Below, one piece after another: positions 1 through 64,000 of a DNA stretch of 64,000 nt. The stretch's first letter is position 1; each line of letters opens with the position of its first letter. Made by a program: the position numbers and the translations under genes. The stretch comes from Olleya sediminilitoris (lineage in GTDB: Bacteria; Bacteroidota; Bacteroidia; Flavobacteriales; Flavobacteriaceae), in NCBI RefSeq assembly GCF_016785945.1, contig NZ_JAEMEF010000005.1, positions 1-64,000 of the forward strand. Direction: 5' to 3'. The notes below the pieces were generated by a model that did not search any database, was not told where the DNA came from, and was given only the letters and a program-made list of their open reading frames with translations.

Positions 1-421
1 GAACAGAAGTTACAAACGGAACAGATCCAAACGATGCATGTGATTACAACGTAGCAGATATTACAGAAGTTATTACATCAACAAACGATTGTGATAATGA
101 CGGATTAACAGATGCAGACGAAGTAAACGGACCAGATGGAGATCCAACTACAGATGATGGAACAGACCCAACAGATCCAGATACAGATGGAGACGGAGTA
201 TTAGACGGAACAGAAGTTACAAACGGAACAGATCCAAACGATGCATGTGATTACAACGTAGCAGATATTACAGAAGTTATTACATCAACAAACGATTGTG
301 ATAATGACGGATTAACAGATGCAGACGAAGTAAATGGACCAGATGGAGATCCAACCACAGATGATGGAACAGACCCAACAGATCCAGACACAGATGGAGA
401 CGGAGTATTAGACGGAACAGA
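1..421 (+). repeat. Tandem 207-bp repeat inside the adhesin gene
   Basis: The word GAACAGAAGTTACAAACGG starts at 1 and again at 208, and GAACAGAAGTT recurs at 415. Two full 207-bp copies (69 codons each) are followed by a copy that diverges after about 10 bases. I see only a few synonymous differences between copies 1 and 2 (for example AAC/AAT and ACT/ACC), so the duplication is recent or kept uniform by recombination. The array continues out of the window on the left, so its copy number is unknown. Confidence 0.9.
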
Positions 422-1439
422 AGTTTTAGATGATAATACAGATCCAAATGATCCATGTGATTATAATGTTGATAGTATAACTGAAATTCTTGATAACGAA
501 TTTCTTAATGCAGATTGTGATGGAGATGGAGTTTCTAATGGTCAAGAGATAATTGATGGTTCAGATCCAGTAGATCCTTGTGATTATTTTGCAACAATTC
601 AAGATCTTACAATAGTAACGGAAGCATGGGAAGCTTTAGATTGTGATGGAGATGGAGTTATTAACGGAACAGAATTAGTTGATGGTACAGACCCTCAAGA
701 TCCATGTGATTTCTTGATAACTAGTACAACTGTTTCTCAATCTGAAGATTGGTTTTTAGGAGATTGTGATTCAGATAATGTTCCAAACGGTGAAGAATTT
801 CCTTTAGGAGATACAGATGGAGACGGAACACCAAACTGGTTAGATACGGACGATGATAATGATGGTGTTGATACTATTAACGAAGACTATGCTGACGTAG
901 ATGACTCTGATGGAGATATTAATCCTGATGGAGATAATGATCCTACAAACGATGATAGCGATGGTGATGGTGTACCTGATTACTTAGATACTGATGATGA
1001 CAATGATGGTATCTTAACCGAAGATGAGTATCCTGATCCTAACCTTGACGGAATTGGTTTTGGTGGTGACGCAGTAGATAGTGATGGTGATGGTTTACCT
1101 GATTATTTAGATGTTAACAATGCTACACCTTCAGAAGATGAATTAGAGATATTTAATGCTGTAACACCTAATGGAGATGGTGATAATGATGTGTTTGTGA
1201 TTAGAAACATTGAATTATACCCAGAAAATACAGTTAGGATTTATAACAGATGGGGAGTTATTGTTTATGAAACAACAGGTTATGCTCAAAACGGAAATTT
1301 CTTTAAAGGAGAATCTAATGGTAGAGTAAATGTGAAAGTTGAAAAACAATTACCAGTAGGAACTTACTTCTATATAGTTGAATATGAGAATGGAAGTGAA
1401 ACTAAATCAAGAGCTGGATACTTATATATTCAACGATAG
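3..1439 (+). CDS. T9SS type B adhesin with Ca-binding repeats, C-terminal part (5' end outside window)
   Basis: The reading frame is open from the first bases of the window to a stop at 1437-1439, so this is the 3' end of a larger gene. The translated part is Asp-rich, with many D-x-D-x-D-G loops of the thrombospondin type 3 kind, which bind calcium in known families. About the last 90 residues form a gliding-associated type B sorting domain: a VTPNGDGDNDVF start, an RIYNRWG strand and a final YLYIQR. Such proteins cross the inner membrane by Sec and the outer membrane by the type IX system, and end up on the surface or secreted. The next two genes encode SprF-like and OmpA-like proteins, the usual partners. 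The first ~140 residues are two almost identical 69-residue repeats. An internal ATG at 714 is not the real start. Confidence 0.88.
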   Translation, partial: TEVTNGTDPNDACDYNVADITEVITSTNDCDNDGLTDADEVNGPDGDPTTDDGTDPTDPDTDGDGVLDGTEVTNGTDPNDACDYNVADITEVITSTNDCDNDGLTDADEVNGPDGDPTTDDGTDPTDPDTDGDGVLDGTEVLDDNTDPNDPCDYNVDSITEILDNEFLNADCDGDGVSNGQEIIDGSDPVDPCDYFATIQDLTIVTEAWEALDCDGDGVINGTELVDGTDPQDPCDFLITSTTVSQSEDWFLGDCDSDNVPNGEEFPLGDTDGDGTPNWLDTDDDNDGVDTINEDYADVDDSDGDINPDGDNDPTNDDSDGDGVPDYLDTDDDNDGILTEDEYPDPNLDGIGFGGDAVDSDGDGLPDYLDVNNATPSEDELEIFNAVTPNGDGDNDVFVIRNIELYPENTVRIYNRWGVIVYETTGYAQNGNFFKGESNGRVNVKVEKQLPVGTYFYIVEYENGSETKSRAGYLYIQR

Positions 1440-1509
1440 ATAATAGTTAATAAAAGAGGTAGCTGTTTAATAGTTACCTCTATTTAAAAAATAATTATAC
1501 CTTTTTATA

Positions 1510-2445
1510 ATGAAAAATAGAATTTTAATTTTAATAGCTCTTATTAGTACTGTAAGCTTTGTTGAAGTTTCTGCTCAACAAGATGCTCAATACACTCAGT
1601 ATATGTATAATACTATGAGTGTAAATCCTGCTTATGCAGGTGCAAGAGATGGATTAAGTGCTTTACTATTATACCGTACTCAATGGGTAGGTTTAGATGG
1701 TGCTCCAGACACAGCTACTTTTAATATTCATTCTCCATTAGGTGGAGAGGATGGTAAGGTAGGTTTAGGTTTGTCTATTGTTAATGATCGTATTGGTCCA
1801 ACTCAAGAAACATATGTTGATATTGATTTCTCATATACAATTAATACGTCTGACCAAGGAAGATTGTCTTTAGGATTGAAAGCTGGTGGTCATTTATTAG
1901 ATATCAAATATTCTGAATTAAGTCAATATAATAGTGGTGACGCTTTATTAAATACAGATATTGATAATAAGTTTTCACCAAATATAGGAGCTGGTATCTA
2001 TTACCGAAATGCAGATAAATGGTATTTAGGGCTTTCTGTTCCTAATTTATTAGAAACAACACACTTTGATGAAGCTTCATTGTCTGAGGCTAATGAAAGA
2101 ATGAATGCTTATTTAATGGGAGGTTACGTTTTTGATGTAAATACAGATCTTAAATTAAAACCAGCATTTTTAGTTAAAGCGGTTACAGGTGCACCTCTTC
2201 AAGCAGATGTAACATTAAACGCTTTATATCAAGAAAAATTCACTTTTGGTTTAGCTTACCGTTGGGATGCTGCATTAAGTGGTTTATTAGGCTATCAAGT
2301 ATCAGAAAGTGTAATGTTAGGTTTTGGTTATGATAGAGAAACAACAGACCTTGGTCAAACTCAGTTTAATTCTGGTTCATTTGAAGTCTTCTTAAGATTT
2401 GAACCAAGAGATTTAACTAAAATTTTATCACCAAGATTCTTTTAA
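1510..2445 (+). CDS. PorP/SprF family type IX secretion membrane protein
   Basis: A 311-residue protein with a Sec signal peptide (residues 1 to ~22, ending VSAQQ) followed by the typical PorP/SprF opening: QYTQYMYN, NPAYAG, and a TQW segment with a conserved Gly. The rest alternates like an outer-membrane beta barrel and ends in Phe. In Flavobacterium johnsoniae, SprF is needed for secretion of the type B cargo SprB. SprF-like genes often lie just after their cargo gene, as here (70 bp after the adhesin). A hairpin between them (AGAGGTA 1455-1461 pairing with TACCTCT 1475-1481) could trim transcription, but it has no T-run. The gene is probably co-transcribed with the adhesin and with the OmpA gene 20 bp downstream. 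Confidence 0.9.
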   Translation: MKNRILILIALISTVSFVEVSAQQDAQYTQYMYNTMSVNPAYAGARDGLSALLLYRTQWVGLDGAPDTATFNIHSPLGGEDGKVGLGLSIVNDRIGPTQETYVDIDFSYTINTSDQGRLSLGLKAGGHLLDIKYSELSQYNSGDALLNTDIDNKFSPNIGAGIYYRNADKWYLGLSVPNLLETTHFDEASLSEANERMNAYLMGGYVFDVNTDLKLKPAFLVKAVTGAPLQADVTLNALYQEKFTFGLAYRWDAALSGLLGYQVSESVMLGFGYDRETTDLGQTQFNSGSFEVFLRFEPRDLTKILSPRFF

Positions 2446-2465
2446 ATACATTCATTATATAGATT

Positions 2466-4379
2466 ATGAAAAACAGATATATACTTTCTACTTTAATACT
2501 TGTGCTTTCGTTTACATTCTCATTTGCACAAGATGATGGTATTTCTAGTAGTACAGAAAAAAAATATGATAAACTTTCTTATGTAAAAACAACAAAAGCT
2601 TTATTAAAGCTTGTAGAGAAAGGTAACAAAACACCAGAAGTCTATAAAAAACTAGCTAATTCTTACTATTATAATTCTAAAATGGAAGATGCTGCAAAAT
2701 GGTATGGAGAGTTATTTATGCTTAATGCTGTAATTGAATATGAGTACTATTACAGATACGCCATGAGCTTAAAAGCTATTGGTGATTATGAAGGAGCTAA
2801 TACAAAAATGAAAGAATTCGCATCACTAAAACCTGATGACTCTAGAGCTATTTTATTCTTAAAATCTCCAAATTATTTAGAGGCAATTGAAGCGATGTCA
2901 GCTGATTTTGAATTAGAAAATTTAGACTTTAACTCACGTTTTTCCGACTTTGGAACATCATTTTTTAAAGACGGAATTGTTTTTGCTTCTTCAAGAGGTG
3001 ATGGTAAGTTATACAAATGGAACGAACAACCATTCTTAGACCTGTATTTTAAGAGTGATGACTCTACAACTGTTAAGGATTTTTCTAATAGCATAAACAC
3101 TAAATTTCATGAGTCATCAACATCATTTACCAAAGATGGTAAAACAATATATTTTACCAGAAACAATTACTTTAAAGGTAAAGTTAGAAAAAGTGACGAA
3201 AAAGTTAATGGTCTTAAAATTTTTAAAGCAGAATTGGTTAATGGTTCATGGACAAATATTGTTAGCATGCCTTTTAATAACAATGAATATAATGTAGCTC
3301 ATCCAGCTTTAAGTTTGGATGAAACTAAGTTGTTTTTTGCAAGTGATATGCCAGGAACTCATGGTAAATCTGATATTTATTATGTAGATATTTTAGAAGA
3401 TGGTGCCTATGGAGAACCTGTTAACTTAGGTAGTACTATAAATACAGAAGGTAGAGAGAATTTTCCATATATGAGTAATAACGGAACTCTATATTTCTCA
3501 TCAGATGGACACCAAGGTTTAGGAGGTTTAGATGTGTTTATGATTAAATTACACGATCCTAGTCATTCAGTTACTAATTTAGGTAAGCCAATTAACAGTT
3601 CTAGAGATGATTTTGAGTTTATTATAGACGAATTTTCAAATGAAGGTTATCTAACATCTAATAGGTACAATGGTAAAGGAGATGACGACATTTATAAATT
3701 TACTAGAACATTCTGTACTCAATTTGTTTATGGAACTACAGTTGATAAATTAACTAACGTTATTATTCCTTATGCAAGTGTAGTTGTAATTAATGAACAA
3801 GGTGTAGAAGTACAAAATTTAACCTCTGATCAAAATGGAGCTTTTAGTTATGAAGGACCTTGTAATAAACAAAAATATAGCATCATTGCATCAAAAGATG
3901 GATACATACAATCAGAACAAACATTTGTAGTAAAACCTAGAAAAAAAGAAGATATAGTTTTAAAACTTAATTTGACACCAGCAACTCAACAACCAGCTGA
4001 AGTAGGTATGGATTTAGTTGAAGTCTTAAACTTAAACCCAATTTATTTTGATTTTGATAAATCTAATATTAGACCAGATGCTGAAATTGAATTAAAGAAA
4101 GTTATTGATTACATGACTAAATACCCTTCTGTTAGAATTGATGTACAATCACACACAGATTCAAGAGCATCAGATGATTATAACTGGGCTTTGTCTAATC
4201 GAAGAAATGTGTCTACAAAACAATACATTATCCAAAAAGGAGGTATTGCTGCAGATAGATTGGAAGGAAAAGGCTACGGAGAAACGATGTTGGTTAATAG
4301 ATGTAGTAATGATGTTAAATGTACTGAAGAAGAACACGATTTAAACAGACGAAGTAATTTTATTATCATAAATAACTAA
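2466..4379 (+). CDS. OmpA family protein with TPR-like and PD40 repeats
   Basis: A 637-residue envelope protein. It has a signal peptide (about 1-21, ending FSFAQ), then TPR-like helices (about 35-130). PD40/WD40-like beta-propeller repeats follow (about 170-420; for example KTIYFTRNNY, KLFFASDMPG, LYFSSDGHQG), then a carboxypeptidase-regulatory-like domain (about 425-510). The C-terminal OmpA domain (about 525-637) carries YFDFDKSNIRP and NRRSNF, the peptidoglycan-binding signature. Proteins of this build are usually encoded beside SprF-like and type B T9SS cargo genes and are thought to anchor the complex to peptidoglycan. It closes the three-gene cluster and is followed by a strong terminator. 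Confidence 0.9.
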   Translation: MKNRYILSTLILVLSFTFSFAQDDGISSSTEKKYDKLSYVKTTKALLKLVEKGNKTPEVYKKLANSYYYNSKMEDAAKWYGELFMLNAVIEYEYYYRYAMSLKAIGDYEGANTKMKEFASLKPDDSRAILFLKSPNYLEAIEAMSADFELENLDFNSRFSDFGTSFFKDGIVFASSRGDGKLYKWNEQPFLDLYFKSDDSTTVKDFSNSINTKFHESSTSFTKDGKTIYFTRNNYFKGKVRKSDEKVNGLKIFKAELVNGSWTNIVSMPFNNNEYNVAHPALSLDETKLFFASDMPGTHGKSDIYYVDILEDGAYGEPVNLGSTINTEGRENFPYMSNNGTLYFSSDGHQGLGGLDVFMIKLHDPSHSVTNLGKPINSSRDDFEFIIDEFSNEGYLTSNRYNGKGDDDIYKFTRTFCTQFVYGTTVDKLTNVIIPYASVVVINEQGVEVQNLTSDQNGAFSYEGPCNKQKYSIIASKDGYIQSEQTFVVKPRKKEDIVLKLNLTPATQQPAEVGMDLVEVLNLNPIYFDFDKSNIRPDAEIELKKVIDYMTKYPSVRIDVQSHTDSRASDDYNWALSNRRNVSTKQYIIQKGGIAADRLEGKGYGETMLVNRCSNDVKCTEEEHDLNRRSNFIIINN

Positions 4380-4405
4380 GCATAAAAATCGTTTAATTTA
4401 ATAAT

Positions 4406-4436
4406 AAAAAAAGCACCTTTTAAGGTGCTTTTTTTA
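4406..4436 (+). terminator. Rho-independent terminator of the adhesin/SprF/OmpA cluster
   Basis: Stem AAGCACCTT / AAGGTGCTT with a tiny loop, preceded by an A-run and followed by a run of T. Confidence 0.88.
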
Positions 4437-4477
4437 TTAAAATTACTCAAAAATAAAAAAGACAAAATTCTAAGTAT

Positions 4478-4485
4478 TAACTTTG
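4478..4485 (+). promoter_or_regulatory. Bacteroidota -7 box for idi
   Basis: TAACTTTG matches the TAnnTTTG consensus and ends 18 bp before the idi ATG. No clear TTTG -33 box is visible upstream. Confidence 0.5.
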
Positions 4486-4503
4486 TGTATCATAACGTAA
4501 TTA

Positions 4504-5040
4504 ATGAAAGAAGAACAAGTAATATTAGTAAATCAGTTTGACGAGCAAATTGGCTTAATGCCAAAAATGGAAGCACATGAAAAAGCCTTACTTCATAGAG
4601 CGTTTTCTGTTTTTGTTTTTAATGATAAAAACGAATTGATGCTACAACAAAGAGCTTTAAGTAAATACCATTCTCCTGGACTTTGGACTAATACCTGTTG
4701 TAGTCATCAAAGAGAAGGTGAAACTAATTTACAAGCAGGAACCAGACGTTTGCAAGAAGAAATGGGATTTACAACAGCATTAGTTGAAAAAACCTCCTTC
4801 ATTTATAAAGCACCTTTTGATAACGGTTTAACTGAGCATGAATTAGACCATATTATGGTTGGATACTATCAAGAGGAACCAATAATTAATAAAGATGAAG
4901 TCGAAAGTTGGAAATGGATGCCTTTAGAAGACGTTAGGCAAGACATAATTAATCAACCTGAGTTATATACAGCTTGGTTTAAAATTATATTCGATAAGTT
5001 TTACCAATTTATAAATATTAGCAATGAAAGTAACAGTTAG
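4504..5040 (+). CDS. idi: Isopentenyl-diphosphate delta-isomerase, type 1
   Basis: A 178-residue Nudix-fold enzyme that interconverts IPP and DMAPP in isoprenoid synthesis; the family is cytoplasmic and binds divalent metal. Visible residues match the family: H25 and H31 for metal, WTNTCCSH with the catalytic Cys at 66 and metal His at 68, the Nudix-like GTRRLQEEMGF helix, and the ExE pair E111/E113. Length is normal for the bacterial enzyme (about 180). Flavobacteria usually make IPP by the mevalonate pathway, which requires this enzyme. The 3' end overlaps the next gene by 17 bp, so the two are translationally linked. Confidence 0.93.
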   Translation: MKEEQVILVNQFDEQIGLMPKMEAHEKALLHRAFSVFVFNDKNELMLQQRALSKYHSPGLWTNTCCSHQREGETNLQAGTRRLQEEMGFTTALVEKTSFIYKAPFDNGLTEHELDHIMVGYYQEEPIINKDEVESWKWMPLEDVRQDIINQPELYTAWFKIIFDKFYQFINISNESNS

Positions 5041-5434
5041 TAGAAAAGCACATTTTAATGCAGCACATAGGCTATATCGTAAAGATTGGACCAATGAAAA
5101 AAATGACCAGATATTTGGTAAGTGTAACAATGCTAATTTTCATGGACATAATTACGAGCTAATTGCCAGCGTAACTGGTACAATTGACCCAGAAACAGGT
5201 TATGTTATTGATGTTAAAATTTTAAAAGACATCATAAAGTCTGAAGTAGAGGATGCTTTTGATCACAAAAATTTAAATTTAGATGTGCCAGAGTTTAAAG
5301 ATTTAAATCCTACAGCCGAAAATATAGTTGTAGTTATTTATAACAAAGTTAAAGCAAAACTTAATTCAGATTTAGATCTAGAAATAACACTTTATGAGAC
5401 GCCTAGAAACTTTGTAAAGTATTCAGGAGAATAA
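5024..5434 (+). CDS. queD: 6-pyruvoyl-tetrahydropterin synthase / QueD family protein
   Basis: A 136-residue T-fold protein. It has the zinc ligands H15 (in FNAAHRL) and H40/H42 (HGHNY), the catalytic Cys at 34 (FGKCNN), and a later DHKNLN segment plus an E-T-P motif near the end (LYETPRNF) that binds the pterin. Homologs convert dihydroneopterin triphosphate to 6-carboxytetrahydropterin (queuosine pathway) or to pyruvoyl-tetrahydropterin. The Cys-x3-x2-HGH spacing and short length favour the QueD type, but sequence alone does not settle it. The start lies inside idi (17 bp overlap). Confidence 0.82.
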   Translation: MKVTVSRKAHFNAAHRLYRKDWTNEKNDQIFGKCNNANFHGHNYELIASVTGTIDPETGYVIDVKILKDIIKSEVEDAFDHKNLNLDVPEFKDLNPTAENIVVVIYNKVKAKLNSDLDLEITLYETPRNFVKYSGE

Positions 5435-5499
5435 TTATATAAATTATAAAAGAAGGCTTTAAAATGCATTTAAATAGTTTTAATTCGGAACTTTATATG

Positions 5500-5507
5500 T
5501 AAATTTG
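5500..5507 (+). promoter_or_regulatory. -7 box for the small protein at 5530
   Basis: TAAATTTG fits TAnnTTTG and lies 22 bp before the ATG, giving a short leader. Confidence 0.55.
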
Positions 5508-5529
5508 CAGCTAAATAAAAATTAATATT

Positions 5530-5799
5530 ATGGCAAATAAAAGAGACCTAAAAAAAGACATAAACTATGTTTTAGGAGATATTATTGAAGCAGTATACGT
5601 TTGGGAATTTTCTAACACTGATAAAGATACAAAAGACAGCGAAGCTATCATTGATGATGCAATTAATACGTTTGATGAATTAATAGCAAAGACTAATGAT
5701 AAAAGTGTCGAGAATAAAAAAGCACACTTTAATGCCATCAAATCAGACCTTGAAACTAAAGGTAGAGCGTTAATTGAAAGAATTAATAAATTAGGATAA
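5530..5799 (+). CDS. Conserved small helical protein, unknown function
   Basis: An 89-residue protein, charged and predicted to be mostly helical, with no signal peptide, Cys or membrane segment. It starts MANKRDLKKDINYVLGDI and ends in a Lys/Arg-rich helix. It has its own promoter-like box upstream and typical codon use, so I take it as real. I recall similar short proteins annotated only as hypothetical in Flavobacteriaceae and cannot assign a role. It lies between queD and tRNA-Thr. Confidence 0.75.
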   Translation: MANKRDLKKDINYVLGDIIEAVYVWEFSNTDKDTKDSEAIIDDAINTFDELIAKTNDKSVENKKAHFNAIKSDLETKGRALIERINKLG

Positions 5800-5816
5800 A
5801 ATTTTTTTAAAAAAAG

Positions 5817-5847
5817 TTTGCAGATATCATAGATAACTCTATATTTG
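5817..5847 (+). promoter_or_regulatory. Full Bacteroidota promoter for tRNA-Thr
   Basis: TTTG at 5817-5820 and TATATTTG at 5840-5847, separated by 19 bp: an exact TTTG-N19-TAnnTTTG match, 11 bp before the tRNA. Confidence 0.8.
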
Positions 5848-5858
5848 CAAACTCTTTT

Positions 5859-5932
5859 GCCGATGTAGCTCAGCTGGCTAGAGCAGCTGATTTGTAATCA
5901 GCAGGTCGTGGGTTCGAGTCCCTCCATCGGCT
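5859..5932 (+). tRNA. tRNA-Thr (anticodon TGT)
   Basis: A complete 74-nt cloverleaf. The acceptor stem is GCCGATG/CATCGGC with discriminator T. The D arm is GCTCAGCTGGCTAGAGC. The anticodon stem GCTGA/TCAGC encloses loop TTTGTAA, with anticodon TGT at 5893-5895 (reads ACA). The T arm has GGTTCGAGTCC. CCA is not encoded. Confidence 0.97.
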
Positions 5933-5935
5933 CTT

Positions 5936-5966
5936 AAAAAGCTTCTCAATTTGGGAAGCTTTTTTT
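5936..5966 (+). terminator. Terminator after tRNA-Thr
   Basis: AAGCTTC/GAAGCTT stem with loop of about nine bases, then a T-run. Confidence 0.85.
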
Positions 5967-5982
5967 ATGTCTAATAGTCAAC

Positions 5983-6019
5983 AAAAAAAAAGCCATTTAA
6001 TTTCTTAAATGGCTTTTTT
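5983..6019. terminator. Bidirectional terminator
   Basis: A-run, stem AGCCATTTAA/TTAAATGGCT, T-run. It lies 25 bp past the stop of the minus-strand lipoprotein gene and also backs up the tRNA terminator. Confidence 0.85.
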
Positions 6020-6044
6020 AATTTGATCTATTTTTTAAATAATC

Positions 6045-6743
6045 TTATTGTTCAGATTTTTTGATATCTGCGATGTATTTATCTAATTGCTTTCCGTATT
6101 TAGAGGCTTTAATCTTAGGTGTTAATACTTTATTTATAGTATCTAAGTATTTCACGTTAGCATCATATATTTCTGATAAAGCTAAATATGGAGCAACTTC
6201 GCTATCGTTGTGTGTTACAGCAAAATTAGCAGTGTATAAATACTTTCGTTTTACAAAACTATTTATTGCTAATTGAGTTTTATTTTGCTTTATAGTATCA
6301 TTATCTCTTGCAGCTTCAAACAACTCTTTAGTTAGATCTAAGTTTCTATCGGTAAATTTACCAATCATTGTTAAATACTCTTCTAAAGTTTCATGTTGCT
6401 TAGACCCTTTGATTTTTGCGTCATAAGCAAAGTTTTTTAATGTAGAATTAATTTCAGTTACACCTTTATCTGCAAAAAACGAAATTCTGTCATCTACTTT
6501 TGTATTCTTATTTAAATATAAGTAAAACATTTCTGGTTCAGAAATATCAGATTGTAATGTAAATTCAGAATCTCCATTGACGCTAACCGAATCTACAGTT
6601 ACTAATATAGTATCACTAACTTTTTTTAAATATACAGTTCCTTTTTTTAATCCTTTAATGTTTCCTTTAACGGTAAGTTTGTCGCTATCGCTTCCGCAGG
6701 AAAAAATTGAAACTAATAGTAATAATGCAATAATCTTTTTCAT
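6045..6743 (-). CDS. DUF4369-domain lipoprotein
   Basis: A 232-residue protein beginning with a lipoprotein signal (hydrophobic residues 5-13, lipobox SIFSC with Cys16). It then has the DUF4369 opening: a KGNIKGLKKGTVYL strand pattern and a VDSVSVNGDSEF turn that matches the N-terminal domain of Bacteroidota thiol-disulfide proteins. No thioredoxin CxxC follows, so it is the stand-alone form. It is probably tethered on the periplasmic side of a membrane; the function of DUF4369 is not established. The DUF819 gene starts 51 bp upstream on the same strand. Confidence 0.8.
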   Translation of the reverse strand: MKKIIALLLLVSIFSCGSDSDKLTVKGNIKGLKKGTVYLKKVSDTILVTVDSVSVNGDSEFTLQSDISEPEMFYLYLNKNTKVDDRISFFADKGVTEINSTLKNFAYDAKIKGSKQHETLEEYLTMIGKFTDRNLDLTKELFEAARDNDTIKQNKTQLAINSFVKRKYLYTANFAVTHNDSEVAPYLALSEIYDANVKYLDTINKVLTPKIKASKYGKQLDKYIADIKKSEQ

Positions 6744-6794
6744 CTAAAATTTGGTTTTAAAGTGGGCAAATATCAATTAAAAAAAACAAAAATA

Positions 6795-8102
6795 CTAACC
6801 TCCAGATGCTAATTGCATTAAAATAGTACAACCAATGGCTGCTAATGTTCCTACTGCATAACCAAAAACTGCTAATAAAACACCTACAGTTGCTAAAGAA
6901 GGATGAAAAGCTGATGCTACAATTGGTGCAGATGCTGCACCACCAACATTAGCTTGACTACCTACAGCTAAAAAGAAATAAGGAGCCTTAATTAATTTGG
7001 CTACACCTATTAATAATAATGCGTGAATAGTCATCCAAACTAATCCTATAGCTATTAAACCTACGTTATCAAAAATAGAGGTAATGTCTATTTTCATTCC
7101 TATTGTTGCAACTAATATGTAAATAAAAACACTTCCAAATTTACTTGCTCCTGCACCTTCAAAGTTTTTAGCTTTAGTAAAGGATAAAATAATTGCAATA
7201 ATAGTTGCAATGCTTATCATCCAGAAAAAAGTACTATCTAAAAAGGTAAATGTATTTTTTAATGTTTGAGACTGTATGCCTGAAACAATTTTGCCAAAGA
7301 AAGGCGCTAAGTTATCTGCACAGTAGTGTGCAATACTTACAGATCCAAAAGCAATAGCTGCAAGTAACATTAAATCTGTTACTGTTGGATTACGTTTGAT
7401 ACTTTCGGTATAAGATGACACTTTTTCCTTTAAAGCTTCAATAGACGATGTGTCAGCTTTTAACCATTTATTGATTTTAGCTCTTTTTCCTATTCCTATT
7501 AATAAAATAGCCATCCAAACATTAGCAACTACAATATCTACAAAAACCATTTTACCATATTCAGCTTGATTATATCCGTAAATTTCTAGCATTGCAGTTT
7601 GATTAGCTCCTCCACCAATCCAACTTCCTGCCAATGTAGATAGACCTCTCCATACAGCATCTGGCCCAATACCTCCAACTGTTTCTGGTGATATTGCAGA
7701 GATTAATAATATTGCAATTGGACCACCAATTACAATACCTAAAGTACCAGTAAAAAACATAATTAAAGCTTTCCATCCTAAGTTAAAAACCGCCTTAAGA
7801 TCTATACTTAAGGTCATTAGTACTAAAGCAGCTGGTAATAAGTAACGACTGGCTACATAATACAAATTGGTTTTATGTTTTATAACGTCTCCAGTATTTG
7901 ATGTGGTTTCCCATTCTGGAGCAATTAATCCAATAGTTGTTAGTATGGCTGGAAGCATGTAAGCCATAAATAATCCAGGGACAATTTTGTAAAACTTTTC
8001 CCAGAAACCTCCTTTTAAAGATTCTGTATAAAATATAAAGCCTAATGCAAGCATTAGTACTCCAAAAACGACAGTGTCGTTAGTAAATAGTGGTTCAGTC
8101 AT
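6795..8102 (-). CDS. DUF819 family multi-pass membrane protein
   Basis: A 435-residue protein with about ten to twelve hydrophobic segments. It has the conserved DUF819 block around residues 155-190 (GLSTLAGSWIGGGANQTAM) and a second inverted-repeat-like block near the C terminus (AVGSQANVGGAASAPIVA). The family is related to sodium-coupled permeases; its substrate is not known to me. The gene is followed by the DUF4369 lipoprotein. Its 5' side faces the sigma-54 RNA array, which is transcribed away from it. Confidence 0.85.
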   Translation of the reverse strand: MTEPLFTNDTVVFGVLMLALGFIFYTESLKGGFWEKFYKIVPGLFMAYMLPAILTTIGLIAPEWETTSNTGDVIKHKTNLYYVASRYLLPAALVLMTLSIDLKAVFNLGWKALIMFFTGTLGIVIGGPIAILLISAISPETVGGIGPDAVWRGLSTLAGSWIGGGANQTAMLEIYGYNQAEYGKMVFVDIVVANVWMAILLIGIGKRAKINKWLKADTSSIEALKEKVSSYTESIKRNPTVTDLMLLAAIAFGSVSIAHYCADNLAPFFGKIVSGIQSQTLKNTFTFLDSTFFWMISIATIIAIILSFTKAKNFEGAGASKFGSVFIYILVATIGMKIDITSIFDNVGLIAIGLVWMTIHALLLIGVAKLIKAPYFFLAVGSQANVGGAASAPIVASAFHPSLATVGVLLAVFGYAVGTLAAIGCTILMQLASGG

Positions 8103-8169
8103 AATGTTAGTTTATAGTCAACGCAAAATAATCAAATAAAATGGTTATTAAAAGGTTTAAAATTAAAGT

Positions 8170-8186
8170 TTGGCACAGGATTTGTT
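8170..8186 (+). promoter_or_regulatory. Sigma-54 promoter of RNA copy 1
   Basis: TTGGCACA-GGAT-TTGTT against the consensus TTGGCACG-N4-TTGCW. GG (8172-8173) and the G of the -12 element (8184) are exactly 12 bp apart, as required. Confidence 0.75.
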
Positions 8187-8197
8187 TAGTATGAAAT

Positions 8198-8310
8198 GTA
8201 ATTATTTATGATGACTTTTTAACACTAGGTGTGGTTACCTAAACAAGAACGAGTAAACAATTACATTTGGTTGGTTAGTATGAAAAAGCATCATTTAAAT
8301 GATGCTTTTT
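8198..8310 (+). ncRNA. Tandem sigma-54 small RNA, copy 1
   Basis: Predicted start 26 bp after the -24 GG, the same distance as in copies 2 and 3. Structure: GTAATT (8198-8203) pairs with AATTAC (8259-8264), enclosing the hairpin AGGT (8227-8230)/ACCT (8237-8240). A single-stranded GGTTGGTTAGTATG follows, then terminator stem GCATCATTT/AAATGATGC (8288-8305) with T-run to 8310. No reading frame is conserved across the three copies. I do not recognise the family. Confidence 0.75.
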
Positions 8311-8364
8311 CTGTTTTACAATATTAATAAATCTTTAACAAGACAAGGTGTTAGTAAATTATAA

Positions 8365-8381
8365 TTGGCACGACAATTGTA
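8365..8381 (+). promoter_or_regulatory. Sigma-54 promoter of RNA copy 2
   Basis: TTGGCACG-ACAA-TTGTA differs from TTGGCACG-N4-TTGCW at one position (T for C). GG at 8367 and -12 G at 8379 are spaced 12 bp. Confidence 0.85.
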
Positions 8382-8392
8382 CTATTAAGTTT

Positions 8393-8504
8393 GTAGTTAT
8401 TTATGATGACTTTCTTACACAGGTGTGGTTACCTAAATAGAAACGAGTAATAATTACATTTGGTTGGTTAGTATGAAAAAGCATCATTTTTAATGATGCT
8501 TTTT
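8393..8504 (+). ncRNA. Tandem sigma-54 small RNA, copy 2
   Basis: GTAGTTATT (8393-8401) pairs over nine positions with AATAATTAC (8449-8457), including one G-U pair. It encloses the hairpin AGGT (8421-8424)/ACCT (8431-8434). Then comes the invariant GGTTGGTTAGTATG and terminator stem GCATCATT/AATGATGC with T-run ending at 8504. The start falls 26 bp after the -24 GG. Confidence 0.8.
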
Positions 8505-8558
8505 CTGTTTTATTACATTAGTAAATATTTAACAATCAAAAGAGTTAGTTTATAATAA

Positions 8559-8575
8559 TTGGCACGACAATTGTG
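8559..8575 (+). promoter_or_regulatory. Sigma-54 promoter of RNA copy 3
   Basis: TTGGCACG-ACAA-TTGTG, GG at 8561, -12 G at 8573: correct 12-bp spacing and the same core as copy 2. Confidence 0.85.
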
Positions 8576-8586
8576 ATATAGTTAAT

Positions 8587-8704
8587 GTAATTATTTACTA
8601 AGACTTTCAAAATAGGTGTGGTTACCTATAATAGAAACGAGTAATAATTATCATATTTTTGGTTGGTTAGTATGAAAAAGCATCCTTGTTTAAGGATGCT
8701 TTTT
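8587..8704 (+). ncRNA. Tandem sigma-54 small RNA, copy 3
   Basis: GTAATTATT (8587-8595) pairs with AATAATTAT (8643-8651), ending in a G-U pair. It encloses AGGT (8614-8617)/ACCT (8624-8627). The invariant GGTTGGTTAGTATG follows. The terminator stem is GCATCCTT/AAGGATGC; compared with copies 1 and 2 both arms changed, keeping the pairing. T-run ends at 8704, 25 bp before the stop of the convergent hydrolase gene. Confidence 0.8.
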
Positions 8705-8729
8705 CTATTTTAAATATATTGTTATGTCT

Positions 8730-9656
8730 TTATTCTTTTATAAAAGTAATAATAGCATCAATTAAGCCATTTGCTAATGGACGATGAGATTCATTATACG
8801 ATTTTGAATTTTCTAAATCACCACCTTCAATGGTTACCAATACATGGTTCATGTTTTCAATAATCTTTAATTGGGCTTTGTTGCTTGCGTTTTTAAGACT
8901 TTCAGCTTCAGATTTACTAACTTGTAAGTCTTTACTACCATGAAGTATTAATGACGGAATGTTTAAAGTGCTTAGTATTGAAGTAGGATTGTACTGCATC
9001 CAATTCATTATAAAGCGTTGGGTTTCGATATTAAAAATAGAAGATAAAGCTACAGGATAATCAGTTGTTGTTTTTCCTGTTTTCAAAATTTCAAAAATAC
9101 GTTGTGTATCCTGACTAAACTGAGGCGCAGTTTTGGCAACTTCTTCTGTTATAACGCTATCAATACTTTTTCCAGAACCTGCTAAAGATATAAATCCATT
9201 GGCTTTATCTTTTGAGGCTAACATACCAATTAAGCTACCTTGATCATGACCAATCACATATATTTTATTAAACGTGTTTGTTTTAATAAAGTAATCTATA
9301 ACCGAAGTGGCATCTGTTACAAAATCATCAAAAATAATAGTATTATCAACACTTCTTTCTCGTATTTGCTTAACTATACGTTTGTCATACCTGAATGTTG
9401 CAATCTGATTATTACTTAAACTAATGGCTAGTTTTTTTAGATTATTAGTTTTTAAAAAATTTTGATTCCCATCTTTATCTGTCGGTCCTGATCCACCAAT
9501 AATTATAGCTAAGTTTGGTTTTTGTATTGTTTTAGGAGTTAAAAGTGTACCATTAATGTAATTATTGATTGCAATATCTTTACTTATATATTGTGTGTCT
9601 TGTGCCAGAATTATTGTGGAGGTCAATGCAAAAAATAGTAATAGGTAAGATTTCAT
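8730..9656 (-). CDS. Secreted alpha/beta hydrolase with Asp at the nucleophile site
   Basis: I place the start at 9656, where MKSYLLLFFALTSTIILAQ gives a clean signal peptide; a frame reaching back to 9740 only adds a Lys/Tyr-rich stretch. The mature part has the IGGSGPTDKDGN opening seen in COG1073-type hydrolases, an elbow VIGHDQGSLIG, an acid loop (GSKD) and a late catalytic His (NMNHVLV). The elbow normally reads GHSxGS. Here the codon is GAT, so an Asp replaces Ser, as in dehalogenase/epoxide-hydrolase-like enzymes or in an inactive esterase. Length is 308 residues. Substrate unknown. Confidence 0.82.
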   Translation of the reverse strand: MKSYLLLFFALTSTIILAQDTQYISKDIAINNYINGTLLTPKTIQKPNLAIIIGGSGPTDKDGNQNFLKTNNLKKLAISLSNNQIATFRYDKRIVKQIRERSVDNTIIFDDFVTDATSVIDYFIKTNTFNKIYVIGHDQGSLIGMLASKDKANGFISLAGSGKSIDSVITEEVAKTAPQFSQDTQRIFEILKTGKTTTDYPVALSSIFNIETQRFIMNWMQYNPTSILSTLNIPSLILHGSKDLQVSKSEAESLKNASNKAQLKIIENMNHVLVTIEGGDLENSKSYNESHRPLANGLIDAIITFIKE

Positions 9657-10044
9657 GTTATAGTATTTTTTATAGTAACTCAAATAGTAAGATATAATTG
9701 TATTTAATAATTCAAATTTACGCTTAATTTTTTTGTCCATAAAAGATTGATTTTGGACTTATATCATATCGTTTTTAATCGGTGATATGTTGTGTTTTGT
9801 CAATAAGTGTTAAAATTTAATGTATTTCATCGATAAATGGTGTTTTTAAACGTTTTTATTTGAAATAAGTTTTATGTTTGTATTGTGCTAAAAATTACAT
9901 ACTTTTTAGTTCAATGGATTAATTAATTATTATTTGCATAATTAAGTAGGTTTTTAAAATATAAATCTGCGTAAAGTAAAAAATGTTAAATAGCAAGAAG
10001 CCAAGGTTGAGGGACCTTGGCTTTTATGTTTTAAATAGTTAAAA
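9657..10044. other. 388-bp intergenic region with one hairpin
   Basis: AT-rich. It holds the upstream region of the hydrolase gene and, near the other end, the hairpin described at 9998-10026. A TATGTTTG at 9873-9880 on the plus strand fits a -7 box but has no TTTG at the right distance upstream. No credible reading frame. Confidence 0.5.
9998..10026. terminator. Terminator downstream of alkB
   Basis: Ten-pair stem AAGCCAAGGT/ACCTTGGCTT with loop TGAGGG. It lies 19-47 bp past the alkB stop on the minus strand, its likely user. The T-run is somewhat better on the plus side (CTTTTA), so plus-strand use is possible. Confidence 0.6.
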
Positions 10045-10638
10045 TTAATTTATAATTCTGTACGTTAAATTAATTCTTGGTTTAATAATTTTTTTTGTCT
10101 TAGCAATTTGATGTAGCCAATGTTGTTGCGTGCTTCCTTTCATTACTAATAAACTTCCAGATTGTAATTCTATTTTATGTTTTAAATGTTTATGTACTTT
10201 ATGTTTTAGGCTAAAAGGTCTTACTTGTCCCAAACTAACCGAAGCTATTATTGGGTTTTCACCCAATTCTTTCTCATTATCAGCATGCCAACCGTTGCTA
10301 TCTTGACCATCTCTATAAAGATTAGCTAAACAGGTTGTAAATGTATTGTTTTCAATATCTTCTATCTTTTTTTTTATTTCGCTTAAAGCGGAAGAAAAGC
10401 CATGAGGCTGCATCGTAATATTAGAATAACTGTAAGGCTTTTTATTATCAGCAAATAAAGCAGTTAATCTTGGTTGCGCATATGTTTTACCAAAAACAGT
10501 AATGTCATCCTGTTGCCAAGGTATTTCTTTTAATAAAATTTTAAAATAGTAATCAGCTTCTTCGGGATTTAAAAAATTAGGATAATATGTAATATCCGAA
10601 TCGGGTAAGTTAAGTTTAAATGCTTCTGAAAATAACAT
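10045..10638 (-). CDS. alkB: AlkB-like 2-oxoglutarate/Fe(II) dioxygenase
   Basis: A 197-residue protein of the AlkB family, which repairs alkylated bases by oxidative demethylation using iron and 2-oxoglutarate. The iron ligands are visible as the H-x-D of NGWHADNE and a late His in QQHWLHQI. The 2-oxoglutarate-binding signature is PRINLTYR at the very end. An acidic PRLTALFAD segment matches the nucleotide-recognition lid. Length is normal for the AlkB/ALKBH2-3 group. It starts 3 bp after the stop of a DoxX-like gene, so the two form an operon. Confidence 0.9.
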   Translation of the reverse strand: MLFSEAFKLNLPDSDITYYPNFLNPEEADYYFKILLKEIPWQQDDITVFGKTYAQPRLTALFADNKKPYSYSNITMQPHGFSSALSEIKKKIEDIENNTFTTCLANLYRDGQDSNGWHADNEKELGENPIIASVSLGQVRPFSLKHKVHKHLKHKIELQSGSLLVMKGSTQQHWLHQIAKTKKIIKPRINLTYRIIN

Positions 10639-10641
10639 ACA

Positions 10642-11001
10642 CTAAAATTTTAAATACCAATAAGCCCAATACATTAACCCAAATTGTAACGGAATACGTA
10701 ATACTAAAATCCAAGTTGCAATTCCAGCCGAAGCTTTTTTACCTGACAACATATAAAAATGAACCATTAAAAATATAGCTAACATTATTATAATAGCATA
10801 AATACTAATGTCTTTTAATAATGGAATACAAACAGTGATACCCAAAAGGATTTCGGCAAAACCACTTAAATGCACAAGTAATTTATGATTAGGTAAATAT
10901 CTAGGCATAATACGCATATATAATTTTGGTTTAACAAAATGCATAATTCCTGCAAAGATGTACATTAGACTCATTATATAAAGATGCCAAGGATAGTCCA
11001 T
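10642..11001 (-). CDS. DoxX-like small membrane protein
   Basis: A 119-residue protein with four hydrophobic segments (about 8-20, 40-62, 66-84, 98-116). It has the conserved early YIFAGIMHFVKP and GFAEILLGI patterns of the DoxX/DUF4267-like family. The molecular function of this short form is not known. It is first in a two-gene operon with alkB and diverges from the M15 peptidase gene, 43 bp away, so both promoters lie in a very short gap. Confidence 0.78.
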   Translation of the reverse strand: MDYPWHLYIMSLMYIFAGIMHFVKPKLYMRIMPRYLPNHKLLVHLSGFAEILLGITVCIPLLKDISIYAIIIMLAIFLMVHFYMLSGKKASAGIATWILVLRIPLQFGLMYWAYWYLKF

Positions 11002-11044
11002 AGTAAGTTTTTATTTTATAAATTTAGCCTATAATTTATATAAT

Positions 11045-11710
11045 ATGAAGCTTAGCATAACACTTTTAATAACTTTTTTTTCTACCATTTGTTTAGCACA
11101 ATTACCAAAAGGATTTGTATATGCACAAGATGTGATTGAAGATTTAGCTGTACAATTAAAATATTGTCAAGATGATAATTTTGTTGGTGAGCAAATTGAT
11201 GGTTATAACAAAGAAATTGTAATTATGACAAATCAGGCAGCTCAAGCCTTAAAAAAAATACAAGACACCTTAAAAAAGCAAGGTTTAGGTCTTAAAATTT
11301 ATGATGCATACCGACCACAACGTGCTGTAAATCATTTTGTACGCTGGGCAAAACAAATTAATGATACTTTAAAAAAGCATGATTACTATCCAAATGTAAA
11401 AAAACAAAACTTGTTTAAAAAAGGGTATATAGCTTCAAAATCAAGACACAGTAGTGGTAGTACAGTGGACTTAACCATTATAAATTTAGAAACAGGTGAG
11501 CCTCTAGATATGGGATCACCTTTTGATTTTTTTGGTCCAGCATCTTGGGTTAAAAATCCTAATTTAACAACACAACAACAATCTAATCGTGATTTGTTAC
11601 AAAAAGTAATGACTACTAACGGTTTTAGAAATTACTCGCAAGAATGGTGGCATTTTACTTTAAGAGGAGAACCTTTTAGAAATCAATATTTTGATTTTCC
11701 AGTAGAGTAG
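11045..11710 (+). CDS. M15 family D-Ala-D-Ala dipeptidase (VanX/DdpX-like)
   Basis: A 221-residue exported protein with a signal peptide (about 1-18, ending CLAQ). Zinc ligands and catalytic residues of the M15D family are visible: SRHSSGSTVDLT (His and Asp ligands) and QEWWHFTL (catalytic Glu, His ligand). YDAYRPQRAV matches the conserved substrate-binding Arg segment. Known members cut D-alanyl-D-alanine dipeptides, either for peptidoglycan recycling or, as VanX, in vancomycin resistance. No vanH/vanA neighbours are present, so a cell-wall turnover role is more likely. Ends 4 bp before the stop of the convergent RluA-like gene. Confidence 0.88.
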   Translation: MKLSITLLITFFSTICLAQLPKGFVYAQDVIEDLAVQLKYCQDDNFVGEQIDGYNKEIVIMTNQAAQALKKIQDTLKKQGLGLKIYDAYRPQRAVNHFVRWAKQINDTLKKHDYYPNVKKQNLFKKGYIASKSRHSSGSTVDLTIINLETGEPLDMGSPFDFFGPASWVKNPNLTTQQQSNRDLLQKVMTTNGFRNYSQEWWHFTLRGEPFRNQYFDFPVE

Positions 11711-11714
11711 CAGC

Positions 11715-12584
11715 TTAGGCTTTAAAATCAGGAAATATTTTAGTAAACCGTTTTGGTAACTGAGATGTTAATACTAAATGTGTATTTGTAAAAGGATGTG
11801 TAAACGCTAAAGAATATGCGTGTAAATACAACCCTTTCCCTTTTAAGATTAATGACTCAAAACCATAAGTTTGATCACCAAGTATTGGGTGACCTATACT
11901 AAATAAGTGTTTTCTTAATTGATGTCTTCTGCCAGTTTTAGGGTTAAGTTTTACTAAATTTAAAGTTTCAAAACGTTTAGAAATTACCGTTTGACACACT
12001 TGATAATCAGAGTGTGATGTTTTATCATCAATATTTGTTGTTATGCTTCCATTATTTGACATGTTACCAATAGTGATAGCGTAATAAGATTTGATAATAG
12101 CTCTAGTTTTAAATAAATTATTTAAAGCACGAATGCTGCTGCTAGTTTTTCCTATTAATAAAATACCAGTTGTAGCATAATCCAGTCTGTGTACAGGTTG
12201 TGGTTGTGTAGCATCATCAAGTGTACTTGGTTTTAAGTTTTGTGATAAAGCATTAGCTATCGTTTTAAAAGTGTTTCCGCTAACTAATATACCTGCAGGT
12301 TTATGTATTACAGCTAGATAATTATCTTCAAATAAGACGTCTAATTTTAATTTAAGTTTGTTGTTTATTGTATTGTTTTCTGGTAGATTTAAAACTATTG
12401 TTTCTCCTCCTTTGATAAAAGTGGATGTACTTGCAATACTTCCATTTACAGTTATAAATTGTTTTTTTAATACTTTTTTTAAAGCCGATTTTGTAGCTAT
12501 TGTATCAAAAATTCCAACACCATACTCTTGAAGCCTAATGGTTTGATTTAACGAAGGGACAATATGTGTTTGTGTTGTTTTAAT
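11715..12584 (-). CDS. RluA family rRNA/tRNA pseudouridine synthase, apparent ATT start
   Basis: The frame is open from a stop at 12612-12614 down to 11715. It reads as a full enzyme of this family: an S4-like RNA-binding N terminus (RLQEYGVG, ITVNG), a linker, the catalytic HRLDYATTG with the active Asp, and the C-terminal half with GRRHQLRKHL and HPILGDQTYG. Upstream of the catalytic motif there is no in-frame ATG, GTG or TTG. The first ATG (12062) would remove the active site. The best start is ATT at 12584, giving (M)KTTQTHIVP, 289 residues, about 23 nt after a predicted transcription start. Either a rare ATT start is used or the start codon was lost by mutation. Confidence 0.82.
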   Translation of the reverse strand: MKTTQTHIVPSLNQTIRLQEYGVGIFDTIATKSALKKVLKKQFITVNGSIASTSTFIKGGETIVLNLPENNTINNKLKLKLDVLFEDNYLAVIHKPAGILVSGNTFKTIANALSQNLKPSTLDDATQPQPVHRLDYATTGILLIGKTSSSIRALNNLFKTRAIIKSYYAITIGNMSNNGSITTNIDDKTSHSDYQVCQTVISKRFETLNLVKLNPKTGRRHQLRKHLFSIGHPILGDQTYGFESLILKGKGLYLHAYSLAFTHPFTNTHLVLTSQLPKRFTKIFPDFKA

Positions 12585-12612
12585 ATTGGTGTTGTTTAAG
12601 TATTTTAAAATT

Positions 12613-12642
12613 CAAATCTAAATTAAATAAAAAAAGCCACAA
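12613..12642 (-). promoter_or_regulatory. Promoter of the RluA-like gene
   Basis: On the minus strand, TTG (12642-12640), 19 bp, then TAGATTTG (12620-12613): a match to TTTG-N19-TAnnTTTG apart from the first T of the -33 box. Transcription would begin near 12607, just before the ATT at 12584. The -33 box lies inside the terminator of the upstream YceI gene. Confidence 0.65.
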
Positions 12643-12660
12643 CATAAGTTGTGACTTTTA
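12629..12660 (-). terminator. Terminator of the YceI lipoprotein gene
   Basis: Stem GTCACAAC/GTTGTGGC (minus strand) with loop TTAT and a following T-run, 22 bp past the stop. Confidence 0.82.
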
Positions 12661-12681
12661 GAGTTATCAATCAAAAGGGTA

Positions 12682-13332
12682 TTAAGCTTTTTTAGCTTTA
12701 ACCAATATTTTAATTTCTACATCATTTTTAATTAACTTGTCTCCTAATGAAGCAGCTACATCATCACTAGTAGCAGCATTGTACATAATGTTCCATAATG
12801 TTCTGTCAATTGTAAATGTATCGCTAGAAATAGTTACATCATCACCATTTACGCTAACTGTAGCAGGAAAAGTAACATTCTTTTTAATACCTTTCATTGT
12901 TAAGTTACCACTAATGTTATTTCCATCAACTTTTGTAATTTCAAAAGCAGCAGTACTAAATTTTTCTACATCAAAAAAGTCAACACTCTTTAAGTGTCCA
13001 ATTAGGTTAGCATTAGCTTCTTCTGTTTCAGGTATATCAGTACATTTAATAGTATTAATATCAAAAATAAAACTTCCACCTACTAATTTATCTCCTTCTA
13101 ATTCAGCAACACCTTTAGATACATTAATAGTTCCTTCGTGTCCACCAACAATTTTATTAGCTTTCCAGATAATCATAGATTGGTCTGCATCTGCTTTATA
13201 TTTATTAGCTTCAACATTTTCTACAACAGTTTCTGCTTCACCTGTTTTGGCATCTTTAACATCGCTTTTACAAGCAACAATAGTTGTTCCTACTAAAGCA
13301 ACAGCAAATAGATTTAATACAATTTTTTTCAT
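12682..13332 (-). CDS. YceI family lipoprotein
   Basis: A 216-residue protein with a lipoprotein signal (residues 1-21, ending IVAC, lipid Cys at 21), a short acidic linker, and the YceI lipocalin-like domain from about residue 40. That domain begins YKADADQSMIIWKANKIVGGHEG and continues with FDINTIKC, HLKSVDFFDVEKF, and NLTMKGIKKNVTFPA. YceI proteins bind isoprenoid-like lipids in a beta barrel; the lipidated form would sit on a membrane facing the periplasm. A single-gene unit with its own terminator. Confidence 0.88.
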   Translation of the reverse strand: MKKIVLNLFAVALVGTTIVACKSDVKDAKTGEAETVVENVEANKYKADADQSMIIWKANKIVGGHEGTINVSKGVAELEGDKLVGGSFIFDINTIKCTDIPETEEANANLIGHLKSVDFFDVEKFSTAAFEITKVDGNNISGNLTMKGIKKNVTFPATVSVNGDDVTISSDTFTIDRTLWNIMYNAATSDDVAASLGDKLIKNDVEIKILVKAKKA

Positions 13333-13455
13333 GATATAAGTTTTAAGGTTTTTATTATTTTACAATGCAAATATATAAATAATCTTCCATGGAAACTAAT
13401 TAAATAAATGTTAATAAAAATTGTGACATTTTGACATTGTTGATAGTAATGGCAG

Positions 13456-13463
13456 TACTTTTG
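13456..13463 (+). promoter_or_regulatory. -7 box for grpE-dnaJ
   Basis: TACTTTTG fits TAnnTTTG. Transcription would start near 13470, leaving only ~5 nt before the ATG at 13475; this favours the ATG at 13499 as the grpE start. No heat-shock CIRCE-type repeat is seen. Confidence 0.55.
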
Positions 13464-13498
13464 CCTATCAGTAAATGTATTTCAAAATAAGTACAACA

Positions 13499-14056
13499 AT
13501 GAGCAAGAAAAGTAAAAAAGAAACAAATATAGAAGAGGAAGTTAAAGCTACTTCTAATCAAACCGAAGCAACGACTGAACAAGAAGAAGTTGTTGAAGAA
13601 TTAACCGTTGAAGAACAGTTAAAAGCAGATTTGCAACAAGAAAAAGATAAATTTTTACGTCTTTTTGCTGAATTTGAAAATTATAAAAAACGTACATCCA
13701 AAGAGCGTATAGAGTTATTTCAAACCGCTAGTAAAGATGTCATGGTGTCATTATTGCCAGTTTTAGATGATTTTGAACGCGCTTTGTTACATATTGAAGA
13801 TGACAAAGAAGCAGAAGAATTACGTAAAGGTGTCTTGTTAATCTACAATAAACTGGTTCAAGTTTTACAACAAAAAGGATTAGCTAAAATTGAAGTGAAT
13901 GCTGGAGATGTATTTAATGCAGATCACCATGAAGCAATTACACAAATTGCAGCACCAACTGATGATTTAAAAGGTAAAATTGTAGACGTAATAGAAAAAG
14001 GATACAAACTAGGTGAAACTGTAATACGTTTTCCTAAAGTAGTTATCGGACAATAA
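13499..14056 (+). CDS. grpE: GrpE nucleotide-exchange factor
   Basis: A 185-residue co-chaperone that releases ADP from DnaK. The N terminus is a charged, Glu/Lys-rich coil. The long helix has LRLFAEFENYKKRTSKERIE, the family hallmark, and the C-terminal beta domain holds LLPVLDDFERAL and a final GYKLGETVIRFPKVVIG (family: GY.l..rvlRpA.V.V). I chose the ATG at 13499 (MSKKSKK) over 13475 because of the promoter position. dnaJ follows after 8 bp in the same operon; dnaK is not in the window. Confidence 0.93.
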   Translation: MSKKSKKETNIEEEVKATSNQTEATTEQEEVVEELTVEEQLKADLQQEKDKFLRLFAEFENYKKRTSKERIELFQTASKDVMVSLLPVLDDFERALLHIEDDKEAEELRKGVLLIYNKLVQVLQQKGLAKIEVNAGDVFNADHHEAITQIAAPTDDLKGKIVDVIEKGYKLGETVIRFPKVVIGQ

Positions 14057-14064
14057 AAGATAGT

Positions 14065-15186
14065 ATGGCTAAAAGAGATTTTTACGAAATATTAGGTATA
14101 AATAAATCGGCTACTCAAGCTGAAATCAAAAAGGCATACCGTAAAAAAGCAATCGAATTTCATCCAGATAAAAATCCAGATGATAAAGATGCTGAATCTA
14201 AATTTAAGGAAGCAGCTGAAGCTTATGAAATTTTAAGTGACGAGAATAAAAAAGCACGTTACGACCAATTCGGACACCAGGCATTTGAAGGTGGTGGTGG
14301 AGGCTACAGTGGTGGCGGAATGAATATGGACGACATCTTTAGCCAATTTGGTGACATCTTTGGTGGTGGAGGTTTCTCTGGTTTTGGAGGAGGCTTCGGA
14401 GGAGGAGGTGGACAACGTCGCGTTAAAGGTAGTAACCTACGTGTACGTTTAAAGCTTACCCTTGAAGAAATTGCCAATGGTGTAGAAAAAAAGATAAAAG
14501 TCAAACGTAAAGTTCAGGCGTCTGGTACAACCTACAAAACATGTTCAACATGTAATGGTTCTGGTCAAGTAACCAGAGTAACTAATACCATTTTAGGTCG
14601 TATGCAAACAGCATCACCTTGTAATACATGTGGTGGATCTGGACAAATTATAGATAAAAAACCAAGTAATGCAGATGCACAAGGTATGGTTGCTAAGGAA
14701 GAAACCATTCCTGTAAATATTCCTGCAGGTGTTGTAGATGGTATGCAACTTAAAGTGTCTGGTAAAGGTAACGAAGCTCCAGGAAACGGAATTTCGGGAG
14801 ATTTACTTGTAGCTATTGAAGAAGAAGCACACGAGTCACTTCAACGTGAAGGAGATAATTTACACTATGATCTATACGTAAGTTTACCTGATGCAATATT
14901 AGGGACTTCTAAAGAAATAGATACTGTAACAGGAAAAGTGCGTATTAAAATTGAAGCAGGTATGCAATCGGGTAAAATTTTACGCTTACGCGGAAAAGGA
15001 ATACCAAGCATAAATGGTTATGGTAAAGGTGATTTGTTAGTACATGTTAATGTATGGACTCCAAAAACTTTAAATAAAAGCCAAAAAGAGTTTTTTGAAA
15101 GTATGAGAGAAGATGAGCATTTTTCACCTAAACCAGAAAGAAGTGATAAATCATTTTTTGAAAAAGTAAAAGATATGTTCTCTTAA
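14065..15186 (+). CDS. dnaJ: DnaJ co-chaperone with a two-motif zinc region
   Basis: A 373-residue Hsp40. The J domain (1-70) carries HPD at 33-35, followed by a Gly/Phe-rich linker (about 76-120). The zinc region has only two CxxCxGxG motifs (C160/C163 and C186/C189) instead of four. It is followed by the substrate-binding domain (IPAGVVDGMQLKVSGKGNEAP) and dimerisation region. With one motif pair the protein can form one zinc site, not two. To my knowledge this short form is common in Flavobacteriaceae. It stimulates DnaK ATPase and delivers unfolded clients. In an operon with grpE. Confidence 0.93.
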   Translation: MAKRDFYEILGINKSATQAEIKKAYRKKAIEFHPDKNPDDKDAESKFKEAAEAYEILSDENKKARYDQFGHQAFEGGGGGYSGGGMNMDDIFSQFGDIFGGGGFSGFGGGFGGGGGQRRVKGSNLRVRLKLTLEEIANGVEKKIKVKRKVQASGTTYKTCSTCNGSGQVTRVTNTILGRMQTASPCNTCGGSGQIIDKKPSNADAQGMVAKEETIPVNIPAGVVDGMQLKVSGKGNEAPGNGISGDLLVAIEEEAHESLQREGDNLHYDLYVSLPDAILGTSKEIDTVTGKVRIKIEAGMQSGKILRLRGKGIPSINGYGKGDLLVHVNVWTPKTLNKSQKEFFESMREDEHFSPKPERSDKSFFEKVKDMFS

Positions 15187-15218
15187 ATTTGAAAAATAAA
15201 AGGCATTCAAGAAATATC

Positions 15219-15247
15219 AAATCCGTTAGTAATAACGGATTTTTTTG
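15219..15247 (+). terminator. Terminator of grpE-dnaJ
   Basis: Perfect eight-pair stem ATCCGTTA/TAACGGAT, loop GTAA, then seven T. Confidence 0.88.
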
Positions 15248-15299
15248 TTTTTAGTCTATTAAATTAAATCATTTAACATCTTAGTTTAATAAATTATAC

Positions 15300-15307
15300 T
15301 ATATTTG
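15300..15307 (+). promoter_or_regulatory. -7 box of candidate small RNA
   Basis: TATATTTG, an exact TAnnTTTG match. No gene follows for 400 bp, but two hairpins do. Confidence 0.5.
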
Positions 15308-15312
15308 ACTTA

Positions 15313-15396
15313 TCACTAGCTTAGCTAGTGGTAATTTTTCTTTTTCATAGCAATTTTTTCCCATCCTTTATTTTTTAAAGGGTGGGTTTTGTTTTT
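15313..15396 (+). ncRNA. Candidate small RNA with hairpin and strong terminator
   Basis: About 84 nt. Starts just after a TAnnTTTG box. A 5' hairpin CACTAGC/GCTAGTG (15314-15330, loop TTA) is followed by a T-rich single-stranded linker. A strong terminator closes it: CCCATCCTTT (15360-15369) pairs with AAAGGGTGGG (15377-15386) over ten positions with one G-U pair, then TTTTGTTTTT. It contains no start codon with a sensible frame. Family not recognised. Confidence 0.5.
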
Positions 15397-15703
15397 AATG
15401 AACCTTTTATTTTGTAATATCAAGAAGCATAATAAAAAAAATAGTTGAATGACACTGAATTAAAACAAAAATATAAAGTGCTATTTCTCTTTACTCTTCA
15501 GCTAATAAGCATGATTCATAAAGTTTTAAACGTATTTAATGACCTAATTATCAGTTGCACTTATTTAGCTAATAAATTTATAACTTAAAAATAAAAGTAA
15601 TCAAGTAGTTAAAAATTAGTAAATCTTTAATGTTACTCTTTTAACATTTTCTATATTTACAAAGCGTGCTATTAGTACTCGCAATAATCAACTAAAAAAA
15701 CCT
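15397..15703 (+). other. Intergenic region before the ABC transporter
   Basis: About 300 bp, AT-rich, with no supported gene. The last 60 bp probably hold the transporter promoter (CTATATTTAC near 15651-15660 resembles a -7 box with a final A instead of G). Confidence 0.4.
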
Positions 15704-16627
15704 ATGAGTAACCTTTTAGAGGTGCATAATGTATCCAAAAAATTTGGAGACTTTACTGCATTAAATAATGTGTCTATTACTGTACCTAGAGGCAGTATTT
15801 TTGGTCTTTTAGGACCTAATGGAGCAGGAAAAACAACCTTAATCAGAGTCATAAATCAAATAACAATGCCAGATCATGGTCATGTATTGTTAGATGGAGA
15901 AGCACTTAAAAATCATCATATTAGAGATATAGGATATTTGCCAGAAGAAAGAGGTTTATATAAATCTATGAAGGTTGGTGAGCAAGCTTTATACCTTGCA
16001 CAGTTAAAAGGAATGCAAAAATCCGAAGCCAAAAAACGTTTGAAAATGTGGTTTGAGCGTCTTGAAATTGGAGATTGGTGGAATAAAAAAATACAAGAGC
16101 TATCTAAAGGTATGGCTCAAAAAATACAATTTGTAGTAACAGTTTTACACGAACCTAAACTGTTGATTTTTGATGAACCCTTTTCTGGTTTTGATCCAAT
16201 TAATGCTAATTTAATAAAAGACGAAATTTTAAGATTACGTGATGAAGGTGCAACGGTTATTTTTTCGACACATCGCATGGAATCTGTTGAAGAATTGTGT
16301 GATCATATTGCATTAATCCACAAATCTAATAAGGTTTTAGACGGAAATTTAATGGATGTTAAACGTCAGTACAAAACCAATACATTCCAGATTGGTATTA
16401 AACCTAATAATAGTACTTTAGAACAAGAATTAGCTTCTAAATTTAGTGTGACTCCAGCCGAATTTAAAACTTTAGGTGATGATTTAAAATTGAACATTAA
16501 ATTGTCCCAAGATGAATCTGCAAACGACTTACTTAGCTATTTAACCAATCAAGGACAAATTTCTCATTTTGTTGAAGTTATTCCAAGTGCCAACGATATT
16601 TTTATTCAAACTGTAAAGAATAATTAA
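15704..16627 (+). CDS. ABC transporter ATP-binding protein (NatA-like)
   Basis: A 307-residue ATPase subunit: Walker A GPNGAGKTT (about 36-44), signature LSKGMAQK (variant of LSGGQ), Walker B LLIFDEPFSGFDP and switch His in STHR. It also has the C-terminal extension typical of the NatA/DrrA group. It powers export through the permease encoded 5 bp downstream. The substrate cannot be read from sequence; NatAB homologs export sodium or small toxic molecules. Confidence 0.88.
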   Translation: MSNLLEVHNVSKKFGDFTALNNVSITVPRGSIFGLLGPNGAGKTTLIRVINQITMPDHGHVLLDGEALKNHHIRDIGYLPEERGLYKSMKVGEQALYLAQLKGMQKSEAKKRLKMWFERLEIGDWWNKKIQELSKGMAQKIQFVVTVLHEPKLLIFDEPFSGFDPINANLIKDEILRLRDEGATVIFSTHRMESVEELCDHIALIHKSNKVLDGNLMDVKRQYKTNTFQIGIKPNNSTLEQELASKFSVTPAEFKTLGDDLKLNIKLSQDESANDLLSYLTNQGQISHFVEVIPSANDIFIQTVKNN

Positions 16628-16632
16628 TTATT

Positions 16633-17946
16633 ATGAACCATCTATCACTAATCATACAACGCGAATATTTAACTAAAGTTAGAAATAAATCGTTTTTAAT
16701 AATGACTATTCTTAGTCCATTAATAATGATTGCACTTATAACTGTAGTAGTTTATTTATCGCAAATGAATAACAATAAACAACGTACCATTTCTGTTTTA
16801 GACGAGTCCGGTTTTGTTACTAACGCGTTTAAAAGTACAGAAAAAACAACGTATAATATTTTAACAGGCGTAACACTAGAAAATGCAAAAACCATTGTTG
16901 AAGAACAAGGTGACTACGGCTTACTTCATATTAATAAAATCGAAAATTTTGATTTAGTTGATGGTAGTGTTCAGTTTTATTCTGAAGATTCACCATCACT
17001 GTCAGTAATTTCTTCATTAGAAAATAAAATTGAAAAGGAGTTAACTAATCAAAATATGGCTCAAAAAGGTATTGATATTGAAACTATCAATGCTTCAAAA
17101 ATCAAAATAGATATTTCTCAAGAAAACTTTTCAGGTGTTAAGTCTTCAAAAATCGATAGTGTAGTTAAGTTAGCATTTGGTGGAGCAGCTGGTTATTTAC
17201 TATTTATGTTTATCATTATATATGGTAACATGATTATGAGAAGTGTTATTGAAGAAAAAACAAGCCGAATTATTGAAGTTATTATTTCTTCTGTAAAACC
17301 TGTACAATTAATGTTAGGTAAAATTATTGGGACCTCACTTGCTGGAATTACGCAATTTGTAATTTGGATAATTCTAGGAGGTGTACTATTAACTGTCGTA
17401 TCTGCTATATTTGGCATTGATTTCGCGCAAGCGCAAACACCACAACAGGAGTTAATGCGTCAAGCTATGGAAAATCCTGATGCTAGTATGAAAGTACAAA
17501 GTCTGTTTACTGCTTTTTATAATTTACCATTGGCTAATTTAGTAATAGCATTTTTACTGTTTTTTATAAGTGGTTATTTGTTATACAGTTCGCTTTATGC
17601 AGCAATTGGAGCAGCAGTAGATAATGAAACAGATACACAACAATTTATGTTGCCAATTTTAATGCCATTAATATTAGCAGTTTATGTTGGTATGTTTACG
17701 GTTATAGAGGATCCTCATGGGACTGTAAGTACTATATTTTCATTTATTCCGTTTACTTCACCCGTCGTTATGTTAATGAGAATTCCGTTTGGAGTGCCTA
17801 TTTGGCAGCAGATTGTGTCGTTATTATTATTAATAGGTACCTTTTTGTTAACCGTTTGGTTTGCAGCAAAAATATATAGAGTTGGTATTTTAATGTATGG
17901 TAAAAAGCCAACTTATAAAGAGTTAATCAAGTGGATTAAGTACTAA
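16633..17946 (+). CDS. ABC-2 type permease (NatB-like)
   Basis: A 437-residue membrane subunit. One TM helix near the N terminus (about 22-43) is followed by a large external loop of about 140 residues, then five to six TM helices in the C-terminal half, the usual ABC2_membrane_3 layout. The motif EEKTSRIIEVIISSVKP marks the coupling helix of this family. The partner ATPase gene ends 5 bp upstream; the MscS gene begins 3 bp downstream, so the three are likely one transcript. Confidence 0.87.
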   Translation: MNHLSLIIQREYLTKVRNKSFLIMTILSPLIMIALITVVVYLSQMNNNKQRTISVLDESGFVTNAFKSTEKTTYNILTGVTLENAKTIVEEQGDYGLLHINKIENFDLVDGSVQFYSEDSPSLSVISSLENKIEKELTNQNMAQKGIDIETINASKIKIDISQENFSGVKSSKIDSVVKLAFGGAAGYLLFMFIIIYGNMIMRSVIEEKTSRIIEVIISSVKPVQLMLGKIIGTSLAGITQFVIWIILGGVLLTVVSAIFGIDFAQAQTPQQELMRQAMENPDASMKVQSLFTAFYNLPLANLVIAFLLFFISGYLLYSSLYAAIGAAVDNETDTQQFMLPILMPLILAVYVGMFTVIEDPHGTVSTIFSFIPFTSPVVMLMRIPFGVPIWQQIVSLLLLIGTFLLTVWFAAKIYRVGILMYGKKPTYKELIKWIKY

Positions 17947-17949
17947 AAC

Positions 17950-18885
17950 ATGTTACAAATGCAGGATAACAAAGTGTCTACTAAAATTGAGGAAGAAGTA
18001 AATAAAGTTAGCGACGCAATTGTTGAAAGCTCTATATGGGAGAAGTTTGTGGAATTTTTAAATTTTAAAATCTACTCTTTTACAGATACTCAAGGTAACA
18101 TCACTAGTGTTATAAAAATTAAATATGTACTATTAATCATATTAGTATTATTATTGACGACCTACGTATTACGTTGGATAAGAAAAATAATAACCAGAAA
18201 ACTACCTGAAGATGATAAAGCAAAGTTTGTTACCGTTTTTTCGTTTGCAAGATGGATAATTTATGGCATTGTTTTTTTAGTATCAATAGACTCGTTAGGT
18301 ATTGATGTAACAGCAGTTTTTGCAGCTTCGGCAGCATTATTAATTGGTGTTGGTTTGGCCTTACAAACGTTATTTCAGGATATTATTTCTGGTGTGTTTA
18401 TTTTAATAGACCAATCTGTACACGTTGGAGATATTATAGAAATTGACGATAAAGTTGGTCGTATTGAAGAAATTAAACTTCGTACTACAAGAGCAGTTAC
18501 AATAGACAATAAAGTATTAATTATACCTAATCATTTATACTTAACCAATAGTTTGTATAATTGGACACAAAACGGATCAACTACCAGAGAAAGCGTCGAT
18601 GTTGGAGTGGCTTATGGAAGTGATGTAGATTTGGTTAAGACATTATTGTTACAAGCAGCAAAATCATGTAAAATGGTGTTTGAACAACCAGCTCCTGCAG
18701 TTTTGTTTACAGATTTTGGGGACAGTGCTTTAAATTTTAGAGTTGCATTTACTATTGCGGATAGCTTTAATGCTAGAATCCCTAAAAGCGAAATTAGATT
18801 TGCAATAGATAAATTATTTAGAGAAAATAATATATCTATTCCATTCCCTCAAAGAGACATACATATCATACAAGATAATAATTAA
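17950..18885 (+). CDS. Small-conductance mechanosensitive channel (MscS family)
   Basis: A 311-residue protein. A hydrophobic helix at about 58-76 is followed by the MscS core: TM segments at about 95-115 and 118-145. The pore-lining helix is Ala/Gly-rich (TAVFAASAALLIGVGLALQTLFQDIISG). A cytoplasmic beta domain (DIIEIDDKVGRIEEI, RTTRAVTIDNKVLIIPNH) follows. MscS channels open under membrane tension and protect cells from hypo-osmotic shock. A second ATG three codons in (17959) is also possible as start. Confidence 0.9.
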   Translation: MLQMQDNKVSTKIEEEVNKVSDAIVESSIWEKFVEFLNFKIYSFTDTQGNITSVIKIKYVLLIILVLLLTTYVLRWIRKIITRKLPEDDKAKFVTVFSFARWIIYGIVFLVSIDSLGIDVTAVFAASAALLIGVGLALQTLFQDIISGVFILIDQSVHVGDIIEIDDKVGRIEEIKLRTTRAVTIDNKVLIIPNHLYLTNSLYNWTQNGSTTRESVDVGVAYGSDVDLVKTLLLQAAKSCKMVFEQPAPAVLFTDFGDSALNFRVAFTIADSFNARIPKSEIRFAIDKLFRENNISIPFPQRDIHIIQDNN

Positions 18886-18920
18886 AAACAAGAATTAAAG
18901 ATTAAATAACAAGACACTAT

Positions 18921-19805
18921 ATGAGATTATATTTAGGGACTATTTTATTAACGTTAATGCTACTTGGTAGTGTAAATGTTGCCAATGCTCAACTAACAGA
19001 TTTAGCTAGATTAGAGTATTCCTATGTGCCTAAAAGTAATTCTGAAGATAGTTTTGACAGAGTTAGAGCTCTTTTAAATTACCCAATTAAAACCAGTGAA
19101 GACTGTTATTTAATTGTTGGTGCTGAGTATAGTCGATTAACCTTAGATTTAGAAGACAGTTATCCTTTTCCGACCTCTAATTTAAGACGTTTGCATATCT
19201 TAGATTTTAATGTTGGTTATACTTTTAAGTTAAATAAAAATTGGAGATTAGGAGCTAAAGTTACACCTAGAATTGCATCTACTTTAAGACATAAAATAAC
19301 TGGAGATGATATATTTTTAAATGGAGGAATTTATGCCATTAACGATAAAACTAAAGACGCCAACATTAAAAAGCCTTACAGATTAATTTTGGGATTAACC
19401 TACAATAGTACAACTGGTATACCATTACCATTACCTTTTGTTAGTTATTTTAGACGTGTCAACGAGAGTTGGTCTTATAACTTAGGAGTGCCAAAAACTA
19501 ATATCAAGTATTTTTTTAACGAAAAAAACATCGTACAAACCTTTGTTGGTATTGATGGTTATTTTGCTAATACACAAGAGGTTTTTACTATAGATGGTAA
19601 ACAAGCAGACAGTATTTCTTTATCAGTAATATTAGCAGGTTTAGGTTATGAATATAATTTTACAGATAATTTGGTATGGTATTCGTATGTTGGTCATACA
19701 ATTAGTATGAGTAATAGATTAAGAGATGAAAATAGAGAAGATGTTTTTAAGTTAGATAACGTAAATGCATTTTATTTAAGAACAGGAATAAAATTTAAAA
19801 TATAA
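18921..19805 (+). CDS. Outer-membrane beta-barrel protein (DUF6268-like)
   Basis: A 294-residue protein with a signal peptide (about 1-23, ending VANAQ) and many alternating aromatic/hydrophobic strands (VGAEYSRLTLDL, FNVGYTFKLNKNWRLGAKV, LGYEYNFTDNLVWYSYVGHT), ending in a C-terminal FKI strand. This fits a single-domain outer-membrane barrel, which I believe belongs to DUF6268. Function unknown. Its stop overlaps the start of the sigma-54 activator by one base (TAATG), so the two are translationally coupled. Confidence 0.75.
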   Translation: MRLYLGTILLTLMLLGSVNVANAQLTDLARLEYSYVPKSNSEDSFDRVRALLNYPIKTSEDCYLIVGAEYSRLTLDLEDSYPFPTSNLRRLHILDFNVGYTFKLNKNWRLGAKVTPRIASTLRHKITGDDIFLNGGIYAINDKTKDANIKKPYRLILGLTYNSTTGIPLPLPFVSYFRRVNESWSYNLGVPKTNIKYFFNEKNIVQTFVGIDGYFANTQEVFTIDGKQADSISLSVILAGLGYEYNFTDNLVWYSYVGHTISMSNRLRDENREDVFKLDNVNAFYLRTGIKFKI

Positions 19806-20968
19806 TGCCAAAAATATTAGTAATAGAGGACGAAGCAGCCATAAGAAGGGTTTTAGTAAAAATTCTTTCTGAAGAAAATGATACCTATCAAGTTGAAGAA
19901 GCTGAAGATGGATTAGTTGGTATTGGAAAAATTAAAAAAGAAGATTACGACCTTATACTTTGCGATATTAAAATGCCTAAAATGGATGGCGTTGAGGTAT
20001 TAGAAGCAACTAAAAAAATTAAGCCAGAAATACCAATGGTTATGATTTCTGGTCATGGAGATTTAGATACAGCAGTAAATACAATGCGTTTAGGTGCGTT
20101 TGATTATATTTCAAAACCACCAGATTTAAATCGTTTATTAAACACTGTACGTAATGCTTTAGATAGAAAAGAATTAGTAGTAGAAAACAAAATTCTTAAA
20201 AAGAAGGTCAGTAAAAAATACGAAATGATTGGAGATAGCGATGCTATTTCTCAAATCAAAGACATGATTGATAAAGTAGCACCAACAGATGCTAGAGTAT
20301 TAATTACTGGACCAAACGGAACAGGTAAAGAGTTAGTCGCACATTGGTTACACGAAAAAAGTACACGTGCAAAAGCACCAATGATAGAGGTGAATTGTGC
20401 TGCAATACCAAGTGAGTTAATTGAAAGTGAATTATTTGGTCATGTTAAAGGAGCCTTTACAAGTGCAGCAAAAGACAGAGCAGGTAAATTTGAAGCAGCT
20501 AATGGAGGAACCATTTTTTTAGATGAAATTGGAGACATGAGTTTATCAGCACAAGCTAAAGTTTTACGTGCTTTACAAGAAAGTCGCATACAACGTGTTG
20601 GTAGTGATAAAGACATAAAAGTTAATGTACGTGTGGTTGCTGCCACTAATAAAAATCTTAAAAAAGAAATTACAGATGGTAATTTCCGTGAGGATTTATA
20701 TCACAGACTAGCGGTAATATTAGTTAAAGTTCCGGCTTTAAATGATAGACGAGAAGACATTCCGTTGTTAATTAATCATTTCTCTAAAAAAATAGCCGAG
20801 GAGCAAGGGACTGCACACAAATCATTTTCGGCTAAAGCCATAAAATTATTACAAGATTACGATTGGACAGGTAATATTAGAGAGCTGCGTAATGTTATTG
20901 AAAGACTAATTATTTTAGGAGGACCAGAAGTTAGCGAAAAAGATGTAAAACTATTTGCTAGCAAATAG
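19805..20968 (+). CDS. Sigma-54 activator: REC + AAA+ without DNA-binding domain
   Basis: A 387-residue NtrC-type protein. The receiver domain (1-120) has D9, phospho-acceptor D54 and K104. The AAA+ domain (about 140-375) has Walker A GPNGTGKE (169-176), Walker B FLDE (238-241) and arginine fingers in FREDLYHRL. The sigma-54-contacting loop reads GAFTSA (216-221) where almost all activators have GAFTGA. The protein ends 20-odd residues after the AAA+ domain (NIRELRNVIERLIILGG), with no Fis-type helix-turn-helix, so it would act without its own DNA site, as Helicobacter FlgR does. No partner histidine kinase lies beside it. It could serve the sigma-54 RNA promoters at 8170-8575 (inference). 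Confidence 0.9.
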   Translation: MPKILVIEDEAAIRRVLVKILSEENDTYQVEEAEDGLVGIGKIKKEDYDLILCDIKMPKMDGVEVLEATKKIKPEIPMVMISGHGDLDTAVNTMRLGAFDYISKPPDLNRLLNTVRNALDRKELVVENKILKKKVSKKYEMIGDSDAISQIKDMIDKVAPTDARVLITGPNGTGKELVAHWLHEKSTRAKAPMIEVNCAAIPSELIESELFGHVKGAFTSAAKDRAGKFEAANGGTIFLDEIGDMSLSAQAKVLRALQESRIQRVGSDKDIKVNVRVVAATNKNLKKEITDGNFREDLYHRLAVILVKVPALNDRREDIPLLINHFSKKIAEEQGTAHKSFSAKAIKLLQDYDWTGNIRELRNVIERLIILGGPEVSEKDVKLFASK

Positions 20969-20982
20969 TCGTTAATATAAAC

Positions 20983-21015
20983 AAAAAAGCCTCAATATTA
21001 ATTGAGGCTTTTTTT
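20983..21015. terminator. Bidirectional terminator between convergent genes
   Basis: A-run, stem GCCTCAAT/ATTGAGGC with loop ATTA, T-run. It serves the sigma-54 activator and the convergent gene ending at 21021. Confidence 0.88.
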
Positions 21016-21020
21016 ATGTT

Positions 21021-21785
21021 TTATTGTTTACAGGTCTTTAATTTTTCAAGATACTGTTGTGTGATTTTAACAGCTTTCTCTAAATAATAAGATTTAATTT
21101 CAGGTATAGTTGCTGTTGTGGCATCCATAGTACTTCCAGTATTGTCATTAACTGTAGTGTTGCAATTACAGCTTTGAAGCAAGTTATTGTAACTAGATAC
21201 ATTATTATCAATAGCTTGGTTTTGTTTAATAATAAATTGCTCTTTTTCTAATTGTGCTTTTTTTGCTTTTTGGTCTGCTAACTGTTGTTTTAAAGCATTA
21301 GCTTGTTGTTCCAACGCAGCTTGTTGTTGTTTTAATTGAGCTTGTTGTTGCTCTAATTGTGACAAAGCACTACCACCATTATCGGTTGCAACATCAGTAG
21401 TTGCTGTAGACTCAGAGCTTGTACAAACATCATATTCGTAAAAAATATCCAAAATCAACTTTTCAGCCATTTGTAAATAAGTACGTCCAGATGCTAAATC
21501 ATCTGCTAACAAAGCAGTATCCATATACGTGCTAATGCTTCTAGATAAATCTAAAGCTTTAGTACAATCAGAATCTTGAAGGCTAGTTTTAACGTTTTCA
21601 ATAGCTTTTTTGCACAAATCAGCATGATATTGCAATCCAGCTAAGTTATAGGACTCAATACCAGCAGTAAGGTTTTTACTAACAATACCAAGGTTGGTAT
21701 GTACGTCTCCAGTTACATAATTTTTTGCATGCGTTAATTGTAACGCAATGATGCACAATAGAATAGTAAAGTAATTTTTTTTCAT
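21021..21785 (-). CDS. Exported Gln-rich coiled-coil protein, unknown function
   Basis: A 254-residue protein with a signal peptide (about 1-20, ending LTHA). The first half is helical with paired Cys residues (near 58, 79, 122). A Gln/Ala/Lys coiled coil follows from about 143 to 190 (heptad-like LKQQQAALEQQANALKQQLA), then a tail with a CNC pair and a final Cys-Lys-Gln. It has no domain I can name. The Cys content suggests disulfides in the periplasm. A lone gene sharing a terminator with the activator. Confidence 0.75.
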   Translation of the reverse strand: MKKNYFTILLCIIALQLTHAKNYVTGDVHTNLGIVSKNLTAGIESYNLAGLQYHADLCKKAIENVKTSLQDSDCTKALDLSRSISTYMDTALLADDLASGRTYLQMAEKLILDIFYEYDVCTSSESTATTDVATDNGGSALSQLEQQQAQLKQQQAALEQQANALKQQLADQKAKKAQLEKEQFIIKQNQAIDNNVSSYNNLLQSCNCNTTVNDNTGSTMDATTATIPEIKSYYLEKAVKITQQYLEKLKTCKQ

Positions 21786-22001
21786 AAGTAGGGTTTTTTA
21801 TTGGGAAATGCTAAAATAATAAATTTTCGCAATTAAACGACTTTTTTTGTATTTAAACTGATAAAATTTGTTAAAATATAGTTTAAAACAATGATTTTTG
21901 TATTTTTAATAATTATTTTCGATTGTTTTAAGAGTGTTCTAAAAAGTGATTAAACAGCAAGTATTAATAATTACATTATATTTAGTAAATAAATTATTAG
22001 C

Positions 22002-22880
22002 ATGAAGGACATAAAAATTAGCGACCATAAAATCACAAAAAAAATTAAATTAAGTGACTTACCAAGCCATATAGATATTAATGCAGATAAAGACCAAACC
22101 GAAGACGCTTTGCGTAAAGTAAGACGACAATTAGGTAAACTTCAAGATACCATGTATGCACATGGTAAATACTCTGTTTTAGTATGTTTACAAGGTATGG
22201 ATACGTCAGGTAAAGATAGTTTAATACGTGAGGTTTTTAAAGATTTTAACGCAAGAGGTGTTGAGGTTATGAGCTTTAAAGTACCAACAGATTTAGAGTT
22301 AAAACACGATTATTTGTGGAGGCACTATATACAATTACCAGCAAGAGGTAAATTTGGAGTGCATAATCGTACACACTATGAAAACGTCTTAGTCACACGC
22401 GTACATCCAGAATATATTTTAAGCGAGAATTTACCAAACGTAAACAGTGTCAAAGACGTTGATGAAGCCTTTTGGAACAATCGATTTGAGCAAATTAATA
22501 ATTTTGAAAAACACTTAACAGATAACGGTACTTTAGTCTTTAAGTTTTTTATGAATTTATCAAAAGAAGAACAGCGTAAAAGACTATTACGTCGATTAGA
22601 TAAAAAAGAAAAAAACTGGAAATTTTCTGCAGGAGACCTAAAAGAACGCAAATTATGGGACCAATACATGAATTGCTATCAAGATGCAATAAACAGGACA
22701 AGTACCAAAAATGCACCATGGTATAATATTCCAGCAGACGACAAACCTACAGCACGACTAGCAGTAGCTCAAATTTTGTATGACACATTAAAGCAATACA
22801 CAGACATACAAGAGCCAGAATTGGATGACAAAACCAAAGCCAATCTACATTTGTATAAACAGCAATTAAATAACGAGTAA
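22002..22880 (+). CDS. PPK2-family polyphosphate:nucleotide phosphotransferase
   Basis: A 292-residue P-loop kinase. Walker A is LQGMDTSGKDS (about 66-76); the PPK2 lid and Walker B region shows LWRHYIQLPARGKFGVHNR and HYENVLVTRVHPE. The helical FKFFMNLSKEEQRKRLLRRL and a conserved WKFSAGDLKER follow. Members move phosphate between polyphosphate and nucleoside mono- or diphosphates. The GMDTSGKD motif with a 290-residue length fits the class that phosphorylates AMP and ADP; the class assignment is inference. An extragenic palindrome lies just downstream. Confidence 0.9.
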   Translation: MKDIKISDHKITKKIKLSDLPSHIDINADKDQTEDALRKVRRQLGKLQDTMYAHGKYSVLVCLQGMDTSGKDSLIREVFKDFNARGVEVMSFKVPTDLELKHDYLWRHYIQLPARGKFGVHNRTHYENVLVTRVHPEYILSENLPNVNSVKDVDEAFWNNRFEQINNFEKHLTDNGTLVFKFFMNLSKEEQRKRLLRRLDKKEKNWKFSAGDLKERKLWDQYMNCYQDAINRTSTKNAPWYNIPADDKPTARLAVAQILYDTLKQYTDIQEPELDDKTKANLHLYKQQLNNE

Positions 22881-22889
22881 AATATATTT

Positions 22890-22977
22890 GGCGTTACCAC
22901 AAGGGTCGCGCTTTCCATTATATCTTTTTTTGCCATATATGGCAGCAAAAAAAGGATGCCATTTCAATCGCTAACGC
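22890..22977. repeat. Extragenic palindromic element (GCGTTA...TAACGC)
   Basis: An 88-bp element filling the gap between two genes. It is bounded by GCGTTA and TAACGC. Inside, the palindrome GCCATATATGGC is flanked by T7 and A7 arms (CTTTTTTTGC/GCAAAAAAAG), giving a long imperfect hairpin. It has a much higher GC content at its ends than other intergenic DNA here (AAGGGTCGCGC). I recall closely similar elements scattered between genes in other Flavobacteriaceae; copy number in this genome is unknown. Confidence 0.6.
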
Positions 22978-22984
22978 AACTATC

Positions 22985-24382
22985 ATGAAACAACTAGCAA
23001 TTATTCTAACACTATTACTATCAATAAACGCAACAGCACAAACAGATCAAGAAGTCGTAAAAACCATTTATAGTCAATCCTTAACCAATGGTAAAGCCTA
23101 CCAATGGTTAGATCATTTATCAAACCAAATAGGAGGACGTTTATCTGGATCTACAAATGCAGAAAAAGCTGTACAATACACAAAACAAGAACTAGAAAAA
23201 TTAGGATTAGACAAAGTTTGGTTGCAAGAGGTAATGGTTCCAAAATGGGAACGTGGTGCCAAAGAAGTCGCGCATTTTACAACCCAAAATAATACTTTTA
23301 ATGTTAATATTTGTGCACTAGGTGGCTCTGTGGCAACATCAAAAAAAGGGTTAGAAGCAACAGTAATAGAAGTCAAAAGCTTTGAAGAGTTAGCAACACT
23401 AGGTACTAAAGTAAAAGGTAAAATAGTATTTTTTAATGGAGCCATGAATCCAGAATTAATACATACCTTTGAAGCTTATGGTGGATGCTCTAAACAACGT
23501 TATGCTGGAGCTTACGAAGCAGGTAAACTTGGAGCTGTTGGCGTAATAGTACGTTCTCTTAATTTAAGGCAAGACGATTTACCACACACAGGAAGTATGG
23601 GTTACATGGATTTGCCAAATAACCAACGTGTGCCATCTGCAGCAATAAGTACAAATGATGCTAATAAATTATCTGAAGCCTTAAAAAAGGATGTTAATCT
23701 AAAATTCTATTTTAAACAAAGCTGTCAACAATTTGAAGATGTACTGTCATACAATGTAATTGGAGAAATTACAGGAAGTCAATTTCCTGATGAATATATG
23801 GTTGTTGGTGGACATTTAGATTCATGGGATTTAGGAGATGGATCTCATGACGATGGAGCAGGAGTAGTGCAATCTATGGATGTTATAAGATTATTAAAAG
23901 AAAGTGGTATTAAGCCAAAACGCACTATAAGAGTGGTTCTGTTTATGAATGAAGAAAACGGTTTGCGTGGTGGAAAAAAATATGCAGAAGAGGCTAAACG
24001 TAAAAACGAGAATCATGTCTTTGCGCTTGAAAGTGATTCAGGAGGATTTTCACCTCGTGGTTTTAGTTTTGATTGTAGTGAGGCAGCATTAAATAAAGTA
24101 CTAAGTTGGCAGTCTTTATTTAAACCGTATTTAATTCATTATTTTGAAAAAGGGTATAGTGGTGCAGATATAGGACCACTAAAAAACGACCATATCGTTA
24201 TGGCTGGTTTAAGACCAGATTCTCAACGTTATTTTGATCATCATCATGCTGCAAACGATACCTTTGATGCAGTCAATAAACGCGAGCTAGAATTGGGTGC
24301 AGCAACAATGACAAGTTTAGTGTATTTATTTGATAAATACGGAACAAGTAATATACCACAGGTTAAAGAATTTAAGGACTAG
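22985..24382 (+). CDS. M28 family zinc aminopeptidase/carboxypeptidase, exported
   Basis: A 465-residue protein with a signal peptide (about 1-19, ending ATAQ), a protease-associated-like insert (about 110-220, VKGKIVFFNG) and the M28 catalytic domain. Zinc ligands and catalytic residues are visible: GGHLDSWD (His, Asp), HDDGAGV (bridging Asp), MNEENGLRGG (catalytic Glu pair), ESDSGG (Asp) and the final HHHAANDTFD (His). It resembles plasma glutamate carboxypeptidase (carboxypeptidase Q). It probably digests peptides in the periplasm or outside. Confidence 0.9.
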   Translation: MKQLAIILTLLLSINATAQTDQEVVKTIYSQSLTNGKAYQWLDHLSNQIGGRLSGSTNAEKAVQYTKQELEKLGLDKVWLQEVMVPKWERGAKEVAHFTTQNNTFNVNICALGGSVATSKKGLEATVIEVKSFEELATLGTKVKGKIVFFNGAMNPELIHTFEAYGGCSKQRYAGAYEAGKLGAVGVIVRSLNLRQDDLPHTGSMGYMDLPNNQRVPSAAISTNDANKLSEALKKDVNLKFYFKQSCQQFEDVLSYNVIGEITGSQFPDEYMVVGGHLDSWDLGDGSHDDGAGVVQSMDVIRLLKESGIKPKRTIRVVLFMNEENGLRGGKKYAEEAKRKNENHVFALESDSGGFSPRGFSFDCSEAALNKVLSWQSLFKPYLIHYFEKGYSGADIGPLKNDHIVMAGLRPDSQRYFDHHHAANDTFDAVNKRELELGAATMTSLVYLFDKYGTSNIPQVKEFKD

Positions 24383-24385
24383 TAG

Positions 24386-24859
24386 TTGAGTTATTTTGTT
24401 TTTATAGCAGAAGTTTTAATGAATATCTATTTGTTTTTTTTAGATTTTAAATTCTGGAAAAAGAAAAGAGCACAACGTAGATATGAAAAGGAAAACAGAT
24501 TGCCTAAAAAGCGCATGATTTATCCTTCAGATAAAATCCATTTAAAAGTTTTGGTCCTTTTCATTATTTTAATAGTTCCTATTTCTATCATAATATCCTT
24601 ACTAAATATTAATGATTATGATCTAACAGAAAAGCGAATAGATAAAATTCAAGAGTTATTAACTGCCGAAAAAAAAGCATTCACAATATATCCTAAAGAA
24701 TTAAAAACTATAATTAGAAATCACCCATTTCGTAAAAACTTAACAAAAGACCAATGGAATAATCTATTTTATTATTCTACCTCAGATGATGGTTTAACTT
24801 ACAAGTTAGTTTCAAAAGGTCCAGATGGTATTTTAAACACTAAAGATGATATTAAATAA
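24386..24859 (+). CDS. Two-TM protein with pseudopilin-like C terminus
   Basis: I keep the TTG start at 24386, because it completes the first hydrophobic helix (YFVFIAEVLMNIYLFFLDF) followed by a basic KKKRAQRR stop; the next ATG (24419) would cut it in half. A second TM helix lies at about 52-73 (VLVLFIILIVPISIIISLL). The soluble end has a Y-K-L-V-S-K-G-P-D-G-I-L pattern and ends TKDDIK, like the C-terminal Ca-binding tail of type II pseudopilin G. No pilin signal is present. 157 residues; overlaps the next gene by 14 bp. Function unknown. Confidence 0.65.
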   Translation: MSYFVFIAEVLMNIYLFFLDFKFWKKKRAQRRYEKENRLPKKRMIYPSDKIHLKVLVLFIILIVPISIIISLLNINDYDLTEKRIDKIQELLTAEKKAFTIYPKELKTIIRNHPFRKNLTKDQWNNLFYYSTSDDGLTYKLVSKGPDGILNTKDDIK

Positions 24860-25442
24860 ACTTTTATGTGTGATTATAATGTCAATCGTTTTTTTTCAAT
24901 GTAAAAAAGAAAAACAATTGATTGTCAATGCTACGCAACAAATTGTTGAAAAGGAGAGTGTTAAATTAGATACTTTAAAACTTACAAAGGGTTATGGTTT
25001 TCCTGTAGGTAAACCAGATGCTAAACGTTATTATAATGCGCAAAAATTTCAAGAAAACAATCATTTAGGTGATGATTGGAACGGAGTAGGAGGTGGTAAT
25101 ACAGATTTAGGAGATCCAATTTATGCTATAGCTAACGGTTATGTTTCTTTTGCTAAAGATGTCAAAGGTGGTTGGGGAAATATTATTAGGATTATACATC
25201 ATAATCCTGATGCTACCAAAGTAGAATCTTTGTATGCGCATTGTCAAAAATTATTAGTAAACAAAGGAGATTATGTTACCAAAGGAACTAAAATAGCAAC
25301 TATAGGTACAGCTGATGGTGCATATTTGGCTCATCTTCATTTTGAAATTAGAGATCAAATTAATTTGCCAATTGGTCCTGGATATTCCAGCGATATAAAA
25401 GGGTATTTAAATCCAACAAAGTATATCAATAATAATAGATAA
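24846..25442 (+). CDS. M23 (LytM) family peptidase, likely lipoprotein
   Basis: A 198-residue exported protein. The signal ends at VFFQC (Cys19), a plausible though atypical lipobox. The M23 domain has the zinc ligands in NHLGDDWN (His, Asp) and HLHFEIR (His), and the catalytic His in YAHCQKL. M23 enzymes cut peptidoglycan cross-links or act as regulators when inactive; all key residues are present, so it is probably active. Its start lies within the preceding gene, so translation is coupled. Confidence 0.87.
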   Translation: MILNKLLCVIIMSIVFFQCKKEKQLIVNATQQIVEKESVKLDTLKLTKGYGFPVGKPDAKRYYNAQKFQENNHLGDDWNGVGGGNTDLGDPIYAIANGYVSFAKDVKGGWGNIIRIIHHNPDATKVESLYAHCQKLLVNKGDYVTKGTKIATIGTADGAYLAHLHFEIRDQINLPIGPGYSSDIKGYLNPTKYINNNR

Positions 25443-25443
25443 A

Positions 25444-26013
25444 ATGAAAACATTATCAGTCTTACTCCTTTACTTAACAACAACAATTATGATATCTCAA
25501 ACTAAAACAAATTTACCGTATTTTGAGTTGCCAGAAGCATCAAAAAACTTTACAGCAGGCACTGTTGCAGCAAGACAAATAGATGCGTTGGGTTTTAGGT
25601 TTTATCATGCTACGGATGGATTGACTCAACAAGATTTAGAATTTAAACCAGATGATGATGCTAAAACTTCAAGTGAAACCATTAAACATATTTATGAGCT
25701 TTCAAAAATAGTTTTAAACTCTACTTTAAAGCAAGATAATATCAAATCTCAAACTGTTCTTGATTTTAAGCAATTACGTACACAAACTTTGCTTAATTTA
25801 AAGCAAGCAGCAGATATTTTAAGATCAAGCGATGATATTTCTCAATACGTTATAATATTTGGGGATAATACAATTCCTTTTTGGAATAATATTAATGGTC
25901 CAATATCAGATTCTATTTGGCACTGTGGTCAAATTGCTTCTTTTAGACGCATGTCAGGTAATCCAATTAATCCAAAACTTAACCACTTTACTGGAACAGT
26001 AAAAAAAGACTAA
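25444..26013 (+). CDS. Exported DinB-like protein
   Basis: A 189-residue protein with an N-terminal hydrophobic signal (about 1-19, ending MISQT). The body resembles the DinB four-helix fold, with putative metal His residues in SETIKHIYELS and SIWHCGQIASFRR, the latter typical of the last DinB helix. DinB-like proteins include metal-dependent thiol transferases, but most are uncharacterised, and an exported version is a little unusual. Starts 1 bp after the M23 gene stop; same operon. Confidence 0.72.
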   Translation: MKTLSVLLLYLTTTIMISQTKTNLPYFELPEASKNFTAGTVAARQIDALGFRFYHATDGLTQQDLEFKPDDDAKTSSETIKHIYELSKIVLNSTLKQDNIKSQTVLDFKQLRTQTLLNLKQAADILRSSDDISQYVIIFGDNTIPFWNNINGPISDSIWHCGQIASFRRMSGNPINPKLNHFTGTVKKD

Positions 26014-26016
26014 ATT

Positions 26017-26394
26017 ATGAGTAACGCTATAATGCATCAAATTCATCCAGTATTGCCAGTCCAAAATGTTTTGGCAGCTTTATTTTTTTACACTCAAAAA
26101 TTAGGTTTTGAAATAGCTTTTGCAGACGACCCAAAAGATCCAAAATATGCTGGTGTTAAACGTGATCATATAGAAATTCATTTACAATGGCACGACGAAA
26201 AAGAATGGGATTTTAATGCAGATAGACCTATGTTACGGATTGTGACACAGAATGTAGATTACCTATATCAGGAATATAATTTTAAAAGAGTATTTAACGA
26301 AAAAACTGTAGTAAAAAGTACAGATTGGGGAACTAAAGAGCTTTCTTTTTATGATTTATTTAAAAACGGATTAACGTTTTACCAAAATATTTAG
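26017..26394 (+). CDS. VOC superfamily (glyoxalase/bleomycin-resistance-like) protein
   Basis: A 125-residue single-domain protein of the vicinal-oxygen-chelate fold: HPVLPVQNVLAALFFYTQKLGFEI, an HIEIHLQWH strand, and LSFYDLFKNGLTFYQ at the end. The family includes glyoxalase I, dioxygenases and antibiotic-binding proteins. The sequence most resembles the small bleomycin-resistance-like group, but the ligand cannot be inferred. The stop TAG overlaps the convergent response-regulator stop (TTAG at 26391-26394). Confidence 0.8.
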   Translation: MSNAIMHQIHPVLPVQNVLAALFFYTQKLGFEIAFADDPKDPKYAGVKRDHIEIHLQWHDEKEWDFNADRPMLRIVTQNVDYLYQEYNFKRVFNEKTVVKSTDWGTKELSFYDLFKNGLTFYQNI

Positions 26395-26789
26395 TTTTTC
26401 TGATTAACTAATTTGTTTAAACTATCTAAAGTCAATGGTTTTTCAACATATTCGGTAATCATATCATAGGTTTTTGATTTTTTTTTGTCTTTTTCATCAA
26501 TAGAAGAACTAGTCATGTATAAAGGCGAGCTAATGTCTAAACTAATGTTTTTACAAGCATCTAAAAACTGCCATCCATCCATGATAGGCATATTTATATC
26601 TAATAAAATAAGATCCGGAAATGTAGATTTATTTTTATGTAAATTAGTCAATCCATCCAAAGCTTCTTTTCCATTTTTGAAAATTAAAAATTGCTCAGAA
26701 AAGGCATTCATTTTCATTAGCTTTTTAACAGCAAACGTATAAATTAGATCATCATCAATTATACAAACAAGATTGATAGTGTTATTCAT
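26391..26789 (-). CDS. Single-domain response regulator
   Basis: A 132-residue receiver-only protein. I use the ATG at 26789 (MNNTINLVCIIDDD); an upstream ATG lies inside the kinase gene in another frame. Acidic pocket DDD near 11-13, phospho-acceptor in LILLDINMPIMDGW, conserved Thr/Ser in TSSS and Lys in VEKPLT. With no output domain it probably passes phosphate on or binds a partner protein. Overlaps the upstream kinase gene by 8 bp: a cognate pair. Confidence 0.9.
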   Translation of the reverse strand: MNNTINLVCIIDDDLIYTFAVKKLMKMNAFSEQFLIFKNGKEALDGLTNLHKNKSTFPDLILLDINMPIMDGWQFLDACKNISLDISSPLYMTSSSIDEKDKKKSKTYDMITEYVEKPLTLDSLNKLVNQKN

Positions 26790-28281
26790 AATCAAATAAA
26801 ATGCTAAATTTTGTGCCAATATCAACAGTACTTTCTACTTCAACAGATCCACCTATAGCTTCTATTTGATTTTTAGTTATAAATAACCCTAGACCACGTG
26901 CTTCCTTATGTTTATGAAACATATTATACATCCCAAACAATTTATCTCCATATTTGTCAAGGTCAATACCTAATCCATTATCTTTAATTGTAAGTATAAC
27001 TTTATTATCTTTTCTAATTGCTTCAATGTTAATTATTGGATTAATATCTGGTTTCCTGTATTTAATAGCATTAGTTAAAAAGTTAATTAATATACTATCA
27101 ATGTAAGCTGGTATCCCTTTTATTGTAGTTTTTGGGTTGATTTTGACATTGATGGTTGCATGATTTTTAATTGAAAGTGCTTTAATGCTATTTAGTGCAT
27201 TATCTGTGTATTTAGATAAATTGATAGCTTCTAACGCTTTATTTTCATAGTTGTTATAAATAGCAACTTCATTTAAATTAAGGATAGTTTCATTCAAGTT
27301 TTCTACAGCCTTTTCTATTAACGGAAAGTATTCGTTAGTTGTAAAATTTGGATATTCTTCTTTTTTCAACTTAAGTAGCATGTCTAAATTTCCTCCGTGA
27401 GACCTTAAGTTATGGGATACGATGTGTGCAAAGTTTAATAATCTATCGTTTTGTTTAGAGCTAACGTCAAGTAATTCGGATATTTTATTTTTACTATCTT
27501 TTATTTCAGAAACATTATTAATGTTTGCTATAAAATGTTCTGGTATACCCTTGTAATCTCTAACTATTGTTAAAGATAGTATGCAATGTACGTCAAAACC
27601 TTCTTTATGCAGGTATCTTTTTTCTGTTTGGAAATTGTCTATATCTCCAGATAGCATAAGTTTTAACTCCTTTTGCCCAATTAAACGGTCTTCAGGATGT
27701 GTCAATTGCAAATAAGTAGACTTTAAAAACTCTGTTTCTGTGTAACCTAGCATTTTACAAATACCAGGATTAATTTTTTTCCAATTACCATTTAAATCTA
27801 ATACAGCAATACCTGTTATGGAGTGGTTGAATAAGGTGCGTAGTTGTTTTTCTTTTAAAGCTGTAGCATTGGCTTTAACAGTTTTGTCATGAATATCTTG
27901 AAAAACACCTCTAATAGCAATACAAGTGTCATTTTCAAATTTTGGATAGCCAATTGCTCTTACCCATTTTTCTTTTCCTGAAGGTGTAATAATAATAAAC
28001 TCGTCGTCAAAACTGTTCCTTGATTCAAGAGATTGATTAAGTAATAATGTAATCTTATTTCTATTTATACCTTCTTTATAGAAATTTATAGCTGTATTAA
28101 CATCAGGAATATAATCTTGTGGTACTTCATGAATTTTTTTTGTTACAGAACTCCATTTAAGATTGTTAGACATTAAATCTAATTCCCAAGAGCCAATTGC
28201 CAATGAATTTTCAATGAGATTTAAAAAATCATCATCATGAATTTCGTTTGAAATAATTTGGTGAGAATTATTTGGAGTCAT
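26782..28281 (-). CDS. PAS-domain sensor histidine kinase
   Basis: A 499-residue soluble kinase with no TM helix. Two PAS domains (about 15-135 and 145-265; GIAVLDLNGNWKKINPGICKMLGY) are followed by a coiled coil and the H-box FAHIVSHNLRSH. The ATPase domain has the N-box LTNAIKYR, G1 DNGLGID and G2 RGLGLFITK. The SHNLRSH type of H-box is common in Bacteroidota. It senses a cytoplasmic signal and phosphorylates the response regulator encoded by the overlapping next gene. Confidence 0.9.
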   Translation of the reverse strand: MTPNNSHQIISNEIHDDDFLNLIENSLAIGSWELDLMSNNLKWSSVTKKIHEVPQDYIPDVNTAINFYKEGINRNKITLLLNQSLESRNSFDDEFIIITPSGKEKWVRAIGYPKFENDTCIAIRGVFQDIHDKTVKANATALKEKQLRTLFNHSITGIAVLDLNGNWKKINPGICKMLGYTETEFLKSTYLQLTHPEDRLIGQKELKLMLSGDIDNFQTEKRYLHKEGFDVHCILSLTIVRDYKGIPEHFIANINNVSEIKDSKNKISELLDVSSKQNDRLLNFAHIVSHNLRSHGGNLDMLLKLKKEEYPNFTTNEYFPLIEKAVENLNETILNLNEVAIYNNYENKALEAINLSKYTDNALNSIKALSIKNHATINVKINPKTTIKGIPAYIDSILINFLTNAIKYRKPDINPIINIEAIRKDNKVILTIKDNGLGIDLDKYGDKLFGMYNMFHKHKEARGLGLFITKNQIEAIGGSVEVESTVDIGTKFSILFDYE

Positions 28282-28467
28282 ATATTATTAATTTAAGGAC
28301 ACCCAAAAGATAACTTTAAAATAATTTTAATTTTTGGATGCTCTAATGTAATATATTTTTTCGACAAAAAGCTTCTTTTTCCGGTTAAAATACAAATTTG
28401 CTTTATTGATAAGTTTCTTTTTTTTTCAATACTAAAATTTAACCGAATTTTTATTTTCGTATTTAAA

Positions 28468-28500
28468 CTAATAAAACACTGTTATATAGTGTTTTATTAG
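28468..28500. terminator. Perfect 13-bp hairpin downstream of lysA
   Basis: CTAATAAAACACT/AGTGTTTTATTAG with loop GTTATAT. It lies 11 bp past the lysA stop, so it is likely its terminator, though the T-run is poor on the lysA strand and good (TTGTTTTTTTT) on the other. Confidence 0.6.
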
Positions 28501-28510
28501 TTGTTTTTTT

Positions 28511-29749
28511 TTATTTTGTAACAAGTTTTTTCTTGTCTTTAGGAGTTAATTCAATTTCTACTTGATTATTAATTATATCCTCAAAAGTTTCTCGTTTTCT
28601 AATCAAATGCGCTTGACCATTATAAACCAAGACTTCTGCAGGTCTGTATCTAGAATTATAATTACTAGCCATAGAGTAGCAATAGGCTCCAGCATTACTA
28701 AAAGCTAAAATGTCACCTTCATTAATTTCGGTAATACGTCTATTATTAGCAAAAGTATCTGTTTCGCAAATGTAACCAACAACACTATAAAAACGTTCTC
28801 TACCTTCTGGATTAGAAATGTTTCTAATCTCATGCTGTGATCCATAAAGCATTGGTCTAATTAAATGATTAAAACCACTATCTACTTGTGCAAAAACAGT
28901 TGAAGTTGTTTGTTTAACTGCGTTTACGTTAACTAAAAATTGGCCAGCTTCACTAACTAAAAATTTTCCAGGTTCAAATGCTAAGGTTAGTGGTTTACCA
29001 TATTCTTTACAAAACTCATTAAAACGTTGACTTAATTTTTGTCCTAATTCTTCAATATTAGTTTCAATATCACCAGTTTTATAAGGTACTTTAAATCCAG
29101 AACCAAAATCTATAAATTGTAAATTTTTAAAGTTTTTAGCTGTTTCAAATAAAATCTCGCTAGCATATAAAAACACATCAATATCTAAAATATCACTACC
29201 TGTATGCATGTGGATACCGTTAATATTCATTTTAGTATTTTCAACAATCCTTAAGATGTGTGGTATTTGATGTATCGAAATTCCAAATTTACTATCAATA
29301 TGTCCAACAGATATATTTGTGTTACCTCCAGCCATTACATGTGGATTTATTCTAATACAAACAGGTGTTTCTGGATGTTTAGTTCCAAACTGTTCTAATA
29401 TTGATAAATTGTCAATATTAATTTGACAACCTAACTTAGCAACTGTTTCAATTTCTAATAAAGACACACCATTTGGTGTGAAAATAATATCCTTTGCTTT
29501 GTAGCCAGCAGCTAAACCTAAATGTACTTCTTGTATAGAAACAGTGTCAAGTCCTGCACCTAATTGTTTCATAAACTTTAAAACAGAAATATTAGATAAC
29601 GCTTTAACAGCATAGTTAATTTTTAATTGTTTAACAGTGTTAAAAGCAGAAGTCAAACGTTTATATTGTGCTTCAATAATATTAGCGTCATAAACGTATA
29701 CTGGACTTCCAAAGTCTTTAGCTATTTCTAGTAATTGGCTGTTTTGCAT
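28511..29749 (-). CDS. lysA: Diaminopimelate decarboxylase
   Basis: A 412-residue PLP enzyme, last step of lysine synthesis (meso-DAP to lysine). The Lys that binds PLP is in NYAVKALSN near residue 49. Other signatures are the GxDxVS turn (GAGLDTVS), HTGSDILD, the phosphate-binding GSGFKVPY, FEPGKFLVS, CYICETDTF-like (GYICETDTF) and NAGAYCYSMASNYNSR. I prefer the ATG at 29749 (MQNSQ) to the one at 29767 because homologs begin near there. dapD of the same pathway lies at the end of the window but is unlinked. Confidence 0.93.
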   Translation of the reverse strand: MQNSQLLEIAKDFGSPVYVYDANIIEAQYKRLTSAFNTVKQLKINYAVKALSNISVLKFMKQLGAGLDTVSIQEVHLGLAAGYKAKDIIFTPNGVSLLEIETVAKLGCQINIDNLSILEQFGTKHPETPVCIRINPHVMAGGNTNISVGHIDSKFGISIHQIPHILRIVENTKMNINGIHMHTGSDILDIDVFLYASEILFETAKNFKNLQFIDFGSGFKVPYKTGDIETNIEELGQKLSQRFNEFCKEYGKPLTLAFEPGKFLVSEAGQFLVNVNAVKQTTSTVFAQVDSGFNHLIRPMLYGSQHEIRNISNPEGRERFYSVVGYICETDTFANNRRITEINEGDILAFSNAGAYCYSMASNYNSRYRPAEVLVYNGQAHLIRKRETFEDIINNQVEIELTPKDKKKLVTK

Positions 29750-29913
29750 GTTGTAATTTTTTGTCAAAGTTATTTTTTTAGAACAAAAAAAAAATTAAAA
29801 CAATAAGATATTACACATTTGTAACATATTGTTAATTATTTAACAAATTAGAAATTATTTAAATTGTTGGTTTTTTTCATAATTAAATATTAGGGTAAGT
29901 TAAAGTGATTATT

Positions 29914-29921
29914 TACTTTTG
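29914..29921 (+). promoter_or_regulatory. -7 box for sucC
   Basis: TACTTTTG fits TAnnTTTG, 27 bp before the sucC ATG. Confidence 0.5.
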
Positions 29922-29948
29922 TAACTCTAAAATTTTACTCTAAACAAG

Positions 29949-31139
29949 ATGAATTTACACGAATATCAAGGAAAAGAATTATTAAGCAGCTTTGGCGTAC
30001 GTATCCAACGTGGTATTGTTGCTCAAAATGCTGACGAAGCAGTAGCTGCAGCAAAAAAACTAACTGAAGATACAGGAACAGGATGGCACGTTATTAAAGC
30101 GCAAGTTCATGCTGGTGGACGTGGTAAAGGTGGAGGAGTTAAGTTAGCCAAAAATTTAGATGAAGTTAAAGATATAGCTGGTCAAATTATTGGTATGGAC
30201 TTAGTAACACCTCAAACATCTGCAGAAGGTAAGCGTGTACACCAAGTTTTAGTTTGTGAAGATGTGTATTATCCTGGAGATGAAGAACCAGATGAATTTT
30301 ATATCTCAGTATTATTAAACAGAGGAACTGGTCGTAACATGATTATGTATTCTACAGAAGGTGGAATGGATATTGAAACTGTTGCTGAAGAAACACCACA
30401 TTTAATATTTAATGAAGAAATAGATCCTGCTACAGGAATATTACCTTTTCAAGCAAGACGTATTGCTTTTAACTTAGGTTTATCTGGTTTAGCTTTTAAA
30501 GAAATGACAAAGTTTGTTACTTCTTTATACACTGCTTATGTAAAATCAGATTCTTCTTTATTTGAAATCAATCCTGTATTAAAAACTAGTGATTCTAAAA
30601 TAATGGCTGTAGATGCAAAAGTATCTTTAGATGCAAATGCATTATACAGACATAAAGATTTAGCAGCTTTACGTGATTTACGTGAAGAAAACGCAATCGA
30701 AGTTGAAGCAGGAGAGCAAGGTTTAAACTATGTTGACTTAGACGGAAACGTTGGTTGTATGGTAAATGGAGCGGGATTAGCTATGGCAACAATGGATTTA
30801 ATTAAGCAAGCAGGTGGTGAGCCAGCTAACTTTTTAGATGTAGGTGGTACTGCAGATGCTGCAAGAGTTGAAATAGCATTCGAGCTTATTTTAAGAGATC
30901 CAGCTGTAAAAGCAATTTTAATTAACATTTTTGGAGGTATTGTACGTTGTGATCGTGTCGCTCAAGGTGTTATAGATGCTTACAAAAACATGGGTAACAT
31001 TAATGTACCAATTATTGTACGTTTACAAGGGACTAATGCAGATATAGCTAAAAAATTAATTGATGATTCTGGTTTAGATGTAATGAGTGCAACAGAATTC
31101 CAAGAAGCAGCAGACAAAGTACAAGCAGTATTAGCTTAG
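29949..31139 (+). CDS. sucC: Succinyl-CoA ligase beta subunit
   Basis: A 396-residue ATP-grasp subunit of the TCA-cycle enzyme that makes ATP or GTP from succinyl-CoA. It begins [12 protein letters not shown] as in all SucC proteins. It has the ATP-grasp [14 protein letters not shown], the catalytic-metal FEINP segment, and the C-terminal CoA-ligase signature ([29 protein letters not shown]). Length is normal. sucD is not next to it, which is common in Flavobacteria. It has its own promoter and terminator. Confidence 0.95.
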
Positions 31140-31156
31140 TACATTAACTTATATAT

Positions 31157-31193
31157 AAAAAAAGAGCAACTAAATTAGTTGCTCTTTTTTTTT
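31157..31193. terminator. Bidirectional terminator of sucC, overlapping DUF1456 coding
   Basis: A-run, stem AGAGCAACTAA/TTAGTTGCTCT, run of nine T. The stem carries the last codons and stop of the convergent DUF1456 gene. Confidence 0.88.
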
Positions 31194-31495
31194 GGTTTAG
31201 AATAGGTTTTATTTAAATCTATTTTTTTAGGTTTCGCTTTCGCGGAAACATGGCCTAATGGTTTCTCTCCCTTTTTAGGCATTGGTCCTCTTAGATGGAT
31301 CACTAATCCATTTAAAAAATTACGTAAAATCTGATCTCCACACTCTACATAATTAGGATGGTCCTCTCTTCTAAAAAAAGCACTTAATTCGGTTTTAGAA
31401 ATTCTGAAATCTACTAATTCTAAAATTTCAATAATATCAGTGTCTCTAAAACTATGAGCCACTCTCAGCTTTTTAAAAATATCGTTATTTGTCAT
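31175..31495 (-). CDS. DUF1456 (YehS-like) protein, short form
   Basis: A 106-residue protein. I use the ATG at 31495 (MTNNDIFKKLRVAH), which is where family members start. The pattern KLRVAHSFRDTDIIEILEL and SAFFRREDHPNY matches DUF1456; members such as YehS usually have two such repeats and ~155 residues. Here a second, degenerate one (LRNFLNGLVIHLRG) and a basic Lys/Pro tail follow. Function unknown; the basic tail could bind nucleic acid. The palindrome-like CGCGAAAGCG (31235-31244, reverse strand) encodes part of the tail. Confidence 0.8.
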   Translation of the reverse strand: MTNNDIFKKLRVAHSFRDTDIIEILELVDFRISKTELSAFFRREDHPNYVECGDQILRNFLNGLVIHLRGPMPKKGEKPLGHVSAKAKPKKIDLNKTYSKPKKKSN

Positions 31496-31513
31496 GTTCT
31501 TAATATAAAGCAC

Positions 31514-31899
31514 AAAAGTACAAATTTGAAAATGGTTAACTAATTATAATGAAAACAATAAAAGAAATACAATTTTTTACTTTATAAATCGTTTTTAGAG
31601 TTTAATAAAAAATTAAAACAATTATAAAATTAAATCATTCAATATTAAAGTTAATTAATCTGAAAATAAATATAAAACACTGATAATTATTATTTTAAAA
31701 TATTTAATTATTTAGACAAATAAAAACAAAAAAACGATAAGTATATATAAATATTGATGTTAATAGCTAGTAAAGAAACATGTAATGCGTTAAAAATCAG
31801 TTAAATAACATGTTTTTTTTTCGATGAAATACCAATTTTAAATGATTATTAGATAATAATATTGGTTAACTTTATAATAAATAATAATCCCTTGATATT
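31514..31899. other. AT-rich intergenic region, 386 bp
   Basis: Very AT-rich with long A and T runs. I find no hairpin terminator, tRNA, or open frame. It presumably contains divergent promoters for the DUF1456 gene and the gene at 31900 (TAACTTTA near 31868 is a weak -7 box). Confidence 0.45.
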
Positions 31900-32301
31900 A
31901 TGCGTAATAGAAAAGAAAAATTAAGTCTATTATCAGAGATGATTGCATTTGCAAAAAGCGATGATAGTATTAAAACGGTAGAGTATAATTTTTTGTTAGC
32001 TGTTGCCAAACAATTAGAAATATCAAGAGTCGATTTTGATTATTTAATTAATAATCCAATAAGTAGAATCAATCTTAAATCCCATAGTCAGCGTATTGTA
32101 CAATTCCATAGAATGGTATTATTAATGCACGTTGATAAAGCTAGAACACAAAACGAGCTGGCTAAATTATATAATTATGGTCTTAGAATGGGTTTAAACC
32201 ATAACTCTATTACCAAAGTATTATACTTAATGGAAGGTTTTCCAGATATGATGGTTCCTGCAGATGTATTAATAGATATTTTTAAAGTACAGTATAATTA
32301 A
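31900..32301 (+). CDS. TerB-like helical protein
   Basis: A 133-residue, all-helical cytoplasmic protein. The acidic pattern KLSLLSEMIAFAKSDDSIKTVEYNFLLAVAKQLEI resembles the TerB/DUF533 helical fold (an ...A..Dg.i...E...l pattern). The role is unknown; in other bacteria TerB-fold proteins sit at membranes with stress systems, but no ter genes are nearby. Its TAA (32299-32301) directly abuts the uvrB stop on the other strand (32302), with no bases between. Confidence 0.7.
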   Translation: MRNRKEKLSLLSEMIAFAKSDDSIKTVEYNFLLAVAKQLEISRVDFDYLINNPISRINLKSHSQRIVQFHRMVLLMHVDKARTQNELAKLYNYGLRMGLNHNSITKVLYLMEGFPDMMVPADVLIDIFKVQYN

Positions 32302-34305
32302 TTAAGCTTTTAAAGCTTCCAATTTTCCTTGGTAGTCTTTAATCTCGTCACGTAGTTTAGCAGCAACAATAAAGTCTAATTGTTTAGCAGCTTCTTCCAT
32401 AATTTTTCGCTTTTCTCTAATTTTCTTTTCTAATTCACCTTTAGATAAATATTCACTTTCTGGCTCAGCAGCTTTTGCAGCCTCTAGATCATAACTATAT
32501 GTACTTACTGAGTTTTGTGACAATGCACTGTCTAAGCTTTTATTTAAAGCTTTAGGTACTAAGTTGTTTTTAGTATTATAATTGATTTGCTTGGTACGTC
32601 TATATTCAGTTTCATCAATGGTTTGTTGCATGCTTTTAGTAATCTTATCTGCATACATAATTGCTTTTCCGTTAAGGTTACGTGCTGCACGACCTACAGT
32701 TTGAGTTAAAGATCTAGCCGAACGTAAAAAACCCTCTTTATCTGCGTCTAAAATAGCAACTAAAGAGACTTCTGGTAAATCTAATCCTTCACGTAATAAA
32801 TTAACACCAACTAAAACATCATAAATACCTTTACGTAAATCTTGCATGATTTGGACACGCTCTAAGGTATCTACATCACTATGTATATAATTTACTCTAA
32901 CATTTATTCGGCTTAAATATTTGGTTAATTCTTCAGCCATACGTTTTGTAAGGGTAGTAACTAATGTACGTTCATCCTTTTCAACACGTTGTTGTATTTC
33001 TTCAATTAAATCATCAATCTGATTTAAGCTTGGTCTAACTTCAATTATAGGATCCAAAAGACCAGTTGGACGTATTACTTGCTCTACATAAACACCATCA
33101 GTTTTTTGAAGTTCATAATCTGCAGGAGTAGCACTAACGTAAACCACTTGATTTTGTAAAGCTTCAAACTCTTCAAATTTTAAAGGTCTGTTGTCCATTG
33201 CAGCAGGTAATCTAAAACCATAGTCAACAAGGTTTTCTTTTCTGCTTCGGTCACCTCCATACATAGCATGTACTTGAGATACCGTTACGTGACTCTCATC
33301 CACAACCATTAAATAATCATCTGGAAAATAGTCTAATAAACAGAACGGTCTTGTACCTGGTTCACGACCATCAAGGTAACGCGAGTAATTTTCGATACCA
33401 GAGCAATACCCTAATTCTCTGATCATTTCTAAATCAAATTCGGTACGTTCTTTCAGACGTTTTGCTTCTAAATGTTTTCCAATCTCTTTGAAGTAATCGT
33501 ATTGTTTTACTAAATCGTCCTGAATAGATTTTATAGCGTTTTGTAACACATCAGGAGAGGTTACAAACATGTTTGCTGGATATATGGTAAGTCTGTCGTA
33601 TTTTTCTACTACTTCGTTAGTTTGAATATTAAAAGCTTCTATTTCTTCAATTTCATCTCCAAAAAAATGAATTCTGAAAGCATCATCAGCATAACTAGGG
33701 AAAATGTCTACAGTATCTCCTTTTATTCTAAAATTACCATGTCTAAAATCTGCTTCAGTACGCGAGTATAAACTTTGTACTAATTGATGCAATAATTTTG
33801 TGCGTGAGATTTGTTGGTCAACTTCAATAGTAATTACATTTTTCTGAAACTCGACTGGATTACCAATACCATATAAACAAGATACAGAAGCAATAACTAT
33901 AACATCACGACGTCCTGATAATAGGGAAGAGGTTGTGCTTAATCGCATTTTCTCTATCTCTTCATTGATAGATAAATCTTTTTCAATGTAAACACCAGAA
34001 GTTGGTATATAAGCTTCTGGTTGATAATAATCATAGTAAGACACAAAATACTCTACAGCATTTTCTGGAAAAAACTGCTTAAACTCAGAGTACAACTGAG
34101 CAGCTAACGTTTTGTTATGTGCTAAAACTAAGGTAGGCTTTTGTGTTTCTTCAATTACATTGGCGACAGTAAAGGTTTTACCAGAACCTGTAACACCTAA
34201 CAAAGTTTGGTATTTGTCTTGATTGTCCAAACCACCAACTAATTGTTTGATAGCATTAGGTTGATCTCCAGTTGGCTTAAACTCTGAATGTATTTTGAAT
34301 TTCAT
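32302..34305 (-). CDS. uvrB: UvrB, excinuclease ABC subunit B
   Basis: A 667-residue DNA-repair helicase-like protein. Walker A is GVTGSGKT (about 39-46); the beta-hairpin with YYDYYQPEAYIP is the DNA-gripping element. Helicase motifs LMVVDESHVT, YVSATP, TLTKRMAEEL and QTVGRAARN follow. A C-terminal UVR domain (about 625-660) contacts UvrC. It verifies lesions handed over by UvrA and prepares incision by UvrC. All motifs look intact and the length is normal (about 660-670). Confidence 0.96.
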   Translation of the reverse strand: MKFKIHSEFKPTGDQPNAIKQLVGGLDNQDKYQTLLGVTGSGKTFTVANVIEETQKPTLVLAHNKTLAAQLYSEFKQFFPENAVEYFVSYYDYYQPEAYIPTSGVYIEKDLSINEEIEKMRLSTTSSLLSGRRDVIVIASVSCLYGIGNPVEFQKNVITIEVDQQISRTKLLHQLVQSLYSRTEADFRHGNFRIKGDTVDIFPSYADDAFRIHFFGDEIEEIEAFNIQTNEVVEKYDRLTIYPANMFVTSPDVLQNAIKSIQDDLVKQYDYFKEIGKHLEAKRLKERTEFDLEMIRELGYCSGIENYSRYLDGREPGTRPFCLLDYFPDDYLMVVDESHVTVSQVHAMYGGDRSRKENLVDYGFRLPAAMDNRPLKFEEFEALQNQVVYVSATPADYELQKTDGVYVEQVIRPTGLLDPIIEVRPSLNQIDDLIEEIQQRVEKDERTLVTTLTKRMAEELTKYLSRINVRVNYIHSDVDTLERVQIMQDLRKGIYDVLVGVNLLREGLDLPEVSLVAILDADKEGFLRSARSLTQTVGRAARNLNGKAIMYADKITKSMQQTIDETEYRRTKQINYNTKNNLVPKALNKSLDSALSQNSVSTYSYDLEAAKAAEPESEYLSKGELEKKIREKRKIMEEAAKQLDFIVAAKLRDEIKDYQGKLEALKA

Positions 34306-34368
34306 AAATACAAAATTACAGAATAATAAGCAGTTTTTTATTTAAAGGAAGGTTAAAGCTTGTGTGGT

Positions 34369-36699
34369 TTATCTTATTAAACTAAAATGACCTCTTGTAG
34401 TTGTTCCGTTAGGGAAAGTCGCTAAATACCAATAATCATTGGTTGGTAATAGTTGTCCGTTTAATGTTCCGTCCCAACCATTAGATTCAGGATTTATTTG
34501 ATGTAATAATTTACCAAAACGATCAAAAATCTTAATATCCAAATTGGTGTTAAAATTTATTGTCATTCCTGAAGGTTTCCAGTATTGATTATAAATATCT
34601 CCATTTGGCGTAAAATATTTAGGAAACCCTAATATGGCAAATGTTTGTTGGGTAACACTACAACCATCAATATTTTTGATATATACAGTGTGTAATCCTG
34701 AACTTATATTGGTAAATAGGTTACTGTTTTGATAGCTTCCTTGGTCCAAAGCATACTCAAAATCGCCATTATTTTCAAGTATTACTGTTACAGTATTATT
34801 ACTAGTAGATTGTGTTTGAATAATGTCTTGGATTATTGGAGCTTGAATAGCAGTAACAGTTATGTCTCTAGTGTTAAAACAGCCATTTGGATCTGTAATG
34901 ATTACTGTGTAAACACCAATTTGATTAATATCTATAAAAGAAGTGTTGACACCTGTATCTGTTCCGTTTAGTAACCATTGGTAATAATAGTTGCTAGGTG
35001 AGTCGTTTAAAACGCCTCCTTGTAAAGTTATGGTTTCAGGATAGTTATTTAAACAATAGTCAACAGTTTCATTTTCTGAAATTTGTGGTGTGTACAATAC
35101 ATTTAATTGTACTTCTGTAATAGCGTAACAATCGATGCTGTTGGTTTTAACTTTTGCAATTATAGTTTGTGTGTCTGGTTGTGTTGTTAAAAATTGTGTT
35201 GGCAACGGATTGCTTTCCGCGAAAGCGTCCTCCATTGTATTATAAAAAGTTATTGAAGCATTGGTTGGCACTTGAGGTTGGATTTGTGCAGCGACCTCAT
35301 CTAAATCAAAAGTTGCTAAACCGTCAATGTCACCAGCATCACAACCGTCAAAACTATAATTAGGCAAAGTATTATTAGATATACTTAATGCTATTTGAGA
35401 GATATTTGTACATCCTGATTGATTATTAACCAATAAAGCATAAACGGTTTGATTTATGCTAGTGTTTTCAAAATTTTGAGGTGTAGTAATTGGGTTTGAT
35501 TGTTGCTCAGCATCTAATTGAGAGGTGTAAAAACCTTGTATAGATAAATCTGGATTTGTTCCTAAAAGCGTTTGGTCTACTGTAAATAAATTATAATTAC
35601 TATAGCCATCTTGATCAAAATCACATTGTATTATTGAGGTGTTTAATGTTGGAAAATCATCATATTTTTCTATAATAATTTCGCCATAGCTAATACAACC
35701 ATTGGCCAAAGTGACCTCAACGTTATAGGTTGCTGCATTTTGTACATCTAATGTAGGATTGGTTTGAGCAGCTAATAAGGTATTGTCTTGATACCAGGTG
35801 TAAGTATTAATTCCTGGTTGGGTAGCATCTAAAGTAATAACGTCATTTGGACATAAAGCATTATTTGTATCTTCCAATAAATTAGGGCCTAAGTTAGTGG
35901 TGACTTGAAAACTTCCAGCTTCTAAAAATACAGCAGAGTCGTATCTGTAATTTTGCTCGTCTGCAATAACAAGCTTTACTTGATAGGTTACATTAGGTGA
36001 AGTGTTTGCTGTAGCAGAAAGAACTTTGGTTTGTCCATTAAAATTGATTGGTGCATTGGCACCATTCCAACTTCCAAAATAAAACTGATTTTCTTCTTGA
36101 CAACCACCTGGTATTTCTGGATGAACGGTTGTAACCTTAACAGGTGTTTGTGTATTAGGTACTAAAGCTATATTTTGGTATTGTTGTTGACCAACTTCGC
36201 GAATTAAAAATCCAAATAAATCAGAAAATTGGCATGTATTAGGATTGTTTTCTTGGTACTCTTCAGATGCAAAAATGTAATTGAAGCTAATTTGAGAGGC
36301 TATAGTAGTAAATTCAAATTCAAGTATGGTTGCATTTATGGTATTGTTTTCGTTTAAAGCTATTTCTAGATCTTGGTCACCAGACCAATTATTAGCATTA
36401 TCATCACTTAAAGATGTGTTTGGACCATTAACATTACTTAAGCGTCCAGTACTTAAAACAATTCCATTTTGAAACGGAAACGTAGTACCTGTTGCGTTAA
36501 AATAACCATAACTTTGGTCAGAGCCTCCAAAATCGCCACCAACTACGTTTGTTACTTGGATATTTGTAATACAGTTACTGTCAATTAAAACATCTTCTAT
36601 TAACTGTTGAGGTGTATAAGTTTGTACGTCTGTTGTAACGTTTTGTGCAGTTGTAACATTAACAATCAAAACTAAAACTAAAAGTAATCTACTTTGCAT
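34369..36699 (-). CDS. T9SS type B cargo with choice-of-anchor L domain
   Basis: A 776-residue secreted protein; I use the ATG at 36699 (MQSRLLLVLVLIVNVTTAQ), which gives a proper signal peptide. A choice-of-anchor L domain (about 25-270; YTPQQLIEDVL, GIVLSTGRL, FNYIFASEEYQ, LFGFLIREVG) is followed by an Ig-like strand region. Two Cys-bounded repeats of the CDx-DGxxxFDL type come next, then another Ig-like part. The type B sorting domain closes it (GFPKYFTPNGD, KIFDRFGKLL, GWDGTLNGQ, HFSLIR). Probably a surface adhesin. Same architecture as the gene 60 bp upstream. Confidence 0.88.
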   Translation of the reverse strand: MQSRLLLVLVLIVNVTTAQNVTTDVQTYTPQQLIEDVLIDSNCITNIQVTNVVGGDFGGSDQSYGYFNATGTTFPFQNGIVLSTGRLSNVNGPNTSLSDDNANNWSGDQDLEIALNENNTINATILEFEFTTIASQISFNYIFASEEYQENNPNTCQFSDLFGFLIREVGQQQYQNIALVPNTQTPVKVTTVHPEIPGGCQEENQFYFGSWNGANAPINFNGQTKVLSATANTSPNVTYQVKLVIADEQNYRYDSAVFLEAGSFQVTTNLGPNLLEDTNNALCPNDVITLDATQPGINTYTWYQDNTLLAAQTNPTLDVQNAATYNVEVTLANGCISYGEIIIEKYDDFPTLNTSIIQCDFDQDGYSNYNLFTVDQTLLGTNPDLSIQGFYTSQLDAEQQSNPITTPQNFENTSINQTVYALLVNNQSGCTNISQIALSISNNTLPNYSFDGCDAGDIDGLATFDLDEVAAQIQPQVPTNASITFYNTMEDAFAESNPLPTQFLTTQPDTQTIIAKVKTNSIDCYAITEVQLNVLYTPQISENETVDYCLNNYPETITLQGGVLNDSPSNYYYQWLLNGTDTGVNTSFIDINQIGVYTVIITDPNGCFNTRDITVTAIQAPIIQDIIQTQSTSNNTVTVILENNGDFEYALDQGSYQNSNLFTNISSGLHTVYIKNIDGCSVTQQTFAILGFPKYFTPNGDIYNQYWKPSGMTINFNTNLDIKIFDRFGKLLHQINPESNGWDGTLNGQLLPTNDYWYLATFPNGTTTRGHFSLIR

Positions 36700-36759
36700 A
36701 TCAATTTTTAGGGATAGCAAAGGTAAACAACAATTATTTTTAAAATAAAATTTTAAGTG

Positions 36760-39700
36760 TTAAAGCTTTAGAGCAAAATGACCTTTAACCTGAAACTCAA
36801 CAGCTCCCTTTTTAACATCAGCAACAAACCAATAATCACTACTTGGCATTAGGTTTCCATTATAACTTCCATCCCATCCCATAGAGCTGTGGTTTAGCGT
36901 TTTTAATAACTTACCATAACGATCATAAATATTAACAACAGTACCTTCTAATTGGTTGACACCAGTGATGTGCCAAGTATCAAAATAGCCATCTCCATTT
37001 GGAGTAACAAATTTAGGTGTATCAATTATTACTATTTCTTTAGATGTCGAGTTACAGCCATTTAAATCTATAACCGTAATCACATGAGGTCCAATGGGTA
37101 CATTAGTAAATAGGTTAGATTCTTGAGGAGCTTCGTCGTCAAATTGATATAGGTAATTTCCAATACCAGAAACCTCAACGGTTACATTATTTGGATCTGA
37201 AAAATCTACAGTCTCAGTAAAATCTATTGTTGCAGCTTCCGACTCTGACACAGTAAACGTTGTTGAGGTTGTACAACCGTTTTGTGTAGTAACTGTAACG
37301 GAATATGTTCCTATTTCTGTTATTTCTATATAACTACTTGTGCTATTAGTTGACCAAGCATAATTATCTGTAGGTATATTAGTCTCGGCAGATACTAATA
37401 AAGGTAAGTTTTCTAAACATAATACCTGATCTTGAATATCCAACTCTGGTTTTCTATTTACAATAGTTTTAAAGCTTGTAGTATTGTAACAGCCTGTGGT
37501 ATTATTTTGAACTCTAATGAAGTATTCAGAATTATTTTCAGAATCTACGTTTAAATCTTCTAGTACATTAGTGTTATTTTCTGCATCAACTAGCGTTTCA
37601 AAATAAGAGACAGTAAACTCACTAGGATTTTGACCATTTAAAGCTGTAGCTGTTTGTTGACTAAAATCAAAAATTGCAAAGGTGTCATAATCATTATCAC
37701 ATTGCTCTAAATCTGGAACTGTTCCTGCTGTTGGTATTGGAAAAGCTTGAAGTGTAAAACTACCTATATTATAACAGATGCTATTGGTAAAATTAGCTCT
37801 TACAAATAGGGTTTGATTACCAATAGTGTAGTTATAATTGTTGTCTAAAGCATTCTGTTGTGCTTCAGCATCAACTTGTGAAGTATAAAAAGTCGCTTCA
37901 ATAGATAGTGTTGTGTCTGTAATATTAGGTAAAGCTTCGTTTAAATTGTAAGTATTCGTGCTATCTTCACAGGTGTTTACTACAACATTTGGTGTTATGG
38001 TTGGAGGCGTATTAACTGTTAGTAATAACGGAATTTCAGCATAACAATTAGAAACGGTATTTAATACTTTAATATAAACTGTTTGTGGATTTACTGTGTT
38101 TGTAAAGTTAGTAGGATCCATGATTCTGTTTGAAGATAATTCTAAATCTCCAGAAGAAGTATAATATTCAACAACAGTGTTATCTTGTCTTATAGAAAGT
38201 ACTTCAAATTCTGAAACCGTTAAATCAAACGTTGCAAAACCATCCGTATTATCATCACACATTTCTAAACCACTAGCAGAGTTTGTTGAAGGTACAGAAA
38301 TAACGTTAAACACAAAGCTTTCTATACCTTTACAAAACGTACCATTGTCTATAGTTGCAAATACTTGTTGCGGATTTACAGTGGTTGTAAAACTATCAGG
38401 TAAAGGGTTGATTTGTGCTTCTGCATCTGCAAGTGTTAAGTGGTAAGTTATACTTAATGTTTCGGGTGAATTTTGACTGATTTGAGAAGATATTTCTGTT
38501 AAATCAAACGTAGAAAACCCATCATTTGAAACATCATCACAAACAAACACATCTGTTGGTGCATCGTAAATTGGGTTAGAACTGACTTCTATTTGAAATG
38601 ACGATGTGCCATAACAATCTGAATCTGTAGTGTTTTGAACACGAACAAATATAGTCTGAGGATTAGAGATGTTTTCATAAATATTATTTTTGTTAATAGG
38701 GTTATTTCCAGAATCAGCATCTACATGAGACGCATAATATAACACTTGCTTACCTGTTTGACCATTAAGTATTTCGGCATCTTTATTAGAGAATAAAAAT
38801 TCGCCTATTTGGTCTCCATCAGTCTCGCAACTAATATAGGTTTCAATTGCATCAAAGACAGGTAATGTGTTGACATAAATTCTAATATTGTCTACTCTAA
38901 AACATCCTGTTGTTGCGTTTTCAACACGACAAAATACCATTTGGGTGTCTGCATTGTAACTAGTATCGTTTAGTATAGGGTTACTGTTAGATTGAGCATC
39001 CACTTGTGTGTTGTGAAATGTAATGGTTCTGTTGTTGGTATCTGGTACCATTTGATCTATAGACTGTGTTAAATCTACAATAGAAAAACCATCTTGATCA
39101 TCATCACAAATAATAATGTCTTCGGCATTATTTACTTGAGGAGCAGGTAATACATTAATAGTTAAAGCAGAAGTTGCACTACAACTATTTTGATTTTGGA
39201 CTCTAACATATACTGTTAAAGGGTTACTTGTATTATCATAAAAAGGTGGTAATGCATTAACGTTAGCTTCTGCATTAGCTTGAGATGCAAAATATTTTAC
39301 TGTTCCGCCTTCAACACCAGTTGCAACATAATCGTCAAAGCTAGTTAAGTCTATACTTGTAAACCCATCACTGTTGGTATCACAATAATTTTGTGTTGTT
39401 AATGTTTGTATATCAAAACCTTGGTTAATTATTAGTTGTATTGAAGATTTATAAGAGCATGCTGGACTCTGTAATGTAATAAATAATGTTTTAGGAGCAT
39501 TATTTACTGTATAAGGTTGGTTTTGGTTAATAGCATTGGTGTTTGCTGTTTGGTCTTCAACGGTTTCATAAAAATCAATTGTTAGATCTTCGTTACCATT
39601 AATTATCATAATACCAACTTGTAGTAAATCAAAATCTACAATTCCATCATTGGAAGCATCGTCACATTCGTAAAAATCTGTTATTTCGGTACCAGTTTCA

Positions 39701-41577
39701 AGTAAAAAAGTGTGTAATTCTTGTGGTACTATTGACACGCAACCAGTATCATTGTCTTCAACTCTAATAAATAAGGTTTGTACAAATTGTTGTGTATTTG
39801 GATAGTTGGTTGGATTGTTAATCGGGTTTGTGCCTTCATAAGCTTCATCTTCGGTTTCATGATGAGTTACTGTCACATTTGTAAGACCTTGTAATACGTC
39901 ATCAAGATTTTCGGTTAAATCAAAATTGTCATAACCATTTCCGTCTTGTTCACAAGCATCTAAAGATAATGTGTCCATAATGATATCAGGAAAGTTATTA
40001 ATCTGAATATCTAAAGTTGTTGTCGTACTACAACCTGAAGTTATATCTAATACACTAACGTAAAGTGTTTCAGTATTACTAGCAGGAGTATAAGGCGACT
40101 CTATTTGGTTTTCAATACTGTTTGCATCAGTTTGATTAAAATGATAATTAACATAGTAGTTTGGATTATTGTTAGTGATTTCGTCGTTTTTTACCGTTAA
40201 ATCAATTGCACTATTATTAGCAGCGCAAATTGTTAAATTAGAAGGGTTAGTTATTGATAAATAAGCGTTTATTATTAAATCAAAACTGCCCATGTATACA
40301 CAACCAGAACTATTATTTTGTGCTCTAAAATATATTGTTTGTGTAGGGTTTGTACTTAAATACTGTGTGATAGCATTAGTGTTTTCTATTGCTTCGTTTT
40401 GATATAAATGAAATGTTGTCGTATAAGTTGCACTTGGTAAAGTCGTTTCTACTTCAGAAATTTTTGTACTTAAATCAAAGATTTCTTCTCCATCATTTGA
40501 AGCATCATCACAAACTTCAAAATCTGATATTAAAGTTCCGTCTTGAATGGTGTTTAAAGCAATATTAATTGAATCTTCAAAAGTACAAGTGTCTGTATTT
40601 AATGGTACAGTGACTTGCACAGTGTAATTTCCATTTGTATCAACAAATAGAGAGTTTGTATTCTGTCCTGCTATAATTGTATTGTTTACATACCATTGGT
40701 AAGTTGCTTGCGGATTATTAGTGTCTGCATTTAATGTAACAGAAGTGTCACAGGTATTAATGTCTTCACCTAAATACACACTATCTGTAAAACTGTTACC
40801 TTCAATAAATACAGCAGTATCAAAATTACGATCGGTTTGATCTGCAATTATTAATTTAATATTGTATTGTACGTTTGGCAGTATGTTAGCAGATGCACTT
40901 AAAACTGTGGTACGACCATTAAAGTTTGTATCTCCTACGTTATAACCTTCAAAATATTGACCATTTTCTGCAGCACAAAACCCTACAATATCATCATGAA
41001 TAGTATTTGTATTTACAGGTATACTTGTATTTGGGACAACAGCAATATTTTGATATGCATCACCACTTCCAGCTTCTCTAATTAAAAAAGCAAAACCATC
41101 AGAATATAGACATGGATACTCAGCAAAATATTCTTCTGAAGCTAAAATGTAATTAAATTGAACTGTATTTGAAGCTGATATAAAATCAAACTCAATTGAT
41201 GTTGCATTTAATGTGTTATTTATACCTAAGGCAGCTTCTAAATCTGGATCTGTAGTCCAAGCTGTAGTTCCTTCGTTTAAAGGACTAGTATTTAATGTGT
41301 TTCCTGCAGAGTTAGCTTGACCTGTAGATAATATTATTCCGTTTTCAAACGGAAAATCAGATCCAGCTTTTTCAAAATAACCAAAACTTGAAAATCCATC
41401 AATATTTCCGTTTACAGTAGAATTTATATTAGATACCTCAACACAGCCTTGTACTAAATTATCCTGAACTAATTGTTGTGCAGAAAACGAATCATCAATA
41501 GATATCTGTTGAGCAAAACTTGCTGACGAAAGCACTAAAAGTAGAGTGAAAAATGTTGGTCTTAGGTTAATTTTCAT
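36760..41577 (-). CDS. Giant T9SS type B adhesin-like protein with ~10 repeats
   Basis: A 1605-residue secreted protein: signal peptide (about 1-22), choice-of-anchor L domain (about 25-265), and an Ig-like stretch. About ten repeats of 80-90 residues follow. Each begins with a Cys-Asp-Asp/DG loop and FDLT (CDDASNDGEEIFDL, CDDDQDGFSIVDLT, CDDVSNDGFSTFDLT, CDDNTDGFATFDLT) and ends with a second Cys after a strand such as VFVRVQN. A final Ig-like domain and the type B sorting domain (PKFVTPNGDGYFDTW, YDRYGKLL, GHFALKL) close the protein. The Asp loops suggest calcium binding and the Cys pairs one disulfide per repeat (inference). A clear promoter lies upstream. Confidence 0.88.
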   Translation of the reverse strand: MKINLRPTFFTLLLVLSSASFAQQISIDDSFSAQQLVQDNLVQGCVEVSNINSTVNGNIDGFSSFGYFEKAGSDFPFENGIILSTGQANSAGNTLNTSPLNEGTTAWTTDPDLEAALGINNTLNATSIEFDFISASNTVQFNYILASEEYFAEYPCLYSDGFAFLIREAGSGDAYQNIAVVPNTSIPVNTNTIHDDIVGFCAAENGQYFEGYNVGDTNFNGRTTVLSASANILPNVQYNIKLIIADQTDRNFDTAVFIEGNSFTDSVYLGEDINTCDTSVTLNADTNNPQATYQWYVNNTIIAGQNTNSLFVDTNGNYTVQVTVPLNTDTCTFEDSINIALNTIQDGTLISDFEVCDDASNDGEEIFDLSTKISEVETTLPSATYTTTFHLYQNEAIENTNAITQYLSTNPTQTIYFRAQNNSSGCVYMGSFDLIINAYLSITNPSNLTICAANNSAIDLTVKNDEITNNNPNYYVNYHFNQTDANSIENQIESPYTPASNTETLYVSVLDITSGCSTTTTLDIQINNFPDIIMDTLSLDACEQDGNGYDNFDLTENLDDVLQGLTNVTVTHHETEDEAYEGTNPINNPTNYPNTQQFVQTLFIRVEDNDTGCVSIVPQELHTFLLETGTEITDFYECDDASNDGIVDFDLLQVGIMIINGNEDLTIDFYETVEDQTANTNAINQNQPYTVNNAPKTLFITLQSPACSYKSSIQLIINQGFDIQTLTTQNYCDTNSDGFTSIDLTSFDDYVATGVEGGTVKYFASQANAEANVNALPPFYDNTSNPLTVYVRVQNQNSCSATSALTINVLPAPQVNNAEDIIICDDDQDGFSIVDLTQSIDQMVPDTNNRTITFHNTQVDAQSNSNPILNDTSYNADTQMVFCRVENATTGCFRVDNIRIYVNTLPVFDAIETYISCETDGDQIGEFLFSNKDAEILNGQTGKQVLYYASHVDADSGNNPINKNNIYENISNPQTIFVRVQNTTDSDCYGTSSFQIEVSSNPIYDAPTDVFVCDDVSNDGFSTFDLTEISSQISQNSPETLSITYHLTLADAEAQINPLPDSFTTTVNPQQVFATIDNGTFCKGIESFVFNVISVPSTNSASGLEMCDDNTDGFATFDLTVSEFEVLSIRQDNTVVEYYTSSGDLELSSNRIMDPTNFTNTVNPQTVYIKVLNTVSNCYAEIPLLLTVNTPPTITPNVVVNTCEDSTNTYNLNEALPNITDTTLSIEATFYTSQVDAEAQQNALDNNYNYTIGNQTLFVRANFTNSICYNIGSFTLQAFPIPTAGTVPDLEQCDNDYDTFAIFDFSQQTATALNGQNPSEFTVSYFETLVDAENNTNVLEDLNVDSENNSEYFIRVQNNTTGCYNTTSFKTIVNRKPELDIQDQVLCLENLPLLVSAETNIPTDNYAWSTNSTSSYIEITEIGTYSVTVTTQNGCTTSTTFTVSESEAATIDFTETVDFSDPNNVTVEVSGIGNYLYQFDDEAPQESNLFTNVPIGPHVITVIDLNGCNSTSKEIVIIDTPKFVTPNGDGYFDTWHITGVNQLEGTVVNIYDRYGKLLKTLNHSSMGWDGSYNGNLMPSSDYWFVADVKKGAVEFQVKGHFALKL

Positions 41578-41952
41578 TGCTTTTATTGGTTTTTTGTTAA
41601 AACACGATGAAATACATATATTATCGATTAAAGGACAAACATATGTAAAATATCGACTAAACGCAAATTTTGACGATAAAAAGAAATTTTTATTTTCCTG
41701 ATTTCTAAATTATTAGCAAAAAGTCGCGTTTTTAGACTTGCTAAGCGTATTTTGAGATATAGCTATTTTTTAGAAAAAAATGTTTCTATTGGAGTTTGAG
41801 AGGATAGTTTTATTAAATGAAGCTTGGCTAAGTTGTTTTAATAACTCAAAAACATCATTTATTTTGAAGAATACTAATTTTGAATGTTTTATGGGTAGGT
41901 AAAAACGGTATAACCTGAAGTATTGATTAATACTAAATATAAAGTCGATTAT
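41578..41952. other. Intergenic region between two T9SS cargo genes, 375 bp
   Basis: Contains the promoter at 41636-41667 for the 1605-residue protein. An imperfect inverted repeat at about 41712-41744 (TTAGCA...GACTTGCTAA) has no T-run. No open frame. It splits the four cargo genes into two transcripts. Confidence 0.55.
41636..41667 (-). promoter_or_regulatory. Promoter of the 1605-residue T9SS protein
   Basis: On the minus strand TTTG (41667-41664), 20 bp, TATGTTTG (41643-41636): exact Bacteroidota consensus, 59 bp before the ATG. Confidence 0.75.
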
Positions 41953-43791
41953 TTAGTAATTAATATAAACCCACCCTGTTTGGATTTGGTAATTAGGGGC
42001 TTTAAGATTTAGTACGTAAAAATATGTGCCTGTAGGAACAATGTCTCCTTGATTAGTTAAGCCTTGATTAACTTGACCATACCATTTTGTATTATTATTA
42101 CCTATAAAGATTAAAGTGCCATAACGATTATATATCAATAATTCGTGATCTTGAAAGACATTATATAATCCTTGAATATTAAAATAGTCGTTTATGGTAT
42201 CTTGATTTGGAGAAAATCCATCCGGAATAATAGGAGGGCAGTTAGTTGTGTTTAAGGTAAAAACAAATAAGTCGAAACATAATTGTGTTTGTGCAGCAAC
42301 ATATATTGTTTGTGGAGTTGTATTAGAAATGTAATGATTTGGATTTGTTATGGCATCTTGATTGTTTAAATCATCTAAACTGCTATAAAAAAATAGGTCT
42401 TGATACAAGTTTAGGTCTATATTAATTAAAGCATTGTTTAAATTATAAATGCCTGTATTATAACCTTGATCACAAGCTACTAATTCAGCAAGCTGAATAG
42501 TTTCAGGAATTGGTATAAGTTGGATGGTCGAGAATGTGTTATTGTTTACTTCATTTGTTTCAGTTACTAAACCATTATTGTTTCCGTCGTTATCAACTTC
42601 AATTTCAATAATAAAAGTATCAGGTATAGTATTAGGTATTTCTAAAGTAATTTGACTTGTTTCTTCTTCTCCAATACCAATTATAGTGTTGGTTTGACTT
42701 TGCCCTATTAATACGTTGTCTATAAAAAAAGCAATTGGTGTATTGGTTGGTAAAGCAGCTGTGCTATTGTTGTTGTATACAGTATAATCTATAGTAATGC
42801 TTCTGGTATTACAGTTTGTTTGGTAAAAATTTTGTGTAACCGTTGCATCTGGTAATTGACTATTTAAAACGGTAATAATATTGTTAAGAATTATTAAATC
42901 GGCTCTAAAAATACCGTTACTATCAAAATCACCTGTGGTTAGATTAATAGTAACTTCTGTGTCTCCAATTTGTATATTGTTTTCGATGTTATAAACATCT
43001 AAATCAGCATTATAAAAGTTAGTAGAATTTGTAAAACTATTGGTTCCGTTAAAAGCATTGTCAGGTAAATTTAGAGGAGGATTGGATAAGACATTTCCGT
43101 TAATTGATAGTGATTCTCCAAAATTTAAAGCATTATCTCCTTCCCAAGCTAAAAAACCAATTTTAGCATTATTGTTATCAAGTACGTTTACGTTTTCTAG
43201 AATAATAGTTTTATCTTGAACGTCTGCATTAATAATTTCCAATCCTAAAAATAGATTAACTTGATTTAGCGGTAATGTTGGTTGTTCATAAATAACATAT
43301 AAGCTCCAACCTGCGTAATTAGTTCTGTTATTACAATAACCTGGAGTGTTTGTTAATGTGTCAGAAATATCTAAATCTGAAAAAATATAATTTGTACTGC
43401 CTTCATTATTAATTTGATCAGTGACTTCTGCATAGCTAGCAAAATAGGTAAGCAAACCATTACTACCTGCATTATAGTCTACAGTAAATGTATCTTGGGC
43501 ATTTATAGATGTAGTGTTAAGCGTAACTTGGTTATCGCCAGTTCCAGAACCAGACCAAAATAAATAGGCAGCAACAATGTTTGTATTGTTTGGTAATGTT
43601 AAATTGGCTTGAGAGGATGGAAGTGTTTCGCAAAAGAATTGAGAAAGATTATTTTCTGCTTGATTTAAAGTGTTTCCAATAGCTATATAATCATACCGTC
43701 CATTAAATTGTTGAAACAATTCAATGTTTTGTGCACTTGCTTTAGCAAAGCAAAGTCCAATTATTATAATGACGAAAAATACATGTTTCAT
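41953..43791 (-). CDS. T9SS type B cargo protein, 612 aa
   Basis: Signal peptide (about 1-20, ending ASAQN). The middle is a beta-rich region with repeated NN and Thr runs that opens with a DUF3344-like layout (VAAYLFWSGSG, AGWSLYVIYEQP). A CARDB-like segment (about 320-420) follows, with one Cys-bounded repeat (ACDQGYNTGIYNL). The end is a type B sorting domain (IPDGFSPNQDTINDYF, LIYNRYGTLIF, GWVYINY). The gene starts 32 bp after the stop of the 1114-residue protein gene, so the two are in one transcript. Predicted to be surface-exposed or released; ligand unknown. Confidence 0.83.
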   Translation of the reverse strand: MKHVFFVIIIIGLCFAKASAQNIELFQQFNGRYDYIAIGNTLNQAENNLSQFFCETLPSSQANLTLPNNTNIVAAYLFWSGSGTGDNQVTLNTTSINAQDTFTVDYNAGSNGLLTYFASYAEVTDQINNEGSTNYIFSDLDISDTLTNTPGYCNNRTNYAGWSLYVIYEQPTLPLNQVNLFLGLEIINADVQDKTIILENVNVLDNNNAKIGFLAWEGDNALNFGESLSINGNVLSNPPLNLPDNAFNGTNSFTNSTNFYNADLDVYNIENNIQIGDTEVTINLTTGDFDSNGIFRADLIILNNIITVLNSQLPDATVTQNFYQTNCNTRSITIDYTVYNNNSTAALPTNTPIAFFIDNVLIGQSQTNTIIGIGEEETSQITLEIPNTIPDTFIIEIEVDNDGNNNGLVTETNEVNNNTFSTIQLIPIPETIQLAELVACDQGYNTGIYNLNNALINIDLNLYQDLFFYSSLDDLNNQDAITNPNHYISNTTPQTIYVAAQTQLCFDLFVFTLNTTNCPPIIPDGFSPNQDTINDYFNIQGLYNVFQDHELLIYNRYGTLIFIGNNNTKWYGQVNQGLTNQGDIVPTGTYFYVLNLKAPNYQIQTGWVYINY

Positions 43792-43823
43792 TAGTTTGTA
43801 TTCTTGCTTAAATGTACAAGTTA

Positions 43824-46800
43824 CTATCGTTTTAAAGTGAAATGATTTCTATAAATACGTCCATCCTGAAGTTTTACCGTAAACCAATAATCGTTAGTAG
43901 GTAATGGTTGTCCGTTAAAAGTACCATCCCAACCTTGGTTGTTAGGAGTGAATTCTTTTAGTAGTTTTCCATATCTATCAAATATTTGAATAATTGAATT
44001 AGCTTGAAATTGAGTTGATACACCATATATTTGCCAATAATCATTTTTCCCATCGTCATTTGGTGTGAAAAATAAAGGAAATCCAATGACTGAAAACATT
44101 TGATCTACAGTGCCACAATTATTTTTGATATCTGTAATATTAACCTGATAAATTCCTGGTTTTATATTAGTAAAGATGTTATTATTTTGAAACCCTGTTG
44201 AAAGTCCTTCAGCATTAATTAATTCAAAAGCGTAGTCTCCTTCACCTGAAGTCAAGATTGTTACGACATTATTATTTAAACTGCCATCAACTACAATAAT
44301 ATCTTCAATAGTTGCAATGTTTGAAGGTTGAACAGTAAAGGTTTTTGTTTTTGGGCAACCTTCTGCAGTTGTTACAGTAACAGTAAATTGACCAATTGTA
44401 TTAACCTCAATAGAGGCAGTAGTTTCACCAGTTGACCAATTATAGTAATAGTTAGGGTTTGCTGTGTTGGTTGCTGTTAGTTGTATGGTTTCAGGAAATT
44501 GATTAAGACAATATAAAACAGTTTCGTCTTCTGTAATTTGTGGTAAAGGATTAATAGTTAACAAAACTTCGCTAATACCGTAACAGGCATTGTTGTTTTC
44601 TGCTCTAGCGTAAATGACTTCATTGTAAGGGATTGTATTGTTATATAATAAAGGTAAAGCATTAACTTCCAAAAGGGCATCATCATAGGTACCATAATAG
44701 CTAACCGTAATGCCAGCAGGAAGTCCATTTGTTATCTCTGTTGAAAAACTATCTAAATCAAAGGTGTTAATTCCATCTTCAGAGCCAAGTTCGTCACAAA
44801 CAGGAGGAGCAATATAATCATTAGTTTGTGTAACGCTAACATCTAAAGTTAACTCGGAAAAAGCAATACAGTTTGTTATGGTATCTGTAACAACAACATA
44901 AATAGTTTGAGGGTTTGAGATATTACTATAAGCGTCTCCGTTTATAGGATTTGTCTCTGATTGCGCATTGCTGAAAGCTGTATAAAATGCTATAGTATTC
45001 TGACTATTGTTATTAGTTATGTTTGCTGAAGCTTCATTTAAATTAAATATAGTCTGACCATCTGGAACTCCATCTTCGTCACATTGAAATAAAATGTCAT
45101 CATAGGCTTCAGGTACAGGATTAACAGTAATGTTAAAGCTATTGGTAGTAAAGCAATCTGTGTTAATACTATTTTCTAATCTTACAAAAATAGTTTCTGT
45201 GATAGGTGTTGTGTTGTAATAATTATTTGGTAAAGGGTTTGCACCTATGTCAGCATCATTTTGTGTGTTGTGATACGTTATATTATAAAGTGTTGTACTT
45301 TGTAATCCATAGACTTGCGTATTGTAGCTTGCTAAATCTATAGTTGTTTGTCCATTAGTGTCGTCTCCATCGGTAGAATCATCACAAGTTTCATAGTCGG
45401 ATAAATTATCTATAATTGGAGTATTATAAATTTCAATATTAAAACTAGTAGTATCATAACAATTGTTATTACCAAAATTGAAAATTCTAGCAAAAATGGT
45501 TTCTTGTGAAGCATTTACAAGATAATTATTTGGCAATTCATTTTGCCCCAAATCAGCTTCATTTTGTGTTGAATGATAGGTAATTTCAAATTCTAAAGAA
45601 TTTTGACCATTTAAGATTGATTCATTTTGATTAGATAGCAATATATCACTACTGGAATCATTATCATCATCACAAATAATAATATCATTTGGTTGAGTAG
45701 CAATAGGTATATCATAATAAGTTACAATAGCTTGTCCTTCTTTTGTATCACAGTCACCATTATTTAAATCAATAATAACCTCATAGTTTCCATTTTCATT
45801 TATTAATAACTCATTTGGTATTGTTGGAGTTGTAAGGATAGTACCATCTTTATACCAAGTATAAGTTGCTCCATTAATATCTTCAGCTGTTAGCGTATAG
45901 TTTTCTCCTGTGCATAATGGTAAGACTACAGAGTTGGAGGTGTCAGTAGGAATGATATCAATTTTTTCTGAAAAGAAAGAAGAAATAAAAGGAGGTAAGC
46001 CTTGCCTTGAGACGCGACCATTCAAGCTTATTGCTTCATGTTGGTAATCTGAAAATTGACCTAATTGATTTGGATTATTAATAACACTTAAAAAAGGAGA
46101 ACCTTGATTATAAGTTGCACTTAATGATCTGTAAATTTTACCGTCAGGACCTAATTGTAAAGCACTTCTATACATGACTCTTTGGTCTAAAACTTGTTCT
46201 GATTGGCTTATATTATTAGACGTTAGATCATATTGAAGCAAGGCACCATATTGTGCACTGGTATTTTCAAAATTATCGGAGTCTGTTTCAAAATATGTAC
46301 TAACGTATAATACTTGATTATTAGGTGAAAATTCTACTCCATAGGCACGTTGTACTTTTCCTAATGGATTGATATTTATTTGTATTTGTTGCGAGTTACT
46401 TACCTGTCCAGTATTAGTATCAAAGTCATATAAGAATAAACCACTACCAACGTTTGCAGAAGCTATTTTTGTTCCGTCTGGAGAAAATTTTAAATACCCT
46501 CTTCTTTCTGAAATACTGAAAGGTATCGTTGATGTAACTGGAGTAGTGTTTACACCAGTTGAAGAAACTTCAAAAGCATAAAAAGTAGTGTTATTGTTGT
46601 CTACAGCAGAAGGGTTTGTTAAAGCATCATTACTTGCAAAAGTCACCACCCAAATATTTTGAGATTGGCAATCTTTAAGTACTGCACTTAATTTTTCTGA
46701 AGCTCTAGATAATAAAAATTGATTTTTAATATTAGTTACAGCTCCTAGTCCATTATCTAATGACATGTTGACTTCAGTAAAATTGAAGCCTTGGTCTTGT

Positions 46801-47168
46801 TGCCCAAAAAACTCTGTACCTTGAGTAAATATGTAATAAATATTTGGGTCACCTGGTTTAGGAATAATTATGGCAGACTGTGTACTTGAAGGGTTACCAT
46901 CCAGGTTATTACCATTAAGCATAACATTATGGTTTTTATTATACACAGTAATTCCATCTGTGTAAAATAATAAATCACCAGCACTATTTGATATGCTTGT
47001 ACAGCCTTCATCAGTTGCTAATTGACCATCAGTTAATGCTGTAACAGCATTAGTGTTTGTGTTAAATTGTATTCCAGCATTATCACCAAAATACCAGTTT
47101 GCAGCTTCATTTTGCGCCTGTAATATAAAGCTGCAAAGTAGTATTAATACTAAAAATATCTTTTTCAT
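43824..47168 (-). CDS. T9SS type B cargo with N-terminal beta-propeller
   Basis: A 1114-residue secreted protein. The signal peptide (about 1-18) is followed by a propeller-like N-terminal domain (about 20-400; NWYFGDNAGIQFN, LLFYTDGITVYN, YLKFSPDGTKIA, YGVEFSPNNQVLYVST), a type frequent in Bacteroidota surface proteins. An Ig-like stretch and four Cys-bounded repeats come next (CDDDNDSSSD, CDDSTDG, CDEDGVPDG, CDELGSEDG). The type B sorting domain ends it (GFPLFFTPNDDGKNDYW, IFDRYGKLL, HFTLKR). First gene of a two-gene cargo operon; the ABC exporter genes lie upstream on the same strand. Confidence 0.86.
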   Translation of the reverse strand: MKKIFLVLILLCSFILQAQNEAANWYFGDNAGIQFNTNTNAVTALTDGQLATDEGCTSISNSAGDLLFYTDGITVYNKNHNVMLNGNNLDGNPSSTQSAIIIPKPGDPNIYYIFTQGTEFFGQQDQGFNFTEVNMSLDNGLGAVTNIKNQFLLSRASEKLSAVLKDCQSQNIWVVTFASNDALTNPSAVDNNNTTFYAFEVSSTGVNTTPVTSTIPFSISERRGYLKFSPDGTKIASANVGSGLFLYDFDTNTGQVSNSQQIQININPLGKVQRAYGVEFSPNNQVLYVSTYFETDSDNFENTSAQYGALLQYDLTSNNISQSEQVLDQRVMYRSALQLGPDGKIYRSLSATYNQGSPFLSVINNPNQLGQFSDYQHEAISLNGRVSRQGLPPFISSFFSEKIDIIPTDTSNSVVLPLCTGENYTLTAEDINGATYTWYKDGTILTTPTIPNELLINENGNYEVIIDLNNGDCDTKEGQAIVTYYDIPIATQPNDIIICDDDNDSSSDILLSNQNESILNGQNSLEFEITYHSTQNEADLGQNELPNNYLVNASQETIFARIFNFGNNNCYDTTSFNIEIYNTPIIDNLSDYETCDDSTDGDDTNGQTTIDLASYNTQVYGLQSTTLYNITYHNTQNDADIGANPLPNNYYNTTPITETIFVRLENSINTDCFTTNSFNITVNPVPEAYDDILFQCDEDGVPDGQTIFNLNEASANITNNNSQNTIAFYTAFSNAQSETNPINGDAYSNISNPQTIYVVVTDTITNCIAFSELTLDVSVTQTNDYIAPPVCDELGSEDGINTFDLDSFSTEITNGLPAGITVSYYGTYDDALLEVNALPLLYNNTIPYNEVIYARAENNNACYGISEVLLTINPLPQITEDETVLYCLNQFPETIQLTATNTANPNYYYNWSTGETTASIEVNTIGQFTVTVTTAEGCPKTKTFTVQPSNIATIEDIIVVDGSLNNNVVTILTSGEGDYAFELINAEGLSTGFQNNNIFTNIKPGIYQVNITDIKNNCGTVDQMFSVIGFPLFFTPNDDGKNDYWQIYGVSTQFQANSIIQIFDRYGKLLKEFTPNNQGWDGTFNGQPLPTNDYWFTVKLQDGRIYRNHFTLKR

Positions 47169-47248
47169 AAAAAAATCTATAATTAGTAAATGTATTATAA
47201 TAAAATCTTATAAATAAATGTAGTTTGTTAAAAAATAAACAAGGTTTT

Positions 47249-48073
47249 TTATAAATCTCTTTTTTGTAATAATTTATAAGAGAAAAATACAAATAAGCTA
47301 GTCCACCCAAGAACAATAAATATTTCGTACCAATGTACAGCAAAATCATATATAAGTTCTGTTTTTTCTGGAGACTTCATAGCTACAATACGTCTAAAGG
47401 GTTCGTCTATTAATTTAGACATGGACTTTAATGGTAAAAAGTTTTGAATTTTAGTCGCTATGTCATCATCGTAATTTTTTAATATTATACCATATATAAT
47501 CCATTCGATTATAAATAGGATGAATAAAAAAGCTAGTGCAAATGCAGAGCGTTTTATTAATACTGCAGCAAATAAGCATAAACTAAAAAAGCCAATAAGT
47601 TTTACTAAATAAGCAAGTAAAAAGATACTTTCACTAAACATATAATAAGCTTCACTGTCACCATTATAGTATAGTCCAATAGCTAGAGTTAAAATACCAA
47701 CTAATAGTGTCGATACAACAGAGAAAAATACTATAGCATAAAATTTTGACAGTATAAACTCTTTTTTACTAAGACCATCAATTAAGTTTTGCTTGATGGT
47801 TTTGTTACTATATTCATTACCAATCATGCTAACCACAACTATAGCAAAAAATAGCTTAAATAATGACGAGAAAAAAGTGGTAATATGCCAAATGTATGGA
47901 AAATCAAAAATTCCTACACTACCTAAATCTATTGTAAATAGATCAAAGAAATTGATTTTAAATGAGGATAATAATATGATGAAAAACGGTAATATAAATG
48001 AAAAGAAGATTAATATTTTACTAACCCTATTTTCTAAAAGTTTTTGTAATTCTATTTGTAAAAGTCGTAACAT
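47249..48073 (-). CDS. ABC-2 type permease (BcrB/NosY-like)
   Basis: A 274-residue membrane protein with six predicted helices. It has the conserved early EYSNKTIKQNLIDGLSKKEFILSK segment, the coupling region of small ABC-2 permeases related to BcrB and to the gliding-associated GldF type. The partner ATPase gene lies 20 bp upstream. The substrate is unknown. It precedes the T9SS cargo cluster by 80 bp, but no evidence shows that it belongs to it. Confidence 0.85.
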   Translation of the reverse strand: MLRLLQIELQKLLENRVSKILIFFSFILPFFIILLSSFKINFFDLFTIDLGSVGIFDFPYIWHITTFFSSLFKLFFAIVVVSMIGNEYSNKTIKQNLIDGLSKKEFILSKFYAIVFFSVVSTLLVGILTLAIGLYYNGDSEAYYMFSESIFLLAYLVKLIGFFSLCLFAAVLIKRSAFALAFLFILFIIEWIIYGIILKNYDDDIATKIQNFLPLKSMSKLIDEPFRRIVAMKSPEKTELIYDFAVHWYEIFIVLGWTSLFVFFSYKLLQKRDL

Positions 48074-48093
48074 GATTTGTGTGTTTTGATGGA

Positions 48094-49002
48094 TTAGTTT
48101 TTGTCTTCTAAGTTATCTGTAAGTTGAAGAAATTGTTCTTCTAAACTTTCTTTACGCAATACTAGATGCGACAGTGCAATACCTTTGTCTAATAGCTCTT
48201 TGTTAAAAGAGGCTGCAGATGTTGGTGCATTTAAAAAGGCAGTTATTAAATCCTCTGTTACTTTTGTGTTTTTAATATTTGGATGAGTATTTAGATAATC
48301 TAAAAGTGCTGTGTTGTTATCACATTTTAATTCAAAAAAGCCATCACTAGAAATCATTTGATCTACTGGACCTTCATATAATTTATTACCCTTTCTGAGT
48401 ACAACAACATGTGAGCACACTTTTTCAACTTCATCTAATAAGTGAGACGCTAATAAAATAGTTGTACCTTGACTTGCAATATCTTTAATTATAGCTCTAA
48501 TTTGGTGTATACCCTGAGGGTCAAGACCGTTTGTGGGTTCGTCTAAAATTAAAATTTCAGGATCGTTAAGTAATGCAGATGCTATTGCAAGGCGTTGCTT
48601 CATCCCTAAAGAAAAGGTTTTAAACTTACTGTCTTTACGGTCAAGTAAGCCTACTAGTTCTAGTTTTTCGTCTATTTTTTCTTCAGTAATTCCCTTTATT
48701 TTACAAACTAATTTTAAGTTTTTGTATGCTGACATGTAAGGGTAAAAGTTTGGACGCTCTATAATTGCTCCAACTTTTTTTAAGGCGTCATGTGTTGAGG
48801 TCTGACCATCAAACCAGCTAAAATCTCCGCTGGTTTTATTAACGACGTTTAAGGTAATGCCTAATGTTGTAGATTTACCACTTCCGTTTGGTCCTAAAAT
48901 ACCGTAAACGTTTCCTTTTTTAATGGTAAATGATAAATTGTTGACAGCTGTTAAGTTGCCATATTGTTTAGTAAGATTACTAATGTTAAGAATGGTGTCC
49001 AA
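48094..49002 (-). CDS. ABC transporter ATP-binding protein (BcrA/GldA-like)
   Basis: A 302-residue ATPase: Walker A GPNGSGKST, Q-loop region, signature FSLGMKQRLAIA, Walker B ILILDEPTNGLDP and switch His in ASHLLDEV. The C-terminal extension of about 90 residues is typical of the BcrA/GldA export group. It pairs with the permease gene 20 bp downstream. It is not clearly GldA, so I leave it unnamed. Confidence 0.87.
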   Translation of the reverse strand: MDTILNISNLTKQYGNLTAVNNLSFTIKKGNVYGILGPNGSGKSTTLGITLNVVNKTSGDFSWFDGQTSTHDALKKVGAIIERPNFYPYMSAYKNLKLVCKIKGITEEKIDEKLELVGLLDRKDSKFKTFSLGMKQRLAIASALLNDPEILILDEPTNGLDPQGIHQIRAIIKDIASQGTTILLASHLLDEVEKVCSHVVVLRKGNKLYEGPVDQMISSDGFFELKCDNNTALLDYLNTHPNIKNTKVTEDLITAFLNAPTSAASFNKELLDKGIALSHLVLRKESLEEQFLQLTDNLEDKN

Positions 49003-49124
49003 GATAAATGGTTTTTTAGTACTAATTTATAATTAGTAATGGTTGGTTTAATTGTAAGACGATTGTACTGTAAAAATGTTACAAATTAAAAATTAGTTTT
49101 AAATTTGATACACTATATAAAGCT

Positions 49125-50183
49125 ATGAAAGACTTAAAAATTTCTAAAAAAAAGCCATCCTATCCTATAAGTGATAAGTTGAATGATTATTTGTCAGAAT
49201 ATAACCGGAACTCTAAAATCACCATTTTATATGACGATTTACTGCGTTTTCAAGGCGCAATTACGGTTTATGATAAAGATGATAATGATACACTTTGGGT
49301 ACGTGTTTATTTTAGCGAATTTGATAGAGCAGAAATAGACTTAAGCCTTAAAAAAGTATATACAAGATTACATTCTGATGGAAATGAAACTTCAATTCCG
49401 TTTTTAAATGTTGATGCAATTGACTATTGTACCTTTGGTAATTCTAAACCTTTTAGAATAAAAGTTAGAAATATTTTAAATGATAATTACACTTATTTTT
49501 ATGTCAAAAAAGCTGATGCTTCACGTATTTATGGATTAGAATTAGAGCATATGTTGTCTCCGTACAACTTGAATTTTATGGTGCATGGTAATACTTTAAT
49601 AGAAGAACATATAGCAGGAATACCTGGAGACGAGTTTATTAAAACCATGCTTAATGATTGTACAGAATCTGAAAAATCTCAAATAGCCAAAGAGTTTGTT
49701 AAATTTAACGAGCGTTGTATGATTAGGCTTTTAGGAGATATGAGAGCTTATAATTATGTGATTGTGCCAACACATGATTTTGATCATGTGGTATTTAAAA
49801 TAAGAGCTATAGATTTTGATCAGCAATCATACGAAGGTAAGTTTAATGTGTACAGACCTCAGTTTTTTAAAGAAAATTTAAAGTTAGTTGAGTTAGTTAC
49901 AAAAAAGTTTAAAAAAGAATCTATTGATCAATACAAGATAGAAGAACGTTCCATAGTTGCTAAACGTATGATAAGTTACAACGATCGCATTGATCAATTA
50001 TTAGATTGTATGGTAAATGATACTATATCAAACCCAGAGCATATTAAACTTTTAAAATCTAAAATCTATGATTATACCTTAGATCTAAAGTTTAAGAAAA
50101 GCCAAAATATGGGTCAAATAGTAAAAAACGCATTATCGTTTGTAAAACGAAACTATGAGAATGTTAATACTAAAGGGTTTTAA
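49125..50183 (+). CDS. Conserved protein with kinase-like motifs, unknown function
   Basis: A 352-residue soluble protein I cannot place firmly. The N half is a mixed beta region. From about residue 150 the order of motifs resembles a small protein-kinase fold. A hinge-like EEHIAGIPGDEF comes first, then MIRLLGDMRAYNYVI (spacing like the catalytic Asp...Asn), then IRAIDFDQQS (like the metal-binding DFG). A usual Gly-rich loop and an obvious beta3 Lys are not visible. The C-terminal third is helical and charged. It could be a HipA/CotH-like kinase or a degenerate fold. Stop TAA overlaps the stop of the convergent gene (TTAA at 50180-50183). Confidence 0.7.
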   Translation: MKDLKISKKKPSYPISDKLNDYLSEYNRNSKITILYDDLLRFQGAITVYDKDDNDTLWVRVYFSEFDRAEIDLSLKKVYTRLHSDGNETSIPFLNVDAIDYCTFGNSKPFRIKVRNILNDNYTYFYVKKADASRIYGLELEHMLSPYNLNFMVHGNTLIEEHIAGIPGDEFIKTMLNDCTESEKSQIAKEFVKFNERCMIRLLGDMRAYNYVIVPTHDFDHVVFKIRAIDFDQQSYEGKFNVYRPQFFKENLKLVELVTKKFKKESIDQYKIEERSIVAKRMISYNDRIDQLLDCMVNDTISNPEHIKLLKSKIYDYTLDLKFKKSQNMGQIVKNALSFVKRNYENVNTKGF

Positions 50184-50695
50184 TTCCAGTTTTCGTTAAA
50201 ATCTAAATTGTCGTAGTCATCAATGTTAAAGTCATCATCAAATTCTGCGTCAAATTCATCTTTTTCAGCTTCAAAAACTTTATCAGGAGCTTCAGTTGGA
50301 ACTTGACCTTGTACATACATTAGGTTTGGATAATCCACACCTTCAGCAGTTTCAACAATTTCTGCTAACTCAACAAAAAAGGTCCACATACTCATAAAAT
50401 CGTACACATAAATTAGCTTAGTTTGTGCCTCGTGTACTGTGTCTGAGATAGAAGTTTCGTTCATTAACTTGACTTCATTTAGACCATCACTCATGTCAAA
50501 AAGACTTATTTCTTCACCTTGATTCCATTCTTCATCACTAATATAAAATGATGCCATTTCAGTACCATCAAAGCCAAAACATTGTGTAATAACGTTGTGT
50601 AAGTCTTCCATAGTATCGCTTTCGCGAATTTCAAAATCTCTGAAAATATCTTCTTCTGTATCGTTATCAAGTATAACTCTAAATCTGTAAATCAT
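50180..50695 (-). CDS. pRiA4b ORF-3-like protein with acidic tail
   Basis: A 171-residue protein whose N-terminal ~120 residues match the pRiA4b ORF-3/IS1096 passenger-type domain (YRFRVILDND, DLHNVITQCFGFDG, ASFYISDEEW, YVYDFMSMWTFFVEL). A tail of about 40 residues is almost all Asp, Glu and Phe. The domain is widespread and of unknown function. It is last in a five-gene minus-strand operon. The CGCGAAAGCG word encodes part of FEIRESD. Confidence 0.82.
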   Translation of the reverse strand: MIYRFRVILDNDTEEDIFRDFEIRESDTMEDLHNVITQCFGFDGTEMASFYISDEEWNQGEEISLFDMSDGLNEVKLMNETSISDTVHEAQTKLIYVYDFMSMWTFFVELAEIVETAEGVDYPNLMYVQGQVPTEAPDKVFEAEKDEFDAEFDDDFNIDDYDNLDFNENWN

Positions 50696-50734
50696 AATAA
50701 AAAAATAAGTGTGTAAAGATACTGTTTTTAGGTG

Positions 50735-51751
50735 TTATTTGCTAAAACGATGTAACGTAAATGTCATGGCACTTAATAATAAAAAGGCACCAACTTGATG
50801 GACAACACCTAACCAAACCGGAACTTGTAATATTAATGTAAATACACCAAGTACAAATTGTAAAAAGACTAAACCTAATAATAAATTTAATGCTTTTTTC
50901 TGGTAATGTGAGTTAATATATTTTTGACCTTTAAAATAAATAAAAAGTATAAAAATAACCACAATATAGGCTAATGTACGATGTACAAATTGCACACCAC
51001 TTTTACCTTCTGTAAAATTGGCAAATAAGGTGTCACGTTCTATATAAGCGCTTTCATGTATAAATTTACCTTCGCTCATCATTGGCCAATGGTTATGTAT
51101 CCAACCAGCATCCAATCCAGCGACAAAAGCACCATATATAATTTGTATAATAAGCACCAATAAACCTGCTTGAATTAATCTTTTAAATCTAGTGTTTCTA
51201 ATTTCGGTAAACGGGAACATTAAGTCTAATGCTACCCAAAATGTTGCTGCAAATGTTATAAATGCAGTGGTTAAATGCATTGCTAACCTGTAATGGCTTA
51301 CGTCAGGTCTGTCTATTAATCCGCTTTTAACCATATACCACCCTAAAAAACCTTGAAAACCACCAAGTATCATTAATCCAATGGATTTTTTTATAGTTGG
51401 TTTTGTAAGTTGCTTGGTAATTAAAAAATATAAAAATGGAAAGAAAAAGACCAAACCAATAAAACGTCCAATGACGCGATGGATCCATTCCCAGAAGTAA
51501 ATATCTTTAAATTCTTCTATACTAAAATGTGTGTTTAGTTTTTGGTATTCTGGGTATTGTTTATAGAGATTAAAAGCTTCTTGCCACTCTACATCGTTCA
51601 TTGGTGGTATTGTACCAGAAATTAGTTTGTAATTAGAAATTGATAATCCAGAGTGTGTTAAGCGTGTTATACCGCCAACAATAACCATTACAAATATTAG
51701 CACACAACCTGTTAGTAGCCAATAAATGACCTTTTTGTTGTCCTTTTTCAT
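50735..51751 (-). CDS. ctaA: Heme A synthase (CtaA/COX15)
   Basis: A 338-residue membrane protein with eight predicted helices. Conserved elements of COX15-type enzymes are present: GGITRLTHSGLSI near the N terminus, the heme-ligand His residues in EWIHRVIGR, HLTTAF, QFVHRTLAY and VVHQVGAF, and AGLDAGWIHNHWP. It oxidises heme O to heme A for cytochrome oxidase in the inner membrane, so the cell is a respiring aerobe. Between pRiA4b-like and GNAT genes in one operon (gaps 39 and 24 bp). Confidence 0.92.
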   Translation of the reverse strand: MKKDNKKVIYWLLTGCVLIFVMVIVGGITRLTHSGLSISNYKLISGTIPPMNDVEWQEAFNLYKQYPEYQKLNTHFSIEEFKDIYFWEWIHRVIGRFIGLVFFFPFLYFLITKQLTKPTIKKSIGLMILGGFQGFLGWYMVKSGLIDRPDVSHYRLAMHLTTAFITFAATFWVALDLMFPFTEIRNTRFKRLIQAGLLVLIIQIIYGAFVAGLDAGWIHNHWPMMSEGKFIHESAYIERDTLFANFTEGKSGVQFVHRTLAYIVVIFILFIYFKGQKYINSHYQKKALNLLLGLVFLQFVLGVFTLILQVPVWLGVVHQVGAFLLLSAMTFTLHRFSK

Positions 51752-51775
51752 AACCTAATGTATTTATAAATTTTC

Positions 51776-52225
51776 TTACAATTCTTTTTTAAAGCATAAA
51801 CTTTGGTCTATACCTTTATATTGACCGTAATTATCTGTGATTTTATAATTACAGCTTTTGTAAAGCTGGATAGCTTCAAGTTGTCTAATACCAGTTTCTA
51901 AAATACTATATTGATAATCTAATTGTTTTGCCCAAATCTCTAAAAGATTTAGTACAGCTTTTGCAACACCTTGTCCTCTTGCAGCTTTGGTAGTAAACAT
52001 GCGTTTAATTTCAACTGTTGATTTATCAAAAGGTTTAAAAGCAGCACAACCTACAGGTTTGTTTTTAATGTAAGCAACAACAACATGATTGATTGTATCT
52101 AAACCATTGTATTGATTATAAAAATCATGGTCCTCACCATCTGTAATTTTTAAAAAATCATCTAATTGAATGATAAGACTTTTAAAGTCGGAGTTATCAG
52201 AATTGGTTTTAATTAATTCTAACAT
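51776..52225 (-). CDS. GNAT family N-acetyltransferase
   Basis: A 149-residue acetyltransferase. The acetyl-CoA loop is visible as RMFTTKAARGQGVAKAVL (R-x-x-G-x-G/A), followed by the helix LLEIWAKQLDY and the QLEAIQLYKSCNY strand. The substrate is unknown; it may be a small amine. Seven bp after cca on the same strand, so it belongs to the housekeeping operon. Confidence 0.87.
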   Translation of the reverse strand: MLELIKTNSDNSDFKSLIIQLDDFLKITDGEDHDFYNQYNGLDTINHVVVAYIKNKPVGCAAFKPFDKSTVEIKRMFTTKAARGQGVAKAVLNLLEIWAKQLDYQYSILETGIRQLEAIQLYKSCNYKITDNYGQYKGIDQSLCFKKEL

Positions 52226-52232
52226 ACATCAC

Positions 52233-53648
52233 TTAATTAACGGTTAGACCTAATGCTTTTCCTTTTTCTAACATTAAATTGAAAGCAGCTTCATGATTGT
52301 TAGGAATGTCTCCTTCCAAAATAGCTTCTTTTATAGCTTCTTTAATAATTCCAATTTCTTTTGAAGGTTTTAAATTGAAGGTTTTCATAATTTCTTCACC
52401 TGAAACAGGAGGTTGAAAGTTACGTACGTGATCTTTTTCTTCTACTTCAATAATTTTTTCTCTAACAATTTTAAAGTTGTTATGGTATTTATTAAACTTT
52501 TTAGGGTTTTTGGTCGTAATGTCAGCTTCACAAAGTGTCATTAAATCATCAACATAATCTCCTGCATCAAATACTAAACGTCTTACAGCAGAATCTGTAA
52601 CAATATCTTGAGCTAAAACAATAGGTCTAGAGCTCATAAATACCATTTTTTGGACAAATTTCATTTTGTCATTTAATGGCATTTTTAACCTTTTAAATAA
52701 ATGGTATACCATTTTTGAACCTTCAAATTCATGACCATGAAATGTCCAACCTACTTTTTTGCTAAACCGTTTGGTTGGTGCTTTTCCTATATCGTGTAAC
52801 AATGCAGCCCAACGCAACCAAAGATTATCCGTATGTTTGGATATGTTGTCTACCACTTCTAAAGTGTGGTAAAAATTATCTTTGTGTTTTTGTCCTTCAA
52901 CCTCATCAATACCTTTAAGGTTTGTTATTTCTGGTAAGAAATGTTTTAAAAGTCCTGTTTTTTCTAATAATAAAAACCCTTTGGAAGGTATTTTACTTTC
53001 AATTATTTTATTTAGTTCAACAACAATACGCTCTTTAGTAATAATCTTGATACGGTCGCTATTTCTTGTTATTGCATTTAAAGATTCTGCTTCAATTATA
53101 AAATCTAATTGTGTTGCAAATCTAATAGCACGCATCATACGTAAAGGATCGTCGCTGTATGTAATGTCTGGGTTTAAAGGTGTTTTAATTATCTTGTTGT
53201 CTAAATCTTCAATACCGTTAAAAGGGTCTAATAAATCACCAAAATTAGTTTCCGATAAGTTTAAGGCTAATGCGTTAATGGTAAAGTCTCTTCGGTTTTG
53301 ATCGTCTTGTAACGTTCCGTTTTCGACAATTGGATTTCGACTATCTTCGTTATAAGATTCTTTTCTAGCTCCTACAAATTCAATTTCAATGTCATTATAA
53401 CGTAACATTGCTGTTCCATAGGTTTTAAAAACTTGTACTTTAGGCTTGTTTGGTAATAATTGTGCTACAGCTCTTGCTAGCTCAATACCACTACCAATTG
53501 CAACAATATCAATATCTTTTGCAGTGCCACGTTTAAGCAAAAAATCACGTACAAAACCACCAATAACATAGCTGTCTAAGTTTAGATTTTTAGAGGCTTG
53601 AGATATAATTTTAAATATAGGGTTTTGTAGTGCTGCTTTGTAATTCAT
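52233..53648 (-). CDS. cca: CCA-adding tRNA nucleotidyltransferase with HD domain
   Basis: A 471-residue class II enzyme. The nucleotidyltransferase core has VIGGFVRD and the metal DxD in DIDIV (about 30-45), then [23 protein letters not shown] (primer/NTP selection), and an HD phosphohydrolase domain ([11 protein letters not shown], about 285). It adds CCA to tRNA 3' ends. The tRNA-Thr in this window lacks encoded CCA, which fits. Nine bp downstream of the Sua5/YrdC gene, so two tRNA-modification genes are linked. Confidence 0.92.
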
Positions 53649-53657
53649 TGGTGCTAT

Positions 53658-54218
53658 TTACTCACGAATAATTTTAACTCCACCATTGTTAGATAACTTA
53701 ATAATTGTTGATGGTTTTGCGTTTTTATTTTCGTTTTGCAAATTTACGACATAATCCACACCTTTTAAAATAGCTTCGCTTATTTCTTTAAACGAATTTG
53801 GTGTAGGTTGACCACTAATATTGGCAGAGGTAGATACAATTGGACGACCAAAATATTTGATTAGTTTTTCGCAAAATTTATGATCAACAATTCTAATAGC
53901 TAAAGTATTGTCTTTAGCTACTAAATTTTCTGCAATACCAGCAGGAGAATCATAGATTACTGTTGTAGGTTTGTCTGCAATATCTAAAATAGTATAAGCC
54001 ATTTTCGGAACATTGTCTACATGTCTTTCAAGCATACTATAATTGTTAACCAAACAGATTAGTGCTTTATTGTCTTCACGTTGTTTTAAATTATATACTT
54101 TTCTAACAGCATTAGCATTTGTAGCGTCGCAACCAATTCCCCAAACAGTGTCAGTTGGGTAAAGTATTAAACCACCTTGTTTAAGGGTTTGGATTGCTTT
54201 TTCTATTTCTTCTTTCAT
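53658..54218 (-). CDS. L-threonylcarbamoyladenylate synthase (Sua5/YrdC/TsaC)
   Basis: A 186-residue YrdC-domain protein: LYPTDTVWGIGCDA near 19-32, KQREDNKAL (basic RNA/ATP site), and GRPIVSTSANISGQPTP (S-T-S-A-N signature). It makes the threonylcarbamoyl-AMP used to form t6A37 in tRNAs that read ANN codons, an essential modification. The Sua5 extension is missing, so it is the short TsaC-like form. First gene of the minus-strand operon. Confidence 0.9.
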   Translation of the reverse strand: MKEEIEKAIQTLKQGGLILYPTDTVWGIGCDATNANAVRKVYNLKQREDNKALICLVNNYSMLERHVDNVPKMAYTILDIADKPTTVIYDSPAGIAENLVAKDNTLAIRIVDHKFCEKLIKYFGRPIVSTSANISGQPTPNSFKEISEAILKGVDYVVNLQNENKNAKPSTIIKLSNNGGVKIIRE

Positions 54219-54293
54219 TGGATTTAATTATGTTACAAAATTAAATTATTTTAATGGATATACTTACTTTTATGCCTCGATATAGTATTTAAT

Positions 54294-55298
54294 ATGAATA
54301 TAAAAAACATTTTAGTAGCAACCAATCATTTAGAAGCTATAGGTGGTACTGAAACTTTTACTTTTACATTGATTGAAGCTTTACTTAAAAAAGGTTTTAA
54401 TGTAGAGTATTTTACCTTTAAAAAAGGTGAAACATCTAAGAGGATTGAAAACAATCTTGGTGTTAATTTTATGGATAAAGCTAATTATGACTTAATTTTA
54501 GCTAATCATAATACCTGTGTAAATTATTTAAGTAGAAGAGGGCTTTTAATACAAACATGTCATGGCATTTTTCCAAAATTAGAGCAGCCTAATAGGTACG
54601 CTGATGGCCATGTTGGTATTTCTGATGAGGTTGTTAGCTTTTTGAAAAACAAAGGATTTGTTGCTAAGTTAATTTTTAATGGTATTAATTGTCAGAGATT
54701 TGATGCAAAAAAAACAATAAATAAAAAATTGACTAATGTTTTAAGTTTAAGCCAATCAAGTTTAGCTAATGCTAAAATAGAAGCTGCATGTCAAAATTTA
54801 AACTTAAACTTTAGAAAGTTTAATAAATACATTAATCCAATATGGAATATTGAGAATGATATTAATGAAGCTGATTTGATTGTAGGTTTAGGAAGATCTG
54901 CTTATGATGCTATGGCTTGTGGTAGAACAGTTTTAGTTTATGATGAACGAGAGTATGCTAAAAGTTTTGCCGATGGCTATTTGAAACCTGAAATGGTAGA
55001 TTTGTGTGTTAAAAATAATTGCTCAGGTAGATTTTTTAAAAAGCAATTTGAAATCGAAGATTTGGTTTTAGAATTTAAAAAATATAACGCTACAGATGGT
55101 CAAAAACTAAGGGAAATTGTGTTAAATAAGTTTAACATAGATAATCAAGTTGATGAGTATTTAAATTATGCTAATTCAATTAGTAAAAAGTCTAATGTTA
55201 TAATCTTACAGGTTTTATATTTATTACAGGAGATAAAAATTAAAAGTAGGAAAATCAGACATTTTAGAAAGAAATTATTCAATTCTAAAAACTCATAA
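54294..55298 (+). CDS. GT4-like (GT-B fold) glycosyltransferase
   Basis: A 334-residue protein. NHLEAIGGTETFTFTLIEALLKKG is the acceptor-domain opening of GT4 enzymes, and GLGRSAYDAMACGRTVLVYDE is the nucleotide-sugar C-domain (a variant of the E-x7-E signature). It probably adds a sugar to an envelope glycan. First of a run of envelope-glycan genes on alternating strands. Its stop overlaps the next, convergent gene by 6 bp. Confidence 0.82.
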   Translation: MNIKNILVATNHLEAIGGTETFTFTLIEALLKKGFNVEYFTFKKGETSKRIENNLGVNFMDKANYDLILANHNTCVNYLSRRGLLIQTCHGIFPKLEQPNRYADGHVGISDEVVSFLKNKGFVAKLIFNGINCQRFDAKKTINKKLTNVLSLSQSSLANAKIEAACQNLNLNFRKFNKYINPIWNIENDINEADLIVGLGRSAYDAMACGRTVLVYDEREYAKSFADGYLKPEMVDLCVKNNCSGRFFKKQFEIEDLVLEFKKYNATDGQKLREIVLNKFNIDNQVDEYLNYANSISKKSNVIILQVLYLLQEIKIKSRKIRHFRKKLFNSKNS

Positions 55299-56252
55299 AT
55301 TAAAAACTTTTTTCACCCAATTTTCTAATGTGTATTTGTAATATATATTTTTTGGTATCGCTTTGTAATTTGACTTAAAAAATGTTTTTTTGATATCAAT
55401 TTTTTTATCAATTACAACAATATTATTAGAGTCATAAAAATCATAATTTTTACAATTAGAATTATTAGTTATGATTTTTTTTTGAATAGCCATTGCTTCA
55501 AAAAATCTGAAACTTAGGCCTGTTTGCTCGTCTCTAATTAAATCTATAATTGTCTCTCCTGACCTGTAAAAATTGATCAATTGCTCTTGTGATAAAGAAT
55601 TCTGGGTAAACTCTATTACATGCCCATATTCTTCTTTTATGTAATTTAAGGCTTTGTTTTTTCCAACAATAATACATTTGAAACTTATTTTTTGTGCTTT
55701 TAAAAATTCTATGATGGGAATGAGTTTTAGTAGCCTTTCATCGAATGACCCTAAATAGACGACATCGAACGACGGTTTTATTTTAGATGTTATTTTTTCT
55801 AAATAATTGTAGTTTGAGATGTGATTAAAACCATAATGATTAATGTCGTTTTTGTCAAAAGAAAAAATGGAGTCAAACAATCCATCAAGAAGATGTTCAA
55901 TTGGGTTTCTAGCTACACTATCGTATAAGTAAGCTATATATCTTTTAGTATGTTTTTTTATTTTTGCATGATGTTTTAAATCAATAACTTCAGGGTTTAT
56001 AACAAGAATTTGGTCTTGAGGCCCTAATGTATTCAAGCATTCAATAATATAATCCTGTCGTTTTATCTTTTTTAAATTCTTTTTTAAAATTACTTTACTA
56101 AAGGAATTTATAACTTGGTCTTTTAAGTTTTTATGTTTGTAATTTCCTATTTTAATGTGTGTTGCTTCATGCCCTAAACTATTTAAAGTAGTAGCAATAT
56201 GGTAATCATAATTCCAATGGTCAAAACTAATAACACAAATTTTTTGAGGCAT
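55293..56252 (-). CDS. CgeB-like glycosyltransferase
   Basis: A 319-residue GT-B protein: ICVISFDHWNYDYHIATTLNSLGHE at the start and TGLSFRFFEAMAIQKKIITNN (Glu-x-A signature) near residue 270. The layout matches CgeB/Glyco_trans_1_2 proteins found in glycan loci. High A+T and many Lys/Asn codons compared with neighbours hint that this gene was acquired, but I did not measure this. Convergent with the gene at 54294. Confidence 0.78.
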   Translation of the reverse strand: MPQKICVISFDHWNYDYHIATTLNSLGHEATHIKIGNYKHKNLKDQVINSFSKVILKKNLKKIKRQDYIIECLNTLGPQDQILVINPEVIDLKHHAKIKKHTKRYIAYLYDSVARNPIEHLLDGLFDSIFSFDKNDINHYGFNHISNYNYLEKITSKIKPSFDVVYLGSFDERLLKLIPIIEFLKAQKISFKCIIVGKNKALNYIKEEYGHVIEFTQNSLSQEQLINFYRSGETIIDLIRDEQTGLSFRFFEAMAIQKKIITNNSNCKNYDFYDSNNIVVIDKKIDIKKTFFKSNYKAIPKNIYYKYTLENWVKKVFNL

Positions 56253-56349
56253 AAAATAATTGTCGTTTTTGGGTAAAAATAAATAAAACCAATAGATTGA
56301 CTAACTTAAGTTTTAATATTTATTAGTTTTGTTTAACTAATTATTTATA

Positions 56350-57249
56350 ATGAAAAATATTGTTGTTGGTTTTTTAATGTCTTATGACTACGAGAAATTA
56401 AAACTGTCTATTCCTCCAGTTTATGAACAAGCGGATAAAATTTATCTAGCTTTAGACCATAAACAACGTACCTGGAAAGGTGAAACTTTTGATGTTGATC
56501 CTGCTTTTTTTGAATGGCTTTCAAATTTTGATAAGCACAATAAAATTGAAATTTATAAAGACAATTTTTTTGTGCCTGAATTAAACGCTATACAGAATGA
56601 CACACGTGAACGTCACATGTTGTCATTAAAAATGGGTATAGGTAATTGGTTAGTACAAGTTGATAGTGACGAAATTTTTATTGATTTTTCTCAGTTTGTT
56701 AAAACATTACGTCAACATGATCATTTTTTAGATAACCCTAAGAAAAATCCAGTTCAAATTTCTGGTTTTTTAATTAACATTTATAAGTATTTAGAAGACG
56801 GAATGCTTTACGTTGATCAGCCTACAAAAGTAATGTTAGCTACTAATTACCCCAATTATAAATACGCCAGAAATAGTAAAGAGCGTGTGATTTATACAAA
56901 TAATGTATTGTTACACGAGTGTTTGTCTAGAGACGAGGCGTCTTTAAAATTTAAACTAGATAATTGGGGACATTCTCATGAGCTTAACGATCAGTTTTTT
57001 CCAAAATGGCAAAAAGCAAATAAAAATAATTACAAAGAATTAAAAAACCTCTTTTATTTAGATCCAGAAATTTGGAAAAGCTTAGGATATTTTCCAACAC
57101 ATGATTTAAGTGAAATTAAAAATTTAGTAGAAAAAGATGAAACTTTGGCACCAACAAAGTCTTTTTTATTGAAGAAAAATTTTGGGCAATGGTTTAAATT
57201 TTTAAAGATTTTTAATAAAAGTAAAATCGAATTTGAATCTTATTTTTAA
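56350..57249 (+). CDS. GT-A type glycosyltransferase-like protein
   Basis: A 299-residue protein whose start (NIVVGFLMSYDYEKLKLSIP) and DSDEIFIDF (a D-S-D like the metal DxD) fit a GT-A glycosyltransferase. The VPELNAIQNDTRERHMLSLKM segment resembles GT2-like family 92 proteins. Family assignment is tentative. It reads in the same direction as the GT2 gene that begins 1 bp after its stop. Confidence 0.68.
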   Translation: MKNIVVGFLMSYDYEKLKLSIPPVYEQADKIYLALDHKQRTWKGETFDVDPAFFEWLSNFDKHNKIEIYKDNFFVPELNAIQNDTRERHMLSLKMGIGNWLVQVDSDEIFIDFSQFVKTLRQHDHFLDNPKKNPVQISGFLINIYKYLEDGMLYVDQPTKVMLATNYPNYKYARNSKERVIYTNNVLLHECLSRDEASLKFKLDNWGHSHELNDQFFPKWQKANKNNYKELKNLFYLDPEIWKSLGYFPTHDLSEIKNLVEKDETLAPTKSFLLKKNFGQWFKFLKIFNKSKIEFESYF

Positions 57250-57250
57250 T

Positions 57251-58048
57251 ATGAAAGATTTAAAAACAACCTTATTAATAGCTACTTATAATTGGCCAGA
57301 AGCATTAGATTTAGTTTTACAAAGTGCATTAAACCAAAGTCAGTTACCTAATGAAGTTATTATTGCAGATGATGGGTCAACTAATAATACTAAAGTTTTA
57401 ATTGATAGTTTTAAGACAAAATTTGAAATTCCTTTGATTCATATTTGGCAAAAAGACGAAGGATTTAAAAAAGCCCATATTTTAAATAAAGCAATAGCAA
57501 AATCATCAGGAGATTATATAATTCAGGTCGATGGAGATTGTATCATGCATCCGCATTTTATTAAAGACCATTTACAGTTTGTTCAAAAAAACACTTATTT
57601 ATTTGGTTCTAGAGTTAATATTCAAAAAGATTATTTAAAAACGTTGTTTAACACTAAACAAACGTTTTTTACAGCTTTTTCAAAAGGAATAAAAAAACGT
57701 ACTCGTGCTTTACACATTCCAATGTTAAGTAAATTATATAAACCAAATACAGAGTTTTCAAGTAAATTTAGAGGTTGTAACACCTCTTTCTTTAAAAAAG
57801 ATTTTATTGCTGTTAATGGTTATAATGAAGATATAACTGGTTGGGGAAGAGAAGATTCTGAATTAGTGTTAAGAATGCATAATAATGGTTTGCAAGCTAG
57901 ACGTTTGCGTTATAGAGGCATTGTGTTTCATATTTATCACAACGAAAAGTCTAGAAATAGATTTGAAATTAATGATAGTATTGAGCAAAAAACTATTAAC
58001 GAAACTATTAAATGGGCTATAAATGGAGTAGATAAGTATTTACCTTAA
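57251..58048 (+). CDS. GT2 family glycosyltransferase with galactosyltransferase-like C terminus
   Basis: A 265-residue enzyme; start chosen at the ATG 1 bp after the previous stop (MKDLKTTLLIATYN). GT-A motifs: LIATYNWPEALDLVLQS, IIADDGSTNNT, and DGDC with the DxD (VDGDCIMH). The C half has RGCNTSFFKKD and GWGREDSEL, typical of the galactosyltransferase-like GT2 group. It probably extends the lipopolysaccharide or a surface glycan. A paralog lies at 60394-61215. Its TAA overlaps the convergent WaaE-like gene. Confidence 0.87.
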   Translation: MKDLKTTLLIATYNWPEALDLVLQSALNQSQLPNEVIIADDGSTNNTKVLIDSFKTKFEIPLIHIWQKDEGFKKAHILNKAIAKSSGDYIIQVDGDCIMHPHFIKDHLQFVQKNTYLFGSRVNIQKDYLKTLFNTKQTFFTAFSKGIKKRTRALHIPMLSKLYKPNTEFSSKFRGCNTSFFKKDFIAVNGYNEDITGWGREDSELVLRMHNNGLQARRLRYRGIVFHIYHNEKSRNRFEINDSIEQKTINETIKWAINGVDKYLP

Positions 58049-58791
58049 TCTATTTTACGATACATAGTCCACAATTGTATATAGCGTTTAAATACCGAAA
58101 ATGCATGGACATAACAAATAATAAAACCTTCTTTACCATCTAAAAATCCAAACCTTAAAAAGTATTGGTGCATAAATCTGTACCAAGGTCTAAATAAAAA
58201 ATGATACAAATTTGGACGTACATTTTTTTTAAATAAAGCTTCTGCTTGTAGTTTACTATATTGTGTTAGTTTTTGATTGTAGTTGTCAAAATCTGTATAG
58301 GTTTGATGTTTTACATGAGATTTTAATTTGCCGATTTTAGCATTAGTTTCTATACTTTCATGTACTAATTTACCATTGTATTTACAATTATTTTTATTAA
58401 ACAAACGAACAGCTACGTCTGTCTGAAAACCACTATATTTAATACGTTTTCCCATAAAATGGTAATCACGCTTTACGCGGAATGCTTTTGCTTCTGGTTT
58501 TGATCTAACGGTTGCTACAATTTCAGTAGCTAATGCTTCAGGTACTTCTTCATCTAAATCAAAAAAAGTGACCCAATCATGTTTTGCTAAGCTAATTGCA
58601 TAATTTTTTTGCGAGGAAAAATCATCAAAAACGCGCTTTATAAAAGTGACTTTTGGATGTTTGGCTAAAGCTTCAGTGGTATCTGTGCTATAAGAGTCTA
58701 CTATAATAATTTCATCTGCAAAAGACATACTATTAATATAGCGTTTTATATTATGTGCTTCGTTATAAGTTATTGCTAGAGCAGTTATCAT
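58045..58791 (-). CDS. WaaE/KdtX-like GT2 glycosyltransferase
   Basis: A 248-residue enzyme of the LPS core beta-glucosyltransferase group: MITALAITYNEAHNIKRYINS start (I use the ATG at 58791, as homologs do), EIIIVDSYSTDTTEAL, FDLDEEVP (acidic metal site), and the late RFGFLDGKEGFIICYVHAFSVFKRY segment typical of WaaE. Paralog of 59612-60349. The two flank a deacetylase gene. Confidence 0.87.
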   Translation of the reverse strand: MITALAITYNEAHNIKRYINSMSFADEIIIVDSYSTDTTEALAKHPKVTFIKRVFDDFSSQKNYAISLAKHDWVTFFDLDEEVPEALATEIVATVRSKPEAKAFRVKRDYHFMGKRIKYSGFQTDVAVRLFNKNNCKYNGKLVHESIETNAKIGKLKSHVKHQTYTDFDNYNQKLTQYSKLQAEALFKKNVRPNLYHFLFRPWYRFMHQYFLRFGFLDGKEGFIICYVHAFSVFKRYIQLWTMYRKID

Positions 58792-58871
58792 GCAAGAGAA
58801 AGTCAGATTTTTGCCAAATATAACCATTAGGCTTTATATATTTGTCTGTAGATTATTCAAATTAAAGTAAC

Positions 58872-59591
58872 GTGCCAAAATTACCCATTTTAATGTATCA
58901 TAGTGTAACCTCTAAATCTCAAGAGAGTAAAGGGTTAACTATTGATGTCAAAATTTTAGAAAAGCAATTGTTATACCTAAAAGCAAATGGTTATAGGACG
59001 TTGCATTTTAAAGATTTACAGCAATTTAACTCTGCTAAAGATTTTCCTGAAAAAGCAGTAATAATCACGTTTGATGATGTGTATGTTAATCAATTAGAAT
59101 TAGCTTATCCATTATTTTTAAAATATAATTTAAAGGCTTGTTTTTACATTCCGTTTAAGTACGTAAATGGTGTTAATACTTGGGATGAAGGTGAAGAGCC
59201 TATTATGTCTGTGGAACAATTACAGAGTTTAAATACCGATAATATTGAGTTAGGTTTACATAGTTTTGCACATCAACGTTATGACCAATTATCAATTAAA
59301 GAGATCCAAGCAGACTTTGATTTATGTAAAGATTTTATAATTAATAACAATCTTGAAATCAATAATACTTTGGCATATCCTTACGGGAAATACCCAAAAA
59401 CAGGAGAGGAGCAACATGCTTTTTTTAAATGTTTAAAGGATAATAATATTGCTTATGGTTTACGAATAGGAAATAGAGTCAATAAATTTCCGTTTAAAAA
59501 TCATTACGAAATTCAGCGTCTGGATATTAAAGGTGATGACAGTATGAAAGTCTTTCAGCGAAAGCTAAAAAAGGGGAAAAGCTGGTTTTAA
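58872..59591 (+). CDS. Polysaccharide deacetylase (NodB-like, CE4)
   Basis: A 239-residue protein; the start is GTG at 58872, 81 bp from the divergent WaaE-like start, giving LPILMYHSVT at residue 4 as in homologs. NodB motifs: ITFDDVYVNQ (catalytic/metal Asp pair), LGLHSFAHQRYDQLS (H-S-x-x-H metal), and AYPYGKYPKTG. It removes acetyl groups from sugars of an envelope glycan. It has no signal peptide, so it would act in the cytoplasm or on a membrane-bound precursor. Confidence 0.87.
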   Translation: MPKLPILMYHSVTSKSQESKGLTIDVKILEKQLLYLKANGYRTLHFKDLQQFNSAKDFPEKAVIITFDDVYVNQLELAYPLFLKYNLKACFYIPFKYVNGVNTWDEGEEPIMSVEQLQSLNTDNIELGLHSFAHQRYDQLSIKEIQADFDLCKDFIINNNLEINNTLAYPYGKYPKTGEEQHAFFKCLKDNNIAYGLRIGNRVNKFPFKNHYEIQRLDIKGDDSMKVFQRKLKKGKSWF

Positions 59592-59611
59592 CAGTTACAG
59601 TTAAACTGTAT

Positions 59612-60349
59612 TTATCTAATCCTTTTTTGTAGTAAGATTAGCTTAACGTATCTTGAAAATACACCATAGGCATTAACGCTTGCAACAGTTAATCCAGGAA
59701 TACCATCCATAAATCCACGACGTAATATATAACTACTAAAAAAACGATAAAAGGGTTTAAATGCTAAATGGAAATAAGTAGCCTTTTTACCTTTTTTAAG
59801 CATTTGCTCTGCCTGAAACCAAGCATAGCTATCTTTTTTACTAATATAGTGAAGTAATCCTTTGTAGGTAAAATGAAGCACAGGATTTTTTAATTGTCCA
59901 ATAGTGCCATCAATAATCAGTTTTTCGTGGACCAAACCTTCAAATTTACAGTTGTTACGTTTTACTAATCGTGTTACATTGTCACTATGATGGTATAAAA
60001 AACGATTCATATAATAATGCGGAAAGTTTAACTTATAGCCAGCATGTTTGTTACTTTTAATGGCTTCAAATATTTCCTGTTGTAAGGCATAAGGTATGCG
60101 TTCGTCTGCATCTACAAATAAAATCCAGTCGCCTTTTGCAAATTGTAACGCGTGATTTTTTTGATTAGAAAAATTATCAAATGCACGTAAATAGACTTCA
60201 CAACCCATTTTTTTAGCAATAGCAACAGTATTGTCTGTGCTATTAGAGTCAACAACAATAATTTGAGAAGCAAACCCAACAGATTGTATTGCCTGCTCTA
60301 AATAAGCTTCCTCGTTATAAGTTGGTATAATTACAGTAATAGCGTCCAT
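59612..60349 (-). CDS. WaaE/KdtX-like GT2 glycosyltransferase
   Basis: A 245-residue GT2 enzyme: VIIPTYNEEAYLEQAIQS, QIIVVDSNSTDNT, FVDADERIP (metal site) and the late ILRRGFMDGIPGLTVASVNAYGVFSRYVKL segment. It has the same build as 58045-58791, and they are clear paralogs. It converges on the deacetylase gene (20-bp gap, no good terminator). Confidence 0.87.
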   Translation of the reverse strand: MDAITVIIPTYNEEAYLEQAIQSVGFASQIIVVDSNSTDNTVAIAKKMGCEVYLRAFDNFSNQKNHALQFAKGDWILFVDADERIPYALQQEIFEAIKSNKHAGYKLNFPHYYMNRFLYHHSDNVTRLVKRNNCKFEGLVHEKLIIDGTIGQLKNPVLHFTYKGLLHYISKKDSYAWFQAEQMLKKGKKATYFHLAFKPFYRFFSSYILRRGFMDGIPGLTVASVNAYGVFSRYVKLILLQKRIR

Positions 60350-60393
60350 ATAAAAACCAAAATTACTAAAATAATTTTATCTTTGTAGCTATA

Positions 60394-61215
60394 ATGAAAA
60401 TAGATACTTCAATAATAATTAGCACTTATAATTCTCCTGAATGGTTAGCAAAAGTGCTGTATGGTTACAATAATCAAACCTACCGTAATTTTGAAATCGT
60501 AATTGCAGACGATGGTTCTAAACAAGAGACCATAGATTTAATAAAAACAATACAGGAAGAAGTCTTTTATCCTATTATTCATGTATGGCATGAGGATAAT
60601 GGATTTCAGAAATCTGAAATTTTAAATAAATCAATTACACAATGCACATCAGAATATATTATTATGTCTGATGGAGACTGTATACCACGTCATGACTTTG
60701 TAGAAGTGCATGTTAAAGAGCGTGAAATTGGTTATTTTTTATCTGGAGGTTATTTTATGTTGCCTATGGATATTTCTCATGCAATCACTAAAGAAGATAT
60801 CTACAAAGCCAACTGCTTTAATTTAAAATGGCTTAAAAAAAATGGTTTAAAATCCTCTTTTAAAAATAATAAGTTAACTGCTAAAGGTTTAAAGTCTAAA
60901 GTGTTAAATGCTATTACACCAACCAATGCAAGTTGGAATGGACACAATGCCTCAGGTTGGAAAAAAGACATTGTTGCTGTTAATGGTTTGGATGAACGTA
61001 TGCAATATGGTGGCCAAGATCGTGAGCTTGGTGAGCGTTTAATGAATTTAGGAATACAAAGCAAGCAGATTAGGTATTCTGCAATTTGTATTCATTTAGA
61101 TCATAAACGTGGTTATAAAAATGAAGCATCTATTGCTAAAAACAGAGCTATTAGAGAGGTTACTAAAAACGAAAAAAAGGCTTGGACTGACTACGGAATT
61201 GTAAAAAAAGCTTAA
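60394..61215 (+). CDS. GT2 family glycosyltransferase with galactosyltransferase-like C terminus
   Basis: A 273-residue enzyme: SIIISTYNSPEWLAKVLYG, IVIADDGSKQET, MSDGDCIPRHDF (DxD), and NASGWKKDIVAVNGLDERMQYGGQDRELGERL in the C half. Paralog of 57251-58048, with the same domain order. Its TAA overlaps the stop of the convergent heptosyltransferase gene (TTAA at 61212-61215). Confidence 0.87.
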   Translation: MKIDTSIIISTYNSPEWLAKVLYGYNNQTYRNFEIVIADDGSKQETIDLIKTIQEEVFYPIIHVWHEDNGFQKSEILNKSITQCTSEYIIMSDGDCIPRHDFVEVHVKEREIGYFLSGGYFMLPMDISHAITKEDIYKANCFNLKWLKKNGLKSSFKNNKLTAKGLKSKVLNAITPTNASWNGHNASGWKKDIVAVNGLDERMQYGGQDRELGERLMNLGIQSKQIRYSAICIHLDHKRGYKNEASIAKNRAIREVTKNEKKAWTDYGIVKKA

Positions 61216-62291
61216 TTTTTAAAAGCTTTTAAATGAAAATCTAAAAACGGAACCAATTTTGTTAAAATCATTTCTGGCGTTAACATACGGTATAATTCGT
61301 GTGGATTTTCTTCTATCTTGCGTCTTTGTTCAACACTAAACTCATCAAATAAGTTTGGTTTTTCTTCAAGTAAATGTATAGATGTATGTAGTTTACCATC
61401 TTCAAAACTAGCCCAATGTTCTTTTAAAACATAAGGAGAAAAAATTGTAAAAGTCGGTTTGTCTAATGCTTTTGCAATGTGTACAACACCACCTTCATTA
61501 CCAACAAGTAGCTCGCACTTATTCATTAAAGTAATAAAACCTCTAATACTATCTTCGTAAAGGTCAATAATGATATTGTCTTTATTTTGACATTGGTTAT
61601 ATATATTTAAGGCATCGTCCTTTTGATCAGGAGCGTAATTAAATAACACATTAATGTCATAGTTAGAGGTAATATAATCTATAACAGATACTATGTACTG
61701 ATATGGCATAGATTTTTGAGGTGTACTTCCTAAAACACCTAGCATTATAGCAGGTTTATTGTATTTGTCTAAAGCATCATATTGTTTTTCAGATTCAGTT
61801 AAAACAATATGTGGTTGATAATCTATTTTGTCTTCTGGTAATTTAAAAAAGCTGTTAAACATATTAACTCTATCTTGAATAGCTTTACCACTAATGTGTG
61901 TTTTTTCTTCAAGTAAAGGTACAGTGTGAGTGTAAAATTTAAACCAAGGATTTTTGCCTCTTTTTTGAAATCCAATACGCATGTCTGCACCAGAAAAATA
62001 ACAAATCAATCGACTTTGAAGCTTAGTGTAAGGATCAAAAATCACATCATAATTGGTTTTTTTTATACGTTTAATCAAACGTTTCATGACCATAAACTGT
62101 TTTAATTCTTTTTCGTTTACAGCTATAATATTGTCAATTGCTGGATGGTTGTTAATCACACCAGTTGTATAGTCATATACCAAATAATCTATTTGACTAT
62201 CTGGATAAATGGTTTTCATATTCTGAGCAATTACTGATGCTATCAATACATCACCAATACGTTTATTTTGTATGACAAGAATTTTTTTCAT
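61212..62291 (-). CDS. GT9 family heptosyltransferase-like protein
   Basis: A 359-residue GT-B enzyme. Start KKILVIQNKRIGDVLIASVIAQNMK is the acceptor-side opening of ADP-heptose:LPS heptosyltransferases; the C half has VGNEGGVVHIAKALDKPTFTIFSPY, the ADP-heptose-binding signature. It most likely builds the lipopolysaccharide inner core. Located between a GT2 gene and the Kdo-kinase-like gene, which fits. Confidence 0.88.
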   Translation of the reverse strand: MKKILVIQNKRIGDVLIASVIAQNMKTIYPDSQIDYLVYDYTTGVINNHPAIDNIIAVNEKELKQFMVMKRLIKRIKKTNYDVIFDPYTKLQSRLICYFSGADMRIGFQKRGKNPWFKFYTHTVPLLEEKTHISGKAIQDRVNMFNSFFKLPEDKIDYQPHIVLTESEKQYDALDKYNKPAIMLGVLGSTPQKSMPYQYIVSVIDYITSNYDINVLFNYAPDQKDDALNIYNQCQNKDNIIIDLYEDSIRGFITLMNKCELLVGNEGGVVHIAKALDKPTFTIFSPYVLKEHWASFEDGKLHTSIHLLEEKPNLFDEFSVEQRRKIEENPHELYRMLTPEMILTKLVPFLDFHLKAFKN

Positions 62292-62397
62292 GTATGCTGA
62301 CCTCTTTCAGTCTAAAGTTTTAACGCGTATTTTCTTTTTTTTTCCGCTTTTGCGCAAAATATAATTTTATAGGCTTTTATTAAAATTTACTTTAATA

Positions 62398-62405
62398 TAT
62401 CTTTG
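62398..62405 (+). promoter_or_regulatory. -7 box of the Kdo-kinase-like gene
   Basis: TATCTTTG fits TAnnTTTG. Transcription would begin near 62411, a few bases before the ATT at 62425. Confidence 0.55.
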
Positions 62406-62424
62406 AATAATATTAAAATAACCA

Positions 62425-63186
62425 ATTATCATACACTGTCACCCAAAATATCAACATTTAAAGCCTCAGTTATTACAACTTATTTCAGCGTTTGAAACCT
62501 CTGGAGAGGCAGTAACTATTGGTCAACGTAATGTTATTAAAGCATTTGAGATTGAAGGATTAAAACTAAATGTCAAATCTTTTAAAGTGCCTAATGCCTT
62601 TAATAGTTTTGTGTATAAATATATACGTCCTAGTAAAGCAAAACGATCTTTTGAGTATGCAAATAAGCTAATTAACTGCTCGATATCTACACCTTTTCCT
62701 ATAGCTTATATAGAAAACAGTACTGTATCAGGATTGAAAACTAGTTATTATATTAGTAAACATATTGATTATGACTTTGAGTTTAGAGAGTTAATACACA
62801 ATCCAAGTTTTCCTGAACGTGAAATAATTTTACAACAGTTTGCTGATTTTACGTTTAAACTACATCAAAACAATATTAACTTTTTGGATCATTCACCTGG
62901 AAATACATTAATTACAAAAGGCAATGGTGGTTATCAGTTTTATTTAATAGATTTAAATAGAATGCGTTTTGAAACCATGACTTTTGATAAGCGAATGCAT
63001 AATTTTAGACGTTTATGGTTATCCAAAACAATGATTAAAGTTTTAGCTGAAACTTATGCCAAGCTTTACAATAAATCTTATCAAGACACACATGATTTAA
63101 TGTTGAAGTATAGCCGAGCATTTCAACTAAAAATTAATAGTAAAAAACTGAGACGTAGCGGTAGAAAAATGCAGTTTAAAAAATAA
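62425..63186 (+). CDS. Kdo kinase-like (LPS kinase) protein, apparent ATT start
   Basis: The frame is open from a TAA at 62419. Without an ATG, GTG or TTG it already reads as the N-terminal part of a Kdo/InaA-type kinase (HPKYQHLKP, RNVIKAFEIEGLKLNVKSFKVP). The first usual start codon in frame is GTG at 62587, which would remove about 54 residues including strands of the N lobe. The kinase core is seen in FLDHSPGNTLI (Asp...Asn) and FYLIDLNRM (metal Asp). I therefore place the start at ATT 62425 (253 residues). LPS kinases phosphorylate inner-core Kdo or heptose, which suits the neighbouring heptosyltransferase. Confidence 0.72.
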   Translation: MIIHCHPKYQHLKPQLLQLISAFETSGEAVTIGQRNVIKAFEIEGLKLNVKSFKVPNAFNSFVYKYIRPSKAKRSFEYANKLINCSISTPFPIAYIENSTVSGLKTSYYISKHIDYDFEFRELIHNPSFPEREIILQQFADFTFKLHQNNINFLDHSPGNTLITKGNGGYQFYLIDLNRMRFETMTFDKRMHNFRRLWLSKTMIKVLAETYAKLYNKSYQDTHDLMLKYSRAFQLKINSKKLRRSGRKMQFKK

Positions 63187-63196
63187 TATATAAACT

Positions 63197-63233
63197 AAAA
63201 AAGCCTCTAAAATATTTTTTAGAGGCTTTTTTT
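63197..63233. terminator. Bidirectional terminator between convergent genes
   Basis: A-run, stem AGCCTCTAAAA/TTTTAGAGGCT, T-run. Serves the Kdo-kinase-like gene and dapD. Confidence 0.88.
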
Positions 63234-63253
63234 ATTTAATAATGCTGTGCTAT

Positions 63254-64000
63254 TTAAACAGCTACATCATATTCTCTTAAAGCATCATTTAAAGATGTTT
63301 TCTTATTTGTACTTTCTTTACGTTTACCAATTATTAATGCACAAGGTACTTGAAATTCTCCTGCAGCAAAGGTTTTAGTATAACTTCCAGGAATAACTAC
63401 AGATCTTGCAGGTACGCGACCTTTCATTTCTACAGGCTCATCACCAGTTACATCAATAATTTTTGTGCTCATTGTTAAAACAACATTTGCACCTAAAACA
63501 GCTTCTTTTTCTACGTGTACACCTTCAACAACTATACAACGTGATCCAATAAAAGCACCATCTTCAATAATAACAGGAGATGCTTGTAAAGGTTCTAATA
63601 CACCACCAATACCAACACCACCAGATAAGTGTACATTTTTACCAATCTGTGCGCAACTACCAACAGTAGCCCATGTGTCAACCATCGTTCCTTCATCTAC
63701 GTAAGCACCAATATTAACGTAACTTGGCATTAAAATAGTTCCTGCAGATATATAAGCACCATGACGTGCAACTGCGTTTGGTACCACTCTAATTCCTTTT
63801 TCTTTATAACCCGTTTTTAGTGGGATTTTGTCGTGATATTCAAAAATACCAGCTTCTAATGTTTCCATTTTTTGAATTGGGAAGTATAAAACAACTGCTT
63901 TTTTTACCCATTCGTTAACTTGCCATCCATCATTTGTAGGTTCTGCTACACGTAGTTTTCCTAAATCTAAAAGGTTAACAACTTCTCTTATAGCTTCAAT
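63254..64000 (-). CDS. dapD: Tetrahydrodipicolinate N-succinyltransferase, 5' end outside window
   Basis: The reading frame runs off the right edge: 249 codons are present of about 270. The N-terminal part in the window shows DGWQVNEWVKKAVVLYFP. The left-handed beta-helix hexapeptide repeats follow (VVPNAVARHGAYISAGTI, NIGAYVDEGTMVDTWATVGSCAQIG, HLSGGVGIGGVLEPLQASPVIIEDG). The CoA-binding C terminus follows. It makes N-succinyl-2-amino-6-ketopimelate in the DAP/lysine pathway. An internal ATG at 63868 is not the start. Confidence 0.93.
   Translation of the reverse strand: MEAIREVVNLLDLGKLRVAEPTNDGWQVNEWVKKAVVLYFPIQKMETLEAGIFEYHDKIPLKTGYKEKGIRVVPNAVARHGAYISAGTILMPSYVNIGAYVDEGTMVDTWATVGSCAQIGKNVHLSGGVGIGGVLEPLQASPVIIEDGAFIGSRCIVVEGVHVEKEAVLGANVVLTMSTKIIDVTGDEPVEMKGRVPARSVVIPGSYTKTFAAGEFQVPCALIIGKRKESTNKKTSLNDALREYDVAV

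Follow-up and report, generated by a model that had tools for sequence, protein, structure and literature searches.

Three tandem units lie 195 and 194 bp apart at positions 8103-8729 of the window, the whole 64,000-nt stretch of DNA analysed here, and they raise the question of what they encode and what their most conserved part acts upon. A reading of the letters alone (the sequence-only reading) had described them as three structured small RNAs at a spacing of 194-195 bp, each with its own sigma-54 promoter and terminator, and had proposed a Qrr-like regulatory logic. Our measurements bore out the spacing. Each unit also carries exact -24/-12 elements, as that reading had claimed, with TTGGCAC starting at 8170, 8365 and 8559 and identical spacing throughout, and GGTTGGTTAG recurs at 8269, 8462 and 8661. 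An ORF search of 8103-8729 found none of 60 aa or longer. Judged by their promoter sequences, the units represent a family of sigma-54-type small RNAs of Flavobacteriaceae (Table 1). The predicted RNA layout comprises a sigma-54-type promoter, a variable 5' stem-loop, an invariant G/U tag UUGGUUGGUUAGU and a terminator.

Table 1. Predicted features of the three units and a candidate activator gene in the window
Feature	Position	Strand	Details	Basis
Sigma-54 promoter, copy 1	8170-8185	+	TTGGCACAGGATTTGT	sequence
Predicted small RNA, copy 1	8196-8315	+	start ~8198	fold z -3.5; BLAST homologues in the same genus
5' domain, copy 1	8196-8266	+	closing stem 8196-8203/8259-8266; hairpin 8226-8241	fold
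Conserved tag, copy 1	8266-8282	+	TTTGGTTGGTTAGTATG	conservation
Intrinsic terminator, copy 1	8282-8315	+	stem 8282-8294/8299-8311	fold; covariation in one family alignment
Sigma-54 promoter, copy 2	8365-8380	+	TTGGCACGACAATTGT	sequence
Predicted small RNA, copy 2	8391-8509	+	start ~8393; tag 8459-8475; terminator 8475-8505	fold z -4.1
Sigma-54 promoter, copy 3	8559-8574	+	TTGGCACGACAATTGT	sequence
Predicted small RNA, copy 3	8585-8709	+	start ~8587; tag 8658-8674; terminator 8674-8705	fold z -4.5
Strong sigma-54 activator (1 of 3 in the genome)	19805-20968	+	response regulator + AAA+	Pfam

Fold, anatomy and distribution of the RNA family

The closing stem, the AGGU/ACCU hairpin and the terminator described from the letters all appear in the folds of the three predicted RNAs. 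None of 200 shuffles folded as well as the whole unit for any of the three, and the 5' part without the terminator gave z-scores of -1.4, -1.8 and -2.0, equalled by 19, 10 and 10 of 200 shuffles. Because the 5' part alone scores weaker, much of the whole-unit z-score comes from the terminator. In 151 of 166 family sequences, the two arms of the closing stem (5' and 3') form better pairs with each other than with arms taken from other genomes, and this stem is absent from the consensus of both family alignments (36 and 34 sequences). The pairs of the terminator and the hairpin covary in the first alignment, where two-sided changes occur in 12 of 16 pairs, the hairpin included; the second has two-sided changes in 8 of 13 pairs and a consensus consisting of the terminator only. 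Together, the alignments hold 70 of 84 selected sequences, with 14 left out. Direct repeats would also fit a repeated DNA element that is not an RNA, such as a protein binding site or a transposon end, which we find hardly credible given the promoter, the closing stem matched within each genome and the compensatory terminator changes, all on one strand.

The promoter-to-tag length ranges from 34 to 85 nt in 181 sequences among the matches listed; a GUGGUUAC or GAGUGGUUAC hairpin is frequent in the longer forms among these matches and missing from the shortest. GGUUGGUUAG has a mean unpaired probability of 0.58, against 0.39 for the part upstream, and exceeds 0.7 in 58 of the 181 sequences. The possibility that the RNA encloses a conserved small ORF was rejected, the closed ATG ORFs having 1-24 codons and not being shared. 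The search for an upstream activator site gave no clear motif; the enriched words came from neighbouring copies and gene starts.

A BLAST search with copy 2 recovered two to four copies in each of nine other genomes drawn from the same genus. The 14-nt tag GGTTGGTTAGTATG, which the sequence-only reading had singled out as the invariant core, is identical in 26 of 26 genus copies, a set that is less circular, with related species and a query that does contain the tag and the promoter. TGGCAYN5TTG is exact in 25 of the 26, the exception being one copy in G006; a 27th row, a DUF819 coding stretch, was dropped. The second copy of G006 (L013, ~1500-1650) keeps the tag and has a degenerate promoter (TTGGTACGACTATTAT), possibly as a decaying copy. 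With up to one mismatch, GGTTGGTTAGTATG occurs at three sites in the 3.4 Mb genome of origin, which are the three units only.

Across the family, the promoter followed by a 26-86 nt gap and TTGGTTGGTTAGT was found in 107 of 299 genomes (mirrored pattern: 0 of 299), corresponding to 99 of 249 good genomes and 86 of 236 genera. There is one exact match in 95 of these 107 genomes, which we call carriers, and two to four in the other 12. Tag-bearing genomes without an exact pattern match exist as well, since G028 and G158 show the tag. Tag and promoter served to select the 182 family sequences, which makes both sets of columns invariant by construction. One of them (L090, from a MAG labelled Chitinophaga, with a 29-nt gap and no terminator in its stretch) was dropped, leaving 181. 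A named collection holds at least 115 pattern-matching stretches, 80 by name among the matches listed. The genera among those matches include Winogradskyella, Psychroserpens, Gelidibacter, Algibacter, Bizionia, Lacinutrix, Formosa, Kordia, Aequorivita, Nonlabens and Mesonia, together with one MAG labelled Flavobacterium. Matches in 39 genomes from other families of the order were confined to four (G061, G079, G087, G095) and to the terminator part. In other genera (L022, L034, L057, L088 and others), the RNA lies not by DUF819/hydrolase genes but beside a gene starting MKEEKIIVPANGYLML, which we take to be SPFH-like, and in some it follows an apparent uvrA 3' end.

The sequence-only reading knew of no described family with these features, and an Rfam 15 covariance-model search (cmscan) agrees with it: the window units gave no match at gathering score, and the 21 matches at E<=10 within 8100-8740 all lie under the cut-offs of their own families. 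A description of the family was also not found in the open-access literature searched.

Search of gene starts, and the tag at mRNA 3' ends

A search of gene starts for the complement, as suggested by the sequence-only reading, found no conserved site there. In 840 5'UTRs belonging to genes in the neighbourhood of the RNA, complement 8-mers showed no enrichment (27, against 23 mirrored), and composition-shuffled 8-mers were commoner still in the same 5'UTRs, at 39 on average. A PorP/SprF-like gene with the sole 5'UTR match in the genome of origin was rejected as a target; its site was not seen upstream of 17 orthologues, a comparison in which the upstream stretch of L380 was shortened by a wrong start. 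The DUF819 neighbour was likewise rejected, with 4 of 49 falling within the top 5% of the background.

Vibrio Qrr small RNAs have sigma-54 promoters, occur in several copies and work in a LuxO/LuxR setting, with activation by LuxO and repression of a LuxR-type master regulator. The window RNAs resemble them in promoter and copy number, their -24/-12 elements being exact by sequence only, and differ from them in lacking an Rfam Qrr match, in belonging to a family that usually has one exact match per genome and in showing no start-site target. Additive Qrr-like RNAs pairing at the start codon of a master regulator would account for the sigma-54 promoters and the tandem copies; the single exact match in 95 of 107 family genomes, together with the missing target and Rfam match, makes such a role very improbable. 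What stands of the earlier interpretation are the sigma-54-type small RNAs with a conserved core, and the Qrr-like logic is left loosely supported.

A property of the tag that the sequence-only reading missed, and that is new here, is that the small RNAs share it with the predicted 3'UTR of clpB and with those of secreted-protein genes of one class. In 80 chosen carriers, tag-complement 11-mers occur at 617 sites against 334 mirrored (Wilcoxon 2e-7), and 514 sites are left for the same carrier count after removal of the small-RNA copies as counted by us. The corresponding numbers for 80 genomes without an exact match are 335 and 316 (p 0.5). We read 135 sites among the matches listed, which are no random sample because they were taken from the first-listed genomes and the first hits of others; many are orthologous. 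Among the matches listed, the tag leads directly into a terminator at 34 of 50 non-coding sites outside the small RNAs, compared with 16 of 50 on the opposite strand and 5 of 83 coding sites.

The clpB 3'UTR carries the tag in at least 10 survey genomes, in the genome of origin and in G028 and G158. The secreted proteins have an N/R-rich C-terminus and no Pfam match, and the tag follows 5-17 nt past their stop codons. An exact sigma-54 promoter stands just upstream of these genes in 12 of 12 testable loci among the matches listed; a thirteenth locus, L309, was left out for too little upstream sequence. Promoter and tag are both present at L197 and L252, though at L252 the terminator rule calls no terminator behind the tag. 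At several other genes with the tag in their 3'UTR no sigma-54 promoter is visible, for instance L230, a DUF4890-like gene whose Pfam score for that domain is just under the cut-off. In 10 of 11 clpB loci (L344-L354), the upstream region has the variant TGGTARG-N4-TTGA, with the spacing unchanged. All 11, read by eye, have a GACA-W3/5-TGTC/GTC-type palindrome (e.g. GACATTTTGTC), possibly an activator site of a sigma-54 stress regulon. At L184 and L188, TGGTTGGTTAG and a terminator occur with no recognised ORF end upstream, perhaps as another tag-bearing RNA.

The genome of origin shows no excess of GGTTGGTTAG (15, against 14 mirrored), and clpB is the only gene there with GGTTGGTTAG in its 3'UTR. 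TTGGCAYN5TTG has 27 sites against 16 mirrored in this genome. By the ORFs read at all of these 27 loci but L397 and L407, it precedes dnaK and htpG, lipoprotein-like genes and one gene that looks like a member of the secreted class. This look-alike has no tag within 110 nt after its stop codon. The window RNAs and the chaperone genes dnaK and htpG thus have a predicted sigma-54 promoter in common. For Flavobacterium psychrophilum, the sigma-54 (SM4) promoter selection in Table 2 of PMC9723704 includes clpB, dnaK, htpG, groES and lon. The genome of origin encodes one sigma-54 (PF04552). Its matches to the sigma-54 activator domain number nine, of which three are strong and six weak. One of the strong ones, at 19805-20968, is a possible activator of the small RNAs. 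Its Pfam matches include no C-terminal DNA-binding domain, and the gene immediately before it may encode an outer-membrane protein.

A predicted complementary small RNA beside fumC

Tag sites of the opposite orientation form a class of their own, which is a second predicted small RNA beside fumC with an exposed stretch complementary to the tag. This complementary RNA, too, had been missed by the sequence-only reading and is new here. Its gene shows a TTAACAWWTGTTAA palindrome (in 9 of 9 aligned), a -7 element resembling TATATATTTG, a hairpin at the 5' end, UAGCUAACCAACCAAAAA and a terminator. In the six loci read, the flank away from fumC is occupied by a regulator gene, cNMP-binding where tested. 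The 15-mer GATAGCTAACCAACC occurs in 17 of 299 genomes (mirrored: 0) in a search with this one exact word, from which variants seen at fumC escaped. A fumC C-terminal motif is nearby in 13 of the 17. Thirteen of the 17 also carry the sigma-54 RNA (Fisher 5e-4, a statistic that ignores phylogeny), and the two examined among the remaining four, G028 and G158, both show the tag downstream of clpB and of a gene of the secreted class.

Reading the fumC locus by eye, we recognised the partner RNA in 17 of 30 chosen genomes and did not see it at fumC in the other 13. Nine genus members have a partner with AACTAAC-type linkers, G116 and G139 have a similar form, and the RNA is also found at fumC in G222, G211, G120, G119, G028 and G158. 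The gene in the genome of origin lies at ~1344-1470 of L447 (contig C12) and has a perfect TTAACATATGTTAA palindrome. For five genomes outside the genus, the predicted linker duplex reaches -21 to -25 kcal/mol, compared with -10 to -16 for the mirrored control, and 0 of 300 shuffles, which preserve composition only, are as good; for seven genus genomes it lies at -8 to -14 kcal/mol, with 0-31 of 300 as good. The genus members together with G116 and G139 span -8 to -15 kcal/mol. Full-length duplexes of the window's own RNAs are unexceptional, with 158, 146 and 19 of 200 shuffles as good. Judging from these predicted duplexes, the fumC-side partner in the window genus is a weaker, wobble version of the complement.

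The explanation we favour, at about an even chance, is a sigma-54 RNA of proteostasis or envelope stress whose tag would pair with other RNAs, the fumC-side RNA included, in mutual titration. Under such stress, sigma-54 would raise the small RNA and the tag-bearing mRNAs together. The tag would work through base pairing, with the fumC-side small RNA as a minimum, and this RNA and the sigma-54 RNA would titrate each other. Against this explanation stand the weaker duplexes in the window's genus, the 13 of 30 genomes in which the partner was not seen at fumC, the lack of an excess of GGTTGGTTAG in the genome of origin, the tag-bearing genes with no visible sigma-54 promoter and the tag's mean unpaired probability of only 0.58. 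The fumC-side RNA is the only supported partner for this putative pairing. As no conserved mRNA site was found, we commit ourselves to base pairing as the tag's mode of action at about one half. A tag common to small RNAs and stress mRNA 3' ends, with a conserved complementary RNA, would form an RNA circuit of simple design, open to testing and linked to the proteostasis regulon of marine Flavobacteriaceae, whose post-transcriptional control is little explored.

The main rival, which we regard as rather unlikely, holds that the tag beside the terminator is the site of an RNA-binding protein, either a chaperone or a factor stabilising 3' ends, and involves no base pairing. The tag does stand directly upstream of terminators in the small RNA and the mRNAs, is strictly conserved, contains a GGUUGGUU repeat and has no conserved mRNA target that we could find. 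Furthermore, RbpB of Bacteroides binds a multicopy small RNA family according to the accessible text of PMC11697453. However, a protein site alone does not explain the complementary linker stretch of the other small RNA, which is exact in 17 genomes. Under either reading, the tag is a defined sequence for fishing partner RNAs or an RNA-binding protein of flavobacteria.

Regulation could also run in the reverse direction, with the fumC-side RNA regulating tags in the 3'UTRs of clpB and other genes and the sigma-54 RNAs serving as stress decoys. The presence of the tag in several mRNAs would agree with this, as would tandem decoy copies and a partner encoded separately, with a terminator of its own and, next to it, a cNMP-binding regulator gene and a conserved palindrome. 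Against it, the sigma-54 RNA was found in 107 of 299 genomes and the exact partner in fewer, 17 of 299, by an exact 15-mer search that misses variants; we judge this direction distinctly unlikely. A broader version of the favoured pairing explanation is put forward tentatively, as a possibility on the unlikely side: a regulon-wide RNA barcode, in which the 3' tag on sigma-54 RNAs and on stress mRNAs (clpB and secreted proteins) would be read by the fumC-side RNA beside the cNMP-binding regulator. If true, stress and metabolic regulators would titrate each other through RNA.

Relation to described small RNAs

RybB and MicA are sigma-E small RNAs of enterobacteria. Such RNAs form the small RNA arm of the envelope stress regulon, as outlined in the accessible text of PMC1804206, and the predicted role of the window family would be alike in this respect. 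The family differs from them in using another sigma factor, in having no porin target that we found and in a 3'-end tag common to mRNAs.

A closer comparison is offered by Rfp36, a putative regulatory RNA of F. psychrophilum whose start is mapped (840245 in strain THC02-90) and whose promoter is of the sigma-54 (SM4) type. It is named once in the accessible text of PMC9723704, in Table 2; this was the one paper found on sigma-54 and small RNAs in marine Flavobacteriaceae. Rfp36 comes from the same bacterial family, is a sigma-54 RNA and is tabled with dnaK, groES, htpG, clpB and lon (PMC9723704). Compared by table entry rather than by sequence, Rfp36 may be a relative of the window RNA family. 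Rfp18 of the same species is a conserved flavobacterial small RNA with predicted pairing through its third stem-loop (PMC9723704, accessible text); compared by description only, it differs in standing outside the sigma-54 promoter selection of Table 2.

FopS and GibS of Bacteroides thetaiotaomicron are, in the accessible text of PMC11697453, bile-salt-induced RNAs of a family deposited in Rfam, multicopy in the case of FopS, with a shared single-stranded seed and one member derived from a 3'UTR. The likeness lies in multicopy Bacteroidota RNAs sharing one seed. In contrast to the sigma-54 promoters of the window RNAs, the FopS RNAs have a housekeeping promoter, along with a 5'-end seed and 14 members (PMC11697453), and the window copies have no Rfam match to FopS/GibS. 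Elsewhere in the window, a Flavo-1 RNA (RF01705) lies at 22900-22985 on the minus strand, with 63.3 bits; by the ORFs read, its neighbours are a PPK2-like gene on one side and a peptidase gene on the other.
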